Below are positions 1-64,000 of a DNA stretch of 64,000 bases, one piece after another. A model generated the notes under the pieces. It saw only the letters and a list, made by a program, of their open reading frames with translations. It was not told the origin of the DNA and did not search any database. Both the position numbers and the translations under genes were made by a program. Position 1 is the first letter of the stretch. Every line of letters starts with the position of its first letter. Source of the stretch: Myxococcales bacterium (GTDB taxonomy: Bacteria; Myxococcota_A; UBA9160; UBA4427); assembly GCA_022563535.1 (NCBI GenBank), contig JADFNE010000012.1, positions 1 to 64,000 on the forward strand, read 5' to 3'.

Positions 1-1
1 C

Positions 2-1660
2 CCTGGAACTCCGCCGATCAGCGAGACCGCGCCTAACAAGGTTTTGGTTGGAGGCATGGCGGCTTATCTGTTCAACTCCGGTGGACCTGAGCTGGCCCGC
101 TATCTGGCCGAGATCCAGACCAACGTCCCCTGCCAGGAGGGTGTGGCGGTGAGAGACCTGCCACGCGATTGTCAGGAAAGCGCGGGCACGCCCGACATTC
201 TCTTCGCCAAACTCGATGAATGGGGCCACGAGGCGATGGTGATCCCGCACGGCACCACCTGGGGCTTCTATACACCTCTCGGCTCTTCCTGGGACAAGCA
301 GATCGCACCGGGCATGCACGACCCGAACCGCCAGCGAATCATCGAGGTCATGAGCGGCCACGGAAACGCGGAAGAGTTTCGCCCGTTCAACGAAGTGACA
401 ACCGATGCGGATGGAGAGCGTCGCTGCCCAGCGCCGAACAGCAACTACCTGCCGTCGTGTTGGCGCGCGGGAGAAATCATCGAGGCGCGGTGCATGGGCG
501 CCGGTGAAAGCTCCGAAGAGTGCGCGGGCCGCGCCGAGATCGCGCGGCAAAATTACGTAGATGCGTATCGCAATAGTGGCGCAAATACGGTTCCCGGCGT
601 GGAAACATCCGAATGGCAGGATTCGGGTCAGTGCCGTGACTGCTTTCAGCCTACGTTCAACTACAGACCAAAGAATTCGGTTCAGTACATCCTCGCGCTG
701 GGGCGACCGGGACGAGACGATGACAGCGGCCGCTTCCGCTTCGGCATGATCGCCGCGAGCGACAATCATTCCGCGCGACCCGGTACGGGCTACAAGGAGG
801 TCGCGCGCTCGGAATTCACCGAGGCGCGCTTTGGCAACTTCATTGATACACCTCTGGGCTACAAGGCAAAGTCCAAGCCAAAAGCATACTCGGAGAAGTA
901 CGATCAAAAGTTCAGCACCGCGGTCTTCGCCATCTTCGAAACCGAACGCGCTGCTTCCTTTTTCTTGAACGGCGGCCTGGCGGCGGTTCACAGCAACGGA
1001 CGCAGTCGAGAAGAAATTTGGGATGCGATGCAACGCCGGGAGGTCTACGGAACCAGTGGTCCGCGCATTTTGCTCTGGTTCGATCTCCTGAATGGGCCGG
1101 ACGGTGCGCCGCAACCCATGGGCAGCAGTGTCGAACTTCGGGAGCCGCCCATCTTCCAGGTGCGCGCGGTCGGTTCCTTCGAACAGAAGCCCGGCTGCCC
1201 GGCCGACGCGCTTTCGGCGATGAGTGAGGACCGCATCGATCGCTTGTGCCAGGGTGAGTGTTACAACCCATCGGACACCCGGCGTCCCATCACCAGAATT
1301 GAGGTGGTGCGCATACAGCCTCAGCTGAACGCTGACGAAGAAATCGTGGGACTGATCGACGATCCGTGGAAGGTCATTCCGTGCCCTGGGGACGGTGGGG
1401 GCTGCCGGGTCGCATTCAGCGACCCGGAATACGAACGACTCGGACGCGACGTCATCTACTACGTACGCGCAATCGAGGCCCCGAGTCTCGCGGTCGGCGC
1501 GAATCCATTGGGGTGCAGCTACGACGAATCGGGGCGCTGTGTCGAGGTTTCGCCGTGTAGTGCGCGCCCCAACGACGACGACTGTCTCGCAGAAACCGAA
1601 GAACGCGCGTGGTCATCGCCCATCTTCGTCGATCAACCGCGGGTTGAAGGCGAAAGCTGA
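2..1660 (+). CDS. DUF3604 domain protein (5' truncated by window edge)
   Basis: The frame is open from base 2, so the gene begins before the window; 552 residues and the stop are visible. The conserved DUF3604 blocks are present: PHGTTWGFYTP, an SGHGNAEEF block, ASDNHSARPGTG near the middle, then HSNGRSREEIWDAM followed by REVYGTSGPR. These His/Asp-rich blocks resemble the metal-binding motifs of PHP-type phosphoesterases, but no activity is established for the family as far as I know. The C-terminal third is rich in cysteine (for example CPADALS, CQGECYNPSD, CPGDGGGC, CSYDESGRC), which fits an exported, possibly disulfide-bonded protein. No signal peptide can be judged because the N-terminus is missing. 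The next gene is convergent, so no operon partner is visible here. Confidence 0.85.
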   Translation, partial: PGTPPISETAPNKVLVGGMAAYLFNSGGPELARYLAEIQTNVPCQEGVAVRDLPRDCQESAGTPDILFAKLDEWGHEAMVIPHGTTWGFYTPLGSSWDKQIAPGMHDPNRQRIIEVMSGHGNAEEFRPFNEVTTDADGERRCPAPNSNYLPSCWRAGEIIEARCMGAGESSEECAGRAEIARQNYVDAYRNSGANTVPGVETSEWQDSGQCRDCFQPTFNYRPKNSVQYILALGRPGRDDDSGRFRFGMIAASDNHSARPGTGYKEVARSEFTEARFGNFIDTPLGYKAKSKPKAYSEKYDQKFSTAVFAIFETERAASFFLNGGLAAVHSNGRSREEIWDAMQRREVYGTSGPRILLWFDLLNGPDGAPQPMGSSVELREPPIFQVRAVGSFEQKPGCPADALSAMSEDRIDRLCQGECYNPSDTRRPITRIEVVRIQPQLNADEEIVGLIDDPWKVIPCPGDGGGCRVAFSDPEYERLGRDVIYYVRAIEAPSLAVGANPLGCSYDESGRCVEVSPCSARPNDDDCLAETEERAWSSPIFVDQPRVEGES

Positions 1661-1770
1661 GACGCCACCCGATCCCCGTTCCTCAACCTGCGCCTCGTGA
1701 ATTTTCCGGCTTTGTCCTCGCGTCGCAGCGCAGCCAATTGAAGAACCCACGCCCCATCACCCGCGAGGCT

Positions 1771-3822
1771 TCAGAGCCGCGCATCCTGCGTGGTCGTGGA
1801 TATTGCCAGTGGCATGATGATGGTCACGGTCGTACCTGCGGCGGGTTCGCTGGCCACCGACAGTGTGCCGCCAAATTCGACCGCAATGCCTGCCGCGACG
1901 CTCAGCCCGAGCCCGGTTCCACCCTCCTGCTGACGGGTCGTGTAAAACGGATCGAGCACGCGGCTCGTATGCTCGCGCGGGATTCCCCTGCCATCGTCCG
2001 TAACCGCAATACAGACCTGCTCCTCCCGCGCCTGGAGCTGAATCGAAATGTTGGCACCCGAAGCATTCGATTCGATCGCGTTGTTGATGATATTGACCAA
2101 CACCTGCTCCATCTCGATCGGATTCACCAACACGGGTGTGGGACGGCCGTCCTCCGTAACCTTGATCGTTGCATGATTGGACTTTGCATAGGACTGGGTG
2201 GCGTTGAGCGCGCGCTGCAGCACGTCTCCAAAGTCTTCGGCCCACCGCTCGGTTCGCGCACCGCGGGAATACTGCAACATGCTGCGAACGATTCGCCCAC
2301 AGCGTCTGGCTTGCGCGACCGATTCGAGCAGCGCTTCCTTCCAAACCGAATCGGCGTCCTGGTCTTCTTCGCAAAGCAATGCGTATTCAGCCGAGTTCAA
2401 TATCGACCCGATGGGGTTGTTGATCTGATGGGCAAGGCCCGACGCGAGGGTTCCCACGGACGCGAGGCGCTCGGCCCGGCGAAGCCGGGTGAGCGTTTCT
2501 TCGAGCTCCTGGGTGCGCTGGGCAACCTGGGTTTCGAGATGGTCTTGCTGCTGGGCCTGGGCACGCTCGAGTTGTTTCTGCTGGGTGATGTTGCGGGTAC
2601 GAGACAAGATGGCGAGTGGTTCGTTCCGATCGTCGGTCAACAGCCAGGCGCATACCGAAACCGGGACCACCGAGCCGTCTCTACAGCGCATCTCGCGCTC
2701 GCGCTCCGGAGAAATCCCCGTGGTCTCGAGTTGTACGAGATCTTCCTGCAACTGCTCGGGGTCAACGTCCGCAGAGCGCAGGTCCGAATACAGCATCTGC
2801 TCGAGGGTTTCCTTCGAGTAGCCGGTCAGTTCACAGAACGCGCCATTGACCTCCATGATCTTGCCATCGGCTACGGTGAGGAATGCCATTGCATCTCGAC
2901 TGGTTTCGAACAACTTTCGGTAGCGCCTTTCGGCGATGGACACTTTGGCTTCGATCAGCAGTTGCTCAGTGACGTCCCACAGAATCGACATCGCATGGGT
3001 CGCCCCGCTCTCGATTTGAATGGGACAAGACGACACCTCGAAGGTATGAGTACTTCCGTCCTTGTATATAATGTCCGTGAAAATCTCGATGGAATCTCCG
3101 TTGATCACACTGTTGAGCGCCGCAATCATCTCTTGTTGTGAATCCGGGTGAATGAACTTCAAAAGGGGCTGGCCCACGATTTCGGATTGATCGAATCCTG
3201 ATTCCTTCAATACGGTGTGACTTGAGTCCACGATCACACCTGTATCATCGACCTCGATCATCTCGAGCTGCGGATTATTGGAAAGGGCCTGGAAGCGAAG
3301 ACGGTCCTCGCCCCTTTCGCGTTCGGCGCGGCGTCGCTCGATCAGGTCCACCACCCAATCGGCAAAGTCTTGAAGAGTTTTGCGGTCGTATTCACTGAAT
3401 GATCTCTCCTTCAGATCCGCAATGCACAGCGTGCCGAGGATATGACCTTCCGAGTTTCGAATTGGAGCACCGGCGTAAAAGACGATCCCCTCCCCGTTGT
3501 CGACCAGGGGATGAAGCTTCGCGACCGGATGTTTTCGCGCGTCGTTTAGCTGCACGACCGATCCAGTCTTGATGACTAGTTCACAGAGTCCATCCTCCCG
3601 CTCGAGACAAGTAGGCTCGAACCCGACACTGGACTTGATCCAGATGTAGTCAGCATCGATGATAGTCGCCATTGCGATCGGAACACCGAAGACGCGCGCA
3701 GTCATGCGGGTGATGCGATCGAGTTGTTCGTCGGGAGGAGCATCGATCGCACCACTGCGCAGAATTGCGGCGATGCGAGCTTCCTCAGTAGATTCGAATT
3801 CCTTTCGCGAGGGGTCATTCAT
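1771..3822 (-). CDS. GAF-PAS-PAS sensor histidine kinase
   Basis: This is a 683-residue soluble-looking hybrid sensor. Visible order: GAF domain at about 30-165 (TLCIADLKERSFSEYD is the typical GAF end), PAS at about 180-290, PAS at about 300-415, a coiled linker (QAQQQDHLETQVAQRTQEL), then a HisKA-type H-box LASGLAHQINNPIGS with the acceptor His at about 465. The ATPase domain has the N box (NIINNAIESNASG), G1 (DDGRGIP) and G2 (GGTGLGLS). No membrane segment is seen. An upstream in-frame GTG/TTG region would add 40 residues, but the ATG at 3822 has GGAG nine bases before it and begins directly at a sensible N-terminus (MNDPSRKEF), so I chose it. No response regulator lies nearby, so it is an orphan kinase. 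A 23-base palindrome lies about 105 bases upstream. Confidence 0.9.
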   Translation of the reverse strand: MNDPSRKEFESTEEARIAAILRSGAIDAPPDEQLDRITRMTARVFGVPIAMATIIDADYIWIKSSVGFEPTCLEREDGLCELVIKTGSVVQLNDARKHPVAKLHPLVDNGEGIVFYAGAPIRNSEGHILGTLCIADLKERSFSEYDRKTLQDFADWVVDLIERRRAERERGEDRLRFQALSNNPQLEMIEVDDTGVIVDSSHTVLKESGFDQSEIVGQPLLKFIHPDSQQEMIAALNSVINGDSIEIFTDIIYKDGSTHTFEVSSCPIQIESGATHAMSILWDVTEQLLIEAKVSIAERRYRKLFETSRDAMAFLTVADGKIMEVNGAFCELTGYSKETLEQMLYSDLRSADVDPEQLQEDLVQLETTGISPEREREMRCRDGSVVPVSVCAWLLTDDRNEPLAILSRTRNITQQKQLERAQAQQQDHLETQVAQRTQELEETLTRLRRAERLASVGTLASGLAHQINNPIGSILNSAEYALLCEEDQDADSVWKEALLESVAQARRCGRIVRSMLQYSRGARTERWAEDFGDVLQRALNATQSYAKSNHATIKVTEDGRPTPVLVNPIEMEQVLVNIINNAIESNASGANISIQLQAREEQVCIAVTDDGRGIPREHTSRVLDPFYTTRQQEGGTGLGLSVAAGIAVEFGGTLSVASEPAAGTTVTIIMPLAISTTTQDARL

Positions 3823-3927
3823 CGTTATGCACTCCGGCAAACATCTTGGGATGGAATTTTGGATCTTGGCCAGTTCGGGCCCAGGCAGGAGAGGCGCAAC
3901 ATACCACGATCCCAACGCAGAGTGTTG

Positions 3928-3950
3928 AACATTGATTGACAATCAATGTT
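3928..3950. promoter_or_regulatory. 23-base perfect inverted repeat, probable operator
   Basis: Two 11-base arms (AACATTGATTG and its exact complement) flank a single central A. It sits in the 266-base gap between the sensor kinase start at 3822 and the end of sdhB. It is AT-rich against a GC-rich background. The one-base centre argues against a stable RNA hairpin and for a dimeric-protein site, possibly TetR-like; the regulator is unknown. The core resembles an FNR box but has a 5-base rather than a 4-base spacer. Confidence 0.6.
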
Positions 3951-4088
3951 GCCAAACCCCGCGGACTCGCGATTTTCGGCGACACTTTCGAGTTTCAAGT
4001 ATGAGAATCAACCGAGCTTGAACCAGCCCGCATGATTCAGCCCGCGGGCATTTTCCCGGCGTGTTTGTCGCGGGGTACGCGACAGCCG

Positions 4089-4870
<782 letters not shown>

Positions 4871-4874
<4 letters not shown>

Positions 4875-6784
4875 TTGTAACTCCTGGTCGAGAGTTCCAC
4901 GTTCTTGAATACAAGGGGTTCCTTGGAAAGCGCTGGCTTGTTCCCGACGCCGGTAAACTCCCAGGCCGCAACATAGGCAAAGTTCTCGTCGTCACGCTTG
5001 GCCTCGCCGTCGGGAGTTTGATGCTCTTCTCGGAAGTGCGCGCCACACGATTCGTCGCGATCCAGGGCGTCGTAACAGAGCACCTCGGCAAACTCGAGAA
5101 AATCCGCCACCCGAGCGGCTTGTTCGAGGCTTACGTTGAACTCTTCGTTCTTTCCCGTCACGCGCACATCCTGCCAGAAGCGGTCGCGCAGGGTCGAGAT
5201 ATCAGCGATCGCTTTCTTGAGCCCGTCTTCATTGCGTGCCATTCCGCAGCCTTCCCACATGATGTGACCGAGTTCTTTGTGAAAGGAATCTACAGAGCGA
5301 GTGCCGTTGACGTCCAGGAGCTTCTGAATCGCGGCGCGGGCCTCGTTCTCGGCATCGCGAAACTCCGCAAGCTCGGAATCGACCTTCGTAAGCCTCGTGG
5401 CGCCCAGGTAGTTGCCGATCGAATCGGAGATCACGAAGTAACCATCCGCCAGCCCTTGCATGAGCGCACTGGCGCCCAGGCGATTTGCGCCGTGATCAGA
5501 AAAATTCGCCTCCCCCATCACGAAGAGCCCTTCGACCGTGCTCATCAAGTGGTAATCGACCCACAAACCTCCCATCGTGTAGTGGGAAGCCGGATAGATA
5601 CGCATTGGACGCTCGTAAGGATTCTCTCCGGTGATCTTCTGGTACATATCGAAGAGATTTCCGTAGCGCTCCTTGATGGTGTCCTTGCCCACCCGATCGA
5701 TCGCATCCCTGAAGTCGAGATACACACCCCGGCCCAGGGTTCCGACCCCTCGCCCCTCGTCGCAAACCTCTTTGGCCGCGCGCGAAGAAATATCTCGCGG
5801 GCTGAGGTTTCCAAACGCCGGGTATTTACGTTCGAGGTAGAAATCGCGCTCTTCGTCGGGAATGAGCCAGGGGTCGCGATCGTCTCCGACCGCCTTGGGT
5901 ACCCAGATGCGTCCGTCATTGCGCAGGGACTCGCTCATCAAGGTGAGTTTGGATTGGTACTCGCCAGCGACCGGAATGCACGTCGGATGAATCTGCGTGT
6001 AACAAGGGTTCGCAAACAGCGCGCCCTTCTTATAGGCGCGATAGGCAGCGGTGACGTTGCACCCCATGGCGTTGGTGCTGAGATAAAAGACGTTTCCGTA
6101 TCCGCCCGTCGCAAGAACGACCGCTTCACCGGCCCAGCGCGCGATGCGTCCCGATACCAGGTGCCGGGTGATGATCCCCCGCGCCCTCCCATCGACGATC
6201 ACCACATCGAGCATTTCCACCCGAGAGTGCATTTTGACCGTACCCGCAGCGATCTGTCGGCTCAGGGCGCCGTAGGCGCCGAGCAATAGTTGCTGACCGG
6301 TCTGGCCCCGCGCATAGAACGTTCGCGAAACCTGGGCGCCACCGAACGAGCGATTGTCGAGCAGCCCACCGTATTCCCGGGCAAAGGGAACTCCCTGGGC
6401 CACGCACTGATCGATGATGCGCGAACTGATTTGTGCAAGCCGATAGACGTTGCTCTCTCGCGCACGAAAATCGCCTCCTTTTATCGTGTCGTAAAAGAGT
6501 CGCTGCACACTGTCGCCGTCGTTCTGATAGTTCTTCGCGGCGTTGATGCCACCCTGGGCTGCGACACTGTGCGCCCTTCGCGGGCTGTCTTGAAAACAGA
6601 AACAATGAACGTCGTAACCGAGTTCGCCCAAGGTCGCAGCCGCAGAAGCGCCCGCAAGCCCTGACCCGACCACGATCACGGTATATTTTCTCCGATTTGC
6701 GGGGTTCACGAGCTTCATGTCGAAGCGAGACTTCTCCCACTTCTGTTCCAGCGGACCGTCCGGTTCTCGGCTGTCGAGGTTCAC
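4871..6784 (-). CDS. sdhA: succinate dehydrogenase flavoprotein subunit
   Basis: Catalytic FAD subunit that oxidises succinate to fumarate; 637 residues. The dinucleotide fold is [19 protein letters not shown]. The covalent-FAD histidine lies in [13 protein letters not shown]. Substrate and active-site blocks are [36 protein letters not shown] and the C-terminal [16 protein letters not shown]. This arrangement is the Bacteroidota/epsilon/deltaproteobacterial (and fumarate reductase-like) type, so reversibility cannot be excluded. I chose the GTG at 6784: it lies one base after the sdhC stop and has AGGGGG five bases upstream. A TTG 21 bases earlier would overlap sdhC. It overlaps sdhB by four bases. 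Confidence 0.96.
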
Positions 6785-6785
6785 A

Positions 6786-7472
6786 TCATCCCCCTGGTAG
6801 ACCAATGACCCCGGCGTACACCAGGATGGGAATAGAGCAGTTTCCGATCACGAAGATCGCTACGACCGTGAGATTCGCCGCGCGAATTGCTCCGTTGTAA
6901 CTGGTGTGATTGATACCCACCGTCTGAAACAAGCTTCGGGTTCCGTGAAAGAGATGGAAGCCGACCAGGTTCATCGCGACGACGTACGCACCACAGATCC
7001 ACGGGTTGCGAAAGCCGTTTACCACCATGGAGTAGACGTCGTGTCTACCCGCTGCATCGACACTCCCGAAATTCTCCGGTGACACCACGCCAAAGGTGAA
7101 GTGAAGCAGGTGGCCCACGACGAACACAATTACCAGGAACCCCGTGAACACCATGTAGCGAGAAGCCCAACTCGATTGATAAACCTGAGACAGCGAGTAT
7201 CGGGTGGGTCGAGCGGCGCGGTTCTCACGGGTGAGTTGCACCGCCGCATAGATGTGGATGCCGAACACGAGAGCAAGGCCCAAGCGCATGAAAATCAACA
7301 ATGGATGGCCCTGTAGCCAGGACGCGTAAGCGTTGATCGCCTCGGGTCCCTGGAACAGAGCCATGTTGCCGAGCATATGGCCCAGCAGAAAGCCGAGTAG
7401 CATGGCTCCGGTCACGGCGATGACGAGTTTGCGACCAATCGATGTACTGAAGAGTCGAATCAGCCTATGCAT
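6786..7472 (-). CDS. sdhC: succinate dehydrogenase cytochrome b558 subunit
   Basis: Single membrane anchor of complex II, about 228 residues with five hydrophobic segments. It starts [16 protein letters not shown], typical of the b558 family, and contains membrane histidines suited to two hemes: [23 protein letters not shown] and FHLFHG. Such anchors normally pass electrons between menaquinone or quinone and the SdhB clusters. Two ATG starts are plausible: 7472, used here, with GGAGG 13 bases upstream, and 7502, which adds ten residues but has a weak site. It is the first gene of the sdhCAB operon. The roughly 225-255 bases before it, up to maeA, probably hold the operon promoter, though no clear -35/-10 pair was recognised. 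Confidence 0.92.
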
Positions 7473-7726
7473 TTGCGAATCCGATCCTCCATGGTTTGAC
7501 ATCCCGACGCGAATCGCGACTCGTCCAATGATGTCGGTTGCGACACTTCTTCGCACTGCCAAAATTCTCTCAGAAACCGAACGATAATGGAATCCCAAAA
7601 CCATGCGTTCGCTAGTTCTCGAGGTGAGGGGCTGAGCACACAGCCCGATATTCAAGCTTGCAACAAGTTTGGTAGAACGTAAATGGATCGCGCCTTGCCC
7701 GATGCGCATGAGGGTAGAAGCTACCG

Positions 7727-9433
7727 CTACTCCGCTTCGATCTTGGGGTAGGCGGGCTCCCACATCATCTGCGACACCCGATTTTTGATTTCGCCGTCCG
7801 GAATTTCGTTCCCGAGTCCGAGGTCGTTCGCTTCGCGTATTACGGCACAGGCGATGCGGTGGGTGATTTCTCGCAATGTGGTCAGTCGCGGAAACAGCGT
7901 TCCCTCGTCGAGGTCTTGCTTTTCAACCGACTCGGCGACAATTTCCGCGGCGATCGTGAACATGGAATCCGTCACCTCGCGCACATCACCTACCAGGCAC
8001 GCGAGCCCGACCCCCGGAAACACGAACACGTTGTTGCTCTGACCGATTCGGAATGAACGTCCTTCGTATTCAACCATCGGAAAGGGGCTACCGGTCGCAA
8101 CGAGCGCATGTCCACCCGTCCAGCGAATGATATCCGCGGGCGCCGCTTCACACTTGCTCGTGGGATTGGAGAACGGAAATATCGCGGGCTCGGAACAACC
8201 CTTGTGCACCGCGCGAACCACCTCCTCGGTGAACGCGCCGGCCTGGCCCGAGGTCCCGATCAGAATCGTGGGCTCGAGCGCGTCCACGACCTTGAGCAGA
8301 TCAATCGTTTTGCCTGGATCGAGCCCGCATGCGCGCGCGAGTTTGTCCGGCCATGCGAACACACGTTTGAACTCGTCAGAAATCTCTCGACTGTCGACCA
8401 GCATTCCGCGACTGTCGATCAAGGCGATCGCCCGGATCAGCGCTTCCTCCGAGAGACCCGCGCGATGCATCGCATCCCGCAACTGGTGAGCGATTCCGAC
8501 ACCTGCCGCTCCAGCGCCCAGGATCACGACCCGCTGTTGGTCGATCGGGGTCCCGGTCTTTCGGCCAGCCGCAAGCACTGCGGCCAAACCCACGGCCGCG
8601 GTGCCCTGGATGTCGTCGTTGAAGGATGCGAGATCCTTGCGGTACCGAGCGAGCAATTCGATCGCGTTGTTCTTTTTGAAGTCTTCCCACTGCAAGAGCG
8701 CTCGCGGGAAGCGATGCTTCACAGCCTCGATGAACTCCGCGACAAACGACTGATAGGGTTCCCCTCGAAGTCTCGCTTCGCGTACCCCTACATACTCCGG
8801 ATCGTCGAGCAGCGTCTGGTTGTCCGTGCCCACGTCGAGACAAATGGGCAGGCAGTGACGCGGATGAATCCCCGCCGCCGCCGTGTAGAGGGAAAGCTTC
8901 CCGATCGGAATCCCCATACCACCGGCACCTTGGTCCCCCAGCCCCAGGATGCGCTCGCCGTCGGTGACGACGATCAAGCGGATGGAACCGTTGTCTGCGT
9001 TTGCAAGTACCTCGTCGATGCGGCCCCGATCGTCTGGGGTAATCCAGACCCCGCGACCACGCCTGAAGATCTGACTGAACGATGTGCACGCCTCACCGAC
9101 GGTAGGCGTGTAGACGATCGGCATCAGCTCTTCTATATGGTCCTGCAACAAGCGATAGAAGAGCGTCTCGTTGCGGTCCTGTAGTGAGATCATGCCGATG
9201 TACTTTTCGAGATCGGGAGACTTGCGCGCGATGTTGTCCAGGGCCCGCTTCACCTGGGCTCCGATCTCCGCGACTGCCTTTGGAAGCAACCCTTCGATCT
9301 TCAGTGTGCGACGTTCTTCGGCACTGAAACCGGTTCCCTTGTTGAGCAGCGGATCGGACAGGATGTCGATCCCACGTTTATCGGTTTTGACCACCAGGCT
9401 GCCGTCCCGCGCTTGAACGAAGTTCGTCGCCAT
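7727..9433 (-). CDS. maeA: NAD-dependent malic enzyme (oxaloacetate-decarboxylating)
   Basis: Converts malate to pyruvate, CO2 and NADH. It has 568 residues, very close to the E. coli MaeA/SfcA length. Diagnostic blocks are YTPTVGEACTSFSQIFRR (residues 108 on), DGERILGLGDQGAGGMGIP, the Lys/Asp catalytic region around LLQWEDFKKNNA and a Rossmann motif VILGAGAAGVGIAHQL. The ATG at 9433 has GGAGG six bases upstream; a longer open frame extends to 9799 but runs into the neighbouring gene. It lies immediately upstream of and in the same orientation as sdhCAB, so the region groups C4-acid metabolism, although the gap of over 200 bases suggests separate promoters. Confidence 0.95.
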   Translation of the reverse strand: MATNFVQARDGSLVVKTDKRGIDILSDPLLNKGTGFSAEERRTLKIEGLLPKAVAEIGAQVKRALDNIARKSPDLEKYIGMISLQDRNETLFYRLLQDHIEELMPIVYTPTVGEACTSFSQIFRRGRGVWITPDDRGRIDEVLANADNGSIRLIVVTDGERILGLGDQGAGGMGIPIGKLSLYTAAAGIHPRHCLPICLDVGTDNQTLLDDPEYVGVREARLRGEPYQSFVAEFIEAVKHRFPRALLQWEDFKKNNAIELLARYRKDLASFNDDIQGTAAVGLAAVLAAGRKTGTPIDQQRVVILGAGAAGVGIAHQLRDAMHRAGLSEEALIRAIALIDSRGMLVDSREISDEFKRVFAWPDKLARACGLDPGKTIDLLKVVDALEPTILIGTSGQAGAFTEEVVRAVHKGCSEPAIFPFSNPTSKCEAAPADIIRWTGGHALVATGSPFPMVEYEGRSFRIGQSNNVFVFPGVGLACLVGDVREVTDSMFTIAAEIVAESVEKQDLDEGTLFPRLTTLREITHRIACAVIREANDLGLGNEIPDGEIKNRVSQMMWEPAYPKIEAE

Positions 9434-9521
9434 CGCGATCCTCCAGTCGAAGCGGATCCGTGCAGCTGTCGCAGGGGGCCGAACGACACCCCATCCTACA
9501 CCGAATCGCGAAAGGCGTCCC

Positions 9522-10751
9522 TCAAAAGACCTCGGGACACCACGGGAGCAGGCTCCAGGCAAACATGCGGTCGAGTGACTCGATGGCCGCGGGAGTGCCC
9601 GCGATTCTGCCGGCCCGGGCCAGGGTTGTCGCTCGGTGGCCGCCCAGGAAGAGTGTTCCCAACGCGTCGATCTCGAGACGGACGTCGGGGTCGGCCTGGA
9701 TGCGGCGACACTGCGCTGCCTTTCCATCAGCAATAAGTTCGTAACTGCCGCTGTTCTCCGGCAGATAGGGATCGTGGATGCCCAGAACACAGCGCCCACT
9801 TTCGGAGTACACGCGACCGGAGAGCGCGCGGGGGATGTCGAGCACGCGAAGCCAGAGACTGTCCTGGAATCTGCGCTCCACCCGACGCGGTTCGGTCACG
9901 CGCCACGGGAGTTCGTCGTCGACCGCCATGTTCCAGAAGTTGACCTTCGGAAAGAGATCGATGTCCATGATGAAGCGCCACAGCGCGTCGCTCGCCTCGG
10001 CTGTGGCGGCGAACAACTCGATTACGCGAATATTGCCTTCGGGAAATTCATCCCACTTTTCCTGCTGCTGATAGATGACGTAGCCGTCGACACCCTCCTC
10101 GCCGCTGCAGATGACGAAGCGTTTGGCGCTGTATCCCTCTCGCTCGGACTCGACGTCTCGAAAGGTAGTGCTCTTCCACCAGCCGGCGCTGCGGGTGAAC
10201 ATGCCGGGGCGTCCCTGACGCACCCGGTCATACACTTCTGGCAGCACCTTGCAGGCTTCATCCGGCTCGATCGTGCGCAGGTTCCGGTCCGCGGGCTCAC
10301 CGACGAAGTGGATTCTGCGCGAGTCGGCCTTCATCTCGCAGAGCTCCGCTGCGGCGCCGTAGCCGAACTGCTGGTAGATGGAAGATTCCGAACACCACAG
10401 CCCGGCCAGGGGCTCGCCGCGGTCGCGTATGTCTTTTATGTGCGCGCTCATCATCCCGCGCAGCAGGCCGCGGCGGCGGTGGGTCGGCTGAACCGAGACC
10501 ACCGTGGTCCCGCCCATCGGCAGAATCCCGCCCGGCACGGTGAGGTCCAGGGTGAAAGCCGCGCAGGTCCCCACGAGCTGATCGCCGTCGAATCCTGCAA
10601 TCATGCGATCGAGATCCAACACCTCGAGCAGCCGGAACTCGTCCGCCTCGGGGAGGGGGTCGCCACCAAAGGCGCGGGTCAGCTGCCGCTGAAAGAGATC
10701 AACCTCAGCAGCCGCAATCGTTCGAATCGTCAAGTCGCGTGTCGGGGACAT
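9522..10751 (-). CDS. Eis-like GNAT acetyltransferase with sterol-carrier-type C-terminus
   Basis: 409 residues with the three-part Eis arrangement. The first GNAT domain contains the acetyl-CoA site VVSVQPTHRRRGLLRGMM (residues about 85-102), followed by a second degenerate GNAT region and a C-terminal SCP2-like domain ending FAWSLLPWCPEVF. The terminal Phe carboxylate is catalytic in mycobacterial Eis; here the chain also ends in Phe. Eis proteins acetylate amines, including aminoglycosides in some species; the substrate here is unknown. The start chosen is the ATG at 10751, which has no obvious Shine-Dalgarno site; a start at 10790 would add 13 residues. It follows gpsA by about 95 bases and precedes maeA. 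Confidence 0.85.
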   Translation of the reverse strand: MSPTRDLTIRTIAAAEVDLFQRQLTRAFGGDPLPEADEFRLLEVLDLDRMIAGFDGDQLVGTCAAFTLDLTVPGGILPMGGTTVVSVQPTHRRRGLLRGMMSAHIKDIRDRGEPLAGLWCSESSIYQQFGYGAAAELCEMKADSRRIHFVGEPADRNLRTIEPDEACKVLPEVYDRVRQGRPGMFTRSAGWWKSTTFRDVESEREGYSAKRFVICSGEEGVDGYVIYQQQEKWDEFPEGNIRVIELFAATAEASDALWRFIMDIDLFPKVNFWNMAVDDELPWRVTEPRRVERRFQDSLWLRVLDIPRALSGRVYSESGRCVLGIHDPYLPENSGSYELIADGKAAQCRRIQADPDVRLEIDALGTLFLGGHRATTLARAGRIAGTPAAIESLDRMFAWSLLPWCPEVF

Positions 10752-10846
10752 GGGAAGGCGAGAACATCGCCGACTCCAAGGCGCTGTCAACTACTGATCG
10801 GCAAAAACGCCTCCACGGTGTAACGCGGAACTTGCGTCAAAGCGGT

Positions 10847-11848
10847 TCAGCCGGATTCGTTTTCGGCGCCGGGTTCGCGCCGGGTCAGTCCACTGTAGGC
10901 GTCGGTCGCGTCGCGACCCTCGTAGATGACGCCGTAGACCTCCCGGGCGATCGGTAGATCAATATCGTACTTGGCGCCGAGCTCGACCATGACTCGGCTG
11001 GTCTTGATCCCTTCTGCTACCTGATTCATGTCCGCGGTGATCTCATTGATTGTCCGGCCGCGACCGAGTTCTTCGCCTACGAAGCGATTTCGACTTTGTC
11101 GGCTCGCGCAGGTTGCAATCAGATCGCCAATTCCTGCGAGCCCGGCGAAGGTCGCGGGTTCGCCGCCCATCGCGACCCCGAGCCGCGTCAATTCTGCCAG
11201 ACCGCGGGTCATCACCGCCGCCCGCGTATTGTCCCCGACCCCCAACCCGTCTCCCATCCCCACCGCAATCGCAATCACGTTCTTGAGGGCGCCGCCCAAT
11301 TCGCAACCCACCACGTCGTGGTTGGTATAGACGCGCAACAATCCCGAATTGAAGACGCCCTGTAGTTGACGCGCGACGTCCGCATCCCTGAACGCAATGA
11401 CGCTCGCCGCGGCAAAGCCCGACATGATTTCTTTCGAGAGGTTCGGCCCCGTGAGCGTACCCGCTCGGTGGTCGGGAAGAACTTCGTTGATCACTTCGCT
11501 CATCCGAAGATTCGAATCCGGCTCGAGTCCCTTGGCGAGACTCAAAATGGGCACCCAGGGTCGGATGTACTGCTTCACCTTTCCCAACAATTCGCGCATT
11601 CCCACCGAGGGAACGCCCATGACCAGGACATCCGCATCCCTCACGGCCTCCTCGAGGGAGCCCGTCGCCCGCAGGCGGGACGACAATTCGTGCCCGGGCA
11701 GGTATTTGGAATTGCGATGTTCGGCGTTGATTTCGGCCGCGGTTTCTTTTCGACGACACCACAGCAAGGTCGGGACATTCTCCGTGGCCAGATGAGCGAT
11801 CGTGGTGCCAAACGACCCTGCCCCCAGTACGGAAACGCGAAGATCCAT
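10847..11848 (-). CDS. gpsA: glycerol-3-phosphate dehydrogenase [NAD(P)+]
   Basis: Reduces dihydroxyacetone phosphate to sn-glycerol-3-phosphate, the backbone for glycerolipids. It has 333 residues, the usual length. The NAD(P) motif is VLGAGSFGTTIAHL at the N-terminus. KGLEPDSN, the catalytic lysine block CELGGALKNVIAIAVG and AGIGDLIATC are all present. The ATG at 11848 has a strong GGGGAGG site upstream. Its product would feed PlsB (21279-23657). It probably starts the minus-strand run gpsA, eis-like, maeA. Confidence 0.96.
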   Translation of the reverse strand: MDLRVSVLGAGSFGTTIAHLATENVPTLLWCRRKETAAEINAEHRNSKYLPGHELSSRLRATGSLEEAVRDADVLVMGVPSVGMRELLGKVKQYIRPWVPILSLAKGLEPDSNLRMSEVINEVLPDHRAGTLTGPNLSKEIMSGFAAASVIAFRDADVARQLQGVFNSGLLRVYTNHDVVGCELGGALKNVIAIAVGMGDGLGVGDNTRAAVMTRGLAELTRLGVAMGGEPATFAGLAGIGDLIATCASRQSRNRFVGEELGRGRTINEITADMNQVAEGIKTSRVMVELGAKYDIDLPIAREVYGVIYEGRDATDAYSGLTRREPGAENESG

Positions 11849-12072
11849 GCTCTATATCCTCCCCAATTCTCATTCGCGACCGATCGGATCTGGGTCCGCT
11901 GCCGAGGGATTATGCATCCTGGGGGCCTGATCGCCAAGAACGGCCTCATGACAGTTTGCCCTGCGAATCTGGTCGCCGCCGCGCCTTCCAGTGACTAAAC
12001 TCTTCATTATCTTCCACAACTCGGGGAAGGAGTTGCCGTCTCGATGTCAACAGAATCAACTGGCTTCACAGA

Positions 12073-13554
12073 GTGCTTGTGACCACTGCCTCTCCAGCAA
12101 GTCCCGACCGAGAAGAGCAGCTCCTCCGCCTTCAGCGGATGGATCGCAAGCTCGTCGAGGGGCTGTTCAAACACCCCGGTGTGGTCAACCGACGCTGTGA
12201 GAACCAACTCCGCTACGCCCTCGCACTCGCTGCGCTCGATACGTTTCAGCCCGGCGCGGCCAAGAAGGGAGGCCTGACGAATCGACCCGATGTCGTCGTG
12301 CGCTCCCAACTCCTGGCGGGTTGGCGAAGAAGGGTATTGACCAACCTGGGCAATGTCCTGGTCCAGACCAAGAACAGCCGCGAGCGCGTCGAGGCCGCAA
12401 ATCGCGCGCTCTACCCGATGCTCCCGAACCTCGCGAAGACCCGGGCCGAGGTGATCAGCAAGTACGTCAACGATTTCAGTGCCCGGGAACTCGACCAGGA
12501 GTTGGGAATCAAGACCTTGGTAACTGTCGCCGGGGGCGGAGGTGGGTCGGGTTACGTGTATCTGGGCGCATGGGACGTGCTCCAGAGCGCGGGGCTCATC
12601 CCGGGCTACGTGATCGGCGCTTCGATTGGCGCGGTGCTCGGGCTGTTCCGCGCACGCGATCGCTTTGCGGATTTTGATGAATACCTGCGCCTCGCGAAGA
12701 AAATGCGCCGCGACCAGGTCTTTCGTTTTCTGAGCATCAAGACCCGCTACGGCCTGCCCGGGATCATGCGTCTCTATCTGCACGCGGCCATCGGCGGTGC
12801 ATTCCGAGACGACCAGGGCTGCGAGCTCCTGTTGCCCGATCTCGACATTCCGTACGAAGCGGTGGTCGCCGGCGTGCGTCGCCGGGCGCTCGGCGAAGAT
12901 CCAGAACAATACGCGCGCTCCCATCACCTGGCACTGGACGAGCAGCCGAGTCCATTGCAATTGCGCGCCCAGATCGCATCGCAACTCGTACGACTCGTTG
13001 GCTTCATCAATCCGCGCGCGGTGCAAGAAATCGTGATCGGCGCCGACAAGCTGACTGAAAAATTCAACGCGATCGACGCCGCAGGATTTTCGGCGGCCAT
13101 TCCCGGTATTTTGCACTACGACGTCACCGGAGACGATCCACGCATGCACTCGATCCTGCGCGAATTGATGGAGCGTGAAAACGTCATCGCGTTGGTGGAC
13201 GGTGGCGTGGCAAACAACGTCCCCTCCCGGACCGCGTGGCGTCAGGTGCGATCTGGCAAGATTGGAACCCGCAACTGTTACTTCCTGGCCTTCGATTGTT
13301 TTCATCCACAGATGGGCTTCGGCCACATCTGGCTTCAGCCGATCACGCGACTGGTCGCGTATCAGGTTCAACTCAGTCGACGCTATGCCCAGAAACGCAT
13401 CGAGTTCCGGCCGACGCTCTCTCCACTGAACCTGCTTCCTTCGGCCGAAGAACTCGACCGATCGATCGGCTGGGGGCGCCGCCAGATGTCGCAATCTCTT
13501 CCTGAAATTCAGAAGAGCTTCGAACGGGTTCGCTGGGTCGCACCGGCCAATTGA
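12073..13554 (+). CDS. patatin-like phospholipase
   Basis: A serine lipid hydrolase of 493 residues. The catalytic core has the glycine-rich oxyanion loop VAGGGGGSG (about 152-160), the nucleophile elbow IGASIGAVLG with Ser184, and the catalytic Asp in LVDGGVANNVPS (Asp376). The N-terminal 145 residues form an extra helical region with no recognised domain. No signal peptide is seen, so it is probably cytoplasmic or membrane-peripheral. The start is a GTG; another GTG six bases later is equally possible. The gene is followed after 19 bases by the P450 and then the cyclase-family gene, suggesting one operon. Confidence 0.88.
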   Translation: MLVTTASPASPDREEQLLRLQRMDRKLVEGLFKHPGVVNRRCENQLRYALALAALDTFQPGAAKKGGLTNRPDVVVRSQLLAGWRRRVLTNLGNVLVQTKNSRERVEAANRALYPMLPNLAKTRAEVISKYVNDFSARELDQELGIKTLVTVAGGGGGSGYVYLGAWDVLQSAGLIPGYVIGASIGAVLGLFRARDRFADFDEYLRLAKKMRRDQVFRFLSIKTRYGLPGIMRLYLHAAIGGAFRDDQGCELLLPDLDIPYEAVVAGVRRRALGEDPEQYARSHHLALDEQPSPLQLRAQIASQLVRLVGFINPRAVQEIVIGADKLTEKFNAIDAAGFSAAIPGILHYDVTGDDPRMHSILRELMERENVIALVDGGVANNVPSRTAWRQVRSGKIGTRNCYFLAFDCFHPQMGFGHIWLQPITRLVAYQVQLSRRYAQKRIEFRPTLSPLNLLPSAEELDRSIGWGRRQMSQSLPEIQKSFERVRWVAPAN

Positions 13555-13573
13555 TGTCTGCAGGAGAAAAGCG

Positions 13574-14866
13574 TTGACCGATCGATCGGCCTCGGAGCCA
13601 CGAGCAGGATGCAGCCCGGAGCAACCTCAGTCCCATGAACCCGTCGCTCCGATCCCCGGATGGTACGGATCCGTACCGACCGAGACCCAGATCGAGGATC
13701 CCTATACCGGATTCAATCAGCTGCGCGAAACCCAACCGGTCAACTTCACTCCGGAGGGGAATTGGCGGCTTTCCCGGTATCAGGATGTCCAGCATCTGTT
13801 GCGCGGGGCGTCGGCGGGCATGCGTTTGACCAACGGTCTGATTCCCGGTCAAGATGAATCAATGCCGGGTACGGGGCTGTTCATGTTGCTTCAGGATCCA
13901 CCGACGCACACGCGCTTGCGAAAGCTGGTCAAGAAGGCCTTCACCCCGCGAGCCATCGAGTCGTGGCGACCCCGGGCGGAAGCGATCACTTGCGGGCTGC
14001 TCGATCGCGTGGCCGAGAGTGGAGAGATGGATCTGATCGCCGATTTGGCGCGCCCGGTTCCAGCGACCTTGATCTGTGAGTTGCTGGGTGTCCCAACTGA
14101 GGACCAGGAAGACTTCACGCAATGGACCACGGACGCCACTCACGGACTGCTCATATTGCGCGGTCTCGGCGATGAAGCGTTGGAAAAGAGAGTCGCAGCC
14201 GCGAGCATGTCATTGCTCGGCTACTTCAATCAACTCATTGAATCGCGCCGGGACAACCCGGGTGATGACCTGTTGAGCGTGTTGATCTCCGCGGAAGAAG
14301 ACGGAGACAAACTCAACCCACTAGAACTGCTCTCCCAGTCCATCGGTCTGTTGATCGCCGGATTCGAAACCACGATCGGGCTGATTGGAAACGGCTTGAC
14401 GACGTTGATTCAACATCCCGAGCAATTGGCAAAGCTTCGCGCTCATCCCGAACTCAATGCGAGCGCAGTAGAAGAATGCTTGCGCTATTCGGGCCCGATC
14501 CTCGCTTCGGTTCGCGTTCTGCACGAGGCGACCATGTTTGGGGGTTATGAAATTCCCCGGGATACCGAGATCATTGCGATCCTGGCGAGCGCCAATCGCG
14601 ATCCGGAGATCTTCGAAGATCCCGACCGCTTCGACGTCGCTCGCTACGCACCGGGACGTGATACCCCTGCGCACCTGTCCTTCGGCGGCGGCGCACACTT
14701 CTGCCTGGGTGCGCACCTCGCGCGCCTCGAGACCGAAATTGCGATCGGCTCTCTGGTGCAGCGCTTCGATCAACTGGAACTCGTAGACAAGACCACCGAA
14801 TGGGGCCGCTCGCTATTCCGGGTCCCCGGTAGAATTCCGATCAAGTTCAAAGCGATGAAAGCCTGA
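13574..14866 (+). CDS. cytochrome P450
   Basis: 430-residue soluble bacterial P450. The I-helix oxygen-binding motif is AGFETT, the K-helix ExxR is EECLR, and the heme loop is FGGGAHFCLGAHLARLE with Cys377 as thiolate ligand. The BM3-type reductase domain is absent, so it needs external ferredoxin and reductase; none is encoded nearby. The start is a TTG with AGGAG eight bases upstream. It is flanked at short distance by a patatin-like hydrolase and a secreted cyclase-family enzyme. The substrate cannot be deduced; the lipid-metabolism neighbourhood suggests a fatty acid, sterol or terpenoid, as inference only. Confidence 0.94.
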   Translation: MTDRSASEPRAGCSPEQPQSHEPVAPIPGWYGSVPTETQIEDPYTGFNQLRETQPVNFTPEGNWRLSRYQDVQHLLRGASAGMRLTNGLIPGQDESMPGTGLFMLLQDPPTHTRLRKLVKKAFTPRAIESWRPRAEAITCGLLDRVAESGEMDLIADLARPVPATLICELLGVPTEDQEDFTQWTTDATHGLLILRGLGDEALEKRVAAASMSLLGYFNQLIESRRDNPGDDLLSVLISAEEDGDKLNPLELLSQSIGLLIAGFETTIGLIGNGLTTLIQHPEQLAKLRAHPELNASAVEECLRYSGPILASVRVLHEATMFGGYEIPRDTEIIAILASANRDPEIFEDPDRFDVARYAPGRDTPAHLSFGGGAHFCLGAHLARLETEIAIGSLVQRFDQLELVDKTTEWGRSLFRVPGRIPIKFKAMKA

Positions 14867-14900
14867 GCCGAAAAAATGATCCACCACTGGAGGGGTCTTC

Positions 14901-15875
14901 ATGATTCGATCGTTCGCACAACTACTCGTGGCCTGCGCGTGGGTCGCGTCGATTTCATCGATCGCTTTGGTGGCGTCCCTCGCTTCTGCGGAGGGGAATG
15001 AAGCCGATTGGTATCCCTCGAAATGGGGCGCCGACGATACCCTTGGCGCAATCAATGAACTCTCTCCCCAAGGCGTGCTCGAAGCCGCAAAACTGATCAA
15101 GACCGGGAAGACCTACTCGCTGGCTGTCGAAACCGGCCGACACACCCCGGCCTTTGGCTCGCGCAGCTTTCAGCTGTTTGCGGTCGCGAGCGGAGATGGA
15201 TCCGGCGCGGTGATGGGGCGCAATCGCGGGACCTTCAACGACGATTGGATGACGACCTGGCTCGGCATCGGCACCCAGATCGACGGACTCGGTCATCTGG
15301 GGATCGAGCACGTCTACTACAACGGCACCCACGTTTCGGACTTCTGGCGAGCCGATGGTCTGACGCGCTTCGGCACACATTTGCTACCGCCCATCGTCAC
15401 TCGCGGGGTTCTACTCGACATCGCCGGCCTCAAGAAGGTCAAGATGCTCGCTGGCGGAACGCCAATCCATGTGAGCGACATCAAAGCTGCAGCGAAACGC
15501 CAAGGCATCGAGTTGCGGCGAGGCGACGTCGTCATCTTCAACACCGGGTGGCAGGAACTCGCAACCACGGATCCAGAAAAGTTCATGGCAACGGAACCTG
15601 GGCTCGACGTGGACGGTGCAGAGTACCTCGCCACGATTGGCGTGGTGGCGATCGGCGCGGATACCTGGGGGCTCGATGTACTTCCGAACCCCGATCCCGA
15701 ACTCGTGTTTCCAGTGCACCAGATCCTGCTGGCCAAGAACGGCATCTACGTGCTCGAAAACATCCGGACCGATGAACTTGTGGCGGATTCCGCATGGGAG
15801 TTCTTGTTCGTCCTCGGCCAACCGAAGTTCGTCGGCGCGGTGCAGATGGTCATCAATCCTATCGCGATTCGTTAG
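14901..15875 (+). CDS. secreted cyclase-family (kynurenine formamidase-like) hydrolase
   Basis: 324 residues with a clear signal peptide (hydrophobic stretch about 8-29 ending ASA). It belongs to the cyclase family PF04199, seen from the metal-site block GIGTQIDGLGHLG and from ADTWGLDV and HQILLAKNGIYVLENI. The family includes metal-dependent amide and ester hydrolases such as kynurenine formamidase and isatin hydrolase. The GTQxD variant of the canonical GTHxD motif is, to my knowledge, common in a large subgroup of the family. The ATG has GGAGG upstream. It is the third gene of the patatin-P450-cyclase run and would act in the periplasm. Confidence 0.88.
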   Translation: MIRSFAQLLVACAWVASISSIALVASLASAEGNEADWYPSKWGADDTLGAINELSPQGVLEAAKLIKTGKTYSLAVETGRHTPAFGSRSFQLFAVASGDGSGAVMGRNRGTFNDDWMTTWLGIGTQIDGLGHLGIEHVYYNGTHVSDFWRADGLTRFGTHLLPPIVTRGVLLDIAGLKKVKMLAGGTPIHVSDIKAAAKRQGIELRRGDVVIFNTGWQELATTDPEKFMATEPGLDVDGAEYLATIGVVAIGADTWGLDVLPNPDPELVFPVHQILLAKNGIYVLENIRTDELVADSAWEFLFVLGQPKFVGAVQMVINPIAIR

Positions 15876-16109
15876 CCGCCAGCACCCAGACAACCCTTGT
15901 TCCTGGGGCTGTTGCTCGATCGATAGCGGTTTCTTCAAAAGGCAGCATTTCGATTTGCTCTGCGCTGATGAGAAAATTGGCCGCGAGAATGTCGTCGATA
16001 AAGATTCACTCGCAGCCTAATGACACTCCTTTCACTTGATTGAATTCGGAGTTCTTCCGATCCATTTGCCTGACGTTTCATCGCGTTGTTTCGCGAGCGG
16101 AGCTTGCAC

Positions 16110-17786
16110 GTGGACAATCCTCAGTCTGATGAGAAAAGAACCAGAGCTTCCTCTGGTGGCTTGACGGCCGTCTCGCTGCTGCTTCGCGGCGCACTGCTGA
16201 GCTCCGCAGGATACGTTCTTGTTGTTCAATGGTGGTTTGGAGGCGAGGCGAGCGCAGCACATGGCGCTGCCGCAGTAACACTTCCCGTGCTGCTCTACCT
16301 CGCCGGAATTGGATTCAAAATTCAATCGGAGACAGCCGCGCTCGTACGTGCTGAGCGCGGAGACTTCTCCACGCAATTCTCGAGCCATTCGATTGACTTC
16401 ATCGGAGCGAGTGGGCTCACAGACGCGACCCGCCACCTGCTCTCCACGCTGCGCCAACAGCTTCAGCGTGACAAAATCGATTGGGAAGCCGTGCGCACCG
16501 AGCAGATGGCGAGTTCGCGGCTGCAAGCCCTGATCGACCAGTTGCCACTCGGGGTCATCACGACCGACGTCAATCACCAGGTTTCGCTCGTCAATCCGGA
16601 AATGGAACGAATCTTCAAGATCGGCGAACTCCCCGAACCGAGCAGCGGATGGCTGAACTCGAACCTGAGATTTGCCCACACTTCGTTCGAGTTTCTAGAC
16701 GACGTGTTCCCCCTGGAAGACAGCGACAGGAGTCCTCGAACGCGACTCGTGGGTTTCGGCGCGGAACTCATCGAATTCAATGTCGTCCGGGTTCGAGATG
16801 TTGCGGGGGGAGACCTCGGCCTGTTGTTGGTCGGAGAGCGCATGACGGATCAAATCCGAGAGCAGGTCGCAGAGCGTACCAAGAACGAATCCCTCGGAGC
16901 GATGCTGAGGCAAATCTCCGAAACCCTTTCGCCACTGGCGGATTGCGCCCAGGCTCTGCAACAAGTCGGAGAGGTCGCGACGGACAACGCACGCCTGACC
17001 TCGCAACGAGCTGCATTGGTTGAAGACCAGTGTCGGGGCGTGTCGGAAAACATGAGCCAGGCTCAAGAAGAGCTTTCCCGCATGTGCGGAGAAGTGGAGC
17101 GGATTGCAGATCACTCGTTGGACGCGTCCAATATCGCCTCCAACGCCGTCGAAGCCTGTGGACTGGCGAAGGTCGGCATGCTGGGTCTTGCCAAAAGCGG
17201 TGACGCGGTCTTCAAAGTCATTGAACTGATCCGTTCGATCTCGGCCCAGACCAATCTGCTCGCCCTGAATGCAGCCATCGAGGCCGCGAGCGCCGGCCAG
17301 TTTGGCCGCGGATTCAGTGTCGTGGCCAATGAAGTAAAGGCCCTCGCAGGAGAAACCGCCAAGGCCACAGAAGAAATTGAATCGCGCATCAATTCGATTC
17401 AAAGTGAAACCAAATCGGCCATCGGACACATCGAGGAAATCGATGAACTCATCGATTTGATCAGTGGCGCTCAAACAAAGATTGTCGACGGCCTGATGGA
17501 CGAAATTGAGCGCTCAGGGGAACTCAATCAGCGGGTCGCCGACGCCACCAGTAACACTGTTGTGATCCAGGAACACATCAGCGACCTGACCGAAGCCTCG
17601 AAGAGCACGATCTCGCACACTGCGGATTCGCACCAATCCGCAATCATGCTCGCCAGCTCAGCCCGGCGGCTCACCAGGCTGATCGTCGCCTTCGAGGCGT
17701 GCCGCGCAGACAAACCGTTCGAGTCGATCCAGGCTACTGCTACTGATGACCATCAGGCCCAGGGTGGAGAAATAGAGCTCTTCTGA
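16110..17786 (+). CDS. methyl-accepting chemotaxis-type receptor with PAS domain
   Basis: A 558-residue transducer. It has two N-terminal hydrophobic segments (about 20-45 and 55-75), joined by only a short loop, so there is essentially no periplasmic sensor. A cytoplasmic PAS domain follows ([23 protein letters not shown]). The MCP signalling helix bundle has the conserved hairpin tip region [20 protein letters not shown] and [15 protein letters not shown]. No HAMP domain is obvious. The GTG at 16110 is chosen because CGGAG lies seven bases before it; a TTG at 16086 would add eight residues. No che or flagellar gene is in the window, so it is an orphan, perhaps for type IV pilus motility or another Che-like pathway. 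Confidence 0.9.
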
Positions 17787-17814
17787 GCGAGAACCGGGCA
17801 GAACCAACGGGCTG

Positions 17815-18297
17815 TTAGGCGTACACTACCCGCGTGAGCCAATCGGCGACCAACGCGGGCTTGGTTTCACCTTCGATCTCGATTGTCATGGTCAGGGTCT
17901 GTTGGACCGCGTTTCGTTTGAGTTCCACCTTGGAGAGCAGCCGGTGTACGCGAATCCGTTTACCGACCTTGACGGGGTTGATGAAGCGAACCTTTTCGAA
18001 CCCATAGTTGACACCCATCACCATGCCTTCCAGGCGAGCGGGGTCGGGATTTTCCGGATTCGCCGAAGACGCCAGATGCGTGAGCAACGATAGCGTCAGG
18101 AACCCGTGGGCAATCGTCCCTCCAAATGGTGTCTGCTTGGCGCGCTCGGGATCGACGTGAATGAACTGGTGATCGTGGGTGACGTCTGCAAACTGGTTGA
18201 TGATATCCTGGTTGATCTCCATCCATTCGCCGGTTGCCTCTTCGACACCTTCGACTTCCTTGAAGAGTTTGAATGCCTTTTCTGCTTTGTCTGACAT
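17815..18297 (-). CDS. MaoC-like (R)-specific enoyl-CoA hydratase
   Basis: About 160 residues with a single hot-dog fold. The hydratase signature is ADVTHDHQFIHVDPERA, carrying the catalytic Asp and His, followed by GGTIAHGFLTLSLL. Such proteins hydrate trans-2-enoyl-CoA to (R)-3-hydroxyacyl-CoA, for fatty acid or polyhydroxyalkanoate metabolism. ATG 18297 gives a standard-length protein; an in-frame ATG seven codons earlier is possible. It is the last gene of the minus-strand lipid run and starts 43 bases after the HAD-PlsC gene. Confidence 0.9.
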   Translation of the reverse strand: MSDKAEKAFKLFKEVEGVEEATGEWMEINQDIINQFADVTHDHQFIHVDPERAKQTPFGGTIAHGFLTLSLLTHLASSANPENPDPARLEGMVMGVNYGFEKVRFINPVKVGKRIRVHRLLSKVELKRNAVQQTLTMTIEIEGETKPALVADWLTRVVYA

Positions 18298-18340
18298 GTT
18301 CTGATGTTCTCCCTGCATGGTGAGCCTGCGCGAGTTCTGG

Positions 18341-19765
18341 TTAGCCGTCAGCGAGAGTCTTCTCGTAGAAGGCGTGGATATCCGAGATGTGTTCGTCCAA
18401 GTCTTCGAGCTTCCATCCATCGGTTGAAATTGGCGGGTGGACTACAACCTCGACTGTAGCGGGTCGAGTGACGATCGCGTGTCGTGGCAGGGCGTCGAGC
18501 GCATTCTTGAGCACGATGGGAACGATCGGAATCCCCGTCGTCATTGCCATGCGGAACGCACCATTCTTGAAAGGGCCCAACCTCTTGGTCACACTGCGTG
18601 TTCCCTCGGGCGCGATCTTGATCGAGAGACCCTGGCGCACGGCTTCTTCTGCACTCCTGAGTGTGTTGGTCGAATTTTCGCGGTCGCCGCGCTCGACGAA
18701 GACCGTACCTGCGAGTTCCGCCAACCGGCCAAAGATTGGCGTGTCTCTGAGTTCTTGCTTCGCGACGCCCACGACATCTCGACGCAGCAGGTGCGACATG
18801 ATCATTGAATCGAGTCCGCTCTGGTGGTTATAGATGAAGACCGCCGGACGATGGGACCAAAGATGTTCTTCGCCGTCGACCTGAATTTCGACACCGGTGA
18901 GCGAAGTCGAAAGATCGGCGTAGGTTGACATCATCATGTCCATGCCTCGGCGCAGGCTACCGCTCGCAATCGCAGCGGGGATGGCCACCAGGGCAGCGGG
19001 CCCCATGGCACCCAGCGAAGCTGCAAAACCGATCATCTCGCGCAGTCCCGGTCGGCCGCGACTCTGAAATCGGAACACTGGCCAACCGTTGCGGCTGGCA
19101 ATCTGGGAGAGTTCGCTGTCGGGATTGACGAGCCGAGGTTTCCCTACGATGTCGAGCAACGGCAAATCGTCCCGACTGTCTGTATAGAAGTAGCTCTCCG
19201 AAAGATCGAGATCGTACTTCTCCGCAAGAGCCAGGCCAGCCTCGGCTTTACCCTCGCGAAAGCATGCCGGTCGCACGACCTTGCCCGTGAATTTTCCGTC
19301 CACGAATTCGAGTTCGGTACACAGCACATGTTCGATCTCGAGTTCCCGCGCCAGCGCATCGACCTGAAAATGGGTCGCCGACGAAATGATGGCAACCGTG
19401 TGGCCCATTCGTTGGTGCGCCTCTACGAGCGCGCGGCTTTCGGGATAGATGTCGGTCACAAGACGCTGATGAAAAACCCGCTCGCCCACTTCGTTGAGTT
19501 CTTCTTCGGTCGATCCAACGAGATCGCCGGAGGACTCTTCTACAAAGGCGGGAAAGCTCGTCTGCCTCAGACCAAAGCGAACAGCACCGCCGATCGAAGC
19601 CACGGTCTTCGACAGGCCGATGCCCTCGCTCGCCATCTTGTCGCGCAAGAAGGCGGTGACGGAAAAACCCGCGAGCAGAGTACGGTCGACATCAAAGAAG
19701 GCGCCGATCTTGGGGCCGCTCGGGCCGCGAGCGATTGCCCGGGTGAGTTCTCTGCGAGAAGCCAT
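18341..19765 (-). CDS. HAD-IB phosphatase / 1-acylglycerol-3-phosphate acyltransferase fusion
   Basis: 474 residues in two domains. The N-terminal HAD-IB hydrolase has motif I FDVDRTLL (residues 24-31), motif II IISSAT (127-131) and motif IV YTDSRDDLPLL (194-204). A short hydrophobic stretch follows at about 245-270. The C-terminal PlsC acyltransferase has NHQSGLD (313-319) and APEGTRS. The PlsC part makes phosphatidic acid from lysophosphatidic acid. The HAD part could supply a phosphatase step, though related fusions in Actinobacteria have no agreed HAD substrate. ATG 19765 has GGAG eight bases upstream. It lies between WS/DGAT and maoC in one transcription direction. Confidence 0.92.
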   Translation of the reverse strand: MASRRELTRAIARGPSGPKIGAFFDVDRTLLAGFSVTAFLRDKMASEGIGLSKTVASIGGAVRFGLRQTSFPAFVEESSGDLVGSTEEELNEVGERVFHQRLVTDIYPESRALVEAHQRMGHTVAIISSATHFQVDALARELEIEHVLCTELEFVDGKFTGKVVRPACFREGKAEAGLALAEKYDLDLSESYFYTDSRDDLPLLDIVGKPRLVNPDSELSQIASRNGWPVFRFQSRGRPGLREMIGFAASLGAMGPAALVAIPAAIASGSLRRGMDMMMSTYADLSTSLTGVEIQVDGEEHLWSHRPAVFIYNHQSGLDSMIMSHLLRRDVVGVAKQELRDTPIFGRLAELAGTVFVERGDRENSTNTLRSAEEAVRQGLSIKIAPEGTRSVTKRLGPFKNGAFRMAMTTGIPIVPIVLKNALDALPRHAIVTRPATVEVVVHPPISTDGWKLEDLDEHISDIHAFYEKTLADG

Positions 19766-19829
19766 GGTTTCGTCTCCAGGTAATGCGTTCAAGGAACGCG
19801 TTCAGGCGGTACGTATCTGTATCGCCTGA

Positions 19830-21257
19830 TTACGGGTCGAGATCGAAAGTAATGCCGGATGCTCGAGCAAGCTGGTCAAAGGAAGCGTCGATCAGGTTCG
19901 TGAAAACGCCGAGGTCTGGAACCAGGTCGTAGTCGGCGTTGAATCCCCAGCACAATTTCCCGTCGTAACTCACCACTGCAATTCCCAGCGCGGTCGCCTC
20001 GGCGATTGGCATCTGAGAGTACTGGGACAGCAATCTGGCGCCCAACAGGTAGAGGGGATACTGCGGACCGGGGATGTTCGTCACCATCATGTTGTAGGCA
20101 GGCGCGCGGAAAGCCGAGCGACTTGCCAGGCTCAACAGGACGGTCGGCGTCCACTCCGCCGCGGCCATGATCAAGTCTGCGTCCATGGCCCGGTCCGATG
20201 TCTTCAGTTCTTCGGTAATGTCGCGAATCGTTTCCAAGCGCTCGAGCGGGCGAGGCTCTTCTACCGGAGCCTTGACGATCCACTGTGAGATCAGGCTTTT
20301 CGTCGGTTGGTCTTCCGGCTCGCGAATGCTTACCGGCGTGGCGATTCTAAAATCGAGTCCAGCAAGATCTTGACCACGCCCGAGCAAAAACTCGCGCACA
20401 GCACCCGTTACGATCGTGAGCACCACGTCGTTGAACGTGCAGCCGACTGCCTTGCGAATGGCCTTCACTGCGGATAGATCCATCTCCAACCAGTCGAAGC
20501 GCCGATGTGGGCCGATCGGCTCGTTCAATGGTGTCTTGCTGGGAACATCCCGAAAGTTCTGCACGGCCCCGACAATAGACCTCGCGCGAGTTGTGATCTC
20601 ATTTCCCAGTTCGCTGATCTCTTGAACCGCTGCGCGTATGCCGCGGGCGGCCCGTCCAGGCAAGCCGAGGTATCTGACGATCTCGTCGCGCAAGAGATCT
20701 ACCGCCCCGGGAGTCGGCCGCGGCATGTAGGCCTGCGGCTCCTCGGGTTCGGTGATGTCTGGTGATGTCGCATGGAGAACTTGCACCAGATCCTGTCCCG
20801 CCAGACCGTCGAGCATGCAGTGATGAATCTTGTGGATCACCGCGAAGCAATCGCCCTCCAATCCTTCGACGACCCAGGCCTCCCAGAGTGGCTTCGTCTT
20901 GTCGAGAGACTTTGCCATGATGCGCGACGAGAGTCGCTTGAGCTGTGTCAGGCTGCCGGGCCGGGGCAGACTTGTATGTCGAATGTGATAGTCGAGATTG
21001 AACTCTTCGTCGTCTACCCAAACCGGATGCCCCACACCGGGAATCCATCGAAGCTTCTGGCGATAACGAGGGATGCGGTGCAGCACGGCTTCGATCGCCG
21101 CCTTGTAGGCATCGATATCGACGCCACCACCTTGCGTCGCGAAAGGCCCGGACTCGTAGATCAGTGTTGCTGCAATGTGTAACGGGATCGATGGTCTTTC
21201 GAGGATCAAAAACGAAGTATCGGTCGCGGACAGACGTTCGTAGTTTCCTTGTGACAT
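19830..21257 (-). CDS. wax ester synthase / diacylglycerol O-acyltransferase (WS/DGAT)
   Basis: 475 residues, the standard length. The condensing motif HHCMLDG is at 145-151 (family consensus HHxxxDG). Other family blocks are FNDVVLTIVTGAVREFLL and, near the C-terminus, MMVTNIPGPQYPLYLLGA. These enzymes make triacylglycerol or wax esters from acyl-CoA at the membrane or lipid-droplet surface. The ATG has AGGG upstream. The gene starts 21 bases after plsB ends and precedes the HAD-PlsC fusion by 64 bases, so it is almost certainly co-transcribed with the two acyltransferases that make its precursors. Confidence 0.95.
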   Translation of the reverse strand: MSQGNYERLSATDTSFLILERPSIPLHIAATLIYESGPFATQGGGVDIDAYKAAIEAVLHRIPRYRQKLRWIPGVGHPVWVDDEEFNLDYHIRHTSLPRPGSLTQLKRLSSRIMAKSLDKTKPLWEAWVVEGLEGDCFAVIHKIHHCMLDGLAGQDLVQVLHATSPDITEPEEPQAYMPRPTPGAVDLLRDEIVRYLGLPGRAARGIRAAVQEISELGNEITTRARSIVGAVQNFRDVPSKTPLNEPIGPHRRFDWLEMDLSAVKAIRKAVGCTFNDVVLTIVTGAVREFLLGRGQDLAGLDFRIATPVSIREPEDQPTKSLISQWIVKAPVEEPRPLERLETIRDITEELKTSDRAMDADLIMAAAEWTPTVLLSLASRSAFRAPAYNMMVTNIPGPQYPLYLLGARLLSQYSQMPIAEATALGIAVVSYDGKLCWGFNADYDLVPDLGVFTNLIDASFDQLARASGITFDLDP

Positions 21258-21278
21258 CTCACATCCCTTTCGCGCTCG

Positions 21279-23657
21279 CTACACGAGGGCACCTGCGCGA
21301 CGAGCAGAAGCCAGTGCATCAATGACATCAATGCGCCGACTCGTTTCTCGTAGTTCGTCGACCAGGCGTTCGCGCGCTGCCGCAAGCGTGCTCGGCTCCC
21401 CGACTAGAAGCCCTCGATTGCGGGCAAGACTGAAACCATTCTGGAGCAGGATCTTCGAAACAGATTCGGCGCTTCGGATACGTCTCTGCAGGGTGTACTG
21501 CTTGCCCCAGACCATGCATTCGCTCAGTAATTTTGATTCATCAGCCACGGGTTCGCTACCCAGCATCACGAGTCTGTCGGCGACAATTTGATAGGCGTCG
21601 AGAAATGTCCGCAGGGTACGGTGGGCATGAAAGGGCCGAATTTGTTCAAGAAAACTCCGGGCGGCTACGGGGTCGTCGAGATGCTCTTTCCAGTTCTTCG
21701 ACTGGAGAGAGAGTTCTTGTTTAATCTCCTCGCGAAAATCGTCTTTATCGGCAAAAAAGAACTCGAATTTGAGCAGATCCCGAAGGCCCATGGCCTCATC
21801 CCAAAACTTCTGGGCCGAAGTTCCCGGATCACTTTCCGAAGCACGCAGCAGGGCGAGCTCGACGATCGCGCTGCTCACGAGAAAATGGATCACCGTGTTG
21901 CGGTAGTACGCGGCCGACAGGTGTTGGCCCGAGGCAATCGAGTAGATCACCTCGGGACCTTCATCAAAGCGCGCGAGCACGCCGCTTTTCACCAGAAGAT
22001 CGAGGGTCTGCTGGATTTCTTCATGGGAGCCGAACGACAGCGTGGACGTCGTGGGCAAACCACGCCGGGTCACGAAGTCGACGAGATTTGTCAATGAGAT
22101 GTGAATCTCGCTCAAACTCATCGCGCGGTCGCCGCAACCGAGCAACGCGACCATGGCGAGAGATATTGGAGTAATGGGCGTCACACGATTGATCCGGGTA
22201 CAGACTTCGAATGCCAGCTTGGGAACTGTGAGGTCGTTGTACGCGTCTCCGTTTCCATTCTGATCTGGGGGCCCGAGCGCCGCGCGCAAGGAAAGAGGTT
22301 CGCCGAAGCGAAGGTCGATGTTGCCGTATTTCAATCCAAGCCGACGCATGAACCTGATGAACCAGGTGAAGCCCTCGGCTTCTTTTGCTGCACCGCGTTC
22401 TTCCCTCGAGTAGTCGCCAACCTCTGAGATCTGGTCGTAGGCAATGGATACCGGGATCAGGATGACGTCTTCACTCTTGCCCCGGCGATACGAATCCACC
22501 ACGTAGGACAGCATCCCGTATCGGGGTGGCAGCATCTTCCCCGAGCGTGATCGCCCCCCTTCGATGTACCACTCGAGTGGAAAACGTTTTTCGATCAAGA
22601 AGTCGATATAGGCCCGCAGGACAAATTTGTAGACCTCGTTGTCACCAAAGCTCCGGCGAATGAAAAAGATCCCCGCGCGACGAGCGAGTGGGCCCAAGGG
22701 AAAGAAGTTCATGTTGATGCCACCCGCCGTGTGGCTTGGCGGCATCCCGTCTTCGTGAAGTACGTGAAACAAGACCACGTGATCGAGGTTGGACTTGTGG
22801 GAGGGGAGGAATACCACCGAGTGTTGCTGGGCGAGCTTGCGTATTTCTTCGATCTTTTCTTGATCGAAGCGCAGGGCATCGTAGCCTCGGATTGCAGCGG
22901 AGCGCGCCAACTGAGCGAAGATGTCGATCATCATCGGACTGTGTTTTGCGGCGATCTCCTTCAGGTAGCGCGCGGCTGTGCGACGCACGGCGGCGGGTGA
23001 GCGACCTTCGTCTCGCGCGAACTGGTCGAGCCCGCCGCGAAAGGACGGTCGCGTGAGAACCTCCTCGTGCAAAAACCGCGGAACCTTGTATCGAGCACCA
23101 CGTAACTTGCGTTCGGCGCGGTCGAGGGCGAGCGCGGCCTGCCGGGCCACAAAATGGGCGAGGCCGACGGTCTCGGCGACATCTTGGCTCGAAGCCAACG
23201 CCCAACGCGCTCGAAGATCCGAAACAGTTGCCGGTTCGGCCGCGATCACGCGAACGCGATCTGGCGACAAACGCGCTATGAAGCGCGCGCGCAAACGACC
23301 GGGATCGCGCGGGTCGCCAAAGCGAAGCAAGTCGAACAGACTCGCGACACGTTTCCCCTGCTTTTCGATCGGGAGCCAGATCACCCGCAACGGAGTCAGC
23401 AGCGGATCGTTCGAGGTGGCCAGGGCGGGTTCGAGCGGATCCAGCCGCGAAATTCGCGGTCGCCTTGAAGGTGGAATACAGAACGCCTCGACTTCTCCAG
23501 GTTTGACGTCGTCGGGTCGCGTGCGTTCGATCCAGCTGCGCAGAAGCGCTTCTTCGAACGAAGAAGCTGCGTCGAGAAGGAATACGACCCCCCGCTTCCC
23601 GTGCGCGGGCCAACTGGGCTTCAGCTCTTGCGCCAATCCGGGCGCGGGGTTCGGCAT
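21279..23657 (-). CDS. plsB: glycerol-3-phosphate 1-O-acyltransferase
   Basis: First acylation step of glycerolipid synthesis: glycerol-3-phosphate plus acyl-CoA or acyl-ACP gives lysophosphatidic acid. It has 792 residues, matching E. coli PlsB in size. The acyltransferase motifs are LPSHKSNLDHVV (HxxxxD at 287-292), then GIFFIRRSFGDNE and EGGRSRSGK (366-374), and VSIAYDQI. I chose ATG 23657, preceded by GGAG at seven bases; a GTG at 23693 would add 12 residues. It follows the sensor kinase by 47 bases and leads into WS/DGAT. Confidence 0.95.
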   Translation of the reverse strand: MPNPAPGLAQELKPSWPAHGKRGVVFLLDAASSFEEALLRSWIERTRPDDVKPGEVEAFCIPPSRRPRISRLDPLEPALATSNDPLLTPLRVIWLPIEKQGKRVASLFDLLRFGDPRDPGRLRARFIARLSPDRVRVIAAEPATVSDLRARWALASSQDVAETVGLAHFVARQAALALDRAERKLRGARYKVPRFLHEEVLTRPSFRGGLDQFARDEGRSPAAVRRTAARYLKEIAAKHSPMMIDIFAQLARSAAIRGYDALRFDQEKIEEIRKLAQQHSVVFLPSHKSNLDHVVLFHVLHEDGMPPSHTAGGINMNFFPLGPLARRAGIFFIRRSFGDNEVYKFVLRAYIDFLIEKRFPLEWYIEGGRSRSGKMLPPRYGMLSYVVDSYRRGKSEDVILIPVSIAYDQISEVGDYSREERGAAKEAEGFTWFIRFMRRLGLKYGNIDLRFGEPLSLRAALGPPDQNGNGDAYNDLTVPKLAFEVCTRINRVTPITPISLAMVALLGCGDRAMSLSEIHISLTNLVDFVTRRGLPTTSTLSFGSHEEIQQTLDLLVKSGVLARFDEGPEVIYSIASGQHLSAAYYRNTVIHFLVSSAIVELALLRASESDPGTSAQKFWDEAMGLRDLLKFEFFFADKDDFREEIKQELSLQSKNWKEHLDDPVAARSFLEQIRPFHAHRTLRTFLDAYQIVADRLVMLGSEPVADESKLLSECMVWGKQYTLQRRIRSAESVSKILLQNGFSLARNRGLLVGEPSTLAAARERLVDELRETSRRIDVIDALASARRAGALV

Positions 23658-23704
23658 CGGGCGACTCCATTCCGGCAACGGGGTTCCCGCCACGGTCGCG
23701 GCTG

Positions 23705-24889
23705 CTATCGATTCGTGGGAAAGAGAACGCGTACCCGCGTGCCCTCGCCAACTTGACTCATGAGGTCAAGCGCTCCCCGGTAGCGGTGAACAATTCCGTC
23801 GATCGCGGTCAAACCGAGACCGCGTCCACTGGCTCGCGTCGTGAAGTAGGGTTCGAAGATGCGCCCGAGATCTTCTCGGGGGATACCGGAGCCGTTGTCG
23901 CATACCTCGAGATAGACATACTGCCCCTTCTCGACGTTATCGCTGAGCTGACACGCATCGAGATAGGCCTGGTCGGCTTCGATCAAGCCGGTGCGGATTT
24001 CGATCCGTCCGCCGCTCTCGGGAAAACTCTCGCAGGCGTTCGCGACCAGATTCAAAACGATTTGGCCAATATGCCGATCATCTACTTCGATGAAGGGCAA
24101 ATCGCCTTTCAGCGCATAGTCAATCTTGGTCCCGCCCGATGACATCGATTCGAGCAGCAGAGTCATCTCCTCGACAGCCACCGAGACATTGACGGCATTC
24201 ACGTTGGACGCGCCCTGCCCCGCGAACGTGAGCATCTGCGCTGTCAGTGCAGTCGCGCGATCGGCCGCCGCGCAAATCTTTTCGATCGGCTTGCGAACCG
24301 GCGACTTTGCGGGTAGATCGAGCAGCGCCAGGTTGGCATTGCCAACAATCGGGGTGAGGAAATTATTGAACGCGTGAGCAAACTTTCCCGCCAGCGCGCC
24401 CAGGCCTACGAGCCGTTGGCTGTTCACGTTCCTCTGTTCGCGATCTGGGTCCGTATTGGCGATCCATCTCGCGACCGCGTTCCACGATTCGGTCGCATCA
24501 CGAAAGATCATCAGACAGTCAGCCGGGTCCTCGAGGACGTAAAAACCCTGTCCCTCGAGAATTCTGGAACCCGTCCGAGCGTCCGAGTACTGGAGCAGGA
24601 TCGAATGATCGCGAAGTGGGTCTGCTTGCGGGTTCGCGCGCTCTTCGCCCGAATCCCGGAATACGACTTGAACCGGTGCGTCTTCGAGAATTGCAGCGAA
24701 AGGTTCCCCGACGAGAGAAGCGACGGGTTGGCCGAACACGCGCTCCCACTCCGGACTCAGGTAGAGGACGAGGCGGGCATCGTCATCCTCAAATTCACCG
24801 AGAACGATGAGGAGGTCACCCGTAGCCTCGAATCGCGCAGTGCTCTGCGCCACCCGCTCGATGCGTGCGTCGATCGCTCGGTTGCTCAT
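23705..24889 (-). CDS. PAS sensor histidine kinase (NtrB-like) at head of lipid operon
   Basis: 394 residues without membrane segments. The N-terminal PAS-like domain spans about 15-135. The H-box LAGKFAHAFNNFLTPIVGN has His172. The ATPase boxes are NLVANACESF (N), CDNGSGIP (G1) and TTRASGRGLGLT (G2). The H-box form (AHxFNN) is that of NtrB/HPK4-type kinases, which usually pair with a receiver or an enhancer-binding regulator; none is in the window. ATG 24889 has GGAG seven bases upstream. It heads the minus-strand run leading into plsB, WS/DGAT, HAD-plsC and maoC. Confidence 0.9.
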   Translation of the reverse strand: MSNRAIDARIERVAQSTARFEATGDLLIVLGEFEDDDARLVLYLSPEWERVFGQPVASLVGEPFAAILEDAPVQVVFRDSGEERANPQADPLRDHSILLQYSDARTGSRILEGQGFYVLEDPADCLMIFRDATESWNAVARWIANTDPDREQRNVNSQRLVGLGALAGKFAHAFNNFLTPIVGNANLALLDLPAKSPVRKPIEKICAAADRATALTAQMLTFAGQGASNVNAVNVSVAVEEMTLLLESMSSGGTKIDYALKGDLPFIEVDDRHIGQIVLNLVANACESFPESGGRIEIRTGLIEADQAYLDACQLSDNVEKGQYVYLEVCDNGSGIPREDLGRIFEPYFTTRASGRGLGLTAIDGIVHRYRGALDLMSQVGEGTRVRVLFPTNR

Positions 24890-24994
24890 CCGCACTCTCC
24901 GCCGAGAATACTAACAGCCTGACCAGACCTGCGCCGAATCCTCAGAGACTCTAGAGCTGCGGTGTTTCGCTAGACTTCGAGAGGGCGCCGCATC

Positions 24995-25519
24995 ATGCTG
25001 AGCACTCGATCTGGGAGACGAGGTTTGCATTCGCCGCTGAATCGCGCTCGCACTGCAATCATGCTCAGTGCCGCGCTTGCAGCCCTCATTCTTCCTCCCC
25101 GGTTGTCAGCCGATTCGACCCCACACCCGACAGGCGCCGCGACCGGAACACTAACTCTCGAAATTGTCAGCGCCGTTTCGCATCCGAGCGCTGGAGCGGC
25201 AGTCGGCGTGATCTACCTCCACATCGTCAACCACACGGAACAAAGCGATCGACTCATCGCCGTCGAAACCGCAGCAGCAGCAAAGGCGGAGTTTCACGAA
25301 ACGGTCGCCGCTGGAGACATCGTGCGCATGACGCCTCGTCCAGAGGGCTTTGAGATTCCGAAGGCCGGCCAACTCGTGCTCGAAAGCGGTGGCAAACACA
25401 TCATGCTGATGGGGCTCGCCGAGCCACTCGAAAGCGGCGGGGCAATCGAACTCGAGTTGGTGTTCGAACACGCCGAGCGAATGCGAGTACGCGTCCCCAT
25501 CCGCCCGAGATCGTTTTGA
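24995..25519 (+). CDS. PCuAC-family periplasmic copper chaperone
   Basis: 174 residues with a signal peptide (hydrophobic about 18-36, then LSADS). The copper-binding pattern of PCuAC/DUF461 is present: HETVAAGDIVRM (His plus Met) followed by GGKHIMLMGL, the HxM element. Family members deliver copper(I) to cytochrome oxidase or other cuproproteins in the periplasm. The stop overlaps the start of the octaheme cytochrome gene by four bases (TTGA), so the two are translationally coupled. Confidence 0.9.
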   Translation: MLSTRSGRRGLHSPLNRARTAIMLSAALAALILPPRLSADSTPHPTGAATGTLTLEIVSAVSHPSAGAAVGVIYLHIVNHTEQSDRLIAVETAAAAKAEFHETVAAGDIVRMTPRPEGFEIPKAGQLVLESGGKHIMLMGLAEPLESGGAIELELVFEHAERMRVRVPIRPRSF

Positions 25520-27759
25520 TCCAGAGCGATCGACCCGCAGCCGGTCGCTTCCGCCCCGCTTCGCTTCTGGCCTGGCTGGTGGTCGTCGCCACCAGTGCGA
25601 TTGCCAGTATTGCGGCCAGTCCTGGTCGCGCAGAATTGCCGACCCATCTGGGTGGCGCGGCGTGTGCCCAATGTCATCCGAAAGAGGCGCGCGAGTGGAC
25701 GGGATCCCATCACGATCTTGCGATGCAACCCGCCAACGAATCGACCGTCAAAGGCAATTTCAACGACGCCAGTCATACACATCAGGGCATCACGACGCGG
25801 TTCTTCAGGCGCGGTCCCAAGTTCATGGTTCACACCGAAGGATCCGAGGGAAACATGGCGGATTTCGAGGTGTCGTACACCTTCGGTGTAGAGCCCCTGC
25901 AACAGTACTTGATCGGGTTTCCGGACGGTCGATTCCAGGTCCTTAGTCTGGCGTGGGATGATCGGCAGAGGGAATCGGGGGGGCAGCGTTGGTATTCGAT
26001 CTATCCAGACGAAGTCATTCCCCACGGCGACGTATTGCACTGGACCCAGCCGAGCCAGAACTGGAACCACATGTGCGCCGAATGCCATTCCACGAACCTG
26101 CGCAAAGGCTATCGGGCCGAGACCGACACGTTCGAAACCCTGTGGTCCGAGATCGACGTGTCATGCGAAGCCTGCCACGGCCCGGGTTCAATCCACCGAG
26201 CGCGCAAATTGAAGGCCAGGGCGAGCGCCGCGGCAGACGTGAAGGCAGACCGGAAAGGCGAGAGCGGTCTGACGATCGAATTTCCACCGGTCGCAGAGGC
26301 GAACTGGTCGATTGATCAGAACAGCGGAATGCCCGTTCGCGCGCCGATCCGAGTCGAACGCCTCGAGGTCGATACCTGCGCGAGGTGTCATTCCAGAAGG
26401 TCGAAGATTGCAGAGGGCATCGTGCCCGGCCATCCAATCCAGGACAGCCACCGGGTCGCGACCCTCGACCCACCGCTCTACTACCCGGACGGTCAGATTC
26501 GTGGAGAGGTCTACGTCTACGGATCGTTTGTTCAGAGCGCCATGTTTGCCGCCGGGGTCACGTGCAGCGACTGCCACAATCCTCACAGCGGCACGCTTCG
26601 GGCCGAGGGCAATGATCTCTGCTCGCGTTGTCACCCAGCCGGTCGCTTCGACGTGCCGCAGCACCACCACCACAAGTTGAATTCTGCCGGTGCCCAATGC
26701 GTTGCATGCCACATGCCCAGCCGCACGTATATGGAGATAGACGATCGCCGCGATCACAGTCTGCGCGTTCCCCGCCCCGATCTCTCCGAACCTCTGGGCA
26801 GTCCGAACGCTTGCAATGGTTGCCACTCCAGCATGACGAGTACCTGGGCGGCCAACAAGATCAACGCCTGGTACGGGGAATCACGACGCATGGAACCTCA
26901 TTGGGGAAGTGCGATCCGCGCCGCGCAAACCAGTTCGGTCGACGCCGAAGCGAGGCTGGTTGCGATACTGGCAAACGACAAGGTCCCGGCGATCGCACGA
27001 GCAACCGCAATCGCACTGCTCCCGCGCTTCATGAGCCCGCGCAGCTTGTCCATGTTTTCTGAAGCCGTGAAGGACGACGATCCACTCGTGCGGACTGCGG
27101 CCGTCGCCGCGCTCGATCAGTTTCCACTCGACATGCGTAGCGCCCTGGTCTCAGAACGCTTGGTTGACCCAGTGCGTTCCGTGCGTCACGAAGCCGCTCG
27201 AGTGCTCGCGCCAGTTCCTGCCTCGCAACTCGATCCGAAGACTTCACAGCGACGCGACGCCGCCCTGGCTTCATATCGGCGTGCGCAAGAACTCGATGCC
27301 GACCGCGCCGATTCGCACATGAGACTCGGCGAAGTCGCGCTCGGCCAGGGCCAACTCGATCTCGCGCAAGCGGAATATGAACTCGCGCTAACTCGCGAAC
27401 CCAGTTTCATTCCGGCCTATGTAAACCTTGCAGACTTGCACCGCATTCGCGGCGCGGAGAAAGAGAGCGAAGAAATACTTCGCGCGGCGCTGAAAATTGA
27501 TCCGAATAACGCCGATGTCCGACATGCCCTGGGCTTGTCACTGGTTCGCATGAAGCGACTCGACGAAGCACTGGTCGAACTCGAAGCCGCCGCGACCCAT
27601 CGGCCAGAAAACCCACGCTACCCCTACGTCTACGCGAGCGCCCTCCACACCGCCGGCAAAATCGACCAGGCCCGCAGAGTCCTGCGCAAGGCCACTGCCG
27701 AGCACCCGGGCGATCGCGACCTGCAGGCGTTTCTCGTCATTCTCGAAAGCCAGAATTAG
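25516..27759 (+). CDS. octaheme c-type cytochrome with HEAT and TPR repeats
   Basis: 747 residues. A signal peptide (about 1-39) is followed by eight CxxCH heme sites: CAQCH (first at residue 50), CAECH, CEACH, CARCH, CSDCH, CSRCH, CVACH and CNGCH, within the first 440 residues. A HEAT-like helical region follows (VPAIARATAIALLPRF, DDPLVRTAAVAALDQF, DPVRSVRHEAARVL), then three or four TPR units to the C-terminus (ADSHMRLGEVALGQGQLDLA, PAYVNLADLHRIRG, ADVRHALGLSLVRM). Similar cytochrome-TPR proteins are annotated without function in deltaproteobacteria and Planctomycetes. It is presumably a periplasmic electron carrier or oxidoreductase with a protein-binding scaffold. The start is TTG, overlapping the copper chaperone gene. 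Confidence 0.93.
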   Translation: MIQSDRPAAGRFRPASLLAWLVVVATSAIASIAASPGRAELPTHLGGAACAQCHPKEAREWTGSHHDLAMQPANESTVKGNFNDASHTHQGITTRFFRRGPKFMVHTEGSEGNMADFEVSYTFGVEPLQQYLIGFPDGRFQVLSLAWDDRQRESGGQRWYSIYPDEVIPHGDVLHWTQPSQNWNHMCAECHSTNLRKGYRAETDTFETLWSEIDVSCEACHGPGSIHRARKLKARASAAADVKADRKGESGLTIEFPPVAEANWSIDQNSGMPVRAPIRVERLEVDTCARCHSRRSKIAEGIVPGHPIQDSHRVATLDPPLYYPDGQIRGEVYVYGSFVQSAMFAAGVTCSDCHNPHSGTLRAEGNDLCSRCHPAGRFDVPQHHHHKLNSAGAQCVACHMPSRTYMEIDDRRDHSLRVPRPDLSEPLGSPNACNGCHSSMTSTWAANKINAWYGESRRMEPHWGSAIRAAQTSSVDAEARLVAILANDKVPAIARATAIALLPRFMSPRSLSMFSEAVKDDDPLVRTAAVAALDQFPLDMRSALVSERLVDPVRSVRHEAARVLAPVPASQLDPKTSQRRDAALASYRRAQELDADRADSHMRLGEVALGQGQLDLAQAEYELALTREPSFIPAYVNLADLHRIRGAEKESEEILRAALKIDPNNADVRHALGLSLVRMKRLDEALVELEAAATHRPENPRYPYVYASALHTAGKIDQARRVLRKATAEHPGDRDLQAFLVILESQN

Positions 27760-27783
27760 AGATTCGAAATCAACTGACCCAGG

Positions 27784-28923
27784 CTAAAACCCAAGCAGAC
27801 TGGCAAAGCGATTGCGGTGGAACGAAGCGTCCCCAAACATCAACTCCGCCGCCTTCGCGCGCTTCAAGAACAGCCCCACCTCTTCCTCGTCCGTCATGCC
27901 GATACCACCGTGCATTTGGATTCCCTCTCGAGTCACCAGGCCAACGGTATCTGACACCCTCGCCTTTGCGGCACTGACGACGCGTGAAACGTCCGGGCGA
28001 CCCTCGTCGATCGCGCGCAAGGCATCGAGCACGACCGATTTCGAGAGTTCGATCTCGCAAAACATCTCCGCAGCTCGGTGCTTCAGTCCCTGAAAGCTGC
28101 CGATCGGAACACCAAACTGTTGTCGCGTCTTCAGGTGTTCGATGGTGCGCTCGAACACCTCGCAACTGATGCCCAGCATCTCTGCGCAGAGCACCGCCGC
28201 AGCGCGATCGAACACCACGTCGAGGATGTCGGCACCCGCATCGACCTTGCCAAGAACCTGGGCGGCTTCCACTTGCAAATTGCGAAAGGAAATATTCGCC
28301 GCATTGCGACTGTCCACCATCACGGTGCGGGAGATCGACACTCCCTCGAAGTCGGAAGCCACCAGGAACAGAGTCAAGCCATCGCGGTCATTCACTTCGC
28401 CCGCTGTCCGAGCGACAACGATCAACTGGTCGGCTACGTGCCCGTCGAGCACGAAAATCTTGTCGCCGCTGATGGAGTAGCCCGAACCCGAAGCGCTCGC
28501 AGTACACTCGGTGAAGTAGGGATCGAAACGGCCGCTCTCCTGGAACGCCAGGGCGAGAAGCGTTTCGCCGCGACACACTCCGGGCAACACCTTCGCACGC
28601 TGTTCTTCGCTACCCCCCTCCATCAGCGCGCCACCGCCGAGCACGACAGTGGACAACAACGGATAGGGAGACAATCTGCGTCCCGATTCTTCGAGCAGGA
28701 TTCCGAGTTCCGCGTAACCCATTTCTGCGCCGCCGTACTCTTCGGAAAAGATGATTCCCGGCCATCCGAGTTCCGCCATCTCTCGCCACAATGCGCGGGA
28801 GAACCCGACGGCGTCTTCCGTGTCGCGCATTTCGCGCAGGTGAGTCACGGGAGACTTGTCGTTCAAGAATTCTGACGCGCTCTGCTTGAGGAGCTCTTGT
28901 TCCTCGGTCAAAACTAAGGCCAT
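27784..28923 (-). CDS. acyl-CoA dehydrogenase, likely non-catalytic partner subunit
   Basis: 379 residues with the full acyl-CoA dehydrogenase fold. FAD-contact blocks are ALAFQESGRFDP and the C-terminal QMHGGIGMTDEEEVGLFLKR. The chain ends AAELMFGDASFHRNRFASLLGF, where the usual catalytic-Glu loop (xEGxxEIQ) is replaced by FGDASFHR without Glu. Heterotetrameric FadE pairs of Actinobacteria, such as the sterol side-chain ChsE enzymes, contain one such subunit. It starts 39 bases after the second dehydrogenase gene ends, with AAGGAAG upstream of ATG 28923. The pair is probably one enzyme. Confidence 0.9.
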   Translation of the reverse strand: MALVLTEEQELLKQSASEFLNDKSPVTHLREMRDTEDAVGFSRALWREMAELGWPGIIFSEEYGGAEMGYAELGILLEESGRRLSPYPLLSTVVLGGGALMEGGSEEQRAKVLPGVCRGETLLALAFQESGRFDPYFTECTASASGSGYSISGDKIFVLDGHVADQLIVVARTAGEVNDRDGLTLFLVASDFEGVSISRTVMVDSRNAANISFRNLQVEAAQVLGKVDAGADILDVVFDRAAAVLCAEMLGISCEVFERTIEHLKTRQQFGVPIGSFQGLKHRAAEMFCEIELSKSVVLDALRAIDEGRPDVSRVVSAAKARVSDTVGLVTREGIQMHGGIGMTDEEEVGLFLKRAKAAELMFGDASFHRNRFASLLGF

Positions 28924-28962
28924 CGTTGTTTCTTCCTTTACTCTTCTTCTGCCGCTTCGACG

Positions 28963-30195
28963 CTAATCCGGTAGTCCGAGGACACGTTTCGCGATGACGT
29001 TGAGCTGAATTTCCGAGGTTCCACCTTCGATCGAGTTCCCCTTGGAGCGCAGCCAACCTCGAGTTTCACCGATCTCTTGTGACGTGAACCCGTCGCCGCT
29101 CCAACCGAGCCCGTGGGCGCCCATCACCGACATCTGAATTTCGAGCCGGCGCTTGTTCATTTCGCTCGCGTATAGCTTGAACATGGATGACGCAGCACCG
29201 GGACTCCGCCCCGCCTTGCTCTCCTCGCCGCTTCGCTGCAAGCTCAAACCGAAACACAGGGTGTCGAGTTCGAACTGCGCGATCTTGTCGCGCAAGATGG
29301 GGTCGGCGAGCCGCTTGCCTTCACTTCCGAGATAGGACCGAGCACCTTCGGCGAGCAAACTCGTCACGGCAGCAGGTTTGGGCTTTTTCGTGGCCTTCTT
29401 CTTCTTGACGACGGGAGCCGCAGCCCCGGCGCCAGCCATCCCGCCCGAGAGCATCTTGCGTTCGTGTTCGAGCAGGCGCTTTGCGATGGTCCAGCCGCCG
29501 TTCAACGGACCGACGAGATTCTTGGCCTCGGCGCGCACATCTTTGAAAAAGACTTGGCAGAATTCAGACTTTCCGCTGATCAGTTCGATGGTAGAAATCG
29601 TGACCCCCGGACTCTTCAGATCAAACAAGATGAAACTGATGCCGTCGTGTTTTTTCGCATCGGGGTCGGTGCGCACCAGGCAAAAGATCCAGTTGGCCAT
29701 ATTGGCCTGCGTGGTCCAGATCTTGGAGCCGTTGATGATGTAGTGGTCGCCGTCGAGAACTGCGCGAGTCTGCAGCCCGGCGAGGTCCGAGCCCGCCCCG
29801 GGTTCACTGTATCCCTGGCACCAGTGGATCTCACCGCTGGTGATTTTGGGGAGATGATCGAGCTTCTGTTCCTCGTTGCCGTATTCGAACAGAATGGGGG
29901 CCAACATCACAGTGCCGAAGAAACTCACCGTGGGCGAAAACGCACCGAGGCGACCCAGTTCTTCACCCAGCACTCTGAACTCGTCTTTGTCGAGTCCTCC
30001 GCCTCCGTATTCCTTCGGCCAGGTGGGCGTCGTCAAGCCACGGCTCGCCATGGCATCGAGCCATTGCTTGCGCTCTTCGGCCGTAGGGGTTGCGAGCTTC
30101 GCGCCTTCGGCGAGGACGCGCATGGAGGCTGGACAGTTGTCGTCCAGCCATTGGCGCAACTCCAGTCGGAAGGATTCGAGTGCTTCAGTCGTCAT
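28963..30195 (-). CDS. acyl-CoA dehydrogenase, catalytic subunit with Lys/Ala-rich insert
   Basis: 410 residues. It has the FAD/substrate blocks QGYSEPGAGSDLAGL and KIWTTQANMANW, and ends with the catalytic Glu loop NSIEGGTSEIQLN followed by AKRVLGLPD. A low-complexity insert at about 252-276 (AGAGAAAPVVKKKKATKKPKP) breaks the C-terminal helical domain where relatives have a short loop. ATG 30195 has GGGAG upstream; a longer frame extends to 30252. It precedes the Glu-lacking dehydrogenase gene on the same strand, so an alpha2beta2 enzyme is likely. Substrate unknown; perhaps long or branched acyl-CoA. Confidence 0.92.
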   Translation of the reverse strand: MTTEALESFRLELRQWLDDNCPASMRVLAEGAKLATPTAEERKQWLDAMASRGLTTPTWPKEYGGGGLDKDEFRVLGEELGRLGAFSPTVSFFGTVMLAPILFEYGNEEQKLDHLPKITSGEIHWCQGYSEPGAGSDLAGLQTRAVLDGDHYIINGSKIWTTQANMANWIFCLVRTDPDAKKHDGISFILFDLKSPGVTISTIELISGKSEFCQVFFKDVRAEAKNLVGPLNGGWTIAKRLLEHERKMLSGGMAGAGAAAPVVKKKKATKKPKPAAVTSLLAEGARSYLGSEGKRLADPILRDKIAQFELDTLCFGLSLQRSGEESKAGRSPGAASSMFKLYASEMNKRRLEIQMSVMGAHGLGWSGDGFTSQEIGETRGWLRSKGNSIEGGTSEIQLNVIAKRVLGLPD

Positions 30196-30338
30196 GCGGT
30201 TCTCCCTGCTAGAGCTTGCGCGGGCGCTTGCCCCGAAGCCCCCGTCTATCACAGTCGATCGCAGCCGATGAACGTAGCTCGATCTGGGCGGGATTCGAAG
30301 CGATGCGGCGAGGAATGTTCAGGGTTTTTGTCGCCGGC

Positions 30339-31742
30339 TCAGTTGCGCAGGACTTGATCGAGAATTTCTTCCGGGTCCGCGAGACCTGTTTCGTCCTGCA
30401 CATCTCGGCAACGGTCGAGAATCTCGGCAAACTCGGGAGAGGGAGTGTGGCCTCGGGCAATCAGGTGGCGACCGAGTACGACGTCCTTTGGCCCGCGGGT
30501 GTCCACGGCCAGGGAATCGGCTTGTTCGATGAAAGCGTCGCCCGCCGTGAAGCGACCCGCCACGGCATCCTCCGTTGTGCGACCCATGTGATCGGCCCGC
30601 GCCACCCGTTCGAGCAGTCGCATCGATACCCCGGCAGCCGCGAGCTTCCGCGCCAACTTTCGATAGGCCTTGGGCGTGGCGCGCTGTTCGATCAAGAGTG
30701 CTGGCGCCAGATGTTGCTCTACCAGGGCAACGACCATCTCTGTGAGCTTTGCCGACGCGCGCAGTCCCTCGAGAAAGGCTCGCGTGGGCTCTGCACCCAA
30801 TCGGTCGTGACCGCGAGAACGGAGGCGCCCATCAATTTCAACGGTCGTGGCCGGCTTTCCAAAGTCGTGACACAAGACGGCGAACATCAACGCTTCGTCC
30901 TCACTCGATTCCCCCTCGCGCAATTGCGCAGCACGGTCCAGCGCCATCAAGGTGTGGATCCAGACATCTCCTTCGGGATGCCAGACAGCATCCTGGGGAA
31001 CATCGATCAAGGCCTCGAGTTCGGGGAAGTGATGGAGCAATCGACTCTCCCGCAAAAACGCGAGGCCCCGAGAGGGTTCGCGCCCCTTCAACAGCAGTTT
31101 TCTAAACTCTTCGTAGAGTCGTTCGCCCGGCAACTCCGACAGATCGAGTGCCGCACAGATTTCGACGAGATCCGGATCGATCGTCATGCGGAACCGCGCA
31201 GCCATCTGCGCGACTCGCAGCGCGCGCAGCGGATCCTCACCAAAACACGTGGGGTCAGTGGCGCGCAGCACACGGGCTTTTAGATCTGCGCGGCCTCCGT
31301 GGGGATCGAGCAGTTCGCGACTCGTGAGATCGATTCCCATGCTGTTGATCGTGAGGTCTCGTCGCCGGGACGCTTCGTCGAAGGAGAGCTGTGGGTCGAC
31401 TTCGATTTTGAAGCCGCGATGGCCCGGGGCCACTTTGCTGTCTTTGCGAGGCAGCGAAAAATCGATCGCGAGACCGCTCACGATCAGCACGCCGAACGAC
31501 TGTCCAATCGACAGGACCTCGCCAAAACCCGCGAGTATCTGCTTCAAGGGCGCTAGTTCGATGTCAAAGACTTCGACGTCGAGATCTTTGATCGGCAGCC
31601 CGAGCAACCCGTCGCGAACAGCACCCCCGACCAGCACTGCCCGCCCACCGGCTTCCCGGAGCACCGCTGCGATGTCCAGCAGACGGCGACCACTGTGGGT
31701 CGCGGCGAGGGTCGAAAGCACTATTGTCGCATCATTGTCCAT
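30339..31742 (-). CDS. cca: CCA tRNA nucleotidyltransferase / poly(A) polymerase family with HD domain
   Basis: 467 residues. The class II nucleotidyltransferase head has VGGAVRDGLLG and DLDVEVF (metal carboxylates), then ASRRRDLTINSMG and GEDPLRALRVAQMAARF. A C-terminal HD phosphohydrolase domain shows HTLMALDRA and LCHDFGKP. It adds or repairs the 3' CCA of tRNA; HD-containing relatives also have 2',3'-cyclic phosphodiesterase activity. ATG 31742 is chosen as it begins just before the conserved head; the Shine-Dalgarno site is weak and a GTG nine bases upstream is an alternative. It is divergent from lemA with 135 bases between the starts. Confidence 0.92.
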   Translation of the reverse strand: MDNDATIVLSTLAATHSGRRLLDIAAVLREAGGRAVLVGGAVRDGLLGLPIKDLDVEVFDIELAPLKQILAGFGEVLSIGQSFGVLIVSGLAIDFSLPRKDSKVAPGHRGFKIEVDPQLSFDEASRRRDLTINSMGIDLTSRELLDPHGGRADLKARVLRATDPTCFGEDPLRALRVAQMAARFRMTIDPDLVEICAALDLSELPGERLYEEFRKLLLKGREPSRGLAFLRESRLLHHFPELEALIDVPQDAVWHPEGDVWIHTLMALDRAAQLREGESSEDEALMFAVLCHDFGKPATTVEIDGRLRSRGHDRLGAEPTRAFLEGLRASAKLTEMVVALVEQHLAPALLIEQRATPKAYRKLARKLAAAGVSMRLLERVARADHMGRTTEDAVAGRFTAGDAFIEQADSLAVDTRGPKDVVLGRHLIARGHTPSPEFAEILDRCRDVQDETGLADPEEILDQVLRN

Positions 31743-31877
31743 TATCGACACGAAATCATAGCAAGCGAGCACGAACTGCCGCCCACACCCGAGTCTGAGC
31801 TTGACAAGAGGAATCCCGCGCCCAAACATGCGAGGCGGATGAGCCCCGCCAGTGCCCAAACAAGCCGGAGGATTCGA

Positions 31878-32495
31878 ATGCGCAGTCTCAGGGTCAATCG
31901 TTTTTCAAGGACATCGGGGATCGTGGCGGTGTTGCTGCTCGCAATGTCACTTAGCGGCTGTGGAATCCAATCGATCCCCAAGGCGCTGAACGCCCTCGAT
32001 GCCACCGTGGCGGAGGTCACCAACCAATACAAGCGCCGAGCGGACCTGATCCCAAACCTCGTGAGCACGGTCAAGGGCTACGCGTCCCACGAACAAGAGA
32101 CACTCACGGCCGTGGTCGAAGCCCGGGCCAAGGCGACGAGCGTGACGATCGACCCTTCGAATGCCAGTCCGGAACAGATCCAGAAATTTCAGGCTGCCCA
32201 AGGGGGGCTCTCCCAGGCGCTCGGTCGACTCATGGTCGTCGCAGAGCGTTATCCGGATCTCAAGGCGGACCGCAATTTCCGCGAACTCCAGGCCCAACTC
32301 GAAGGAACGGAAAATCGCATCACCATCGCGCGTCAGCGGCACATCGAAGCGATTCGGCGATTCAATGATCTCGTGACTGTCCCTCCCAGCAGCTTGACCA
32401 ACAGTTTTTTCTACCATCACGAGAAGCGACCCCAATGGTCTCTCGATGCCGACGAGCAGAAGGCGGTGGAGCAAGTACCCGAGGTCGCCTTCTAG
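31878..32495 (+). CDS. lemA: LemA family lipoprotein
   Basis: 205 residues. The N-terminal lipoprotein signal has the lipobox LSGC, then the LemA core NALDATVAEVTNQYKRRADL, IPNLVSTVKGYASHEQ and the long helices ending RRFNDLVTVPPSSL. LemA proteins form a helical bundle at the membrane; their job is not established. ATG 31878 has GGAGG six bases upstream. It is the first gene of a three-gene operon with two TPM-domain proteins, with one base to the next gene. Confidence 0.95.
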   Translation: MRSLRVNRFSRTSGIVAVLLLAMSLSGCGIQSIPKALNALDATVAEVTNQYKRRADLIPNLVSTVKGYASHEQETLTAVVEARAKATSVTIDPSNASPEQIQKFQAAQGGLSQALGRLMVVAERYPDLKADRNFRELQAQLEGTENRITIARQRHIEAIRRFNDLVTVPPSSLTNSFFYHHEKRPQWSLDADEQKAVEQVPEVAF

Positions 32496-32496
32496 C

Positions 32497-33291
32497 ATGC
32501 GGTCTGCAAGAGAAGGAGTCCGCTGCTGGTTCGTAATCGCCCTGGTTACGGTCATCGTCGCATTCGCAGTCGGACTCTCTCCGACCCGTGCCACCGCCGA
32601 CGAGTTCAAGATCCCCGCCCTCACCTCTCCCGTCATGGACACGGCGGGGATGCTTTCGCGCTCGACCAAGATGCAACTCGAAAGCGCACTGCAGGCACTG
32701 CAGCGTCAGGGCGGGACACAACTCGCCATACTGACGGTCCCGACACTCGAGGGACTCACCATCGAACAAGCTTCTATTCAGGTAACGGATCAATGGCAGC
32801 TCGGAAGTGAGACCGGGGACAACGGGGTCCTGCTGATAATTGCCCGAGACGAACGCAAGGTGCGAATCGAGGTGGGACAGGGACTCGAAGGCGCGCTGCC
32901 CGACGCATACGCCAAACGCATCATCGACGAAGCCATTACACCGCTGTTGCGAACTGGAGACATCGATTCCGGCGTGATGGTGGGCGTCATCCAGATCGCG
33001 AAGCGAACCAATCCCGACATCGACCTGGTCACCCATCTCCAGGGCGTCCAACGGCATTCGAATACCCGCGGACGCCGAACCCGGAACAGTCCACTCGCCA
33101 ACCTGATGGTCTTGTTGCTCGGCATACCCATCGCACTGCTTCGGATGGGAATGTTCGGAGGCATGGGCTACGGCTACCGCAGAACTGGCTACTGGGGCGG
33201 TGGGGGCTTCGGTGGTGGAGGCGGTTTTGGCGGTGGATTTTCTGGCGGTGGCGGCGGCTTCAGTGGCGGTGGCGCCTCAGGGGGATGGTGA
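32497..33291 (+). CDS. TPM domain protein, YgcG-like, with Gly-rich tail
   Basis: 264 residues: signal peptide (about 8-35), a TPM domain (SPVMDTAGMLSRSTK through GQGLEGALPDAYAKRII), a hydrophobic segment about 200-220, and a C-terminal tail made almost only of Gly, Phe and Ser ending in Trp. This is the classic YgcG layout. The TPM fold is linked to photosystem repair in plants and to unknown envelope functions in bacteria. It starts one base after lemA ends, and its stop shares one base with the next start (TGATG). Confidence 0.94.
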   Translation: MRSAREGVRCWFVIALVTVIVAFAVGLSPTRATADEFKIPALTSPVMDTAGMLSRSTKMQLESALQALQRQGGTQLAILTVPTLEGLTIEQASIQVTDQWQLGSETGDNGVLLIIARDERKVRIEVGQGLEGALPDAYAKRIIDEAITPLLRTGDIDSGVMVGVIQIAKRTNPDIDLVTHLQGVQRHSNTRGRRTRNSPLANLMVLLLGIPIALLRMGMFGGMGYGYRRTGYWGGGGFGGGGGFGGGFSGGGGGFSGGGASGGW

Positions 33292-33947
33292 TGGAAAAAC
33301 TTCCCGATTGGGCAACCAGGACTTTGGGCAAAAATGGACACGACCGCATCGAAGAGGCGATCGCCAGGGCCGAGTCGCAGACCTCCGGAGAAATCGTTCC
33401 GCTGTTGGTCCGCAGATCTTCGACGGTCGGGCACGTTCCCATGCTCGCGATGTCCCTGCTGATGCTTTCGGCCTTCATGCTCGACCTGCCGGCATGGCTC
33501 AGCGAATGGCGAGGCAGCGAACCGATCTGGATTGTCGTGCTCTTGTTGGCCGCTGCAGCGTTGGGTTATGGACTGTCGCGCTTGGACGCGGTCGACCGCC
33601 TGCTCACTCCGCGCCCGGATCAGATGCGCCAGGTAGACCTGCGGGCACAGATCGAGTTCTACGAACTGGGGATGAGCCAAACCGACGCTCGCACGGGAGT
33701 CCTGCTGATGGTCTCGCTGATGGAACATCGCGCCGTGGTTCTGGCCGACCACGGCATCTCCGAAAAACTCGACGCGACCATCTGGCAAGAGGTCGTGGAT
33801 CTCATGATCGACGGAGTCAAGGGTGGCGATCTCGCCGGCGGCATGTGTGCGGCGATCGAGCGGTGTGGCGCGTTGCTCGCGCCCCACTTTCCAATCGCCG
33901 CCGACGACGCAAACGAACTGCGCGACCATCTCGTGGTTAAGGAATAG
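33291..33947 (+). CDS. membrane TPM domain protein
   Basis: 218 residues. A cytoplasm-proximal TPM N-terminal part (IEEAIARAESQTSGEIVPLLV) is split by two hydrophobic segments (about 53-72 and 82-102). The second half of the TPM domain follows (DARTGVLLMVSLMEHRAVVLADHGI). ATG 33291 has AGGGGG six bases upstream and overlaps the previous stop by one base; an ATG six bases earlier lacks spacing. It is the third gene of the conserved LemA-TPM-TPM arrangement. Confidence 0.92.
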   Translation: MEKLPDWATRTLGKNGHDRIEEAIARAESQTSGEIVPLLVRRSSTVGHVPMLAMSLLMLSAFMLDLPAWLSEWRGSEPIWIVVLLLAAAALGYGLSRLDAVDRLLTPRPDQMRQVDLRAQIEFYELGMSQTDARTGVLLMVSLMEHRAVVLADHGISEKLDATIWQEVVDLMIDGVKGGDLAGGMCAAIERCGALLAPHFPIAADDANELRDHLVVKE

Positions 33948-33999
33948 CCAAGGAATAATCTTCAGCCGCCCTTCCCTTGTTGCCGCTATTCTTGCTGCG

Positions 34000-35514
34000 A
34001 TGTCGGCCCAAACGCTTCAAGCGATCTCAGGCGGCGATTCGGATTCACGACTCGCGAAGCTGTATTGGGCGACTGTCGCCGGCCTGGTCCTGCTGCTTTG
34101 GTCCGCCCCCGCCATTCCAACCCAGGACGGGCCGAGCCATCTCTACAATCTCGCACTGATTGGCGATCTGCTGGGTGACGCGCCGTTGCGCGCAACGTTT
34201 CACCGTCTCGATTTCGATACCGTCACCAACTTCGGCTTCATCGCTCTCGGACTTCCTCTGGCGAAGGTCGTGCCCCTGTGGGCCGTAGAGCGCATCGTGC
34301 TCACGCTCCACATCCTGTTGCTGTCGCTGTTCGCGACCCTATGGCTCGCACAATGCGACCGCCGGGTCTATCCCGCGGCTTGGGTGGCCCTCGCATATTC
34401 CCTGCCCTGGTCCCTGTTCATGGGGTTCTATGGCTATCAACTCGCTGCGGACGTGACGCTACTCGCAATCTGTCTGGCCTGGAAGCTGCGCGATGGAGCC
34501 ATTCACCGGGTCGCGCTGTCGAACCTGGGCGCCGGAGCCCTGGTACTTTTCTTCCATGCAGTTCCGGCGGCACTATTTGCGGGGCTGCTCGCGATCATTC
34601 AACTGACAAGTCGGGATGCACCCATCGGCAAACGATTGCTGCGCGCGGCGATCTCGGCCTTGCCACTGCTCGCGCTCGTGTGGATGGTGATCGCGAGTGG
34701 CGGCGAAAGCGCCAACCCGGAGTGGCGTGCTCCAGAGTACATCCTGTTGTTTCTCATCACGTTCGGCACGCTCACGTTTTCAACTCAGCTGTCGACCTGT
34801 CTGCTGGTCACACTCGGCTGGGTCTTGCTCTGTCTACCCGGCAGCGAGCCGCGACGTCGCGATCACGCGATGCGGTTTGCCATGACCTCCGGAGCGTTCC
34901 TGGCTGCGCTTCACCTCCTTGTGCCCGACGTCATGGGCGGCGGAGGCTATCTCACGGGACGCTTCGCCTGGTGGATCCCCTTGCTCATGCTTCCGGTTCT
35001 CGGTACCGGGCCGGCGTTGGGCGGACGTATTGCCCGGGACTGGATCCCGGCGGCGCTGGCGGTAATCTCGATCGGGTCGACCGCCTTCAGCGCCGCACCG
35101 AGCGCACGAGTGGTTGCGGAGGTTGAACAAGCCGCAGCAGTGCACCAGGTGTCTGGCACCTTGGCGGGCGCCATTTTCGACCGCACACCCAAGAGCAGTG
35201 CGATGATTCAGCCCCTGCGCCATGTCGCAAGCCTGTTCGTTCAGAAGCGCGGAACACTCATCACCAACTATCAACCACGCGTAGCCTTTTTTCCGATTCG
35301 ATTCAGCGAGCAGGCTGAAGCACAGTTCCCCGAGGTCGATATCAATTCGGCCTGGTTGACCGATTGGGGGCGGCTGCCGATCTCCGACCTGGTCGCGATC
35401 GACGCGCAACCCGCCGATCGCACAATTCTCGAGACTCGCTTCAAATCGATCTGGATCGATCAATCGAAACGCGTAGAGTTGTGGCACAGGCGCCAGGAGA
35501 TAGAGTTGAAGTGA
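34000..35514 (+). CDS. polytopic membrane protein, GT-C glycosyltransferase-like
   Basis: 504 residues with about ten or eleven predicted membrane segments and a soluble C-terminal domain of about 120 residues. The first loop holds PTQDGPSHLYN, placing an acidic residue after TM1 as in GT-C glycosyltransferases, but no family was recognised. The C-terminal part (YQPRVAFFPIRFSEQAE) is presumably periplasmic. ATG 34000 is chosen over an earlier frame start because it begins just before TM1. The stop overlaps the next gene's ATG by one base (TGATG), coupling it to the sulfatase-fold lipoprotein. Confidence 0.75.
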   Translation: MSAQTLQAISGGDSDSRLAKLYWATVAGLVLLLWSAPAIPTQDGPSHLYNLALIGDLLGDAPLRATFHRLDFDTVTNFGFIALGLPLAKVVPLWAVERIVLTLHILLLSLFATLWLAQCDRRVYPAAWVALAYSLPWSLFMGFYGYQLAADVTLLAICLAWKLRDGAIHRVALSNLGAGALVLFFHAVPAALFAGLLAIIQLTSRDAPIGKRLLRAAISALPLLALVWMVIASGGESANPEWRAPEYILLFLITFGTLTFSTQLSTCLLVTLGWVLLCLPGSEPRRRDHAMRFAMTSGAFLAALHLLVPDVMGGGGYLTGRFAWWIPLLMLPVLGTGPALGGRIARDWIPAALAVISIGSTAFSAAPSARVVAEVEQAAAVHQVSGTLAGAIFDRTPKSSAMIQPLRHVASLFVQKRGTLITNYQPRVAFFPIRFSEQAEAQFPEVDINSAWLTDWGRLPISDLVAIDAQPADRTILETRFKSIWIDQSKRVELWHRRQEIELK

Positions 35515-36806
35515 TGCTCGACCCAATCATCCCAAGTGCCCGTCGAACCTGGTTCAATCCGGTTCTGCCGGCGGTCCTGAGTGTCGTGTTCGCAATCGCG
35601 TGCGATCGCGCGATCGAGCCCACCCGGCCCTCCCCTCCCACCCACGTGCTGCTGGTGGTGATCGACTCTCTGCGCGCCGACCACCTGAAGAGTTACGGCT
35701 ATGCCCGCGATACCAGTCCCTCTCTCGACCGCCTCGCCCGGGAAGGCGCGCGCTTCGAAACTGCCTTGGCCCCTACTTCGTGGGCGCTGCCATCATTGGT
35801 CACGCTGTTGACCGCCTTGCCTCCCGAACAGCACGGGGTCATCCGAGCCGACTTGGCATTGAGTGACGACGCCCTGACGCTGACAGAGGTGCTGAAGAAA
35901 AATGGCTTCGCAACCGCGGCCATCGTCGCGGGCGCCAACTCCGACCCTGACCGCGGACTCTCCCAGGGTTTTGATCGCTACACCTACGTCGCGGGGGGTG
36001 AGGTGGGAAGCGAGGTCGTTGCCTGGATGACCGAGTGGGATCGAGGGGGGCGGGTCGATCCCTTTTTCTTGTTCGTCAAAATTCCGCTCATCGCCAACGA
36101 CGAAGTTCTCCCCGCGTCATTCGCAGCAATGTTTCGTCCCAATCATCTCGAAGTAGCCGATGTCGAGCGCGCCTTGGATCTCTACGACCGCGAGATCCGG
36201 TTCGCGGATTCCCAACTCGACCTCATGCTGCAGAAACTGGAAGGACTCGAACTCGCTCACGAGACCGTGGTCATCGTGACTTCCAGCCACGGCGAAGAGT
36301 TTCTCGAACGGGGCAACACCGGCCACGGCAACACGCTTCACGGCGAAAGCGTCCGAGTTCCTTTGATCGTGCGATTTCCCCGCCTGGTCGACGCCGGCAA
36401 GATCATTGTGCAACCTGCGCGCCTGATGGACATCGGATCCACCATCATGATGCTCGCGCGAATCCGAGAGCCCGACGAGTTTGGCTTTCATCACGACACC
36501 ATCGGAATCGCAACCCGAGACCTGACCGAGTTCCTGGTCGGTGAATGGAACGGCAAAGATGTGCTGGTCTGCGGTGACCTCGCCGGCAAGAGTCAATCGA
36601 TCAGACTGGGCAGCTACAAGTTGATCCATCGCGGCGAGGACGAGATTCAGCTCTTCAATTTAGAGCTCGATCCGGACGAGAAACACGATCTCTCCAAAAC
36701 GGAGAGTCAACGGGCCAGGGTCTACCTGAACAAGCTAGAACGCTGGCGTGAGATTTGCGCAGAGCGACCGCAGTACGCCAGGGCGCATCGAGCCACAGGG
36801 GACTGA
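35514..36806 (+). CDS. sulfatase-fold lipoprotein with altered active site
   Basis: 430 residues of the alkaline-phosphatase/sulfatase superfamily. A lipobox-like VFAIAC ends at Cys30. The first metal block is LVVIDSLRADHLKSYGY (Asp51). The nucleophile block reads PTSWALPSLVTLLTAL: at the position normally Cys, Ser or Thr there is Ala91. The usual SDHGE metal block reads SSHGEEF, with Ser258 for Asp. The HGESVRVPLIVRFP region is kept. So the fold is clear but catalysis by the normal route is doubtful. It is coupled to the preceding membrane protein and is convergent with the ribokinase gene. Confidence 0.87.
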   Translation: MLDPIIPSARRTWFNPVLPAVLSVVFAIACDRAIEPTRPSPPTHVLLVVIDSLRADHLKSYGYARDTSPSLDRLAREGARFETALAPTSWALPSLVTLLTALPPEQHGVIRADLALSDDALTLTEVLKKNGFATAAIVAGANSDPDRGLSQGFDRYTYVAGGEVGSEVVAWMTEWDRGGRVDPFFLFVKIPLIANDEVLPASFAAMFRPNHLEVADVERALDLYDREIRFADSQLDLMLQKLEGLELAHETVVIVTSSHGEEFLERGNTGHGNTLHGESVRVPLIVRFPRLVDAGKIIVQPARLMDIGSTIMMLARIREPDEFGFHHDTIGIATRDLTEFLVGEWNGKDVLVCGDLAGKSQSIRLGSYKLIHRGEDEIQLFNLELDPDEKHDLSKTESQRARVYLNKLERWREICAERPQYARAHRATGD

Positions 36807-36860
36807 GCGCGGCGGCCGGTCTTGCCGAGCCTGCCCAAATCGCTCCCCAGCAACTGCCCC

Positions 36861-37793
36861 TCACGATCGGACGGCATCTCTCGCGAAGTATGGTGCGAGG
36901 TCGTCCAGAGTCGGCATGCTCGTCGCTGCGCCGGCGCGCAGCGTCGAAACGGATCCCGCCGCAACCGCTCGCTCGAGCGCGAGCTTCATCGGCTCCCCCA
37001 ACGAAAGGCCAAATGCGAGTGCGCCATTGAAGGCATCCCCCGCCCCCGTGGTGTCGATCGATGCGACCCGGGGCGCTTCGAGATGGACGATGTCACTTGC
37101 GCTGATCCAGACACAACCCATCTGGGCCAGGGTGATGACAATGTCGCCGCCCACCCGCGACCGGAGCAGTTCTCCCGCGCAGATGGCGCTGGCGACATCG
37201 CAAACTTCCATCTCCGTGAGCTGCGACGCCTCGTTTTCGTTCGGCGTCAAAACGTCTACCTCGGCGAGAAGTTCGTCGGAGAGCGGGCGATAGGGTGCCG
37301 GATCGAGAATTCGAGTGAGTCCGTGCTCCCGGGCCAGATGGAGCGCGGCCAACACCGTCTCTGGGGGCGCTTCGAGTTGCACGAGCAGAACCGATGCTGT
37401 GCGAAATGCTGGGGCGGCGGCGGTGATCTGTGCGGGGGACAGCAAACCGTTCGCTCCACCCGCCACCGTGATCGCATTCTGGCCACCGGCTTCCTCGATC
37501 ACAATGACTGCTGTCCCGGTCGCGCGTTCGCGGCAGGGCTCTACGTGAGTGGTGTCCACGCCGGCTTCGCTGAGCGCCGTGCGCGGCACGTCCGCGAGGC
37601 GATCTTCACCGACCCGGCCAACCATCACGACCCCGGCGCCAAGTCGCGCAGCGGCGATCGCCTGGTTGAGACCCTTGCCCCCGGGTCCGAGCAGTACTTC
37701 GCTGGCGCGAACGGTTTCGCCTGGGCTGGGAATCTTTGCGGCTCGCAGGGCGATGTCGACGTTGATGCTGCCTACGACCACAATCTCGTTCAC
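36861..37793 (-). CDS. ribokinase-like PfkB carbohydrate kinase
   Basis: 310 residues. The N-terminal VVVGSINVDIAL and GGKGLNQAIAAARLG substrate motif and the C-terminal DTTGAGDAFNGALAFGLS (anion hole and catalytic Asp) are the ribokinase signatures, closest to RbsK by eye. It phosphorylates ribose or a related sugar with ATP. The start is GTG with GAGG about eight bases upstream. No ribose transporter is nearby; it starts 36 bases after the manB stop in the same direction. Confidence 0.92.
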   Translation of the reverse strand: MNEIVVVGSINVDIALRAAKIPSPGETVRASEVLLGPGGKGLNQAIAAARLGAGVVMVGRVGEDRLADVPRTALSEAGVDTTHVEPCRERATGTAVIVIEEAGGQNAITVAGGANGLLSPAQITAAAPAFRTASVLLVQLEAPPETVLAALHLAREHGLTRILDPAPYRPLSDELLAEVDVLTPNENEASQLTEMEVCDVASAICAGELLRSRVGGDIVITLAQMGCVWISASDIVHLEAPRVASIDTTGAGDAFNGALAFGLSLGEPMKLALERAVAAGSVSTLRAGAATSMPTLDDLAPYFARDAVRS

Positions 37794-37829
37794 CGCAGAG
37801 GCCTCGACGCACGGTTGTGATCGCTGGAT

Positions 37830-39191
37830 CTACGCGGGTTCGCCGCCCAGTATGTCCAAGATCGCCTTGGTCTTTTCCGCCATCAGATCGCGATTGGCTT
37901 TGGACTCGACGTTCAATCTCACGACCGGTTCGGTGTTGGAAGATCGCACGTTGAAGCGCCACTCGTCGAACTCCAGGGTGAGGCCATCGGTGAGATCGAC
38001 ACTGATTGCATCGCCTTCAAATGCGCTCTTCACCCGGGCAATCATCACAACCGGGTCCTCGAGGCGTCGATTGATCTCACCGCTCACGGGAAACTTTTCC
38101 ATTCGCTCGGCCACCAGTTCGGACAACTTTTGTCCGCGGATCGACATCAGTTCGCTCACCAACAACCAGGGAATCATTCCTGAGTCGCAATAGGAGAAAT
38201 CGCGAAAGTAGTGGTGAGCACTCATTTCACCGCCGTACACCGCGTCTTCTGCTCGCATGCGCTCTTTGATGAACGCGTGTCCGGTCTTGCTCAAGACTGC
38301 AGTGCCCTTGCGTTCCGTGACGATTTCAATGGTGTTCCAGGTGAGGCGAGGATCGTGGACCACCTTTTGACCGGGTCGCTTGTCGAGAAATGCGGAAGCC
38401 AGCAGTCCCACGATGTAATACCCCTCGATGAAGTTTCCCTCCTCATCGAAAAAGAAGCAGCGATCAAAGTCTCCATCCCAGGCAATTCCGAGGTCCGCGC
38501 CGGTCTCTTTGATCTTGTCGATCGTCGGTGGTCGGTTCTCTGGAACCAGCGGGTTCGGCACCCCGTTTGGAAAGTTGCCGTCGGGCTCGTGATGAACTTT
38601 GATGAACTCGTACGGGAGCGATCCCTCGAGTGCGTCGATCACCGACCCCGCACCCCCGTTGCCAGCGTTCACAACAATCTTGAGGGGGCTGCACTGACTC
38701 GCGTCGAAATAGGTCAGCAGGTGCTCGATGTAAGCGCTGCGATGATCGAGTGGCTCGAGACTCCCCGGAGTTTCCGCCAGCTCGAATTGATTCTCCTCCG
38801 CCAATCTTTGAATCTCGAACAACCCCGTGTCGCCACTGATCGGCCGCGAGTCCTCACGGACGAACTTCATGCCGTTGTAGTCCTTGGGATTGTGGCTTGC
38901 GGTGACGACAATTCCACCGTCCACGCCGTAATGAAAGGTTGCGAAATAGACCTCCTCGGTCCCGCAGGTTCCGATATGCAGGATGTCTACACCACTGTCT
39001 CGCAGTCCCTTGACCAGTGCGTCGCTGATGGATTCGCTGGTGAGCCGGATGTCGTGCCCCACCACGACCCTTGTGGGCGAAACAAAACTCGCGTAGGCGC
39101 GACCGATCCGGTAGGCGATGTCTTCGTTGAGTTCATCGGGGATCCGACCGCGAACATCGTAGGCCTTGAAACAGTTGATCTTGTTTGACAT
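37830..39191 (-). CDS. manB: phosphomannomutase
   Basis: 453 residues and very similar in style to E. coli CpsG/ManB ([20 protein letters not shown] at the N-terminus). The active-site phosphoserine is Ser99 in [14 protein letters not shown], the metal loop is [11 protein letters not shown], the sugar loop [10 protein letters not shown], and the phosphate loop RSSNTEP. It converts mannose-6-phosphate to mannose-1-phosphate for GDP-mannose and surface polysaccharides. ATG 39191 begins exactly at the conserved N-terminus, with GAGG about 12 bases upstream. It fits with the envelope-glycan genes elsewhere in the window. Confidence 0.95.
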
Positions 39192-39468
39192 GAAACGTCC
39201 GTTCCTCGGGATGGGCGGTGAGTCTACCGCTCGTATTGTGGAATTTCGAGTAAGCGCCGTATCGGCCCGCAGTCGTAGTAGCCGTAGTCGTCGTATCGGC
39301 AGCCATTCGGCAACGGTGAAGATCACTCGCGGCGAGATCCGGCCGTGAATTCGACAGGTGCAAATCTACAGACTCTTGCGAATATCAAGTTGTTCGCTCC
39401 TTCTCTCGGGTAGAATGTCACCGCTTACTACCAGTGAGAATCCAGTGTCGCCGGATCACACCTAATCC

Positions 39469-40611
39469 ATGTCGTCGTCTCCCGTTGAATCGGAATCCAC
39501 AAAATCCGAGACGCGCGTGCTCGCGCTGGACGGCTTGCGCGGAATCGCAGCTTCGATGGTAGTGATTACGCATGCCGTGAGCGCACTGGCAAAGCCCCTC
39601 GATGCGATACTCGCCCTGCACCACAGCCCGATCGCACTGCTCGCGAACGGCGGCGGCGGCGTGCATATCTTCTTTGTCTTGAGTGGCTTTTGTCTCGCGG
39701 GCTCCGCGCGGCGAGCCCAGAACATTCTCGGCCTGGCGAGGTTCTACCTTCGCAGGGTGTTGCGAATTCATCCGCCCTACGTGATCGGGCTGCTGCTCTC
39801 GTGGATGCTGAGCGGTTGGGTGTACGAGCGTAGCGCTCCCATCGATGCTCTGAGTCAAACCATGATCGACATGCGTCGGGTTCACATCTCGCCTCGCGCC
39901 CTGCAGCACGCGCTGATGTTTCCCGGTCGTGCATTCGTCCAGTTGCCCGTCGGTTGGACACTTCAAGTGGAAGCCGTGTTCTCGATTCTGCTGCCCATGT
40001 TGATGCTCGTCGCGACACGGACACACTGGCTGTTGCTCGTCGCAGTCTCGCTGCCGATGCTCACGATCGAAGAGGAGACGAGCCTCGACTACATGCGCTT
40101 CTTTCTGGACTTCAGCTTTGGGATTGCGATCTATTGCGAACGAGATCAGCTGTCCCGGTTGTTTGCGCGCATCCCCGCCGCCGCCCGCGGCTTGTTTCTG
40201 CTCACGGGGATCGGATTGCTCACCAGCCCGGTCTACTTCATGATCGACACCCACATCCCGGTGCGCGCGCTGGTCCTGTACTGCTGCGGGGCCGCGGTGA
40301 CCGTAATGTGCGTCGTGCACATGCCCGGAGTGCGGCGCCTCTTGTCGCTCCCGATCCTCGGCTGGATTGGTCGCATTTCGTTCAGCGTCTATCTCATTCA
40401 CGCGCCGATCATCATCCTGCTTAGCCACTATGTCGATCATCAGCTAAACCTGTTCGAGGGCATGATCTTTGTCGTACTCAGTCTCGTCGCCACCTACGCG
40501 ATCGCGCCGCTGTTCTACTACGGAGTCGAGGAACCTTCGATCCGCGCCGGTTACTGGGTGAGTGCAAAGCTCGAGAGCCTCGGGCGTTCAGGGTCAGAGG
40601 GCAATTCATGA
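39469..40611 (+). CDS. acyltransferase 3 family membrane protein
   Basis: 380 residues with about ten membrane segments. The OafA/acyltransferase-3 signature is LDGLRGIAASMVVITHA at the N-terminus, followed by GVHIFFVLSGFCL and RRVLRIHPPYV. These enzymes O-acylate surface sugars, peptidoglycan or antibiotics using cytoplasmic acyl-CoA. There is no C-terminal SGNH domain. The stop overlaps the next gene by four bases (ATGA), suggesting coupled expression with the secreted protein. Confidence 0.93.
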   Translation: MSSSPVESESTKSETRVLALDGLRGIAASMVVITHAVSALAKPLDAILALHHSPIALLANGGGGVHIFFVLSGFCLAGSARRAQNILGLARFYLRRVLRIHPPYVIGLLLSWMLSGWVYERSAPIDALSQTMIDMRRVHISPRALQHALMFPGRAFVQLPVGWTLQVEAVFSILLPMLMLVATRTHWLLLVAVSLPMLTIEEETSLDYMRFFLDFSFGIAIYCERDQLSRLFARIPAAARGLFLLTGIGLLTSPVYFMIDTHIPVRALVLYCCGAAVTVMCVVHMPGVRRLLSLPILGWIGRISFSVYLIHAPIIILLSHYVDHQLNLFEGMIFVVLSLVATYAIAPLFYYGVEEPSIRAGYWVSAKLESLGRSGSEGNS

Positions 40612-41552
40612 GCTCACTTCGGTGTTTATTTGCATTGGTCTTCGCATTGTCCTTCGCGATGTCGATGGTCCCTGCGTGCGAAACCCTCGGCAACCCGGTC
40701 GGAACCCCGGGATGCCCGACGTTTCTCGCTGGAGTAGAACAGGGCCGCATCGCCTCGAATCAAATCAGAGAAGCCTCGGGAATTGCCGCGAGCCATCGCA
40801 ATCCCGGGGTCTACTACCTGCACAACGATTCTGGAGATAGCGCGCGAATCTTTGCGATCGACGAGCGCGGAAAAGATCTGGGCACCTACCACCTGAAGGG
40901 CGCAGTGGCCTTAGATTGGGAAGACATCGCAGTCGGACCGGCGCAGGGATTGCCGGGGACCTTCATCTATGTCGCGGATATGGGCGACAACGATCATCGG
41001 AGAAAGTGGGTCGTGGTCTACCGCGTGCCCGAACCTGAGATTTTTAGCGGCCGGGCGGGCACCCAGATCGTCCTGCCCGGAGTCGTCGCACTCCGCATGC
41101 AGTATCCGGACGGAGTCGCGCACAACGCCGAAGCGCTGCTGATCGACCCCCAGACTGCAGATCTCTACATCGTGACCAAGGAAAGGAGGAAGCCCGCAAC
41201 GGTATTTCGCTACGCGGCACCCCATCGCCCCGATGAACTCGTGATGCTCGAAGAGGTGGCTTCGCTGCGGCTCGGCTCCCCACTACTACCGGCAAGCGAG
41301 ATCGTGACCGGAGGAGATATTTCGGTTGGCCGGAACCAGATACTGCTGAGAACGTACGCGCTGGTGTACTTGTGGCAGCGCAAAGCCGGACAATCGATCG
41401 CCCAGGCGATCTCGCAGACACCGTGCATGGCGCGACAGCGCCGCGAACCACAAGGAGAGGCGATTGCCTGGAGGCTCGATGGATCGGGCTACGTCACGGT
41501 CAGCGAAAAATCCCATCAACCGATCTACCTGTTTGCGCGACCCCCGTTCTAA
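40608..41552 (+). CDS. secreted propeller-like protein of unknown function
   Basis: 314 residues with a signal peptide or lipoprotein signal (VPAC at about 21-24). The motif series SGIAASHRNPGVYYLHNDSG, RIFAIDERGKDLG, LDWEDIAVGP, FIYVADMGDNDHRRK and the closing GEAIAWRLDGSGYVTVSE matches a widespread hypothetical family with short repeated strands, probably a beta-propeller. The conserved Asp and Trp-Glu-Asp residues could bind metal or be structural. It is coupled to the acyltransferase gene upstream. No function is assigned. Confidence 0.85.
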   Translation: MSSLRCLFALVFALSFAMSMVPACETLGNPVGTPGCPTFLAGVEQGRIASNQIREASGIAASHRNPGVYYLHNDSGDSARIFAIDERGKDLGTYHLKGAVALDWEDIAVGPAQGLPGTFIYVADMGDNDHRRKWVVVYRVPEPEIFSGRAGTQIVLPGVVALRMQYPDGVAHNAEALLIDPQTADLYIVTKERRKPATVFRYAAPHRPDELVMLEEVASLRLGSPLLPASEIVTGGDISVGRNQILLRTYALVYLWQRKAGQSIAQAISQTPCMARQRREPQGEAIAWRLDGSGYVTVSEKSHQPIYLFARPPF

Positions 41553-41634
41553 CCCCGCCCCTCGAGCGCTCGGAAATCTCCATGGTTTTCTCGAAAATGG
41601 AAATGTCCGAAAACGGCTAGTCATCTACGGCGGT

Positions 41635-41656
41635 CCATGGTTTCATGAAACCATGG
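41635..41656. promoter_or_regulatory. 22-base perfect palindrome at ada/alkA start
   Basis: The half-site CCATGGTTTCA is followed directly by its exact complement, making an uninterrupted 22-base palindrome. It contains the ATG (41653) of the Ada/AlkA gene. A partly matching copy (TCCATGGTTT, then a diverged right half) lies 55 bases upstream at about 41579-41600. A dimeric regulator binding here would block both promoter escape and translation initiation. Candidates are the Ada-type AraC domain of the protein itself or another repressor; this is inference. Confidence 0.6.
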
Positions 41657-43197
41657 AGCTGGACCACGACACTTGCTACCGGGCACTTCGCACCCGCGAT
41701 TCGCGCTTTGACGGGCGCTTCTTCATTGGCGTGCGCACCACCGGGATCTACTGTCGGCCGATCTGTCCGGCCCGCACCCCCAAGCAATGCAACGTCGATT
41801 TCTTTGCCTGCGCGGCCGCTGCCGAAGACGCTGGTTTTCGCCCCTGTCGCCGCTGCCGCCCCGAGACTTCGCCGGGAACACCCGCCTGGCTTGGTACGTC
41901 CACCACCGTAACCCGGGCCCTGCGGTTGATTGCCGACGGGGCACTCGACCAGGGCGGTGAGATCGACCGATTGGCTGATCGCCTCGGTGTTACGGCGCGG
42001 CATCTGCGGCGACTGTTCGACGAACATCTCGGCGCCTCTCCCGTAGCGATCGCCCAGGCACGCCGAGTTCACTTTGCAAAGACACTGCTCGACAGCACCG
42101 CAATGTCGATCACCGATATCGCTTTTTCCAGCGGCTTTGCGAGTGTTCGCCGTTTCAACGCTGTATTCGCCAAGACCTTTGCGCGTTCGCCCCGGGAGGT
42201 TCGCGAAAATCGAGCGACGAAATCCCTGGCCACGGCGACCCATGGACTCGAATTGCGGCTTTCGTACCGGGACCCATTCGACTATCAAGCGCTGCTGGCC
42301 TTTCTCGCCGATCGGGCGATTCCGGGTGTCGAATCAGTCTCCGAGGGTCACTACCAACGTACCGTCTCGCTCGATACAGACCGGGGCGTAATCGATATCA
42401 GTTGCAATCTCGTAGCGAAGCATCTGATCTTGCGAGTGCCGCCGGAACTTTCGGGACATGCGATGACGATCGCCGAGCGAGTCCGTCGATTGTTCGATCT
42501 GTCGGCAGATTCCAGGGTGATCGAAGCACAACTCAGCGCAGACCCACTGCTTCGCGACATCGTAAAGCGTTTCCCCGGCACCCGCGTGCCGGGAGCATGG
42601 GATGCCTTTGAGCTTTCGGTGCGCGCGATCCTCGGACAGCAGGTGAGCGTAAAGGGTGCAACGACCCTTTCGGGACGCCTGGCGGAGGCATACGGCACCC
42701 GGCTCGATACGGGAGAAGATTGCGGCTGGCTCCATCCGGGTCCCGAACAGCTGGTGCACGCCAGGGGCGAAAGAATCGGTCTTACCCGAGCGCGTTCCGC
42801 GGCGCTTCGCGCGCTCTCCCGGGCGGTCATCGACGGGCAAGTATTTTTTGACGGAGCCGGGGGGCTCGACGCTGCGGTCGCGAAGCTGCTCGAGGTGCAG
42901 GGCATCGGTCCGTGGACAGCACAGTATATCGCCATGCGGGGTTGCGCAGAGCCGGACGCATTTCCGTCCGGCGATCTCGTTCTGCGACGAGTCGCAGAGC
43001 AGCTCGCTCCCGAACTCAACAGCGAAACCAAGCTTCTCGAACACTCGGAGGCATGGCGTCCCTGGCGCGCCTACGCGGCCATGTTCTTGTGGCGGGCTCA
43101 CGTTCCCAAGCTGAAGACGACGCTGAACAAACGGCCAGAAAAAGGGCAAACCAAACAACAGCAACCCCGAACGCGACAGCAGAGGATCCGATCATGA
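41653..43197 (+). CDS. Ada N-terminal/AraC regulator fused to AlkA DNA glycosylase
   Basis: 514 residues. An N-terminal Ada methyl-phosphotriester zinc domain has Cys34, Cys38, Cys65 and Cys68 (GIYCRPICPART, FRPCRRCRPE). An AraC-type HTH domain spans about 84-185 (ITDIAFSSGFASVRRFNAVF). The C-terminal AlkA glycosylase has the helix-hairpin-helix VQGIGPWTAQYIAM followed by the catalytic Asp in DAFPSGDLVL. The fusion senses methyl damage by transfer to Cys34 and excises alkylated bases. The C-terminal tail is basic and Gln-rich (TKQQQPRTRQQR). The stop overlaps the ogt ATG by four bases, giving a two-gene alkylation-repair operon preceded by a palindrome. Confidence 0.95.
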   Translation: MELDHDTCYRALRTRDSRFDGRFFIGVRTTGIYCRPICPARTPKQCNVDFFACAAAAEDAGFRPCRRCRPETSPGTPAWLGTSTTVTRALRLIADGALDQGGEIDRLADRLGVTARHLRRLFDEHLGASPVAIAQARRVHFAKTLLDSTAMSITDIAFSSGFASVRRFNAVFAKTFARSPREVRENRATKSLATATHGLELRLSYRDPFDYQALLAFLADRAIPGVESVSEGHYQRTVSLDTDRGVIDISCNLVAKHLILRVPPELSGHAMTIAERVRRLFDLSADSRVIEAQLSADPLLRDIVKRFPGTRVPGAWDAFELSVRAILGQQVSVKGATTLSGRLAEAYGTRLDTGEDCGWLHPGPEQLVHARGERIGLTRARSAALRALSRAVIDGQVFFDGAGGLDAAVAKLLEVQGIGPWTAQYIAMRGCAEPDAFPSGDLVLRRVAEQLAPELNSETKLLEHSEAWRPWRAYAAMFLWRAHVPKLKTTLNKRPEKGQTKQQQPRTRQQRIRS

Positions 43198-43676
43198 CCA
43201 TTGAATACACGTACATCGACAGCCCGGCCGGGCAGGTATGGGTCGCGTGGTGTCGCGACGGTTTGGTTTCCGTCGACTTCGTCGACCCACTGGAGGACGC
43301 GCAGCTCGATCCCGATTGGGAGTACAACGCAGACCTGCGCTGCGACGCGGTCGATCAACTGAACGCGTACTTTGCGGGCACTCTGCGCGAATTCGATCTG
43401 CCGCTGGTCTTGCACGGAACCGACTTTCAGAAACGCGTCTGGCGAGAACTCGCAAAGATTCGCTACGGCGAAACAACGACGTATGGCGCGATCGCCGGGC
43501 AACTCGGCAAGCCAACCGCTTCGCGGGCGGTCGGAGCGGCCAACGGGCAGAACCCCATTTCGATCGTGCTGCCGTGTCACCGCGTGATCGGCAAGAACGG
43601 CAAGCTCACCGGCTACTCCGGGGGGATCGACAAGAAAGAAAAACTCTTGCGCTTCGAGCGCGACTGCCTGAGTTGA
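43194..43676 (+). CDS. ogt: methylated-DNA-protein-cysteine methyltransferase
   Basis: 160 residues. The active site IVLPCHRVIG carries the acceptor Cys128, preceded by the HTH region TYGAIAGQLGKPTASRAVG and the Asn hinge AANGQNP. It removes methyl groups from O6-methylguanine in a suicide reaction. The N-terminal half is the short Ogt-type domain. It overlaps the ada/alkA gene by four bases, so both are made together. Confidence 0.96.
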   Translation: MTIEYTYIDSPAGQVWVAWCRDGLVSVDFVDPLEDAQLDPDWEYNADLRCDAVDQLNAYFAGTLREFDLPLVLHGTDFQKRVWRELAKIRYGETTTYGAIAGQLGKPTASRAVGAANGQNPISIVLPCHRVIGKNGKLTGYSGGIDKKEKLLRFERDCLS

Positions 43677-43728
43677 CGGCTGGGCGGGGATGAGGTGTTG
43701 GGTTCGGTCGGCCCAAGCCAGATGCAGG

Positions 43729-45153
43729 CTAACGGCGTTCGACCGGAATTTTCAAAATGACTTTCGATCTTCCCGAGATTGCTACATCGATCTCGAGTTC
43801 ACCGCCGTGGAGATCCGCGACTGATCTGGAGACCCCCAGATCCAATCCTTTCGCGCCGCGTCGAGTCCCAGAGGAAGACTCGATTGGCCGCGTTCGCGAC
43901 TCGTCGCCAATTTTTGGACCGTGATCAGAGACGCTGAAGCAGATCTGTTCGGATTCCTCGTCCAGATCAGCGGTCAGCAAGAGCGTGCCTCCATCCGGCA
44001 TCTCTTCTACCGCGTTCTTTAGCAGTTCGTCCAGCGCGCACCCCAGAAGATTGGGGTCGGCCTCGAACTCGAAATCTTCGAGGTTGGGAGAAACCGTCAC
44101 CTCGACGTCACCCCCTAACTGCGCGGCAATTGGGAGAATCCTGTGTACGGCGGGCGCGAGAATCGACTTTGCCTTCAGACTCTCGAACACCGGTCGCTCG
44201 CTCTTCGTAAGCTCCAGCATCTTGTCGATGCTCTCACCGATTCGAGTTGCCAGTCCCGAGATTTCCTCGAACGCATCCGCCCGGACTGTCCCGGGCCCTT
44301 GAACTTCTGGATTGTTCACGATCTCGAGGATGTTGCTGAGCGGGTTCACGATCGCGCGAGCAATTGCACTCGCAACCTCCTCCGCATTTGGAGATTCATC
44401 TGCACCCTGGAAGCGACTTCGCAGTGACCTCAACTCATGCCGACGGGCGTCTTCACCTAGAACAATCTGCGTGACGTCGACGTAGTGCTCTACGCGCCCC
44501 CCTGCAAAAGGGCCGGCGTTGATGGGCTGGCTCCAGTGCTCGAGCCAGCGCTCCTCCCGCCCTTCCCCGGGCAGGACGTGGCATCGGAAATGTTCGATGT
44601 AAGTGTTGTTTTCGTAGGTAGCGAGGACACGCTCTTCGAAGTGGAGCGGGTCTTCGAGGTGATTGCGAATCAATTCGCGAATCAACTTTCGCTTGTCGCG
44701 GCCGATGACGTTCGCTCGGTCTATTCCGAAGTAGCGCTCCATCGCCCGACTGATCCACACGACCTTGAAATCGACATCGAGCAGGAAGATCCCCACTGCA
44801 GAATTTTCCAGCAGGTCGTCGGCGCCGCCTTGAAACGCCACTTTCACCGGGTGGGACTGGTGCACGTTGTCGCCGGAGCTGTCGATGCGGTGACTCAGCT
44901 CCTCGAGATCGGCGGGCAGCCTACTGGGCTGGGTCTCTTCCGAAGTGCGGATACTCCAATACTTGCGACCTTCACGGGTCTCGGCTCGCAAGCCTGGAAA
45001 GCGGTCGCGCAATGCGCCGATCATTCTTTCCGCGGTTCGCCGGCTCACTTCGAAGTTCTCGGAAATATCGTCCATCGTCAGACCGACCAGTGTGGTCTGG
45101 AGCAGATCTTTGAGCTCTAGAATGTCGGTTGCGCGTTGGTAGCGCTCACTCAT
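43729..45153 (-). CDS. HTH-PAS-histidine-kinase-like fusion lacking the H-box histidine
   Basis: 474 residues, soluble. An N-terminal winged HTH of DeoR/WYL style (TMDDISENFEVSRRTAERMIGALRDRF, about 25-53) is followed by a PAS domain (about 112-232, with VGIFLLDVDFKVVWIS) and a kinase-like region. At the H-box the sequence is ASAIARAIVNPLSN, with Arg266 where kinases have His. The ATPase boxes are kept: ELLKNAVEEMPDGG (N), DHGPKIG (G1), RGAKGLDLGVS (G2). DNA-binding plus ATPase but no phospho-acceptor suggests a ligand- or ATP-responsive transcription factor. ATG 45153. It lies downstream of the Gfo/Idh/MocA gene, and 181 bases before its start hold no gene. Confidence 0.85.
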   Translation of the reverse strand: MSERYQRATDILELKDLLQTTLVGLTMDDISENFEVSRRTAERMIGALRDRFPGLRAETREGRKYWSIRTSEETQPSRLPADLEELSHRIDSSGDNVHQSHPVKVAFQGGADDLLENSAVGIFLLDVDFKVVWISRAMERYFGIDRANVIGRDKRKLIRELIRNHLEDPLHFEERVLATYENNTYIEHFRCHVLPGEGREERWLEHWSQPINAGPFAGGRVEHYVDVTQIVLGEDARRHELRSLRSRFQGADESPNAEEVASAIARAIVNPLSNILEIVNNPEVQGPGTVRADAFEEISGLATRIGESIDKMLELTKSERPVFESLKAKSILAPAVHRILPIAAQLGGDVEVTVSPNLEDFEFEADPNLLGCALDELLKNAVEEMPDGGTLLLTADLDEESEQICFSVSDHGPKIGDESRTRPIESSSGTRRGAKGLDLGVSRSVADLHGGELEIDVAISGRSKVILKIPVERR

Positions 45154-45334
45154 GGCTTCACCATTTCGGAGAGACGAGGCGGTCAGTAGGATCGGATCCG
45201 GAGTTTATACATAATTTGGAGGTGAAAACATCCGTTCAGCCGAAGCAGAATCGACTCAGATACCGCGCATTCGAAACAAGAAGAGCAACTAAGCGTGCTG
45301 TTTTCAAGTTCTTGATGTCGATGCTGAGGGGCCG

Positions 45335-46396
45335 CTAGCGACTGTCGATCTTCAGGGAGCTTTTGGCGAGGGGCAGCGCAATCCACTCTCCCCCGACTCT
45401 GAAGGACTCGTGAAATCCCAGGGCGATCTCCAGCGCTTTGAATCCCTGGCCGATCGAGTTGGTGCTCTCGACGCCCCGGGCGAGACCCGCCAACAGGTCG
45501 GGCACCGCACCTCCCGTTCGCCGTCGCCTGCCCTGGGGAAACGCAGCCGCCTCATCGACCGGGACCAGGTCTTCGAAGTGGGTCGCGTAGCGCGCCGGAG
45601 CGGGCTTGAGCAGGGTCAGTGGCGTCGAGTTCCCGATTCGTATCGCACCCGTAGAGCCAAGAATCTCGAACTCGAAGATGAAGTAGTCCTTTGCCCGAGC
45701 ATTGATCGTCCCGCTGGCGCCGTTTGCGAAGCGCAAGCTTCCACTCGCGCCGAAATCCTCAATTGCTTTCTTGTCCGTCGAATCGTCGGGCAATGCAAAC
45801 TCGCCGTCGGGCGTCCCGCGCACGGCTGTAACCTCACCAAACAAAAACCGCATCATGTCGAACGCGTGAGTACCCGTGTGAATGAGGTTGCCTGAGAACG
45901 TGGAAACGATCGCCTCGGGCACTCCGATCGCTCCGATGTCGATCAACTCTCGAGCTCGAATGTATTTGGGGCTCCAACGTCTTGGATGATTCACCACGGT
46001 CGTGATGTGATGCTTGTCGGCGAGTCGAACCATGCTGCGTGCGCCGCGCAGACTGGTGGCAATGGCCTTCTCGATCCAGATCGCCTTCACCCCGGCCTCG
46101 GCGCAATGCTTGAACATGATGTGGCGTTCCGGCGCGTACGCCGTGAGGCTGACGATGTCGGGACGCTCGGCTGCGAGCATTTCGCGGTAGTCGCGATAGA
46201 CATGCTTTACTCGCCAGCGGCGCTTGAAAAATTCTCGGCGTTCACAGTCGATGTCCGCACCGGCGACCACCCGGATCCGGCGGCTCTTGCGATAGTGACC
46301 CATGTGGCTGGCGGGCTTGCGCCGCAGGGGATCTTCTTCGAAAAGGCTCGCGGTCCTGCCGCAACCGATCACCGCACCGCGATACGAAACTGCCAA
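45335..46396 (-). CDS. Gfo/Idh/MocA family oxidoreductase
   Basis: About 353 residues. The N-terminal Rossmann motif is AVIGCGRTASLF, then SLTAYAPERHIMFKHCAEAG and a variant of the EKP signature, WIEKAIATS (Ala for Pro). Later TGTHAFDMMRFLFG provides the second domain's conserved His. These enzymes oxidise or reduce sugars, inositols or related ligands with NAD(P). The start is uncertain: the frame runs open to 46534, and I chose the TTG at 46396 because it is just before the Rossmann motif and follows a G-run. The gap to the GST-like gene is 162 bases. The substrate is unknown; sugar-nucleotide work is possible given the glycan genes nearby. Confidence 0.85.
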   Translation of the reverse strand: MAVSYRGAVIGCGRTASLFEEDPLRRKPASHMGHYRKSRRIRVVAGADIDCERREFFKRRWRVKHVYRDYREMLAAERPDIVSLTAYAPERHIMFKHCAEAGVKAIWIEKAIATSLRGARSMVRLADKHHITTVVNHPRRWSPKYIRARELIDIGAIGVPEAIVSTFSGNLIHTGTHAFDMMRFLFGEVTAVRGTPDGEFALPDDSTDKKAIEDFGASGSLRFANGASGTINARAKDYFIFEFEILGSTGAIRIGNSTPLTLLKPAPARYATHFEDLVPVDEAAAFPQGRRRRTGGAVPDLLAGLARGVESTNSIGQGFKALEIALGFHESFRVGGEWIALPLAKSSLKIDSR

Positions 46397-46558
46397 GTCC
46401 GCGCCCCCCGCAATACGTAGCGGCAACTCGATCCCACATCTTATGTGTGGTAGCGAGACAACTCGAAGCTTCAGCGATGTGCTGAGGGGTACAGGGGAAA
46501 TCTCCGAGTGACGCTCCGAAGATTCTCGTTGCACGATCCGGGGAACTACCCGGTCATT

Positions 46559-47254
46559 TCAGGTCGCGTATTGATCGAACAGATAATTCACGATGTCCTG
46601 TGACTCGAACATTTCGGTCCCCGTGTTCGGATCTCTGAGCCACGGCACCATCATCTTCCCCGAGCGCTCTGTGAAGCTCGCACGCGACGGGCTTCCCCTG
46701 GCCACGTTGCGCAGCAGGTACGGAATTTCGAGGGTGCAGAGCGCCTCCCGTACCAGGCGGGAAAACGGAGAGGCTTCGTAGCTTGCGAGTTCGAGGGGCT
46801 CGTGGGGTTCGCGCGACGGCGTGACCCGCGAGCCGGCGGTCCCCCGCGACAAGCCGGAGATAATGGAGGAGATGTCGGTCAACGGGCCCAGCCCCAACAT
46901 CAAGGGGACGCTTCCGTCTCCGTACTGGCTGAACAGGTATCGCACGATGTCGCTGGATTCATACATCTCGACTCCGGTGTTGGGATCGACGAGATAGGGG
47001 AACAGCGCCTTGCCACCTCGCTTGATCAGCGCCGGACGGAACCGCTCACCACCCTTTGGACATGGCAAGATCCGCACTTCTAGATCGAGAATGCTCAGCG
47101 CTTCGCGCACCTTGCGGCAGAACGGACAAGCCTCGAACTCGTAGAGCTCCAGTTGCTTTTCCGGGCGCGCGCCCAGCTTCCCCACCGCGCCGCCACTTCC
47201 AAGACGGCCAATGGAAATGAGCACCGATGTGGTCACGTCGAGTGTTCGATTCAC
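46559..47254 (-). CDS. tandem GST N-terminal (glutaredoxin-like) domain protein
   Basis: 231 residues made of two copies of a thioredoxin-fold GST-N domain. Copy one (about 35-115) has the redox motif ACPFCRKVREAL (Cys43, Cys46) and PNTGVEMYESSDIVRYLF. Copy two (about 153-230) has ASPFSRLVREAL, with both cysteines replaced by Ser162 and Ser165, and PNTGTEMFESQDIVNYLF. No GST C-terminal helical domain is present. It starts at GTG 47254 with AGGGAG six bases upstream, 38 bases after the LLM oxidoreductase gene, so the two probably form an operon. It may bind glutathione or reduce disulfides; the duplication suggests one active and one structural copy. Confidence 0.9.
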   Translation of the reverse strand: MNRTLDVTTSVLISIGRLGSGGAVGKLGARPEKQLELYEFEACPFCRKVREALSILDLEVRILPCPKGGERFRPALIKRGGKALFPYLVDPNTGVEMYESSDIVRYLFSQYGDGSVPLMLGLGPLTDISSIISGLSRGTAGSRVTPSREPHEPLELASYEASPFSRLVREALCTLEIPYLLRNVARGSPSRASFTERSGKMMVPWLRDPNTGTEMFESQDIVNYLFDQYAT

Positions 47255-47292
47255 TTGGTTCTCCCTGTGAAGATCTGGACGACTCAACGGGT

Positions 47293-48180
47293 TTAGGCTG
47301 ATCGCTTTGCGACCAGTTCGCTCATTCGATCGATGTCTTCCAGATCACAAGTCGTCGGAACGAGCATGGTTTCTTCACAACCGAGTTCTTCCATCGCGTC
47401 GAGGGATTCGTTGATCGCATCCGCGGTGCAGCGATTGATGTTCTTCGCCATGGCCTTTCCGAGTTCGGGACTCAGCACCTTGAGGTAGTCATAGACGTAA
47501 GTCTGCATTCGCTGTGCCCCATTGTCGGCAAGGGTCGCCCAGAAGCCGGCGATACGTTGGGGCGGCGCACCGCGTCCCGCGTCTTTCCACGCTGCGTCGG
47601 CCATCGTGATCATGCGTTCGATCTCAGTCTTTTCGCCGTTGCCCGACCACATGTACAGGCCATCCGCCCATTCGGCGGCGCGGCGCGTGGCCTTGGGCCC
47701 CATGGTCCCCGCCCAGATCGGGGGGCCACCCGGTTGAATCGGGGTCGGACCGACTTCATCCCCACCCGCCAGTGGAGGTTCGCCCTTCCAGATTTTTCGC
47801 ATGGTCGCGATCTGCTCGTCCATCCGCGCGTGCCGTCGCTCGAAGGGAGCGGCGACCGCTTCGTAGTCCATCGGCCGCCCCCCCACGCCCACGGTGAGCG
47901 TCACGCGACCGTTGCTCAACACGTCGAGGGTGGCGATCTCCTTGGCAGCCCAGACGGCGTTATGCATGGGCAGCACGTAGAGCGAGGGTACGATTCGCAC
48001 CCGTTCGGTCAGCACCGCCGCGGCACCCAGTACGGTCCGCATCTCGACCGTATGGGAGGTGATGCGCTCACCGCAGGTCAAACTCGAGAAAGGTCCATCG
48101 TCAATGGCCCGAATCCAGGCGATCAATATTTCTCGGTTGAGTTCGCGCTCCATGTAGGGAAGACAGACGCCGATCTTCAT
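47293..48180 (-). CDS. LLM class (F420- or FMN-dependent) oxidoreductase
   Basis: 295 residues of the luciferase-like monooxygenase family. Visible blocks are MKIGVCLPYMERELNRE at the N-terminus, VRIVPSLYVLPMHNAVWAAKE, the glycine-rich LTVGVGGRPMDYEA and PPIWAGTMGPKATRRAAEWADG. The pattern is close to F420-dependent members common in Actinobacteria and some deltaproteobacterial lineages, but FMN use cannot be excluded. ATG 48180 with AAGGA upstream. It is the first gene of a probable pair with the tandem GST-N protein. Confidence 0.9.
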   Translation of the reverse strand: MKIGVCLPYMERELNREILIAWIRAIDDGPFSSLTCGERITSHTVEMRTVLGAAAVLTERVRIVPSLYVLPMHNAVWAAKEIATLDVLSNGRVTLTVGVGGRPMDYEAVAAPFERRHARMDEQIATMRKIWKGEPPLAGGDEVGPTPIQPGGPPIWAGTMGPKATRRAAEWADGLYMWSGNGEKTEIERMITMADAAWKDAGRGAPPQRIAGFWATLADNGAQRMQTYVYDYLKVLSPELGKAMAKNINRCTADAINESLDAMEELGCEETMLVPTTCDLEDIDRMSELVAKRSA

Positions 48181-48321
48181 ATCTCATCGTTCCTTTTGAT
48201 CTTGGCTTTGGTCTTGGCTCGGGTCGCGAGAGAGACATGATAGCTCGGCGTCAGACAATGATGGGCTGTCCTTGAATCCCCTCATCGGATCTGAAACGCA
48301 ACTCGAGAATTGATTCTTTCG

Positions 48322-48357
48322 CGGCCTTCGCGCCCTTCACGCCCTTCACGCCCTTCA
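48322..48357 (+). repeat. short tandem repeat, 9-base unit
   Basis: Three perfect copies of CGCCCTTCA (48331-48357) follow one diverged copy (CGGCCTTCG). It lies in the 205-base gap between the LLM oxidoreductase start and the end of the GT2-methyltransferase gene. Too short and unspaced for CRISPR. Confidence 0.85.
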
Positions 48358-48385
48358 CGTAGAAGACCACCAGGTTCTGCGGCAC

Positions 48386-49969
48386 TCAGCTTTCGAAAGA
48401 ATTGTCCGGGAGAGGAACGATCTCGGCGTTCGGGCCGAGTTGCTCACGGGTACTGAGAATTTGCTCCACGCCGGGCATCGGACGGCAGGTGACGAGGAAC
48501 TGAAATGCGAAGGCGCCGGGCCAGATTCTCGCCAGCAGCCCCGTCACACTTTGTAGGAAGCGACCCAATTTCCCACCGATCACGGATTCCCAGGGAATTG
48601 CAACGGGGTCGATGCTTTCGATCGCATAGCCACAATCGCGCAGGGTACGGCGCAGGGATACCCGGTTGAACAAGCGTCGGTGCTGGATGTCGAGAATCCC
48701 GCGATCGGTGTAGTTGAAGCGCCCGAAGAGCAGACCGATTCGATTCGAGATGAATGCCACATTGGGCGTGATGACGATCATCAGGGGTGGCTTCTTTCCG
48801 GGACGAAGCGCGCGACTGCAGTTGCGCAGATCGAGCAACAACTGCTCTGGGTTTGGCAGCTCTTCGATTACGTCGAGCAGCAATACCACGTCCGCGTCCA
48901 GCGCATCGAACGGGAGAGGGTGGTTGAGGTCGGCCTTCTCGAAGCGGTCGACGGATCCGACCTCGGGTTCACTGAGATCTACACCTGTGACCTCGATTCC
49001 CTTTTCCCGGCAAGCGCGCGCGACAATGCCCGACCCGCAACCGAGATCGACGATCCGTGCGGGCGCTTCACGCTCGATGACCGCGAGGGCACTGGTGTGG
49101 GCGGTATCCATCCCGTAGACCTCGTAGTGACCGGATCCCTTTTCGAGATCGCGGAACTTGAGCGAACACAGCATGCCCAGGCGATGCAAGCGATAGCGAA
49201 TCGTCTCCCGCAGCACGTCCTTGCCGTACTGCACTCCATCTACATTGCAGTCCTCTTCACCGTAGTGGGTCGGGATGTCGAACTCTTCGATGTGCGCGCC
49301 AATGTTGGCAGCCTGCAGGAGCATCTCGGTATCGAAGTGATATTCGTTTGTGTTGACTTCAAAAGGAACGCGTCGCAAGAATGCAGAGGAGTAGGCGCGA
49401 TAACCGGTGTGATACTCGGAGAGGTCGAGGCCGGTCAAGTAGTTCTGAAACGAAGTCAGCCCCATGTTGGCGATGATCTTGTAGAGCGGCATGCCACCCG
49501 CGCGCGCACCAGCGATGTTGCCCATCCGGGTACCGAGCACGACGGCGGCTCCGGTGCGCTCCCAGATGTCGATGAACTTGGGAAGCATCTCGGGGGCGTA
49601 CTGCGCGTCGCCGTGAAGCAGAATGGTGAATTCGAAACCCGCTTCCAGCGCGTAGCGATAGCCGAGTTTCTGATTGCCACCGTATCGCTGGTTGACCGGG
49701 TTGCGGGCCACGGACACGTTGCCGATTTTCCGGACTTCGATCCAGCGCTGCAGGACTTCAGCGGTGGCGTCGCCCCCAGCGTCGTCTATCACGAGAAACT
49801 GGATGCGATCATTGTTGAACAACTCCTCGGGAATACGTTCGAAGAGCCCTTCGATGAGCCGTTCGTGCTGGTAGGCGACGACAAAAATCAAGACTTTCGA
49901 AGAACGCCGATCCAGGGCTTCGGCTTCGGTCTGTTCGAGATCTTGGTCTTGCATCAGGAGGCCACTCAC
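48386..49969 (-). CDS. GT2 glycosyltransferase / SAM methyltransferase fusion
   Basis: 527 residues. The N-terminal family-2 glycosyltransferase (about 25-250) has the nucleotide-sugar fold start VLIFVVAYQHERLIEG, LVIDDAGGDAT and the DxD-like ILLHGDAQYAPEML. The C-terminal class I methyltransferase (about 295-480) has IVDLGCGSGIVARAC, TGVDLS and the late block VVLLLDVIEEL. No membrane segment of the dolichyl-phosphate type is present, although a hydrophobic stretch near 475-500 (WPGAFAFQFLVTC) may sit at the membrane. It probably adds a sugar to a lipid or polymer intermediate and methylates it. It is paralogous to the gene at 58473-59972. The start is GTG. Confidence 0.9.
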   Translation of the reverse strand: MSGLLMQDQDLEQTEAEALDRRSSKVLIFVVAYQHERLIEGLFERIPEELFNNDRIQFLVIDDAGGDATAEVLQRWIEVRKIGNVSVARNPVNQRYGGNQKLGYRYALEAGFEFTILLHGDAQYAPEMLPKFIDIWERTGAAVVLGTRMGNIAGARAGGMPLYKIIANMGLTSFQNYLTGLDLSEYHTGYRAYSSAFLRRVPFEVNTNEYHFDTEMLLQAANIGAHIEEFDIPTHYGEEDCNVDGVQYGKDVLRETIRYRLHRLGMLCSLKFRDLEKGSGHYEVYGMDTAHTSALAVIEREAPARIVDLGCGSGIVARACREKGIEVTGVDLSEPEVGSVDRFEKADLNHPLPFDALDADVVLLLDVIEELPNPEQLLLDLRNCSRALRPGKKPPLMIVITPNVAFISNRIGLLFGRFNYTDRGILDIQHRRLFNRVSLRRTLRDCGYAIESIDPVAIPWESVIGGKLGRFLQSVTGLLARIWPGAFAFQFLVTCRPMPGVEQILSTREQLGPNAEIVPLPDNSFES

Positions 49970-50111
49970 CTTTCGTTCTCTCGTCTCTACGACGCATTGT
50001 AAGTCACAACCTCGACCCCGACGAGCGCAAACTTTACTTCAGCATCGCGCATCTACTCGGCAACTACTGCAACGGCCGGCTCTAGCCGCGCCCTCCGCAA
50101 CCACTTCCCCC

Positions 50112-50531
50112 TCAATTCTTCAAAGTACGTTCCTCATGCAAGCGGGTGAGCTTCAAACGCCGAATCTTCCAATGCCCGTTCTGTCGCACATACTCTTCGT
50201 GGTAGTGCCCGTACCCGACCAAGAGATAGTCGGGATGGTCCACCCGGTCGGTCATCGCCCAGATCCCCTTCGCATGATCTGCGTCGATCAACTCGATCTC
50301 GGGCATGTGCCCCTGGTGACAAGTGACGGCACCTTCTAGATTGGCAATCAATCCCGCAAGGATCGCGTCGCGCCCTTCCATCACTTGTCCAGCTTCGGGC
50401 CCCCACTGCAAGATCGCATCCTCGGTAAAGACTTCGGACAGCGCATCCCAATCCTGTGTATCGAGGAAGCGAAAGTATCTGGCCTTGAGCTGCTTGATCT
50501 GCTCGAAGGTCATGAAGTCGGAGTCGCTCAT
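50112..50531 (-). CDS. NTF2/SnoaL-like domain protein
   Basis: 139 residues of the SnoaL_4/NTF2-like fold, seen from MTFEQIKQLKARYFRFLDTQDW, MEGRDAILAGL and the C-terminal GYGHYHEEYVRQNGHWKIRRL. The fold serves steroid isomerases, dehydratases and ring-hydroxylating small subunits; none can be assigned. ATG 50531 has a strong GGAGG ten bases upstream, but this lies in a hairpin with CCTCC just before the ATG (50533-50546). It is divergent from the autotransporter gene. Confidence 0.87.
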   Translation of the reverse strand: MSDSDFMTFEQIKQLKARYFRFLDTQDWDALSEVFTEDAILQWGPEAGQVMEGRDAILAGLIANLEGAVTCHQGHMPEIELIDADHAKGIWAMTDRVDHPDYLLVGYGHYHEEYVRQNGHWKIRRLKLTRLHEERTLKN

Positions 50532-50864
50532 CGGAGGACTTCCTCCTTTTTTATTGGGTTGTCTTCCGCCTCTTGGCGAATCGCATGGCCACATGGCATT
50601 GACAAGTTATCTCACCCCAAATCTGCGGAGATCGATAGGTACCGCACCCCACGGGGGCCGCATCGAGGTTGCCATCGAGGGAAACTGTTCTGCGCACGGG
50701 TTTGAAATCACAACCGGCAAGTCGAGCCATGCAATGTTTCTGCACACCGGAGAAGTTCAAGATCGCATCAGACCGAACCCAAGGCTCGCTCCCGGGGTCA
50801 GCTTGTGATTGAATCCGCCTGAATTTCGCTGGCTTTCTGGCGAGCTTGCCGATCGAGGAACGGA
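50532..50864. other. 333-base divergent intergenic region
   Basis: It separates the NTF2-like gene (minus) from the autotransporter gene (plus). No gene is supported. At its left edge is the GGAGGA/TCCTCC hairpin followed by a T-run (50533-50552). A TTGACA hexamer at 50598-50603 has no convincing -10 partner. The right end carries the GAGGAACGG ribosome-binding site of the autotransporter. Confidence 0.6.
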
Positions 50865-53800
50865 ATGCAGGAGCGTGTGGAACGGAGTAGAACCGGCATC
50901 TTGGGCCTGGCCATCGCCGCCCTGACGGTCGCGATCGCGATCGTTCCTTCGCTGGGTGTGGCGGCAATAATTACGGTGGACACCTTCGACAACGGGGCTG
51001 GCTCCAGCACTCTCGGAGAACGGACGCTTACTTGGGCAATCAACGAGTCGAATTCGAATGGTGAGGGTTTCAACACCATCGTTTTCGATTTCACACTCGC
51101 CGAACTCGTCGCAGCCGATAAAGACAACACTATAGAAGGCGAACCCGAAGAAGACCAGGTCATCACGTTTGAAATCACCTTGTCACCGGATGAAATTCTT
51201 GAATTCAACTCCGAGTTGACCATCGATGGCAACAAATTAGTTGCGGCCATGGGCGGCTATTTCTTCGACATCGTAAAAACCGACTCCAATGGCAACGCGG
51301 GACTCGCATTTATAGCCCGCGAGGATCTGACGCTGATCAACGTGGGTATGCGCGCCGATGCACTCGTCGCGAACCGCACACTCAATGATCCCGACGACAC
51401 AATCGATATCATTTTTGAGATCGGTATTAATTTCGTGCATGACATCACTGGGGAAATCAAAGAGTTTTATTTCAACAACCCGCGCGGCGAAGAGATGCGA
51501 TTGGTAAAGACGGGCTTCGGAGAACTCGCGTTGCTCGCGAAGATCGAGACGCCTGCAGACGGCATCGAGCTTACCTACACCGGGGGCACCCTGCTCGTCG
51601 ACGGTGTCCTGCGGACGGATACCGACAGCCTTGAAGGGGATATCGAGATCTGTGCCAATTCAGACGGCTCCGACGGCTTCACATCGTCCAACTGCGACAG
51701 GGCGCTGCTGATCTTCGAGATGCCATCGCTCGTCGTGGAGGGCGCGATCGACCCGCGCCCCAACCCACCGGTAAACGGAACCTACGCCGGGAACATTACG
51801 GGCGATATAGACGGAACCGGCACAGCTAGCTTGAACGGCAAGGTTATAAAAACCGGCGTTGGCAGCCTCACCCTGACGGGCACAAATACATACGTCGGGG
51901 GGACGTACATATTTGAAGGTGAGGTCATTGGGGACACCGACGCAATTCAAGGGGATGTCTATATCTGCCCGGGTATCGCGAGTATCGAGAAACTCACCGA
52001 CGAAGTTGGTAAACCGAGTTTGGTGTGCAACGACGATCCGGGTGACCAGGCTCAGCTGACGTTCGACATTTCAACCGACAGCACCTTCGGTGGCACCCTC
52101 AATGGGCAAGGCATCGTCGCAAAAGACGGCGCAGCCAAGCTCACCCTTGTCGCCGATCAAACAAACTTCGGTGGAAATTTAGAGATCAACAGCGGAGTGC
52201 TCGAGCTCGACACGGTGCTGGGAACCGATGGCATCGACGAGGTCGATGTCGCAGTAAACAATGGCGGCACCTTGTCCGGCTCGGGCACGATCACAGGAAG
52301 CCTGGAGGTCAAATCGGGGGGCATCTTCGATCTCACCGATCAGAAGCTGACGGTCTCGGGTACAAGCGCCAAGATCGCTGACGGTGGCGTCATCGCGATC
52401 CACATCGACGGCACCACCACGCCAGGTAGCCTAGTCGTAGCGAACACCGTCATATTGGATGGCGGCGCAGTAGGAGTGGATTTCGACGCCGACTACGTCG
52501 ACACACTCACCGACGGGGACCCGCCGATCAGTTATACGATCATAGACGCGCGCAACCCCATCGACTCCACCGAAATCCTGACGGGAGGCTCTTCGGAAGA
52601 CGGAATTCTCCACAGTAATGCGCTCTTCAAGCTATCCCTGGAGTACATTGACAACCCTTCCCAATGCTTCCTTAGGGGGGTGTGCCGCGTCAACCTCGTC
52701 ACAGAATTCGAGCCCATGCTCGTGGACGATGCTGTAACGAACAATCAAAAGGCCATCGCCCGGGTGCTCGATGCGGCTTACGACTGCGCAAACTCGATCG
52801 GGGGTTGCGTCATCGACATGGATCTCGCCACCGACTTCAGAGATCTCTACGGTGACTTTGCGGTGACCTCCGAAGAGATTCCCGACATTCTCGACACAAT
52901 TGCCGGAGAGGAGTACGCAGCCTTTTCGGATGTTCGATCGGCCGCGACGGCGCGTTTCAACCGCAGCATCTCTCGGCGCTTTGACCTGGAATTCACCGTC
53001 GCTTCAGATGCCGACGCGGAGTCGTCTGAAGGCAATGAATCCGAACCCGCGGTCGGCGACGTGTCTGCACCCGGACCGACATGGAAAGCGCTCGGGAGCG
53101 GAGCGCGCAACACTCGCAGCTACCGCGATTACCGCAACTCGCGCAATGCATGGCGGCGGCAGGGGCGACCTCTCAAGGACCCCATGCCCATTGCACGCCA
53201 CAGCGGCAAAGGGGGCTTCACCGCCTGGCTCGACGTCCACGGGGTGTTCGGTGAACTCGGTGGGGGCAGTAACGCCGACGACATCGATTACAGCATCTTC
53301 GGACCTCTATTTGGCCTTGACTACGGCGTGAGCGAACACATCACCATGGGCGTCACCATGGGATACACCCGCAATGAGATGAATACCCCCGGCTCGGCCA
53401 CCAAGGGGAGTGGAGACACCTTTCAAGGTGGCGCCTACGTGGGTGCGGTTTTCGAATCATTTCATCTCGTCGGCTCAGCTCGCTACGCCTACAGCGATCT
53501 CGAAGCTCGACGTCGCGTGCGCTTCAACACCTTGGATCGCACGGCGACGGCCGACTTCGATGCGCGCGACACGTCGATCTTTCTGGAAGCGGCCTACCAC
53601 TTCAAGCCCATGGGCAACGTGATCATCCAGCCGATGATTTCTTTGGCGTACGACCATCTCGACCAGGCCTCCTTCGATGAGAATGGAGCCGGAAGCCTCA
53701 ACCTCCAGATTGACAAGCAAGTGTTCGACACTGTGCAGACCAGTCTCGGCGTCCGAATCGCCATGTTTGGCCGCGACACAGAAGGTCGCTATCTGCTCCC

Positions 53801-54053
53801 GCAATTCCGCATTGCCTACGAGCGCGAATGGTTGGACAATGATCGCTCCATGTCCGCAACCCTCCCCACTGCCGGTCCGATGGGCGCGTTCCAGATCAAG
53901 GGTGCCGCGCTCCCGCGCGATCGCGTCGTCATCGGGGTGAGTTCCGAAGTTGGGGTCTCCGACCGCATCAACCTGTTCGTCGACTACGATTTGCGCGCAG
54001 GGACAGATCTTCTGGAGCACTCGCTGGCGTTCGGTTTCCGCGCGATCTGGTAA
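50865..54053 (+). CDS. autotransporter (type Va) with cysteine-paired passenger
   Basis: 1062 residues. The signal peptide is about 1-34. A beta-helix-type passenger reaches about residue 620, with passenger-associated repeats such as VIKTGVGSLTLTGTNTYVGG (near 330) and NSGVLELDTV. An alpha-linker follows (NNQKAIARVLDAAYD), then a disordered acidic/basic stretch (about 720-780). The C-terminal outer membrane barrel (about 790-1062) ends in Trp (GFRAIW), as barrel proteins do. The passenger contains four closely spaced Cys pairs, including DIEIC...NC, DVYIC...VC and CFLRGVC, unusual for classical autotransporters. It has its own promoter region; no chaperone or protease gene is nearby. Confidence 0.9.
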   Translation: MQERVERSRTGILGLAIAALTVAIAIVPSLGVAAIITVDTFDNGAGSSTLGERTLTWAINESNSNGEGFNTIVFDFTLAELVAADKDNTIEGEPEEDQVITFEITLSPDEILEFNSELTIDGNKLVAAMGGYFFDIVKTDSNGNAGLAFIAREDLTLINVGMRADALVANRTLNDPDDTIDIIFEIGINFVHDITGEIKEFYFNNPRGEEMRLVKTGFGELALLAKIETPADGIELTYTGGTLLVDGVLRTDTDSLEGDIEICANSDGSDGFTSSNCDRALLIFEMPSLVVEGAIDPRPNPPVNGTYAGNITGDIDGTGTASLNGKVIKTGVGSLTLTGTNTYVGGTYIFEGEVIGDTDAIQGDVYICPGIASIEKLTDEVGKPSLVCNDDPGDQAQLTFDISTDSTFGGTLNGQGIVAKDGAAKLTLVADQTNFGGNLEINSGVLELDTVLGTDGIDEVDVAVNNGGTLSGSGTITGSLEVKSGGIFDLTDQKLTVSGTSAKIADGGVIAIHIDGTTTPGSLVVANTVILDGGAVGVDFDADYVDTLTDGDPPISYTIIDARNPIDSTEILTGGSSEDGILHSNALFKLSLEYIDNPSQCFLRGVCRVNLVTEFEPMLVDDAVTNNQKAIARVLDAAYDCANSIGGCVIDMDLATDFRDLYGDFAVTSEEIPDILDTIAGEEYAAFSDVRSAATARFNRSISRRFDLEFTVASDADAESSEGNESEPAVGDVSAPGPTWKALGSGARNTRSYRDYRNSRNAWRRQGRPLKDPMPIARHSGKGGFTAWLDVHGVFGELGGGSNADDIDYSIFGPLFGLDYGVSEHITMGVTMGYTRNEMNTPGSATKGSGDTFQGGAYVGAVFESFHLVGSARYAYSDLEARRRVRFNTLDRTATADFDARDTSIFLEAAYHFKPMGNVIIQPMISLAYDHLDQASFDENGAGSLNLQIDKQVFDTVQTSLGVRIAMFGRDTEGRYLLPQFRIAYEREWLDNDRSMSATLPTAGPMGAFQIKGAALPRDRVVIGVSSEVGVSDRINLFVDYDLRAGTDLLEHSLAFGFRAIW

Positions 54054-54071
54054 GCGCATTCCACGCTGAGA

Positions 54072-54090
54072 CTCGGCAGCTTCTGCCGAG
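54072..54090 (+). terminator. hairpin downstream of the autotransporter gene
   Basis: Perfect 8-base arms (CTCGGCAG and complement) with a CTT loop begin 18 bases after the stop at 54053, in the convergent gap before the 2OG oxygenase stop. No U-tract follows, so it may be Rho-assisted, stabilise the 3' end, or act in both directions. Confidence 0.45.
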
Positions 54091-54142
54091 CTGGCTCAAC
54101 ATCCTGCTACTACTGCTGGACGATTTCGGCTACAAAGAACTT

Positions 54143-54967
54143 TTAGAAGTATTTGAGAATGCGATCGAGCATGCGATCGCGAAGTCCGCCGTAGCGACGC
54201 AGCATCGAGTAGAGCCTGACCAAAAACGTGTCGATGCCGATCAACAAGCGCTTGCCGTTGGAATCCGCCGGGCGAGAGTGGTAGGTCGTCGGATGGAGTT
54301 CGAGCTTGACCGAACCCTTCTGAAAGTAATAGAGGGCAATCGAATTGCGGGAGACTCCTTCCGGACAAGCAAGAGGTTGGGGATGACCGTGATATGAAAT
54401 ATCAGAAGTCCGAAAGATCACGCAACGGTTGAACAATGGCTCGATCGAGCGGACACAGTGCTTCACCTCGCGGTCCCAAAATTCCAGATTCCCCAACCAC
54501 TCTTCCTGCCACCCCGGGTTGAAGTAGATAAGTAGATTGATCTCGCGGCTCCACTCGCCGTGATTCGGGTGGGAGAGGAAGTCGGTGTGCATGTTCAGAT
54601 GACCACCGGGAAGAGTCTTGTGCATGCCCGCGCCGTCGAGAAAGGGATCCGCAAACAAGCCCTCTAAACCCGTGATCCCCTCGATGAAGCGAACAAAATC
54701 CTCCGACTGAAGCGCTTCCACCAACTCCCGAGTCCGCGGACCCATCCCTTCCAGGTTGGTGATCGCCATCTTTCGCTGATTGTAATGGTGATAGTGCGCC
54801 CAGCTGGATTCCTCCTCGGCGTATTCTTCGACCACGGGTTCCGCGATATCCGCCGGCAGGAAGTCGTCTAGAACCACGTGCGGAAAAGGATCGGCAGATG
54901 CGAAATCTGCGCGGTGCTGCCCGGCGAGCTTCGTGTAGCGATCAAAATCCAAAATCTTTCGCGACAA
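54143..54967 (-). CDS. 2-oxoglutarate/Fe(II)-dependent oxygenase
   Basis: About 274 residues. The double-stranded beta-helix core has the iron facial triad in HLNMHTDFLSHPNH (His-x-Asp) and the distal His in SYHGHPQPL, with the 2OG-binding Arg in SRNSIALYYF. The N-terminal FPHVVLDDFLP is typical of P4H-like members (2OG-FeII_Oxy_3). The usual start codon is unclear: I chose TTG 54967, which precedes a sensible N-terminus and has AGGAAAG upstream. The frame stays open to 55282, but that would overlap the divergent gene. The neighbourhood of glycosyltransferase genes suggests it hydroxylates a surface-polymer or lipid intermediate, as inference. Confidence 0.85.
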   Translation of the reverse strand: MSRKILDFDRYTKLAGQHRADFASADPFPHVVLDDFLPADIAEPVVEEYAEEESSWAHYHHYNQRKMAITNLEGMGPRTRELVEALQSEDFVRFIEGITGLEGLFADPFLDGAGMHKTLPGGHLNMHTDFLSHPNHGEWSREINLLIYFNPGWQEEWLGNLEFWDREVKHCVRSIEPLFNRCVIFRTSDISYHGHPQPLACPEGVSRNSIALYYFQKGSVKLELHPTTYHSRPADSNGKRLLIGIDTFLVRLYSMLRRYGGLRDRMLDRILKYF

Positions 54968-55160
54968 GTGCGGCTTTCCTCTGCCCGGATTGCAACGGAT
55001 CGAACGAAGAACGGGAGCAAAAACGGAGTGACTGCCGCATAGTATCGGTTGTCCGGCTTCGACATCCAACACGGCATTCGCTACTGCCGCCCATCGCGAT
55101 CTCGCTTTCCCCGTGGGAAGGCAACAGGCTTTTGCAAACGTTCCTGGAGAAGAAGATCTC

Positions 55161-56720
55161 GTGAACACTCCGTCGACCCACGATTCAAACTCGACGACGA
55201 GCGAGCCTGGCCGTTGGCACATACCCGCCCTGATCTGTCTCAGCACGTTTTGGGAATCGCTGTTCATCTTGAAGGGCAGCAACCTGCTCGATGAAGGTTG
55301 GGCGCTCTACGCCGGCATGCAACTTGGAATGGGCCGGCATCTCTACGACGAAATCTCTTGGGTCTTCCCCCCCGGCCACGCACTTCCGGCCTGGCTGGGT
55401 CACGCGCTGGATCCACAAGGGGTGGTGGTTCCTCGACTCATCTATGCCGCGTTTACGGTGGCACTGTGCGTTTCGCTCTATTTGCTCGGCCGCAAGATCA
55501 TGCCCGCGAGGTTCGCGTTTCTGGGCGCTGCCCTGCTCGCCGTCGCTGCACCGCGTTCACACATGATGCATTTGCTCTACGGCTATCGCTACATGGTATT
55601 CGCGGTAGCAGTCCTGCTCGCCTATTCGATTCGTCTCGAAACAGGCCGCCGGTCGTGGATCTTCATCGCCGGAATCCTGGCCGGGGTGGCTCTCTACTTT
55701 CGAGTGACTCCGGCATTCGCGGTGAGCGTTGGGCTCGGAATCGCGGTGTTGACCCAGGACGGTGGATGGCGAAGTTGGCTACAGGACTGGCTTCTCTACG
55801 CAGCAGGCTTGATCCTCGTGATCGCTCCGGTACTGGGCTACTTCGCCACGACGGTTGGCATCGAACGCGTCTTTCAAGAAGTCATCCTTCATCCCATGGC
55901 GATGCTCCAACCGCTAGCGGTTCCCGAGTTGGCCATTCCCGACTGGTCGAGCCGCACCGCAATCGCCGAGGCCTGGCGGGTGCTCTCACTCCGCCTCTAC
56001 CTGCTTCTTTATTTGGGCTTTGCCGTGTCGCTGGTCATGTCCTTCACCCGCGCTCGCCGTCGCGGGCAAACTTTCGAGTCGACCCTGCTGGTCGCCATCG
56101 TAATTTGGGGCAGCGTATTCTTCCTTCGCTCATTCGGCCGCGCCGACGAAGCCCATATGGACACGACCCTGCCCCCGATCTGCCTGATGATCGCACTCTT
56201 TGTCAGCCACTCCTTCGACAAGCTCAGGCACCGGTTCACTACACCCCGCAGCGCAGAGCTCGCTGCACCGATCGCAGTCGGGTTGGTGTTCGTGATCTGG
56301 GTGCTGCTACTGGCGAGCGATCGCTATCCCCTGCCCCACCGGTTTGAGAGCACCGGTCTTCCGCGCAGAGTGACATCGGGTGTCGAGTTGATCGAGAAGC
56401 ACACCCGGCCTGGCGATATCATTCTGGATCTCTCGACCGCGCCCATGTTTCACGCGCTCACGGGTAGACCGGGGCCCGGTCGATCTGACATCATCATGCC
56501 GGGAACATTCATGCACGAATCGGATCAGGTAGAATTTTTGATGCGGCTCGAAGCAGAACCGCCGGCGGCGGTGCTATGGCCGGTGCGACACTTCGACGAC
56601 ATGGTGAGTCGATCCGCCAGAGCCGTCGCACCCGATGTCGTCGCCTGGGTTCAAACGCGATACCGACCCGTCAAGAAGACCAACAAATTCCAGCTCTGGC
56701 TCCCGCGGCAAATGCGATGA
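55161..56720 (+). CDS. polytopic GT-C-like membrane glycosyltransferase (ArnT/PMT-like)
   Basis: 519 residues with about ten or eleven membrane segments and a C-terminal soluble tail. The first extracytoplasmic loop has NLLDEGWALYAGMQLGMG with Asp-Glu, and ISWVFPPGHALPAW, the features of GT39/PMT_2 enzymes that use polyprenyl-phosphate sugars. GTG 55161 has GGAGAAGA upstream. The stop overlaps the next gene's ATG by four bases, so two similar membrane proteins are made together. It is divergent from the 2OG oxygenase gene. Confidence 0.82.
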   Translation: MNTPSTHDSNSTTSEPGRWHIPALICLSTFWESLFILKGSNLLDEGWALYAGMQLGMGRHLYDEISWVFPPGHALPAWLGHALDPQGVVVPRLIYAAFTVALCVSLYLLGRKIMPARFAFLGAALLAVAAPRSHMMHLLYGYRYMVFAVAVLLAYSIRLETGRRSWIFIAGILAGVALYFRVTPAFAVSVGLGIAVLTQDGGWRSWLQDWLLYAAGLILVIAPVLGYFATTVGIERVFQEVILHPMAMLQPLAVPELAIPDWSSRTAIAEAWRVLSLRLYLLLYLGFAVSLVMSFTRARRRGQTFESTLLVAIVIWGSVFFLRSFGRADEAHMDTTLPPICLMIALFVSHSFDKLRHRFTTPRSAELAAPIAVGLVFVIWVLLLASDRYPLPHRFESTGLPRRVTSGVELIEKHTRPGDIILDLSTAPMFHALTGRPGPGRSDIIMPGTFMHESDQVEFLMRLEAEPPAAVLWPVRHFDDMVSRSARAVAPDVVAWVQTRYRPVKKTNKFQLWLPRQMR

Positions 56721-58450
56721 ACGATCAAGCGACAGCACAGCCAAAGGCTTCAATGGATCGCAGCGATTGGCTCTGCCTGGGCGGCCTGCTGTTTGTCCTG
56801 TTCGCCACTCGGATCGTCTGGATCCTCTGGAATCCAGAAGCAACTATGTATTGGGAAGAAGACTATCGCTGGGTGGTGGCGCGCGAAATCATTGCGGGCC
56901 CGCACCAACCGGTCTTCGACTACCAGGCGGACAACTACCAAGGCGGCTCACTGGTCTTGATCGGTCTCATCACCGGGATGTTTGCGGTGTTTGGAGAAAC
57001 GCTTCTCAGTCTCAAGTTGGCCCCGCTCGCCTTTGCGGGCGCAACCCTCGCCGCCATCTACACCTTGGGGCGCCTTTGGTTTGGTCGGCGCACCGCCCTG
57101 ATCGCGGCAGGCGGTTATCTCCTCGGTCCGCCCCTGTTGGTGCACTCGGCGCTGATCCCGATGGGCAGCCACGGCGAATCCGCCCTCTTTAGCCTGGTGC
57201 AAATCATCTGCTTCCTGGGAATCCTGTCGCGACGCTGGCACACACCGCGCGGTTGGGCCGCACTTGGATTCGTTTCAGGGCTCGGCCTCTGGTTCTGTTA
57301 CACGTCGGGACTCAGTCTTGCGGCTTGCGGAGTGACCTGGTTGATCCTCGAAGGAATCCCGAAGCCCCGCCTGCTGCTGGCCGCGACCGGGGGAGCGTTG
57401 CTCGGTCTGATCCCGTGGATTGCCTACAACTTGCAAAACGATTTCACGGGACTCTCGCGACTGCTCGAAATATTCGGCGTCGGGGATCCGATCGACGCGT
57501 GGGTAGCTCAGGGACCGCTCGAAAAGTTCTTCGACCTGATCTTTCGCGACCTTCCCATTGGAATGCTCGACCCGTTCGCCGATCTGGACAGGCTCGGCCA
57601 TCCCATTCTCACCACAACCCTCGTATTCGCCTTCTACATCCCCGTTGTAATCGCCCTGGCGGCAGGCCTGGGCAGGGTCATGGGCGTGCTGAAAGCGGGC
57701 CCGAGGAAAACGGCAGCGGATGTGGCGTCGGAACACCGACGCAGTGAGTTCGTGTTTTTCGTGTATGCGCTCATCTTCCTCGCGGCTTATCTGGGTTCGA
57801 GTTTCGCGATCGAACCCGACAAGGGTGCGCACGCGTACCGGCTCTTGCTCCCGCTCGTAATCATGATGTGGGTTCCAGTGGCGATCTCACTGTCGCGCGC
57901 ATTCGACGACCCGAGCTTCGCAAAGAACGCGGCCACGATCGGGCTCGCTCTCACCCTCGTCTCCTGCACCGTCTCGAGCGTCGCCCTCGCGATACGAGAT
58001 CCCGGCAAAGACCGGTTCGGCACCGACATGATGGATCACGTTTACCGCGGCAATCTCGTGCGCGGCGTTCTCCTCCACCGCAAGTACGAACAAGATCTCA
58101 CGGTGGCCTTTGATCAGGCCCGCCGCATTCCGGGGATGAAGGAGCGATTCCGGATCTTTGAGGGAATCGGCTGGGGCATCGAGTACCGCTATGAAGGTTC
58201 CGGCCAAATCACGCCGTTTCTCGCAGCGGTAAACGAACTACAATTCGGAGAGCACGTGGCCGTTCTCGCGGGTTTGATCTGGGCGACCGAGACCCGGGTT
58301 TCGACCCTCGAAGAGAGCGTTGCCAGCGGAGAGGGGACTCCTCGAGACGGTGACCAGTTGCATAGATTGACGAAGTTGAAGGCAATGCTCGAAAAGCGAT
58401 GGCGTCTCGTGCCGATCCGCTACCGACACTCCGACCAAATCCTCTACTGA
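56717..58450 (+). CDS. second polytopic GT-C-like membrane protein
   Basis: 577 residues, about eleven membrane segments and a soluble C-terminal region (from about 425) with few hydrophobic stretches. The first loop has MYWEEDYRWVVAREII and, further on, DYQADNYQGGSLVLIG, matching the acidic loop-1 pattern of GT-C transferases. Overlap of four bases (ATGA) with the gene at 55161 indicates coupling. It is convergent with the second GT2-methyltransferase fusion. Substrate unknown. Confidence 0.8.
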   Translation: MNDQATAQPKASMDRSDWLCLGGLLFVLFATRIVWILWNPEATMYWEEDYRWVVAREIIAGPHQPVFDYQADNYQGGSLVLIGLITGMFAVFGETLLSLKLAPLAFAGATLAAIYTLGRLWFGRRTALIAAGGYLLGPPLLVHSALIPMGSHGESALFSLVQIICFLGILSRRWHTPRGWAALGFVSGLGLWFCYTSGLSLAACGVTWLILEGIPKPRLLLAATGGALLGLIPWIAYNLQNDFTGLSRLLEIFGVGDPIDAWVAQGPLEKFFDLIFRDLPIGMLDPFADLDRLGHPILTTTLVFAFYIPVVIALAAGLGRVMGVLKAGPRKTAADVASEHRRSEFVFFVYALIFLAAYLGSSFAIEPDKGAHAYRLLLPLVIMMWVPVAISLSRAFDDPSFAKNAATIGLALTLVSCTVSSVALAIRDPGKDRFGTDMMDHVYRGNLVRGVLLHRKYEQDLTVAFDQARRIPGMKERFRIFEGIGWGIEYRYEGSGQITPFLAAVNELQFGEHVAVLAGLIWATETRVSTLEESVASGEGTPRDGDQLHRLTKLKAMLEKRWRLVPIRYRHSDQILY

Positions 58451-58472
58451 GGCGACACAACTGCCAGGTTGG

Positions 58473-59972
58473 TCATTCGGGCTCGGCCGGCGCGGCCGTG
58501 GCTTCGTCGTCGAGCGTCTCGATCTCGGCTTCCAGGATGAACTGGTAGGCGAAGAGTTCCGGCCACATTCGCGCCATCAGATGATACACCCCAGCAACTC
58601 GCTGAACCCAGACGCTGCGCCCCGTCGACTGGAACACGACTTCGAAGGGCAGACTCGTACAGCGCTCCTCGAGCACGTGAAAGCCCGCGCGTTCGACCTC
58701 GCGCCGAAAGGTGTCGCGTGTGTAGAGATGAACATGGGTGCGATCGAGAATGCCGCGGGGGCCGTATTCGAAACGGCCGACCACGAGAGAAAGCCGGTAG
58801 AACCACAGGGCGATATTGCCCGTCGATATGATCAGCCGACCCCCTTCCTTCAGATAGCGGCGGGCGCTGCGGATCAACTGGGTCCGGTTCTTGACGTGTT
58901 CAATCACGTCTGCGACGACGACGTAGTCGAAAATACGACCGAGGGGCAGCTCACACGGCTCTTCGAGATCTCTCTGGAAGTACTCGGACAACTCGGCCGC
59001 GACGTTGGCAGCAGGCTGCACATCCACTCCCGTGACCTTGACCGACTTTTCGAGCAACGGTCGGGCGAGCAGGCCCTGGGAACATCCGAGATCGAGGACC
59101 AGCGTGTTGGGTTTGATCGAATCGATGATCTGCATATGCGAACCAGTCGAGCTGTACTTGAGTGTGTAGTGGATATCGTGGTCGATGATGTACTGACCAC
59201 GTCTGGTCACGTGCAGCTGGTGGAGTCGATAACCCACCGCCGCAATGGTGCTGCGATAGACCCCGCGCAGGCGCTCGCCAAAATGATCCCATTCGTTCCA
59301 ACCGCCGGCTGTGGCGATCTCGCGGATCCCAATCCCCAGGCCGCGACACTGAATCAGCAGTTCGGTGTCGAAAGTGCGGTCGTCTGCATTGAGCTGAAAC
59401 GGAAGAACCCTCAGCGCCTCCATCGGATAGATGCGAAAACTCGATTGATAATCTCGCATGCCCAGTTTCAAGATCCGTTCGTGCAAACTCGTACCGAGAC
59501 TCCGATCCGATTTTTCGATGGCCGTGTTCGGTCTCGCAGCAATGATCAGATCCGCCGGGTGGGAGTCCGCGTCCCTCAATAATTCGGGCAGGGCATCCAC
59601 AGGATGCCGGTTCTCGGCTCGCAGGCAGATCACATGAGTAAAGTCACGTGCGATTGCGTATTCGAAGGCAGCCTTGCGGGCGTCTCCGTACGCGTAATCC
59701 CGGGGATTTCGGTGAAACCGGAGCGGCACCCGGCAGCTGCGAGTCATCTCGGCTTGAAACTCTGCAGGCCAGGCCAGCGATCGCTCGTGCACCACGAGGA
59801 TCTCGGACAAGCGTTCGAGAGCCGCGTCGGGAAGACTTGCGATCAGCGTCGAAAGCGACTCCGGTCGAAGGCAGTCGAAGATACAAAGCACCGTCCTGCT
59901 GCGCGTACCCACGGCTGACGGGTCTGAATCTCTCGCATCTGGTTCAGAACTCGAGACGGTCGTCGGAACCAT
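58473..59972 (-). CDS. GT2-like / SAM methyltransferase fusion (paralogue)
   Basis: About 499 residues from ATG 59972. The N-terminal GT2-like fold is more diverged than in the paralogue at 48386-49969 (VLCIFDCLRPESLSTLIAS, VICLRAENRHPVDALPEL in place of the acidic donor motif). The C-terminal methyltransferase has LVLDLGCSQGLLARPLLEKS, TGVDVQP and VVVADVIEHVKN. The far C-terminus (ARMWPELFAYQFILEAEI) matches the paralogue's ARIWPGAFAFQFLVT. A longer frame reaches 60191 but overlaps the divergent sulfatase-fold gene. It ends 22 bases from the convergent membrane protein gene. Confidence 0.87.
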   Translation of the reverse strand: MVPTTVSSSEPDARDSDPSAVGTRSRTVLCIFDCLRPESLSTLIASLPDAALERLSEILVVHERSLAWPAEFQAEMTRSCRVPLRFHRNPRDYAYGDARKAAFEYAIARDFTHVICLRAENRHPVDALPELLRDADSHPADLIIAARPNTAIEKSDRSLGTSLHERILKLGMRDYQSSFRIYPMEALRVLPFQLNADDRTFDTELLIQCRGLGIGIREIATAGGWNEWDHFGERLRGVYRSTIAAVGYRLHQLHVTRRGQYIIDHDIHYTLKYSSTGSHMQIIDSIKPNTLVLDLGCSQGLLARPLLEKSVKVTGVDVQPAANVAAELSEYFQRDLEEPCELPLGRIFDYVVVADVIEHVKNRTQLIRSARRYLKEGGRLIISTGNIALWFYRLSLVVGRFEYGPRGILDRTHVHLYTRDTFRREVERAGFHVLEERCTSLPFEVVFQSTGRSVWVQRVAGVYHLMARMWPELFAYQFILEAEIETLDDEATAAPAEPE

Positions 59973-60078
59973 GTTGTCCAGCTCACTTCCCTCCTGCGCG
60001 CGCGAGGATACCGGACCGGATTGATCGATACGAGGAACGTTTAGGGCTAGAATCCCGATCGGGAGATCATCGATAGCC

Positions 60079-61338
60079 ATGTGGCGACGGGGCTTGACCG
60101 GGCTGACGATCGCCCTTGTGCTAATGGGTTGCGAGCCAGCGCCGACCCCGAGCGCGGGGCCGGAGCGGATCCTATTGATCGTGGTCGACACCTTGAGACG
60201 CGATCACGTGTCGTCATACGCAAGTACAGTCAAGACTCCGAACATCGATCGACTGGCGGTGGGCGGACAGGTCTTCCAGAACGCGGTGTCGGCCTTTCAT
60301 TCCACCACGATGTCGATGGCGGCTTTGTTTTCCGGCCAGACGCCAAGCATTGAGTTTGGCGACGCCCGCGCGGCGCTCGACTGGAATACCTTTGCCTCCT
60401 GCGGAATGTCGCGTTTCGCACAGGACTTGGGGGACGACGCCTGCGTACCCAACGCGGTCCAGACCCTGGCCGAGGATCTGCGCGCCGCGGGATACTGGAC
60501 GGTCGGAATCGTCTCCAACAAGCTGCTGTTTCGACCCTACGGATACGATCAGGGTTTTGACGAGTGGGTCGAGGTTGGACATGGCCCAGACGACATGCAG
60601 CTCAATGCCAGTCAGTTTGCCAGGATCCGAACCGCCCAGCACGTCAACAAGAACGTCTACAACACCCTCGCAAACCGCAAGAGCGACCGTTTTTTTCTCT
60701 ACATCCACTATATCGATGTGCACGACTGGATCCTCTTCAACATCTCCTACGCAGAAAGTGTCCGCCGCTTCGACAAGCATCTGGGCGAGCTCCTCGACAC
60801 GCTCGAAAACGAAGGCCTGCTCGAAGACACGGCGATCGTATTCACCTCCGACCACGGCGAGATGTTGGTCGACCATCATCTCGACTTCGAAATTTCTCGC
60901 CACTACGGCAATCCCTCCTTCGAACCGCTACTGCGCGTGCCCCTGATCGTAACGCCTGCACTCGACAAAAGATCGGACGCGTTCATTCGCGGCCAGGATA
61001 TCCGCGGCCTGGTGCTCGAGATAGCGGGACTCGAGGGACGACGCGCGCCCGACCTCGAACCCGACGAATTGCTGATTACCGAGCGCTTCTATCAGACTTA
61101 TCGTAAGGGCCATTGGAAGAGCATGTGGGAGCGGAACCAAGAGCACCTCATGCTCTTCGATCTCGAGGCCGATCCAAACGAAACCCTCAACCTCGCAGGC
61201 GAGCGGACGGATATCTTGAAGGCGCATCGGAAACGGGTCGATGAGTTGGTGAAAAAGTTTTCGACAGAAAATCAGAGCACGCAACGATTGAGCAGCGAGG
61301 ATCTGGATCGATTGCGGGCTTTGGGGTATTTGGAATAG
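60079..61338 (+). CDS. sulfatase-fold lipoprotein (intact active site)
   Basis: 419 residues. The lipobox is LMGC with Cys18. The superfamily metal block is LLIVVDTLRRDHVSSYA (Asp37). The nucleophile block AFHSTTMSMAALFSG supplies Thr76 at the position usually Cys, Ser or Thr, and TSDHGEML keeps both metal ligands. With Thr as nucleophile it may be a phospho- or phosphoethanolamine-type transferase rather than a sulfatase; this is inference. It is divergent from the GT2-methyltransferase fusion (106 bases between starts) and ends near ettA. It contrasts with the altered relative at 35514-36806. Confidence 0.88.
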   Translation: MWRRGLTGLTIALVLMGCEPAPTPSAGPERILLIVVDTLRRDHVSSYASTVKTPNIDRLAVGGQVFQNAVSAFHSTTMSMAALFSGQTPSIEFGDARAALDWNTFASCGMSRFAQDLGDDACVPNAVQTLAEDLRAAGYWTVGIVSNKLLFRPYGYDQGFDEWVEVGHGPDDMQLNASQFARIRTAQHVNKNVYNTLANRKSDRFFLYIHYIDVHDWILFNISYAESVRRFDKHLGELLDTLENEGLLEDTAIVFTSDHGEMLVDHHLDFEISRHYGNPSFEPLLRVPLIVTPALDKRSDAFIRGQDIRGLVLEIAGLEGRRAPDLEPDELLITERFYQTYRKGHWKSMWERNQEHLMLFDLEADPNETLNLAGERTDILKAHRKRVDELVKKFSTENQSTQRLSSEDLDRLRALGYLE

Positions 61339-61354
61339 GTGGTACCGGGGAGAT

Positions 61355-63031
<1,677 letters not shown>

Positions 63032-63364
63032 GGATGTTCCCCTCTTGAGAATGAGTCCCGAAACATCGTGCTAAAAAACGTGATGGCGTGATGCCCCGGG
63101 GCCCGTGGCAACGAACGGATGATTCGTTGCGGACCCAGTTTATCGAGGGCGCAGCTTTTCGCGAGGGTTCGCGGGTTAAAGACGAAGATCGACCCCGGTT
63201 CAGGGTGGTGAGAGTCGTTGTCACGGGCCACAATGAGAACTCGGTGCAGCAACTCGGATCGTATCCGAGCGGCGGCTTGCGGCGCACCCAGTACATGCAC
63301 GGTCTCGAGTCAGACCGAGCGATCTCGAGAGAAAGGAACCTCCCCGATTTTCCGGAAGATATCG
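63032..63364. other. 333-base divergent intergenic region with three hairpins
   Basis: No gene is supported here. Three inverted repeats are seen: 63108-63130 (8-base arms GCAACGAA and complement, 7-base loop), 63253-63269 (CTCGGAT and complement, CGT loop) and 63301-63316 (GGTCT/AGACC, 6-base loop). They lie upstream of the TIGR03790 gene and could form a leader structure, but no known riboswitch was recognised. Confidence 0.55.
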
Positions 63365-64000
63365 ATGCTCTCCGCCCTTGCCTCGCTGTGTCTGATGATC
63401 AGCTCGTGTTCGGTCGCCGAGCGCAACAATGTCCTGGTGATTACCAACTCCGAAAGCCCGATTTCGGTCGCCATCGGAACCTACTACGCCAAGGCCCGCA
63501 TGATTCCGAGCGAGAACGTCGTTCGCCTCAAGGTCCCCCTGCGCGATCCGAGGCTCGCGAACGTTGCGGACGAAACGATCACCGCCGCCCAATACGATGA
63601 ACTGATTCGACAGCCCCTCGAGCGCCTGATCGAAGAACGCGGGTTGCGCGATACCATCGAAATCCTGGTCACCACCAAGGGCATTCCGTTGCGGGTCGAC
63701 GGGCACGGACCGGGAATTGAAGACTGGCTGCGCACCGCTTCACGAGCCTCCCTGGATGCCGAACTCTCGCTGCTTTTTTCAGACGGCGCCGGATCCGCGG
63801 GCGTCATCGATTCGATCAATCCGTTTTTTGACTCCCGGGAGTCGTTCCGCGAATTCCGAACGCGCAACCCCGACGCACCGCTTCACTACATGGTTGCGCG
63901 ACTCACCGGCTACCAGAATGGTCTCGACGACGCCACGGGTTTGCCGCGTGACATCAAACACTTGATCGACGCATCAACCCGTTCCACGGACGATCCTTCG
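63365..64000 (+). CDS. TIGR03790-family lipoprotein (3' truncated by window edge)
   Basis: 212 codons from the ATG at 63365 run open to the window end. A lipoprotein signal with LMISSC (Cys15) is followed by NNVLVITNSESPISVAIGTY, YYAKARMIPSENVVRLKVPL and EILVTTKGIPLRV, the conserved start of TIGR03790 proteins. The function is unknown; the family is common in deltaproteobacteria and Planctomycetes. The ATG has GGAAG six bases upstream. A structured 333-base region precedes it. Confidence 0.87.
   Translation, partial: MLSALASLCLMISSCSVAERNNVLVITNSESPISVAIGTYYAKARMIPSENVVRLKVPLRDPRLANVADETITAAQYDELIRQPLERLIEERGLRDTIEILVTTKGIPLRVDGHGPGIEDWLRTASRASLDAELSLLFSDGAGSAGVIDSINPFFDSRESFREFRTRNPDAPLHYMVARLTGYQNGLDDATGLPRDIKHLIDASTRSTDDPS

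Follow-up and report, generated by a model that had tools for sequence, protein, structure and literature searches.

In the hybrid two-component systems (HTCS) of Bacteroides, a C-terminal AraC HTH is under the control of a working kinase and receiver. FG214 of Fimbriimonas ginsengisoli is an HTH-PAS one-component regulator whose haem-bound PAS governs both dimerisation and binding to DNA (PMC13060918). Caulobacter DivL is a pseudokinase of PAS-DHp-CA arrangement that senses DivK~P; taken alone it shows no autokinase activity, not even in the Y550H variant, and it binds TNP-ATP weakly, at 57 uM (PMC4211667). The regulators of the DriD type, carrying a winged HTH (wHTH) and WYL and WCX domains, serve DNA damage responses.

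The gene described here brings parts of these kinds together in one chain. Within the window, which is the whole 64,000-nucleotide stretch analysed from a Myxococcales contig, positions 43729..45153 of the minus strand (the strand of all features of the gene given below) hold a single unbroken ORF of 474 codons with its ATG at 45153. The translation, Pfam and predicted structures give the order wHTH, connecting helix, PAS and pseudo-histidine-kinase core, so that the fusion of winged HTH, PAS and histidine-kinase ATPase core proposed in an earlier note on this DNA was indeed found. Pfam recognised HATPase_c at residues 366-472 (E 3e-12) and PAS at residues 114-163 (E 1e-7), with a weak, sub-threshold HTH_11 match at residues 7-50; an input domain and a DNA-binding domain thus share one chain. 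The full-length model reached a pLDDT of about 95 in the wHTH and about 96 in the PAS, falling to near 26 past residue 420, where the CA part was unusable and a separate model of the core was employed. We favour, with moderate confidence, a DNA-binding regulator of the one-component kind, gated by its PAS and carrying a vestigial pseudo-kinase.

The winged HTH (residues 1-69; 44947..45153) is of the type found in DriD/WYL regulators. When a profile built from six wHTH sequences was searched against the PDB, only DriD-type WYL regulators (8tp8, 9pfq) were returned at E 1e-13, the next match standing at E 0.05, and the same wHTH retrieved two same-order proteins that Pfam annotates as WYL plus WCX (L058) or WCX (L059). 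Pfam matched no WYL domain in the 474-aa protein itself. As the same wHTH heads these WYL/WCX proteins, it can be regarded as the head of a WYL regulator, with a PAS and a kinase core standing in for the sensor part. SRRTAERM, in the recognition-helix region, is invariant in all four family members; L098, a WYL protein of the host genome, showed no significant wHTH similarity to the 474-aa protein. A long helix (residues 79-116; 44806..44919), predicted by DSSP of the model with low confidence at residues 92-104, connects the wHTH to the PAS.

The PAS (residues 112-229; 44467..44820) belongs to a conserved subtype that recurs in sensor proteins from many phyla (loci L016-L041), with 42-63% identity to the present PAS, its carriers including archaea, Chloroflexota, Bacteroidota, Thermodesulfobacteriota and others. 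Across phyla the stretch REERWLEHWS-P-I..G...GGR.E is near-invariant, and the signature REERWLEHWSQPI..G..AGGR.EHY.D.T is complete in the 474-aa protein. The subtype is probably ligand-sensing. A PAS profile searched against the PDB gave weak partial matches only (DosP, ThkA and RpfR), with no close solved structure, and the records searched named no ligand for the subtype. A DNA-binding version of this cross-phylum PAS would offer a convenient handle for finding its ligand.

In the AlphaFold2 model of the core, a DHp-like helical hairpin (residues 257-317; 44203..44385; helices 28-50 and 63-88 of that model) carries Arg266 (codon CGC, 44356..44358) at the acceptor position. The best PDB sequence match of the protein is DivL, followed by ZraS, whose acceptor His lies opposite R266 in a gap-free alignment. 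Among 21 kinase cores related to residues 230-474, mostly from the host genome and its relatives, 20 have His in the R266 column and the remaining one, L067 of genome G085, has Asp; N270 and P271, just after R266, are retained. The homologue alignment and ZraS hence bear out the substitution of Arg266 for the H-box His claimed earlier. An objection set out beforehand, that a nearby His might take its place, does not apply to this protein, since the modelled helices 257-317 contain neither His nor Tyr; there is thus no Tyr as in DivL and no obvious alternative acceptor of either kind. The R266 codon is a single transition away from a His codon and was read from a single draft genome, so that a base error at this codon alone is possible; the pseudo-kinase conclusion is independent of such an error because four further losses (K414, S427, A434 and D438) accompany it. 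The sequence makes it most likely that the protein is not a two-component kinase and would switch genes directly, with no phosphate passed on. Separately, the Asp-bearing L067 (the same gene as in L048; 1357-2217) is a short kinase-like protein with intact G boxes and a HATPase_c match of 85 bits, another candidate pseudo-kinase of the same class.

The surroundings of the gene agree with the earlier claim that it does not encode a two-component kinase, in that, of the genome's 123 receiver-domain matches, none falls on the contig and no cognate response regulator stands next door. A Gfo/Idh/MocA oxidoreductase gene of the same strand lies 181 bp upstream, followed by a GST-N protein gene and one for a luciferase-like monooxygenase. 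In the intervening stretch (45154..45334, 181 bp, no strand assigned), searches for palindromes, shared upstream motifs and sigma-70-type sites gave no candidate operator or promoter. Further along the window, 46559-47287 encodes a protein with two tandem GST_N/glutaredoxin-like stretches and 48386-49969 a fusion of a family 2 glycosyltransferase with a methyltransferase domain. Downstream of and convergent to the 474-aa gene, 41464-43676 encodes an Ada-AlkA fusion and then an Ogt-type methyltransferase. This Ada-AlkA/Ogt neighbourhood is not conserved, and because the neighbours in the relatives L061 and L062 differ from those of the 474-aa gene, no functional link to it is claimed.

Although catalysis appears lost, the kinase fold is kept by prediction. 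The core model (mean pLDDT 79, pTM 0.71) retains the DHp hairpin and the CA sandwich (lid pLDDT under 50) and superimposes on histidine-kinase cores with Z about 19-20: VIA-align gave Z 19.8 (rmsd 2.3, 134 aligned) against the ThkA CA domain and Z 19.1 (rmsd 5.2, 189 aligned) against DivL, which was also the top Foldseek match (4q20, E 3e-12). This likeness to a known sensor of DivK~P, in a genome with so many receiver domains, raises the alternative that the dead core binds a (phosphorylated) response regulator and relays its state to the HTH without phosphotransfer. We consider this unlikely: R553 of DivL, needed for DivK binding, corresponds to V269 here when counted from the acceptor position, no receiver gene is nearby, and conservation within the family is lowest in the core, which in one member (L043) has no H box at all. 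Slightly less probable again is a mixed arrangement in which the dead core would read response-regulator state jointly with a PAS ligand, the logic of DivL fused to a DNA-binding domain.

The family is small. The wHTH-PAS order was detected in four of 30 genomes of the taxonomic family (the host and three others), and three further genomes of the genus lacked it; with the best 7-8 candidates per genome scored, nothing beyond these four members emerged from 377 genomes of the phylum, nor any instance from 345 genomes of another phylum, and the 23 genomes carrying the PAS subtype likewise held no wHTH fusion. The only other relative readable to its end, L043 (genome G007, 440 aa), lacks, besides the H box, any Pfam-recognised ATPase domain, and its N box is broken; L046 runs into the end of its contig. 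L045, shortened and carrying a frameshift, keeps in another frame a G2-like end and a His-bearing H-box-like stretch (VVHSVHNLLASL), the sole one in the family, which suggests from sequence that the ancestral kinase core had the acceptor His. In genome G028 the family seems to be decaying, the homologue being frameshifted and shortened (L062:4635-5562) and a stop-bearing HTH fragment of 69 aa lying on a second contig (L060).

Identity of the 474-aa protein to its family falls from 46-57% in the wHTH to 23-48% in the PAS and 19% in the core (the last to L043); towards L043 and L046 the wHTH is 54-57% identical and the other parts 19-33%. For L043/L046, the one comparable pair, NG86 dN/dS was about 0.11 in the wHTH, 0.56 in the PAS and 0.46 after the PAS, values that are rough with dS near 1, so that the wHTH is the most constrained part. 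These gradients of identity and constraint mark DNA binding as the best-preserved role, and it looks as if the kinase core were decaying across the family. As the PAS is less constrained than the HTH, with its signature eroded in L043 and L046, the input may not come from PAS sensing throughout the family. A bleaker reading, about as improbable as the mixed arrangement, is that the whole gene is a lineage-specific fusion losing its function domain by domain and open by chance. Its sparse distribution, the frameshift of L045, the stop-bearing HTH fragment of L060 in the same genome and a core that degenerates differently from member to member would all suit such decay; however, the ORF is intact over 474 aa with nothing missing from its PAS and HTH signatures, and purifying selection acts on the wHTH of the L043/L046 pair.

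The ATP site tells a similar story of partial loss within the degenerate CA (Bergerat/HATPase) fold (residues 349-472; 43738..44109), assigned from the HATPase_c match and VIA-align. The N-box Asn380 (44014..44016), an Asn in all 21 aligned kinases, is kept. In the G1 box SDHGPKI (residues 409-415; 43909..43929) D410 and G412 are kept and the second Gly, invariant in 21 of 21, is replaced by K414. The F box is lost, IESSSGTR (residues 424-431; 43861..43884, in the low-confidence lid of the model) having S427 for a Phe that is likewise invariant in all 21. The G2 box AKGLDL (residues 434-439; 43837..43854) retains one of its three glycines, G436, with A434 in place of a Gly found in 19 of the 21 and D438 in place of one found in every kinase aligned. 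Only the N box is therefore intact of the full N/G1/F/G2 set, and of the three boxes earlier thought functional the N box stands while G1 and G2 do not.

That the core nonetheless binds ATP without hydrolysis or phosphotransfer, nucleotide occupancy setting the DNA-binding state, is improbable, although N380, D410, G412 and G436 remain and the Bergerat fold is predicted confidently outside the lid. Against it stand the loss of the second G1 Gly, the F-box Phe and two G2 Gly, and the example of DivL, glycine-rich in G1 and G2 by its PDB sequence and already a weak TNP-ATP binder (PMC4211667), by analogy with which nucleotide binding by the degenerate core looks doubtful. With G1, F and G2 degenerate here and no Pfam-recognised ATPase domain in L043, the earlier suggestion of ATP binding as the switch finds no support. 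A part in live phosphotransfer, as the partner of an active kinase in a heterodimer or through another acceptor residue, is very improbable: the predicted kinase fold is kept, which speaks for it, but the acceptor His is gone, the DHp helices lack His and Tyr, and the ATP-lid motifs are lost.

A one-component regulator, as had been claimed, remains the most plausible reading, in our view a PAS-gated one, with wHTH and PAS on one chain and the acceptor His absent. In this scheme the DriD/WYL-type winged HTH would bind DNA, the PAS of the conserved, probably ligand-sensing subtype would supply the signal, and the catalytically dead histidine-kinase core would serve as a dimerising stalk at most. 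Ligand binding by the PAS would alter both the dimer and the long helix between wHTH and PAS, and through them how far apart the two HTH units stand or how exposed they are. What we infer for the 474-aa protein is that it dimerises, that it binds DNA and a ligand, and which way the switch would work. Counting against the scheme, the searches brought up no operator or target gene, and the neighbouring genes are not shared among family members. Should the scheme hold, the family could show a two-component system caught in the course of becoming a one-component system, in which a two-component sensor (PAS and kinase core) was captured by a WYL-type DNA-binding head and its catalysis is being lost.

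The protein is a rare domain combination assembled from known parts and restricted to one lineage (four genomes of a single taxonomic family). A literature search retrieved no paper joining WYL, PAS and histidine kinase; the earlier suggestion of an undescribed class accordingly holds, within the searches made here, for the order WYL-type HTH, PAS and pseudo-kinase, and fails for HTH-PAS, which FG214 already represents.

Set against the known systems, the 474-aa protein, like the HTCS of Bacteroides, unites a sensor, a kinase core and a DNA-binding domain in a single polypeptide, and differs from them in having neither acceptor His nor receiver and in carrying its HTH at the N-terminus. With DivL (4q20; PMC4211667) it shares a PAS followed by a DHp-CA core without the acceptor His; DivL, however, has Tyr at the acceptor site and no HTH, whereas the present protein has R266 and more degenerate ATP-lid motifs. 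FG214 resembles it in joining an N-terminal HTH and then a PAS in one protein, with dimerisation and DNA binding controlled by a PAS ligand as proposed here; it differs in its LuxR-type HTH, its haem-bound PAS and its lack of a kinase core. Finally, the DriD/WYL regulators (8tp8, 9pfq; PMC6789036, PMC12340889) have the same type of winged HTH, with the RRTAERM stretch in common, and where they carry WYL and WCX the 474-aa protein carries a PAS and a pseudo-kinase.
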